Part shown: in pieces, positions 1-6,959 of the stretch
Position numbering within the stretch: position 1 is the first letter of the stretch
Layout of the letters: every line of letters starts with the position of its first letter
Source: Chloroflexota bacterium
GTDB taxonomy: Bacteria; Chloroflexota; Ktedonobacteria; Ktedonobacterales; Ktedonobacteraceae
Direction of reading: 5' to 3'
Length of the DNA stretch: 6,959 bases
Assembly: GCA_021828635.1 (NCBI GenBank)
Contig: JAJZEJ010000290.1
Location: 1-6,959 of the forward strand
Notes under the pieces: generated by a model
The model's input: only the letters and a program-made list of their open reading frames with translations
The model's database searches: none
What the model was told of the DNA's origin: nothing
Program-made: the position numbers and the translations under genes

Positions 1-58
1 TTAATGAAGAGCTATTTCCATAGGTGTCATGTGAAAGGGAAAAGCGCAAAAGCCAAAT

Positions 59-189
59 GTAGGGACCGATGATGTGTTTTACAAAATAATCTGGGTTGTG
101 GTGTAGGGACCGATTGATTGCATCTGTTTGGCCCATCAGCCAAGCATACCCAATGCACCCGACACACGGACGCGATCATCGGTCCCTAC
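59..189. repeat. Element bounded by 15-bp inverted repeats, with an internal copy
   Basis: GTAGGGACCGATGAT (59-73, plus) is exactly complementary to 175-189. A third copy, GTAGGGACCGAT (103-114, plus), lies between. The right end overlaps the last codons of the RSH synthetase gene, and its CTA provides that gene's TAG stop (186-188). In the RSH transcript the arms could form a long-range stem after the stop. I see no flanking target duplication. It could be a small non-autonomous mobile element or a palindromic intergenic repeat; the part below 59 holds nothing I can identify. Confidence 0.6.
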
Positions 190-2636
190 TTGCCTAAATC
201 GCGCTTGACGTGCGTGATATCTTTGATGCGTTGCAGGCGCGTGAACAGGCGCTCTAGTTGATAGAGGCTATCGATCTCCAGCGTAGCTGTGATGACGACG
301 GTTTCGCGGTCGCTGTGCAGGCGCGTATTCACAGAGGTCATGTTGACACCAACATCCGAGACGACAGTGGCGATATCGCGTAGCAGGCCAGAGCGATCAC
401 GGGCCGTGATGACAATGGGAGCCATGTAGAGCGGCTGATTCATGCTGACCCAACTGACGTTGATGAGACGCTCCTGGTCGCGGTCACGATGGCGGCGAAT
501 ATTCTGGCAATCGGCCCGATGCACAACCACACCCTTACCCCGGCTGACAAAACCAACAATCTCATCGCCGGGCAGTGGACAGCAACAGTTAGCCAGTTTG
601 GTGAGCAAGCCACTGACACCAGCAACCTGCAATTGCGCGGAGGCAGTAGGCTTACTGGTGGGAGCCGTGGTGGTCAGCACATCACTCTGGCTCTCATCCT
701 TCGTCTCCTTGACCTCTCTGCCTTCACGTTGCCAGTGTTCGACCAACTTCACCGCAGCAGCATGAGGACGAATATCATCCGCGCCGATGGCTGAAAGCAC
801 ATCATCAATATCTTGTAGACGATACTCCTCGCACAACCAGCGTTCGGCATCCTCGTTGATCATCTCGATACCGCGTGAGCCAAGCAGCAATTTGAGTTCG
901 CGGTCCAGGCGCTCACGGCCAATCTGGATATTAATATGGCGCTCATGCGTCTTGAGATAGCGCCGTATCTTGCTTTTAGCGGCTGCCGTGCGGGCAAAAT
1001 TGAGCCAATCACGTGTTGGGTGCGCGGTACGGTTGGTGACGATATCGACGATCTCGCCGCTCTTGAGTTCGTAGTCCAGCGGCACCATGCGTGTCACCAG
1101 GCGATCACCATCGCCGGCTCCCATTTCAGTTACGATGCGTGCGCCCGCGCAGCTATCGCCAATTTTCGTATGCACCCGATAGGCAAAGTCCAGTGGCGTT
1201 GAGCCGACAGGCAGGTCTTTGACCTCACCTTTTGGTGTGAAAACGAAAATCTGCTCCTGAAAGATATCGTCCTTGACCGCATCAGCAAACTCAGTATCGC
1301 TGGTGGAGACTGAGCGCAGATCATGTTGCCAATCATTGAGTTGGCGTAGCCAGGAGATAAGTTCCCGTGCCGAGGCTGAGGCTGCATCACCCACGTCTTT
1401 ATAATGCCAGTGCATGGCAACACCATATTCGGCCATTTCATGCATCTTATGCGTGCGAATTTGAATCTCGACGAGATGGTCATCCAGGCAAAAGACGGTT
1501 GTATGCAAGGCGCTATAGCCATTGAGCTTAGGATTGGCGATAAAATCTTTAATACGCCCCTCTTTTGGCCTCCACAGACTATGCACATGACCGAGCGCCA
1601 GATAACAATCCTGCGTACTACCAACCAGGATACGGAAAGCGATCAGATCGTGTATCTGCCCGATGTCTACCACCGATTTGACATCTTTGAGTTGCCCAGT
1701 ATCCTCGCCACTGCGCTGAAGCTTTTTATAGAAACTATACAGATGCTTAACGCGCCCAGAAACCTCAGCATTGACGCCAATAGCGGCCATTTCGGAACGC
1801 AAAATGGCGCAGACACGGGCCACATAGGAGCGCCACTGATTGCTCTCTTCCTCGACGATGCTGCGCACCCAGGTATACTTGTCCGGCTCCAGAATCTGGA
1901 AGGCTAGGTCTTCCAGTTCGCTCTCCATGCGCGACATACCCAGACGACCGGCCAGGGGTGCATAAATTTCGCGCGTCTCTTGCGCCATATAATAGCGTTC
2001 TTGCTGGTCGCCAACATAGGCAGGTTGTGTCAGCATACGCATAGCATGCAGGCGATAGGCTAATTTGAGCAGGACTACACGCGGATCATCGGCCATCGCC
2101 ACAAACATCTTGCGTACCGTTTCGGCCTGTTGACGGCGTAGAGCTTCACGTGCGCGGCGGCGCTTGCTTTCAGCTGGCGAAATGGCCGCCTCTTCGCGCT
2201 CAACTTCTTCCGGTGTGGCTTTGGAGGAGACCTGTCGTTTAGTACGTTCCAGGATATTTAGACGTAGCATACTACCGATGATACGAGCCGTCGGCAGACC
2301 AAGCAACTGCTCGACCAGATTAAGCTCAAGCAGGTCTGCATCTACTGCCTCAAAGAGCAAACCAGCCGAGACGCCAATCGCATCGATATGCATCTCCGCC
2401 AGGATGGTCGCCACAGCCAATGCATGTTCTAACGGTGGAATCGGGCGAGTGCCAATAACACCCTGACAACGCTCGCGTGCCAGCCGCAACGCTCGCGCAA
2501 CCAGTTCCAATTCTGGCGGAGACATGTAGTAGTGCGTGAGCGTAAGCAGGTTTGCAATCTCTTTTTCAAAATCACGCACTACCGTTTGTTGTTCATGTTG
2601 ATTATGTTGCTCGAAAACACCATCTATTATATACAT
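186..2636 (-). CDS. RSH-family (p)ppGpp synthetase with a degenerate hydrolase domain
   Basis: This is a full-length RelA/SpoT homologue of 816 residues from the ATG at 2636; numbering below uses that start. The order is pseudo-HD hydrolase (about 27-205), synthetase (about 285-410), TGS (about 463-537), zinc-finger (CCC 684-686, H706, C710) and ACT (about 739-814). The synthetase looks functional: GRVKHLYS with R295, DLIAFR with D330, RIKDFIA (361-364), LNGYSALHT, and EIQIRT with the catalytic E390. It should transfer pyrophosphate from ATP to GDP/GTP, and the TGS/ACT half should sense stalled ribosomes. The hydrolase appears dead: the usual HDVVEDT is FEAVDAD (95-101) and LADRLHN is LAYRLHA (D to Y194, N to A198), although H71 remains. 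The TGS carries a short extra loop before MVPLDY. The start is uncertain: a TTG at 2669 would add 11 residues, and neither start has a convincing Shine-Dalgarno. It lies downstream of its paralog, possibly in one transcript. The synthetase call is confident; absence of hydrolase activity is inferred. Confidence 0.93.
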   Translation of the reverse strand: MYIIDGVFEQHNQHEQQTVVRDFEKEIANLLTLTHYYMSPPELELVARALRLARERCQGVIGTRPIPPLEHALAVATILAEMHIDAIGVSAGLLFEAVDADLLELNLVEQLLGLPTARIIGSMLRLNILERTKRQVSSKATPEEVEREEAAISPAESKRRRAREALRRQQAETVRKMFVAMADDPRVVLLKLAYRLHAMRMLTQPAYVGDQQERYYMAQETREIYAPLAGRLGMSRMESELEDLAFQILEPDKYTWVRSIVEEESNQWRSYVARVCAILRSEMAAIGVNAEVSGRVKHLYSFYKKLQRSGEDTGQLKDVKSVVDIGQIHDLIAFRILVGSTQDCYLALGHVHSLWRPKEGRIKDFIANPKLNGYSALHTTVFCLDDHLVEIQIRTHKMHEMAEYGVAMHWHYKDVGDAASASARELISWLRQLNDWQHDLRSVSTSDTEFADAVKDDIFQEQIFVFTPKGEVKDLPVGSTPLDFAYRVHTKIGDSCAGARIVTEMGAGDGDRLVTRMVPLDYELKSGEIVDIVTNRTAHPTRDWLNFARTAAAKSKIRRYLKTHERHINIQIGRERLDRELKLLLGSRGIEMINEDAERWLCEEYRLQDIDDVLSAIGADDIRPHAAAVKLVEHWQREGREVKETKDESQSDVLTTTAPTSKPTASAQLQVAGVSGLLTKLANCCCPLPGDEIVGFVSRGKGVVVHRADCQNIRRHRDRDQERLINVSWVSMNQPLYMAPIVITARDRSGLLRDIATVVSDVGVNMTSVNTRLHSDRETVVITATLEIDSLYQLERLFTRLQRIKDITHVKRDLGK

Positions 2637-2683
2637 ATGCGTATACACAAACCTGTATAAACTATCCAATTCCGTCTAGTATC

Positions 2684-2712
2684 AGCATAATCTATGGTTC
2701 GCTAGAACGCAA
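2684..2712 (-). promoter_or_regulatory. Weak candidate promoter for the downstream RSH gene
   Basis: On the minus strand there is TTGCGT (2707-2712), a 17-base spacer and TATGCT (2684-2689). The hexamers match the consensus at 3/6 and 4/6. The predicted transcription start, near 2677, gives a leader of about 40 bases to the ATG at 2636. The gap between the RSH genes has no clear terminator, so co-transcription with the upstream paralog is equally possible. Confidence 0.25.
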
Positions 2713-2746
2713 TAGCTCTTTATACCGATAGCAATTTTGTCTCTCT

Positions 2747-4006
2747 CTATTTCGTTGCGAGCGCACGCTCGACGCTGACCACGTTCTTAACCTGACGCAG
2801 GCGGCGGAAAATGCGTTCGATCTGGTCATGCACACCATTAGCCGCATCGATCTCCAGCGTCACCGTGATAACGGCCTTTTGGGAGGAGATATTCGTCGAG
2901 GATGTTACCGAGGTCATATTAATGCTGGCATCCGCAACTACAGCCGCGACATCGCGCAAGAGGCCGGAACGATCATGTGCGACAATCGTAGCCATCACCA
3001 GGTATGCCTCCGGCTCAATCTGCAACCAGTTGATCTCAACCAACGCTTTCGAGTTCTTACGATAACGCTGTAACGAGCGGCAATCTGCCCGATGCACAAG
3101 CATACCTTTTCCTGGATTGAGAACACCTACGATAGAATCGCCTGGAATGGGACAACAGCAAGAGGCCAGTTTCACCAGCACGCCGTTTAAGCCATCCTCG
3201 TTGCCATTAACATGATGGTGTTTTTTCGGCGTACTGCCTTCATCATCAGGTGCTGGTAAGTAGGGTTGAAGATACGGTAAAAGCAATGGCATAAGTTGAT
3301 CTGTGTGCAAGTCTTCACGGCCTAGCGCGACGTAAAGATCATCTAGATTGCTATACTTCTTTAACAATTGAGCGGCCTCATCCTTATACACTTGCTGAAG
3401 TACTGCCTCCAGTTCACCTGTCAGCCCGCGCAGACCGGCAGCCTTGAGAGCCAGGTCCAGGCGCTCGCGTCCAAGTTGCAGGTTGATCTCGCGTTCATAA
3501 GTCTTGAGATAGCGGCGAATCTTGTTGCGAGCCGCCGCTGTGCGTGCGAACGAGAGCCAGTCGCGCGTCGGATGCACGGTACGATTTACCATGATATCTA
3601 CGATCTCGCCGCCTTTAAGTTCGTAATCCAGCGGCACCAGACGTGTTACCAGACGCCCAGTATCATCCTGATTGGTGATAATCCGCGCTCCAGCACAATG
3701 ATCGCCGATATCGGTGTGGATGCGATAGGCCATATCCAGCGGTGTTGAACCACGCGGCAGGTCTTTGACCTCACCTTTGGGCGTAAAGACAAAAATCTGC
3801 TCCTGAAAGAGATCGCCTTTGACGGCCTCGACAAATTCATCGGCGCTCTGTTGGGGCAGTTCGCGTTGCCACTGGCGCAATTGCTCAATCCAGGAGACCA
3901 TCTCACGGTAGGAAAGCTTCCAGCTATTGACCGCGGCTTCATCCTTGCCAACCCGTTCTTTAAGATACCAGTAGCTAGCAACACCATAATCGGCGGTGCG
4001 TTGCAT
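2747..4006 (-). CDS. C-terminal (TGS / zinc-finger / ACT) part of the interrupted RSH gene
   Basis: This open frame continues the upstream hydrolase gene after its in-frame TAG. The coding similarity resumes immediately after the TAG (TDIQIRTHE, 4007-4033), and the first ATG is at 4006. The 419 residues from that ATG contain the end of the synthetase domain, TGS (about 70-140, with EQIFVFTPKGEV and the conserved YRIHTDIG), a helical region with RDWLSFARTAAA, the zinc-finger (CCC 283-285, H305, C309) and ACT (about 338-416). These are the ribosome- and tRNA-sensing regulatory modules of long RSH proteins. All the motifs are well preserved, which argues against long-standing decay. No Shine-Dalgarno precedes the ATG at 4006, so independent translation would need re-initiation after the TAG; otherwise this part is made by readthrough, or not at all. 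It may be one half of a recent pseudogene or the result of a sequence error. Domain identity is confident; expression as a separate protein is doubtful. Confidence 0.6.
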   Translation of the reverse strand: MQRTADYGVASYWYLKERVGKDEAAVNSWKLSYREMVSWIEQLRQWQRELPQQSADEFVEAVKGDLFQEQIFVFTPKGEVKDLPRGSTPLDMAYRIHTDIGDHCAGARIITNQDDTGRLVTRLVPLDYELKGGEIVDIMVNRTVHPTRDWLSFARTAAARNKIRRYLKTYEREINLQLGRERLDLALKAAGLRGLTGELEAVLQQVYKDEAAQLLKKYSNLDDLYVALGREDLHTDQLMPLLLPYLQPYLPAPDDEGSTPKKHHHVNGNEDGLNGVLVKLASCCCPIPGDSIVGVLNPGKGMLVHRADCRSLQRYRKNSKALVEINWLQIEPEAYLVMATIVAHDRSGLLRDVAAVVADASINMTSVTSSTNISSQKAVITVTLEIDAANGVHDQIERIFRRLRQVKNVVSVERALATK

Positions 4007-4033
4007 CTCGTGCGTGCGTATCTGAATGTCGGT

Positions 4034-4036
4034 CTA
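4034..4036 (-). other. In-frame TAG interrupting the upstream RSH gene
   Basis: The codon series reads GAG AAT CGT TAG ACC GAC ATT CAG ATA, that is ENR-stop-TDIQI. The frame is identical on both sides, so this is a nonsense codon and not a frameshift. Alignment to the neighbouring paralog (CLDDHLVEIQIRT) puts the TAG opposite a Leu four residues before the conserved IQIRT. One base change from CAG, TTG, TGG or AAG would create it. TAG also ends both RSH genes at their normal C-termini, so general reassignment of TAG in this genome is unlikely. Confidence 0.9.
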
Positions 4037-5185
4037 ACGATTCTCCAGGCAGAAGACGGTCGTGTGTAGCGACTGATAGCCGTTGAGCTTAGGCGTGGCA
4101 ATGAAATCTTTAATGCGTCCATCCTTTGGTCGCCACAAAGCATGAATATGGCCCAGCGCGAGGTAGCATTCATGATCTGAATCGAGCAGAATGCGGAACG
4201 AAACCAGATCATGCACCTGGCTAATCTCGTTGCCATTCTGGCGCGGCATCTCGTCTAGCTTGCGATTGATGCTGGCTAGATGTTTCTGCCAGGCATGGAT
4301 TTCGGCGTGGATACCAGCGCGTTCCATCTCCTCTTGTAGCTTGCGACAAACCTGCTCGATGTAGGGACGGCGGCGCTCGACTTCAACCTCGACCTCATGT
4401 GCGAGTTTCTGGTACTTTTCCGGTTCCAGATAGCTCAGCGCCAGGTCTTCTAATTCGGCCTGTACCAGGGCCATACCTAGACGGCGAGCTAGCGGCACAT
4501 AAATCTCGCTGGTCTCATGGGCGGTATTCTGCTGCTGCGTTGGGGACATCGCACCCAACGTGCGCATATTATGCAGGCGATCAGCCAGTTTCAACACGAC
4601 CACACGCGGATCCTCGGCCATTGCCAGCAGCATCTTGCGCACCGTCTCGATGCGCTGACGCCGCTTATCGATGACCGGCACAGGTTGCTCACTCCGCTCC
4701 CCTCGCTCCCCGTCCTTCGCGGAAAATTTCGTCGGCACTTTCCCTGCCAGGATATCGAATTTGGTCACACCATCGACAATCACAGCCACTGTCGAACCAA
4801 ATTGAGCGCGTACATCGTCCAGCGAATACTCGGTATCCTCAACTACATCGTGTAACAAGGCCGCCACAATCCCATCGGCATCGATGCGCATACCGGCCAG
4901 CAAAAAAGCCACTTCGAGCGGGTGCTGAATATACGGCTCGCCCGAACGACGCATAGCTCCATTATGTGCCTTATTCGCCAGTTTGTAGGCGGCACGAATC
5001 TTCTCAATATCCTGTTTCGTCAGATATTGCCGTGTTAGTACCAACAAATCTTCTAGCGTCATCTTGGATGGGGTAGGACTAGTATCCAGCGTTGCCACTT
5101 TTGTAATCGTAAAAGTTGGCGTGCTGGCGGCCTGGTTAAACTCAGTGGTCATCATTTTATACCTGCATGTCATACTGCGTTCCAT
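4034..5185 (-). CDS. RSH-family ppGpp hydrolase, N-terminal part, truncated by TAG
   Basis: The 383 residues from the ATG at 5185 contain an intact HD-type ppGpp hydrolase domain (about 45-215) and most of a synthetase domain. Hydrolase residues seen are H88 in YIQHPLEVA, H112-D113 and E116-D117 in LLHDVVEDT, and D202 and N206 in LADRLHNMRTL. These match the Mn-binding and catalytic set of bifunctional Rel/SpoT, which removes pyrophosphate from (p)ppGpp. The synthetase looks decayed: GRxKHxYS is AWQKHLAS, so the ATP-stacking Arg is W299 and the Tyr is Ala, while D326, RIKD and LNGYQSLHT remain. Beyond the TAG, the catalytic EIQIRT reads DIQIRT. The ATG at 5185 is preferred because AAGGA ends 8 bases upstream; a TTG at 5206 would add 7 residues, and an ATG pair near 5155 is an alternative. 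A strong promoter lies about 170 bases upstream. As written, the product would be a hydrolase lacking all C-terminal regulatory domains. Readthrough would give 812 residues. Confidence 0.85.
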   Translation of the reverse strand: MERSMTCRYKMMTTEFNQAASTPTFTITKVATLDTSPTPSKMTLEDLLVLTRQYLTKQDIEKIRAAYKLANKAHNGAMRRSGEPYIQHPLEVAFLLAGMRIDADGIVAALLHDVVEDTEYSLDDVRAQFGSTVAVIVDGVTKFDILAGKVPTKFSAKDGERGERSEQPVPVIDKRRQRIETVRKMLLAMAEDPRVVVLKLADRLHNMRTLGAMSPTQQQNTAHETSEIYVPLARRLGMALVQAELEDLALSYLEPEKYQKLAHEVEVEVERRRPYIEQVCRKLQEEMERAGIHAEIHAWQKHLASINRKLDEMPRQNGNEISQVHDLVSFRILLDSDHECYLALGHIHALWRPKDGRIKDFIATPKLNGYQSLHTTVFCLENR

Positions 5186-5193
5186 AAGCGGCT

Positions 5194-5198
5194 TCCTT
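5194..5198 (-). promoter_or_regulatory. Ribosome binding site fixing the start of the hydrolase-type RSH
   Basis: AAGGA on the minus strand is separated by 8 bases from the ATG at 5183-5185. It lies inside the longer reading frame that begins with TTG at 5206, so it argues for the shorter product. Confidence 0.7.
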
Positions 5199-5289
5199 AT
5201 AATCAATGATACGCCACCTACGGAAAAAGAGATTTACGCGCCCCATCTCCGACACCTCTGCCTATCACAAACACAACACCGAAGATGTG

Positions 5290-5357
5290 TAACATTTGCC
5301 GTTATGCTAGCAACCAAATGTAGATACACATGTGGATACAATGCTAAGCAAATGTTA
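5290..5357 (-). promoter_or_regulatory. Structured 5' leader: 10-bp inverted repeat and imperfect direct repeats
   Basis: TAACATTTGC and its exact complement GCAAATGTTA (plus-strand positions 5290-5299 and 5348-5357) enclose 48 bases. The predicted transcription start is near 5358, so the RNA would begin almost exactly at this stem. Within it are two related copies, ATGCTAAGCAAATGT (5341-5355) and ATGCTAGCAACCAAATGT (5304-5321), each centred on a small palindrome (TGCTaAGCA and TGCTAGCA), plus the palindrome CACATGTG (5328-5335). It could be an RNA control structure or operator DNA. I recognise no known riboswitch class in it. Confidence 0.5.
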
Positions 5358-5364
5358 TTCCTCT

Positions 5365-5392
5365 ATTATAGAACGCAATCAACGTCTGTCAA
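5365..5392 (-). promoter_or_regulatory. Strong sigma-70-type promoter for the RSH genes
   Basis: The minus strand reads TTGACA (5387-5392), a 16-base spacer, then TATAAT (5365-5370). Both hexamers match the consensus perfectly. Initiation is expected near 5358, leaving an untranslated leader of about 170 bases before the ATG at 5185. The 10-bp palindrome ATGCATGCAT (5397-5406) sits just upstream of the -35 element, centred about 43 bases before the predicted start, a position where activators often bind. Confidence 0.75.
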
Positions 5393-5631
5393 CTGTATGC
5401 ATGCATGGAATCAGGATGCTGGGGATTTTTACAATGAAAACACGGCGGGAACAGAGCTTATTCCGAATGGTATTTTTTTCGTATGGTGGAAATTTGCAGA
5501 TATTACACAAGAGCATGGCAAAACAGAGAACAGACCTCTGCTTTGCCAGGGAATTTTCTGTTGGGTGAAGATCATCCGCACCGGGGTGGTGAGATGGAGC
5601 CACCAACTAGCGACAAGAATATTAGCTGCGA
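5393..5631. other. Intergenic region between the zinc-ribbon gene and the RSH promoter
   Basis: I see no convincing gene here. Short open frames on both strands lack a ribosome binding site and any recognisable motif. The contents are a weak GGTGG/CCACC hairpin (about 5585-5604), the strong hairpin at 5517-5547, a T-run on the plus strand (about 5472-5479) and the palindrome ATGCATGCAT next to the RSH promoter. Confidence 0.6.
5517..5547 (-). terminator. Stable hairpin after the zinc-ribbon gene, possible terminator
   Basis: Plus-strand GGCAAAaCAGAG and CTCTGcTTTGCC pair with one A/C mismatch around a 7-base loop, giving 11 pairs. It sits about 85 bases downstream of the zinc-ribbon stop codon and before the RSH promoter, where a terminator is expected. 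Neither side has a clean T-run on the minus strand, so intrinsic termination is only possible; it could instead be a processing or insulating hairpin. Confidence 0.4.
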
Positions 5632-5940
5632 TTAGCCACGGGTGACGCGGACCTTGTCGAAGCAGGAACTACAATAGACAGGGCGATCATTCTTGGGCAA
5701 GAATGGAACCTGTGTCTCAGTTCCGCACTCGGCGCAAATGACGGTATGCATCTCGCGGGGAGCGCGTTCAGAGCGATTGCTCGTGTTGCCAGCCGAAGCA
5801 CGACGTGCGGAACGGCAGGAAGGGCAACGAGCAGGCTGATTCATCAGCCCCTTCTGCTGGTAGAACTCTTGTTCTCCTGCGGTAAATGTAAAATCATTTC
5901 CGCAGTCACGGCACTTTAGGGTTTTGTCAACGAAGTTCAA
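5632..5940 (-). CDS. Small twin zinc-ribbon protein
   Basis: This 102-residue soluble protein has two four-cysteine zinc-binding units. The first is CRDC (10-13) with RCPSC (C39, C42) around the segment FTFTAGEQEFYQQKG. The second is CAEC (69-72) with CSSC (90-93) around TQVPFLPKNDRPVY. A polar, basic linker (about 44-65) joins them. Proteins of this shape are, from general knowledge, common as conserved hypotheticals in Chloroflexota; the cellular role is unknown, and nucleic-acid or protein binding is only a guess. The TTG start at 5938-5940 is chosen because AAGGAGG lies exactly 8 bases upstream and because the conserved family N-terminus begins here. The frame stays open upstream to an ATG at 6135, but those 65 residues have no zinc-ribbon similarity and cover the probable promoter and leader. 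It has its own transcription unit, between the peptide gene and the RSH pair. Confidence 0.88.
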   Translation of the reverse strand: MNFVDKTLKCRDCGNDFTFTAGEQEFYQQKGLMNQPARCPSCRSARRASAGNTSNRSERAPREMHTVICAECGTETQVPFLPKNDRPVYCSSCFDKVRVTRG

Positions 5941-5948
5941 ACTAGGGA

Positions 5949-5955
5949 CCTCCTT
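5949..5955 (-). promoter_or_regulatory. Consensus ribosome binding site for the zinc-ribbon gene
   Basis: AAGGAGG on the minus strand, 8 bases before the TTG start. It decides the start codon against the far-upstream ATG at 6135. Confidence 0.85.
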
Positions 5956-6084
5956 GTGATATGTTGGTAATCCTCCGGGTCCATATCTAGCAGGTGTCAC
6001 CAGTTTTTTCTCTCCCCCTACCAGCGTGGGATACGATATCTGGGCGATCACTGGATGCGAGACCGAGATTGGATACCGGAAGAA

Positions 6085-6113
6085 AGCATACACTATCTCA
6101 TGGGGGTTTGCAA
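6085..6113 (-). promoter_or_regulatory. Probable promoter of the zinc-ribbon gene
   Basis: The minus strand reads TTGCAA (6108-6113), a 17-base spacer and TATGCT (6085-6090). Each hexamer matches 4/6, with ideal spacing. It would give a leader of about 140 bases before the TTG at 5940. The hexamers are moderate, so this is a suggestion. Confidence 0.4.
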
Positions 6114-6425
6114 GGGCTTTACAGGCAGTTTTCACAGCGATACCAAAATTTTAATGAATTCTTTATACGTTGCCAGAATCGAATGATAGTAGTAGAGACC
6201 GATTATCGCACCTCTCTATACCTCACACCGGCAATAACGTATTCCAAATGCATAAACTGCCTGACACCCACGAGGGATGTCACTACATCTATTATACGCC
6301 TGTGGCATATTACTATGCCTTCATTGGAGAAAATATATGTAATATTATCCATAGAGGGTATCAGGCATTTTACATCATCCGAATAGCTGGTAAGGGGTGT
6401 TCCTTAATTTATCATCCCAAACAAT
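6114..6425. other. Intergenic region between the peptide gene and the zinc-ribbon promoter
   Basis: No supported gene is present. Plus-strand frames cross this stretch but lack ribosome binding sites and run antisense through the peptide gene. Three small hairpins are visible: TAAGG/CCTTA (6390-6405), GGCATA-ttac-TATGCC (6304-6319) and GATGT-cact-ACATC (about 6276-6289). None is followed by a T-run on the minus strand. A degenerate copy of the dispersed repeat lies at 6192-6209. Confidence 0.55.
6192..6209 (+). repeat. Degenerate copy of the dispersed GTAGGGACCGATGATCGC repeat
   Basis: GTAGAGACCGATTATCGC matches the copy at 172-189 (opposite strand) at 16 of 18 positions. It is intergenic and about 6 kb from the other copies, which suggests a genome-wide intergenic repeat. 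A chance match is possible for a single two-mismatch copy. Confidence 0.45.
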
Positions 6426-6656
6426 TTACCACCCGTAGCCATAGCAAGGACTGTAGACCGGCTGAGCATACACACAAGGGGTGTAAATCGGCTGAGCATA
6501 CACACAAGGGCTATAACTATAACAGGGAGAACCATAGCCAAAACTACCATAGCCACCATAACCGCCATAACCGCCCCAACCACCAGAAATCAGGGTCATT
6601 TCCTCTTCAGTGAGTTCCAGCATCACCACTTCTACACAATCTTGCACAAATTTCAT
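6426..6656 (-). CDS. Double-glycine leader peptide precursor with a Gly/Tyr/Cys-rich core
   Basis: This 76-residue product starts at an ATG with AAAGGAG 8 bases upstream. Residues 1-26 resemble a double-glycine leader of bacteriocin and related ribosomal peptides: acidic, ending ELTEEEMTLISGG. Such leaders are normally cut after GG by a C39-peptidase ABC transporter during export. The predicted 50-residue core (27-76) has no charged residue. It begins with GGY repeats (WGGYGGYGGYG) and continues with 12 Tyr in total and four Cys at 45, 51, 61 and 71. The segment CVYAQPIYTP is repeated as CVYAQPVYSP, encoded by a 30-base tandem repeat. It has a strong promoter of its own. No transporter, peptidase or modifying enzyme lies in the window. 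It may be a bacteriocin, a modified peptide (Tyr or Cys crosslinked), or a small Gly/Tyr-rich surface or matrix protein. The leader is clear; the function is unknown. Confidence 0.75.
   Translation of the reverse strand: MKFVQDCVEVVMLELTEEEMTLISGGWGGYGGYGGYGSFGYGSPCYSYSPCVYAQPIYTPCVYAQPVYSPCYGYGW
6451..6510 (-). repeat. 30-bp tandem repeat inside the peptide gene
   Basis: Two adjacent 30-base units (6451-6480 and 6481-6510) differ at three positions and share a 22-base identical stretch. Each encodes one ten-residue unit of the CVYAQP(I/V)Y(T/S)P type, so the peptide core grew by in-frame duplication. Confidence 0.85.
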
Positions 6657-6665
6657 TTCTAAAAT

Positions 6666-6672
6666 CTCCTTT
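6666..6672 (-). promoter_or_regulatory. Ribosome binding site of the peptide precursor
   Basis: AAAGGAG on the minus strand, 9 bases before the ATG at 6654-6656. It supports translation of the small gene and selects this ATG over the internal Met-12, which has a poorer upstream sequence. Confidence 0.8.
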
Positions 6673-6730
6673 CACTTATTACATAGTTAAAAGCGAACCT
6701 CCATAAGCGGAATGCTCGCCGACAAAAACA

Positions 6731-6760
6731 ATTGTAGCAGGCAGGAAATTTAAAAGTCAA
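6731..6760 (-). promoter_or_regulatory. Promoter of the peptide precursor gene
   Basis: The minus strand reads TTGACT (6755-6760), an 18-base spacer and TACAAT (6731-6736). Each hexamer matches the consensus at 5/6, in an AT-rich setting. Initiation near 6724 gives a leader of about 68 bases. Confidence 0.7.
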
Positions 6761-6959
6761 GCTCATAAAAACTATTTATTTCTAAAAATGTATCATAAGT
6801 ATATTGTTTGGCTACATCAAATATTTTGTTCTTTGCTATTATTATATTTATTCGTAAATTTTTCCTTAAATAGCCGACAAGCAGGCTATCCCTTACGGAT
6901 ACCCTGCTTGTTATTAGCACTAGTAGATTGCATTGCTTGGCTACACGTTCCACTTCTTC
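6761..6959. other. AT-rich region upstream of the peptide gene
   Basis: I see no supported gene. A 67-codon minus-strand frame (6750-6953) has no family resemblance and runs through both a hairpin and the peptide promoter. The stretch is clearly more AT-rich than the RSH genes, as is usual for regulatory DNA. Confidence 0.5.
6870..6911. terminator. Hairpin with an alternative fold, possible terminator of a gene beyond the window
   Basis: ACAAGCAGG-c-TATCC (6877-6891) pairs with GGATA-c-CCTGCTTGT (6897-6911): 14 pairs, one C/C mismatch and a 5-base loop. ATAGCC (6870-6875) can instead pair with GGCTAT (6884-6889), which uses part of the first arm, so the two folds exclude each other. The T-rich tail is weak on both strands. 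It may end a gene lying beyond 6959 or one read on the plus strand; orientation is undecided. Confidence 0.4.

Follow-up and report, generated by a model that had tools for sequence, protein, structure and literature searches.

Gene Content of the Locus

Rel is normally a single enzyme that synthesizes the starvation signal ppGpp and also breaks it down. The window analyzed here, a whole stretch of 6,959 nucleotides, lies on a contig from the Ktedonobacteria (Chloroflexota), which are mostly soil bacteria, and its minus strand carries a tandem pair of long RSH genes, an upstream gene (U) and a downstream gene (D). Their products matched the Pfam families HD_4, RelA_SpoT, TGS, AH_RIS, and ACT_4; these matches, together with the homologues described below, speak against a chance reading. 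D (186..2636, minus strand) is complete and encodes 816 aa from an ATG at 2636, in a frame that is open from a TTG at 2669. HD, SYNTH, TGS, and ACT domains all occur in this one protein, as in the definition of a long RSH. U starts with an ATG at 5185, with AAGGAAG upstream, and is split by an in-frame TAG (4034..4036, residue 384) in the SYNTH domain. The portion before the stop (4034..5185) encodes 383 residues with the HD domain and the start of SYNTH, and the portion after it (2747..4033, with its first ATG at 4006) encodes the rest of SYNTH, TGS, a partial AH_RIS match, and ACT_4. Because its domains are spread over both sides of the stop, U is a long RSH only when the stop is read through. 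A preliminary description of positions 186..5185 had correctly recognized two tandem RSH genes on the minus strand, but it read U as a single open frame and missed the TAG. No terminator-like or promoter-like sites were found in window positions 2600-2800, and an Rfam scan of the window at the gathering threshold gave no match.

Opposite Decay of the Two Active Sites

Homologues of each gene were found at 67-100% identity in the best 120 of about 8000 matches; these best-scoring sets are non-random and are dominated by the lineage of the window. Residues were tabulated for the window plus these 120 homologues (121 rows per gene), and motifs were read directly. The hydrolase motifs of U are complete (HPLEV; HDVVEDT, 4832..4852; LADRLHN, 4568..4588), as previously described, and the hydrolase residues were retained in 121/121 rows. 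On the other hand, the ATP site of its synthetase reads AWQKHLAS (4271..4294) in place of GRxKHxYS, and the catalytic Glu has become Asp in DIQIRT (4013..4030). Lacking the ATP-stacking Arg and the catalytic Glu, U differs from bifunctional Rel[HS], in which both sites are intact. Both lesions had been read correctly in the preliminary description, but only the loss of Arg is widespread. Trp occupies this position in 105 of the 121 rows, and the 16 rows that keep Arg form one clade among the matches listed. The Asp substitution is local, being confined to the window and five close homologues (6/121). The Gly beside the ATP-stacking Arg was lost in all 121 rows, while the catalytic Asp was kept in 120, the second Arg, Tyr, and Gln in 121, and Glu in 115 of these best-scoring rows.

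D shows the reverse pattern. Its HDxxED motif has decayed to FEAVDAD (2334..2354) and LADRLHN to LAYRLHA (2043..2063), and HDxxED and the Asp and Asn of LADRLHN were lost in 121/121 rows (window plus best 120 of about 8000), which likewise separates D from Rel[HS]. The synthetase is intact (GRVKHLYS, 1734..1757; HDLIAFR; NGY; EIQIRT with catalytic Glu and Gln, 1452..1469), with Arg, Asp, Arg, Tyr, Glu, and Gln retained in every one of the same rows. Counting against a division, the His of the HP motif was still present in 119 of the 121. The TGS and C-terminal domains of D retain the positions that are conserved across ordinary long RSHs. The motif readings previously given for D are correct, and the opposite decay of the two copies is borne out among the matches listed. 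AlphaFold models (mean pLDDT 60.6 for P0003, a U relative, with 26 sequences; 56.9 for P0123, a D protein, with 32 sequences) were too weak for a comparison of conformations.

The residues lost differ between the two Ktedonobacteria sub-lineages. The table used for this comparison kept 27 U and 27 D rows of lineage 1 (U1, D1) and 13 U and 14 D rows of lineage 2 (U2, D2), and omits frames shorter than 560 aa (L092 D, L095 U, L101 U, L108 U, the broken L135 D, L141, and L142) and STAND fusions longer than 1000 aa. The HD domain has 32 positions that are conserved across 127 other RSH rows; of these, U has lost 0 (lineage 1) and 1 (lineage 2), D has lost 16 and 18, and E. coli RelA has lost 20. 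At 40 SYNTH positions, the losses are 7 and 12 in U, and 3 and 2 in D. Lineage-2 U has lost Glu in 13/13 rows and Gln in 11/13. Lineage-1 U, counting against a division, retains the synthetase Asp, second Arg, Tyr, and Gln, and mostly Glu. In the lineage of the window, loss of synthesis by U would hinge on one strictly conserved Arg, the adjacent Gly, and a less conserved Tyr; therefore, residual synthesis is possible. U could then still be bifunctional, a strong hydrolase with a weak synthetase similar to E. coli SpoT, since Trp may replace Arg in stacking ATP. The catalytic residues kept by most U proteins, the Arg itself in 16 of the 121 rows listed, and the equal conservation of the lineage-1 SYNTH domain in U and D (mean pairwise identity 76.4 and 77.0%) are in line with such an enzyme. 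However, the universal loss of the neighboring Gly among the matches listed and the missing Glu and Gln of lineage 2 make it rather unlikely.

Distribution and Origin of the Pair

The preliminary description had taken the duplication as probably an independent event in this lineage, paralleling RelA/SpoT. It does appear to have arisen in Ktedonobacteria, but it is old and class-wide rather than specific to this organism: U and D are adjacent on the same strand in 43 of 45 fetched loci and in G010, i.e., in 44 of 47 class genomes. The exceptions are G011 (one gene), G027 (D only), and G013 (no match). Relatives were recovered by scanning contigs with an alignment, whereas a scan with the single protein P0001 gave none. 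In one class member (L091), a single Rel holds all tabulated catalytic residues of both domains and is of the bifunctional Rel[HS] type. Its neighbors are TGT, which also flanks 21 lineage-1 loci, and RsgA, which also flanks 4 lineage-2 loci; this single Rel occupies the same ancestral locus as the U-D pair. Outside the class, second PF04607 matches occurred in 12 of 221 sampled Chloroflexota genomes, on other contigs.

In an IQ-TREE phylogeny of 52 hand-chosen rows out of 219, U and D were not placed in distant clades but together in one Ktedonobacteria clade (support 100/100); the placement of L091 was weakly supported (85/92). On the whole protein, D1 and D2 formed a clade (100/100), and independent duplications (a U1+D1 clade) were rejected (p 0.0037; SYNTH alone, p 0.044). 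The TGS and C-terminal region gave a tree contrary to one duplication, with U2+D2 (99) and U1+D1+L091 (90), although D1+D2 was not rejected there (p 0.231). One duplication rather than two fits best. If instead each sub-lineage had duplicated the gene in tandem independently, at this one locus, and had then divided the activities in parallel with an identical gene order, this would agree with the C-terminal tree and with the different residues lost, and like copies may be artificially attracted to each other through their decayed halves. The D1+D2 clade and the rejection of U1+D1 argue against this course of events, which is improbable but deserves some weight. Ongoing gene conversion as the source of the conflict between domain trees is unsupported, because U-D identities in lineage 1 are nearly equal within and between genomes.

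The stop codon in U bears on whether both copies work in this organism. The stop column holds a sense codon, for Leu, in 120/120 homologues (best 120 of about 8000), and the TAG may be either a real allele or a sequence error. With the TAG in frame within SYNTH, U might be broken and D alone functional. This is quite unlikely: identity to P0003 is 375/383 before the stop and stays high after it (422/427), so U has not decayed downstream, and a near-identical truncated form is absent among the matches listed (best 71%). A sequence error would explain the TAG equally well, and even the 383-residue product, with its HD domain, might retain hydrolysis.

Comparison with Known RSH Systems

The ExDD motif in SYNTH marks proteobacterial RelA. 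D resembles this enzyme in its inactive HD motif, a likeness restricted to D, but carries RIKD (1545..1556), the RxKD form found in E. coli SpoT and L091, where E. coli RelA has EFDD. In the tree, U and D group with neither RelA nor SpoT, which supports the independence proposed earlier. Acquisition of U and D by transfer of proteobacterial SpoT and RelA, which the similar functional pattern and the decay of E. coli RelA HD motifs at the same places might suggest, is extremely improbable, being ruled out at this sampling by the RxKD motif and by the position of both E. coli proteins outside the Ktedonobacteria clade. Rel[HS] of other Chloroflexota shares family, phylum, and domain order with U and D, but is a single gene with both sites intact, whereas U and D have one decayed site each.

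In Acinetobacter, relA and spoT are unlinked. As proposed for U and D, Moraxellaceae SpoT[Hs] and RelA[hS] divide hydrolysis and synthesis fully between two long RSHs with all domains kept (Atkinson 2011, PMC3153485; PMC9974481). The hydrolase there keeps a pseudo-SYNTH domain (PMC9974481), as does U. That pair is described as descending from the ancient RelA/SpoT duplication, whereas U and D arose within Ktedonobacteria as tandem neighbors. Acinetobacter SpoT is reported to have lost many synthetase residues (R249, R277, Y329, D272, and Q347, Thermus numbering; PMC9974481); of these, U of the window has lost only the equivalent of R249, as assigned by spacing, and lineage-1 U mainly this one. 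RshA-RshD are extra Rel copies confined to particular lineages, similar to U and D in this respect, and RshB is noted for HD divergence (PMC3153485). In the accessible part of that source they are labeled [HS], and no matched hydrolase-only partner is described, unlike the U-D pair. Divided long RSHs are therefore already known from Moraxellaceae, and what appears new is a tandem pair within Ktedonobacteria; a literature search, with subscription papers and preprints outside its reach, found no report of one.

A second Chloroflexota family (that of G176), outside the Ktedonobacteria clade in the tree, also has two long RSHs with opposite decay. Its H-type kept HDxxED in 19/19 readable rows and the N of RLHN in 20/20, but its SYNTH domain lacks Arg, Asp, and Glu in 20/20 as aligned. 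Its S-type kept GR, Asp, Tyr, and Glu, and lost the E of HDxxED and the N of RLHN, each in 20/20. In contrast to the tandem U-D pair, these genes are unlinked (on different contigs, or about 2 Mb apart on one G272 contig), and the S-type is ExDD where D is RxKD.

Proposed Division of a Bifunctional Rel

The phylogeny, the residue tables, and the motif-complete single Rel at the same locus support the earlier proposal of a tandem duplication with divided activities. The most probable reading (about 0.78), which rests on comparative sequence evidence, is that a bifunctional Rel duplicated head to tail at its own locus early in Ktedonobacteria, and that the copies became a hydrolase-type U and a synthetase-type D. 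U would be a (p)ppGpp hydrolase carrying a pseudo-synthetase domain ([Hs]), and D a (p)ppGpp synthetase carrying a pseudo-hydrolase domain ([hS]). We infer these activities, as well as ribosome control and co-expression: D would make the alarmone on starved ribosomes and U would remove it, while each dead half would persist in a structural or allosteric role, of the kind reported for RelA and for Acinetobacter SpoT. A wider picture, tentative and somewhat doubtful as a whole, combines recurrent complete division of Rel within Chloroflexota (in Ktedonobacteria once or twice, by tandem duplication at one locus, and in a second family, unlinked) with a matched U-D pair made from one transcript, a Trp-bearing pseudo-synthetase in U that would still bind guanine nucleotide as a sensor, and shedding of the ribosome-binding AH/RIS by the hydrolase copy in one lineage.

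Most work on why the majority of bacteria join opposing activities in one Rel, and on what dead domains do after a split, has dealt with RelA/SpoT and a single SpoT from Acinetobacter. The second Chloroflexota family would provide a further replicate of the division. The Ktedonobacteria pair is an apparently independent case in which the partners are adjacent and an extant relative still has an unduplicated, motif-complete gene at this locus, so that the presplit and postsplit states are open to direct comparison.

Organization of the RSH Genes in the Window

The window contained two long RSH genes, both on the minus strand and arranged head to tail. The downstream, synthetase-type gene D (186-2636) was uninterrupted, with an open frame that began at 2669, and it matched HD_4, RelA_SpoT, TGS, RelA_AH_RIS, and ACT_4 in Pfam; one listed protein (P0123) was identical to it in sequence. 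The upstream, hydrolase-type gene U started with an ATG at 5185, and its frame, which ran on to 2747, was broken at 4034-4036 by an in-frame TAG. Ahead of the TAG, Pfam matched HD_4 and a portion of RelA_SpoT, and beyond it TGS, ACT_4, and a partial RelA_AH_RIS. The named relatives of both U and D came from Ktedonobacteria. Upstream of U, 5632-6135 on the minus strand encoded a small protein that matched two treble-clef zinc-finger families, zf_Tbcl and zf_Tbcl_2.

The column of the U stop was occupied by Leu in all 120 homologues (the best 120 of approximately 8000), and a sense codon was found at this site in 39/39 U frames of class loci from 38 genomes, these being the frames whose motif was found by script. 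U and its nearest listed relative, P0003, shared 375 of 383 residues ahead of the stop and 422 of 427 beyond it (counts that omit the stop and the next codon, both of which differ), and because this identity persists, U is without decay downstream of the TAG. When only the short protein was used as the query, no near-identical truncated U was present among the matches listed, the best reaching 71%. The TAG could be either a real allele or a sequence error.

Distribution of the Gene Pair

When 47 genomes of the class of Ktedonobacter racemifer were searched with PF04607, U and D were neighbors on one strand in 43 of 45 fetched loci, including pairs cut by contig ends, and also in G010 (locus L001); the pair was thus present in 44/47 class genomes, and the predicted division reaches further than the preliminary description had stated. 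Exactly two PF04607 matches were found in 30 of the 47. Between the U stop and the first Met of the D frame, the spacing ranged from an overlap (4 bases in L093, L094, and L098) to 636 bases. The exceptions were G011, with one gene, and G027, with D only; G013 had no PF04607 match. The lone D of G027 (L134:638-3259) was divergent from a gene on the opposite strand (L134:3-434, minus) for a 144-aa HD protein carrying HDVVEN and KLADLRDN (HD_4, 27.5 bits; cut-off, 27.2), which is perhaps a small hydrolase that substitutes for U. In G034, D was spread over three overlapping frames (L135:2785-5251) on a 6.03-Mb contig, and these frameshifts may be real or sequence errors.

Twelve of 80 relative loci, all of Ktedonobacteria, had a second RSH frame, and the other 68 had one frame only. 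A phylum sample of 251 genomes comprised 30 of the window's class and 221 others, among which 13 had at least two PF04607 matches listed; in one of these (G183) both listings were of the same gene, and the remaining 12 had their extra match on another contig.

Catalytic Residues of the Two Sub-lineages

Residues were tabulated in 121 rows each for U and D, mostly of the window's lineage. The hydrolase residues of U (HP His, His-Asp, Glu-Asp, Asp, and Asn) were present in 121/121 rows, window included. In its synthetase domain, the ATP-stacking Arg was replaced by Trp in 105/121 rows and retained in 16, which formed one clade; the adjoining Gly was lost in every row, as was the Tyr of the YS pair, a position that was itself Tyr in just 94 of 127 other rows. 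The catalytic Asp was present in 120/121 rows, the second Arg, NGY Tyr, and Gln in 121/121 each, and the catalytic Glu in 115/121, with Asp in the other six, including the window. D had lost the His-Asp pair of HDxxED and the Asn of LADRLHN in 121/121 rows, with Asp replaced by Tyr in all of them; the HP His was present in 119/121. Its synthetase domain was intact in 121/121 rows at Arg, Lys, Asp, second Arg, Tyr, Glu, and Gln. By their spacing, these motifs would correspond to R249, D272, R277, Y329, and Q347 of Thermus Rel (PMC9974481, section 10).

Lineage 1 (Ktedonobacter, Dictyobacter, Thermogemmatispora, and the window) and lineage 2 differed in residue decay. Lineage-2 U contained the ATP-stacking Arg in 10/13 rows, whereas the catalytic Glu was lost in 13/13 (nine Gln, two Asp, and two Asn) and the catalytic Gln was replaced by His in 11/13. 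Lineage-2 D had lost the HDxxED His in 12/14 rows and the Asn in 14/14, with the LADRLHN Asp still present in 11/14. Lineage-2 U also lacked 15/15 conserved C-terminal positions, and RelA_AH_RIS was not found in the three examined; this predicted hydrolase seems to have been freed from the ribosome.

Origin of the Pair

L091, the locus of G011, encoded a single Rel of 889 aa with all tabulated residues intact in both domains; its best alignments showed 49% identity to U and 50% to D. Its Pfam-identified flanks were TGT upstream and RsgA downstream. Within the fetched stretches, 21/28 lineage-1 loci had a TGT homologue upstream of the pair, and 4/15 lineage-2 loci had an RsgA homologue downstream; in 19 lineage-1 loci (one Pfam-checked) a sigma-70 gene was downstream instead. 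These common flanks indicate a shared ancestral locus for the single gene and the pairs, in support of duplication in situ.

In a midpoint-rooted FastTree phylogeny of 219 rows, 89/90 Ktedonobacteria rows formed one clade (support 1.0), outside which were L136 (an extra RSH of G029; 656 aa, partial HD) and E. coli RelA and SpoT. IQ-TREE analysis of 52 chosen rows recovered Ktedonobacteria (100/100), D1+D2 (100/100), U1 (100/100), and U2 (99/98), numbered by lineage, with U2 external to the rest (85/92). A single duplication was rejected by no AU test run: on the whole protein, U1+U2 had p 0.31, and placing L091 outside all copies gave p 0.233. Two duplications, one per sub-lineage, were rejected on the whole protein (U1+D1, p 0.0037). 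The domain trees conflicted, since SYNTH grouped D1+D2 (99), TGS plus C-terminus grouped U2+D2 (99) and U1+D1+L091 (90), and the HD domain was little resolved. By domain, AU tests gave p 0.044 for U1+D1 on SYNTH and p 0.231 for D1+D2 on TGS plus C-terminus, and U1+U2 was unrejected on either (0.493 and 0.479, respectively). Two duplications are possible because the decayed halves are fast-evolving and may be drawn together in trees. Phylogeny, residue tables, and the L091 locus together uphold the substance of the initial proposal, a tandem Rel duplication with a predicted division of activities.

Other RSH Variants in Chloroflexota

A second family (G176 and 38 others) had at least two PF04607 matches in 36/39 genomes. 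Twenty H-type and 20 S-type proteins were sampled (L222-L261), with both types from 19 genomes; their genes were unlinked, and both types were external to the Ktedonobacteria clade. H-type proteins contained HDxxED (19/19 readable) and Asn (20/20) and, as aligned, lacked the SYNTH Arg, Asp, and Glu (20/20). S-type proteins contained GR, Asp, Tyr, Glu, Gln, and ExDD (20/20), and had lost the E of HDxxED and the Asn of RLHN (20/20); all 20 still had the HP His, and 18 of them the His-Asp pair. This family apparently represents a separate division of activities.

Three proteins of 1041-1132 aa, L143:2015-5137 (G038), L144:1733-5128 (G048), and L145:1658-4954 (G014), were RSH-like and carried, fused at the C-terminus, an AAA/STAND-type ATPase with a Walker A motif (PF01637; two also matched nSTAND1). 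Both of their RSH active sites look decayed, and a literature search listed nothing on such fusions. Further genomes also contained frames of 1096-1203 aa that matched PF04607 weakly. Third U-like copies of 646-716 aa were present at other loci (L138, G003; L139, G007; L140, G040); the two examined (L138 and L139) had no AH_RIS match, and L139 and L140 had additionally lost the HDLxxxR Arg. An extra D-like copy in G035 (L137, 578 aa) was without an AH_RIS or ACT match.

Comparison with Known Systems

Atkinson (2011; PMC3153485) assigns Rel[HS] to Chloroflexi, accompanied in some by small hydrolases, and contains no occurrence of Ktedonobacter; the case of complete subfunctionalization given there is Moraxellaceae. 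Titles and abstract openings yielded no report of such a tandem pair or of Ktedonobacteria ppGpp enzymes. Acinetobacter SpoT is shown in PMC9974481 to be a hydrolase-only long RSH whose pseudo-SYNTH has lost GDP binding. In contrast, lineage-1 U retains most nucleotide and catalytic residues, and its predicted synthetase lesion is narrow. Judged from sequence, the pair is a RelA/SpoT-like division of predicted activities, encoded in tandem and independently reached.
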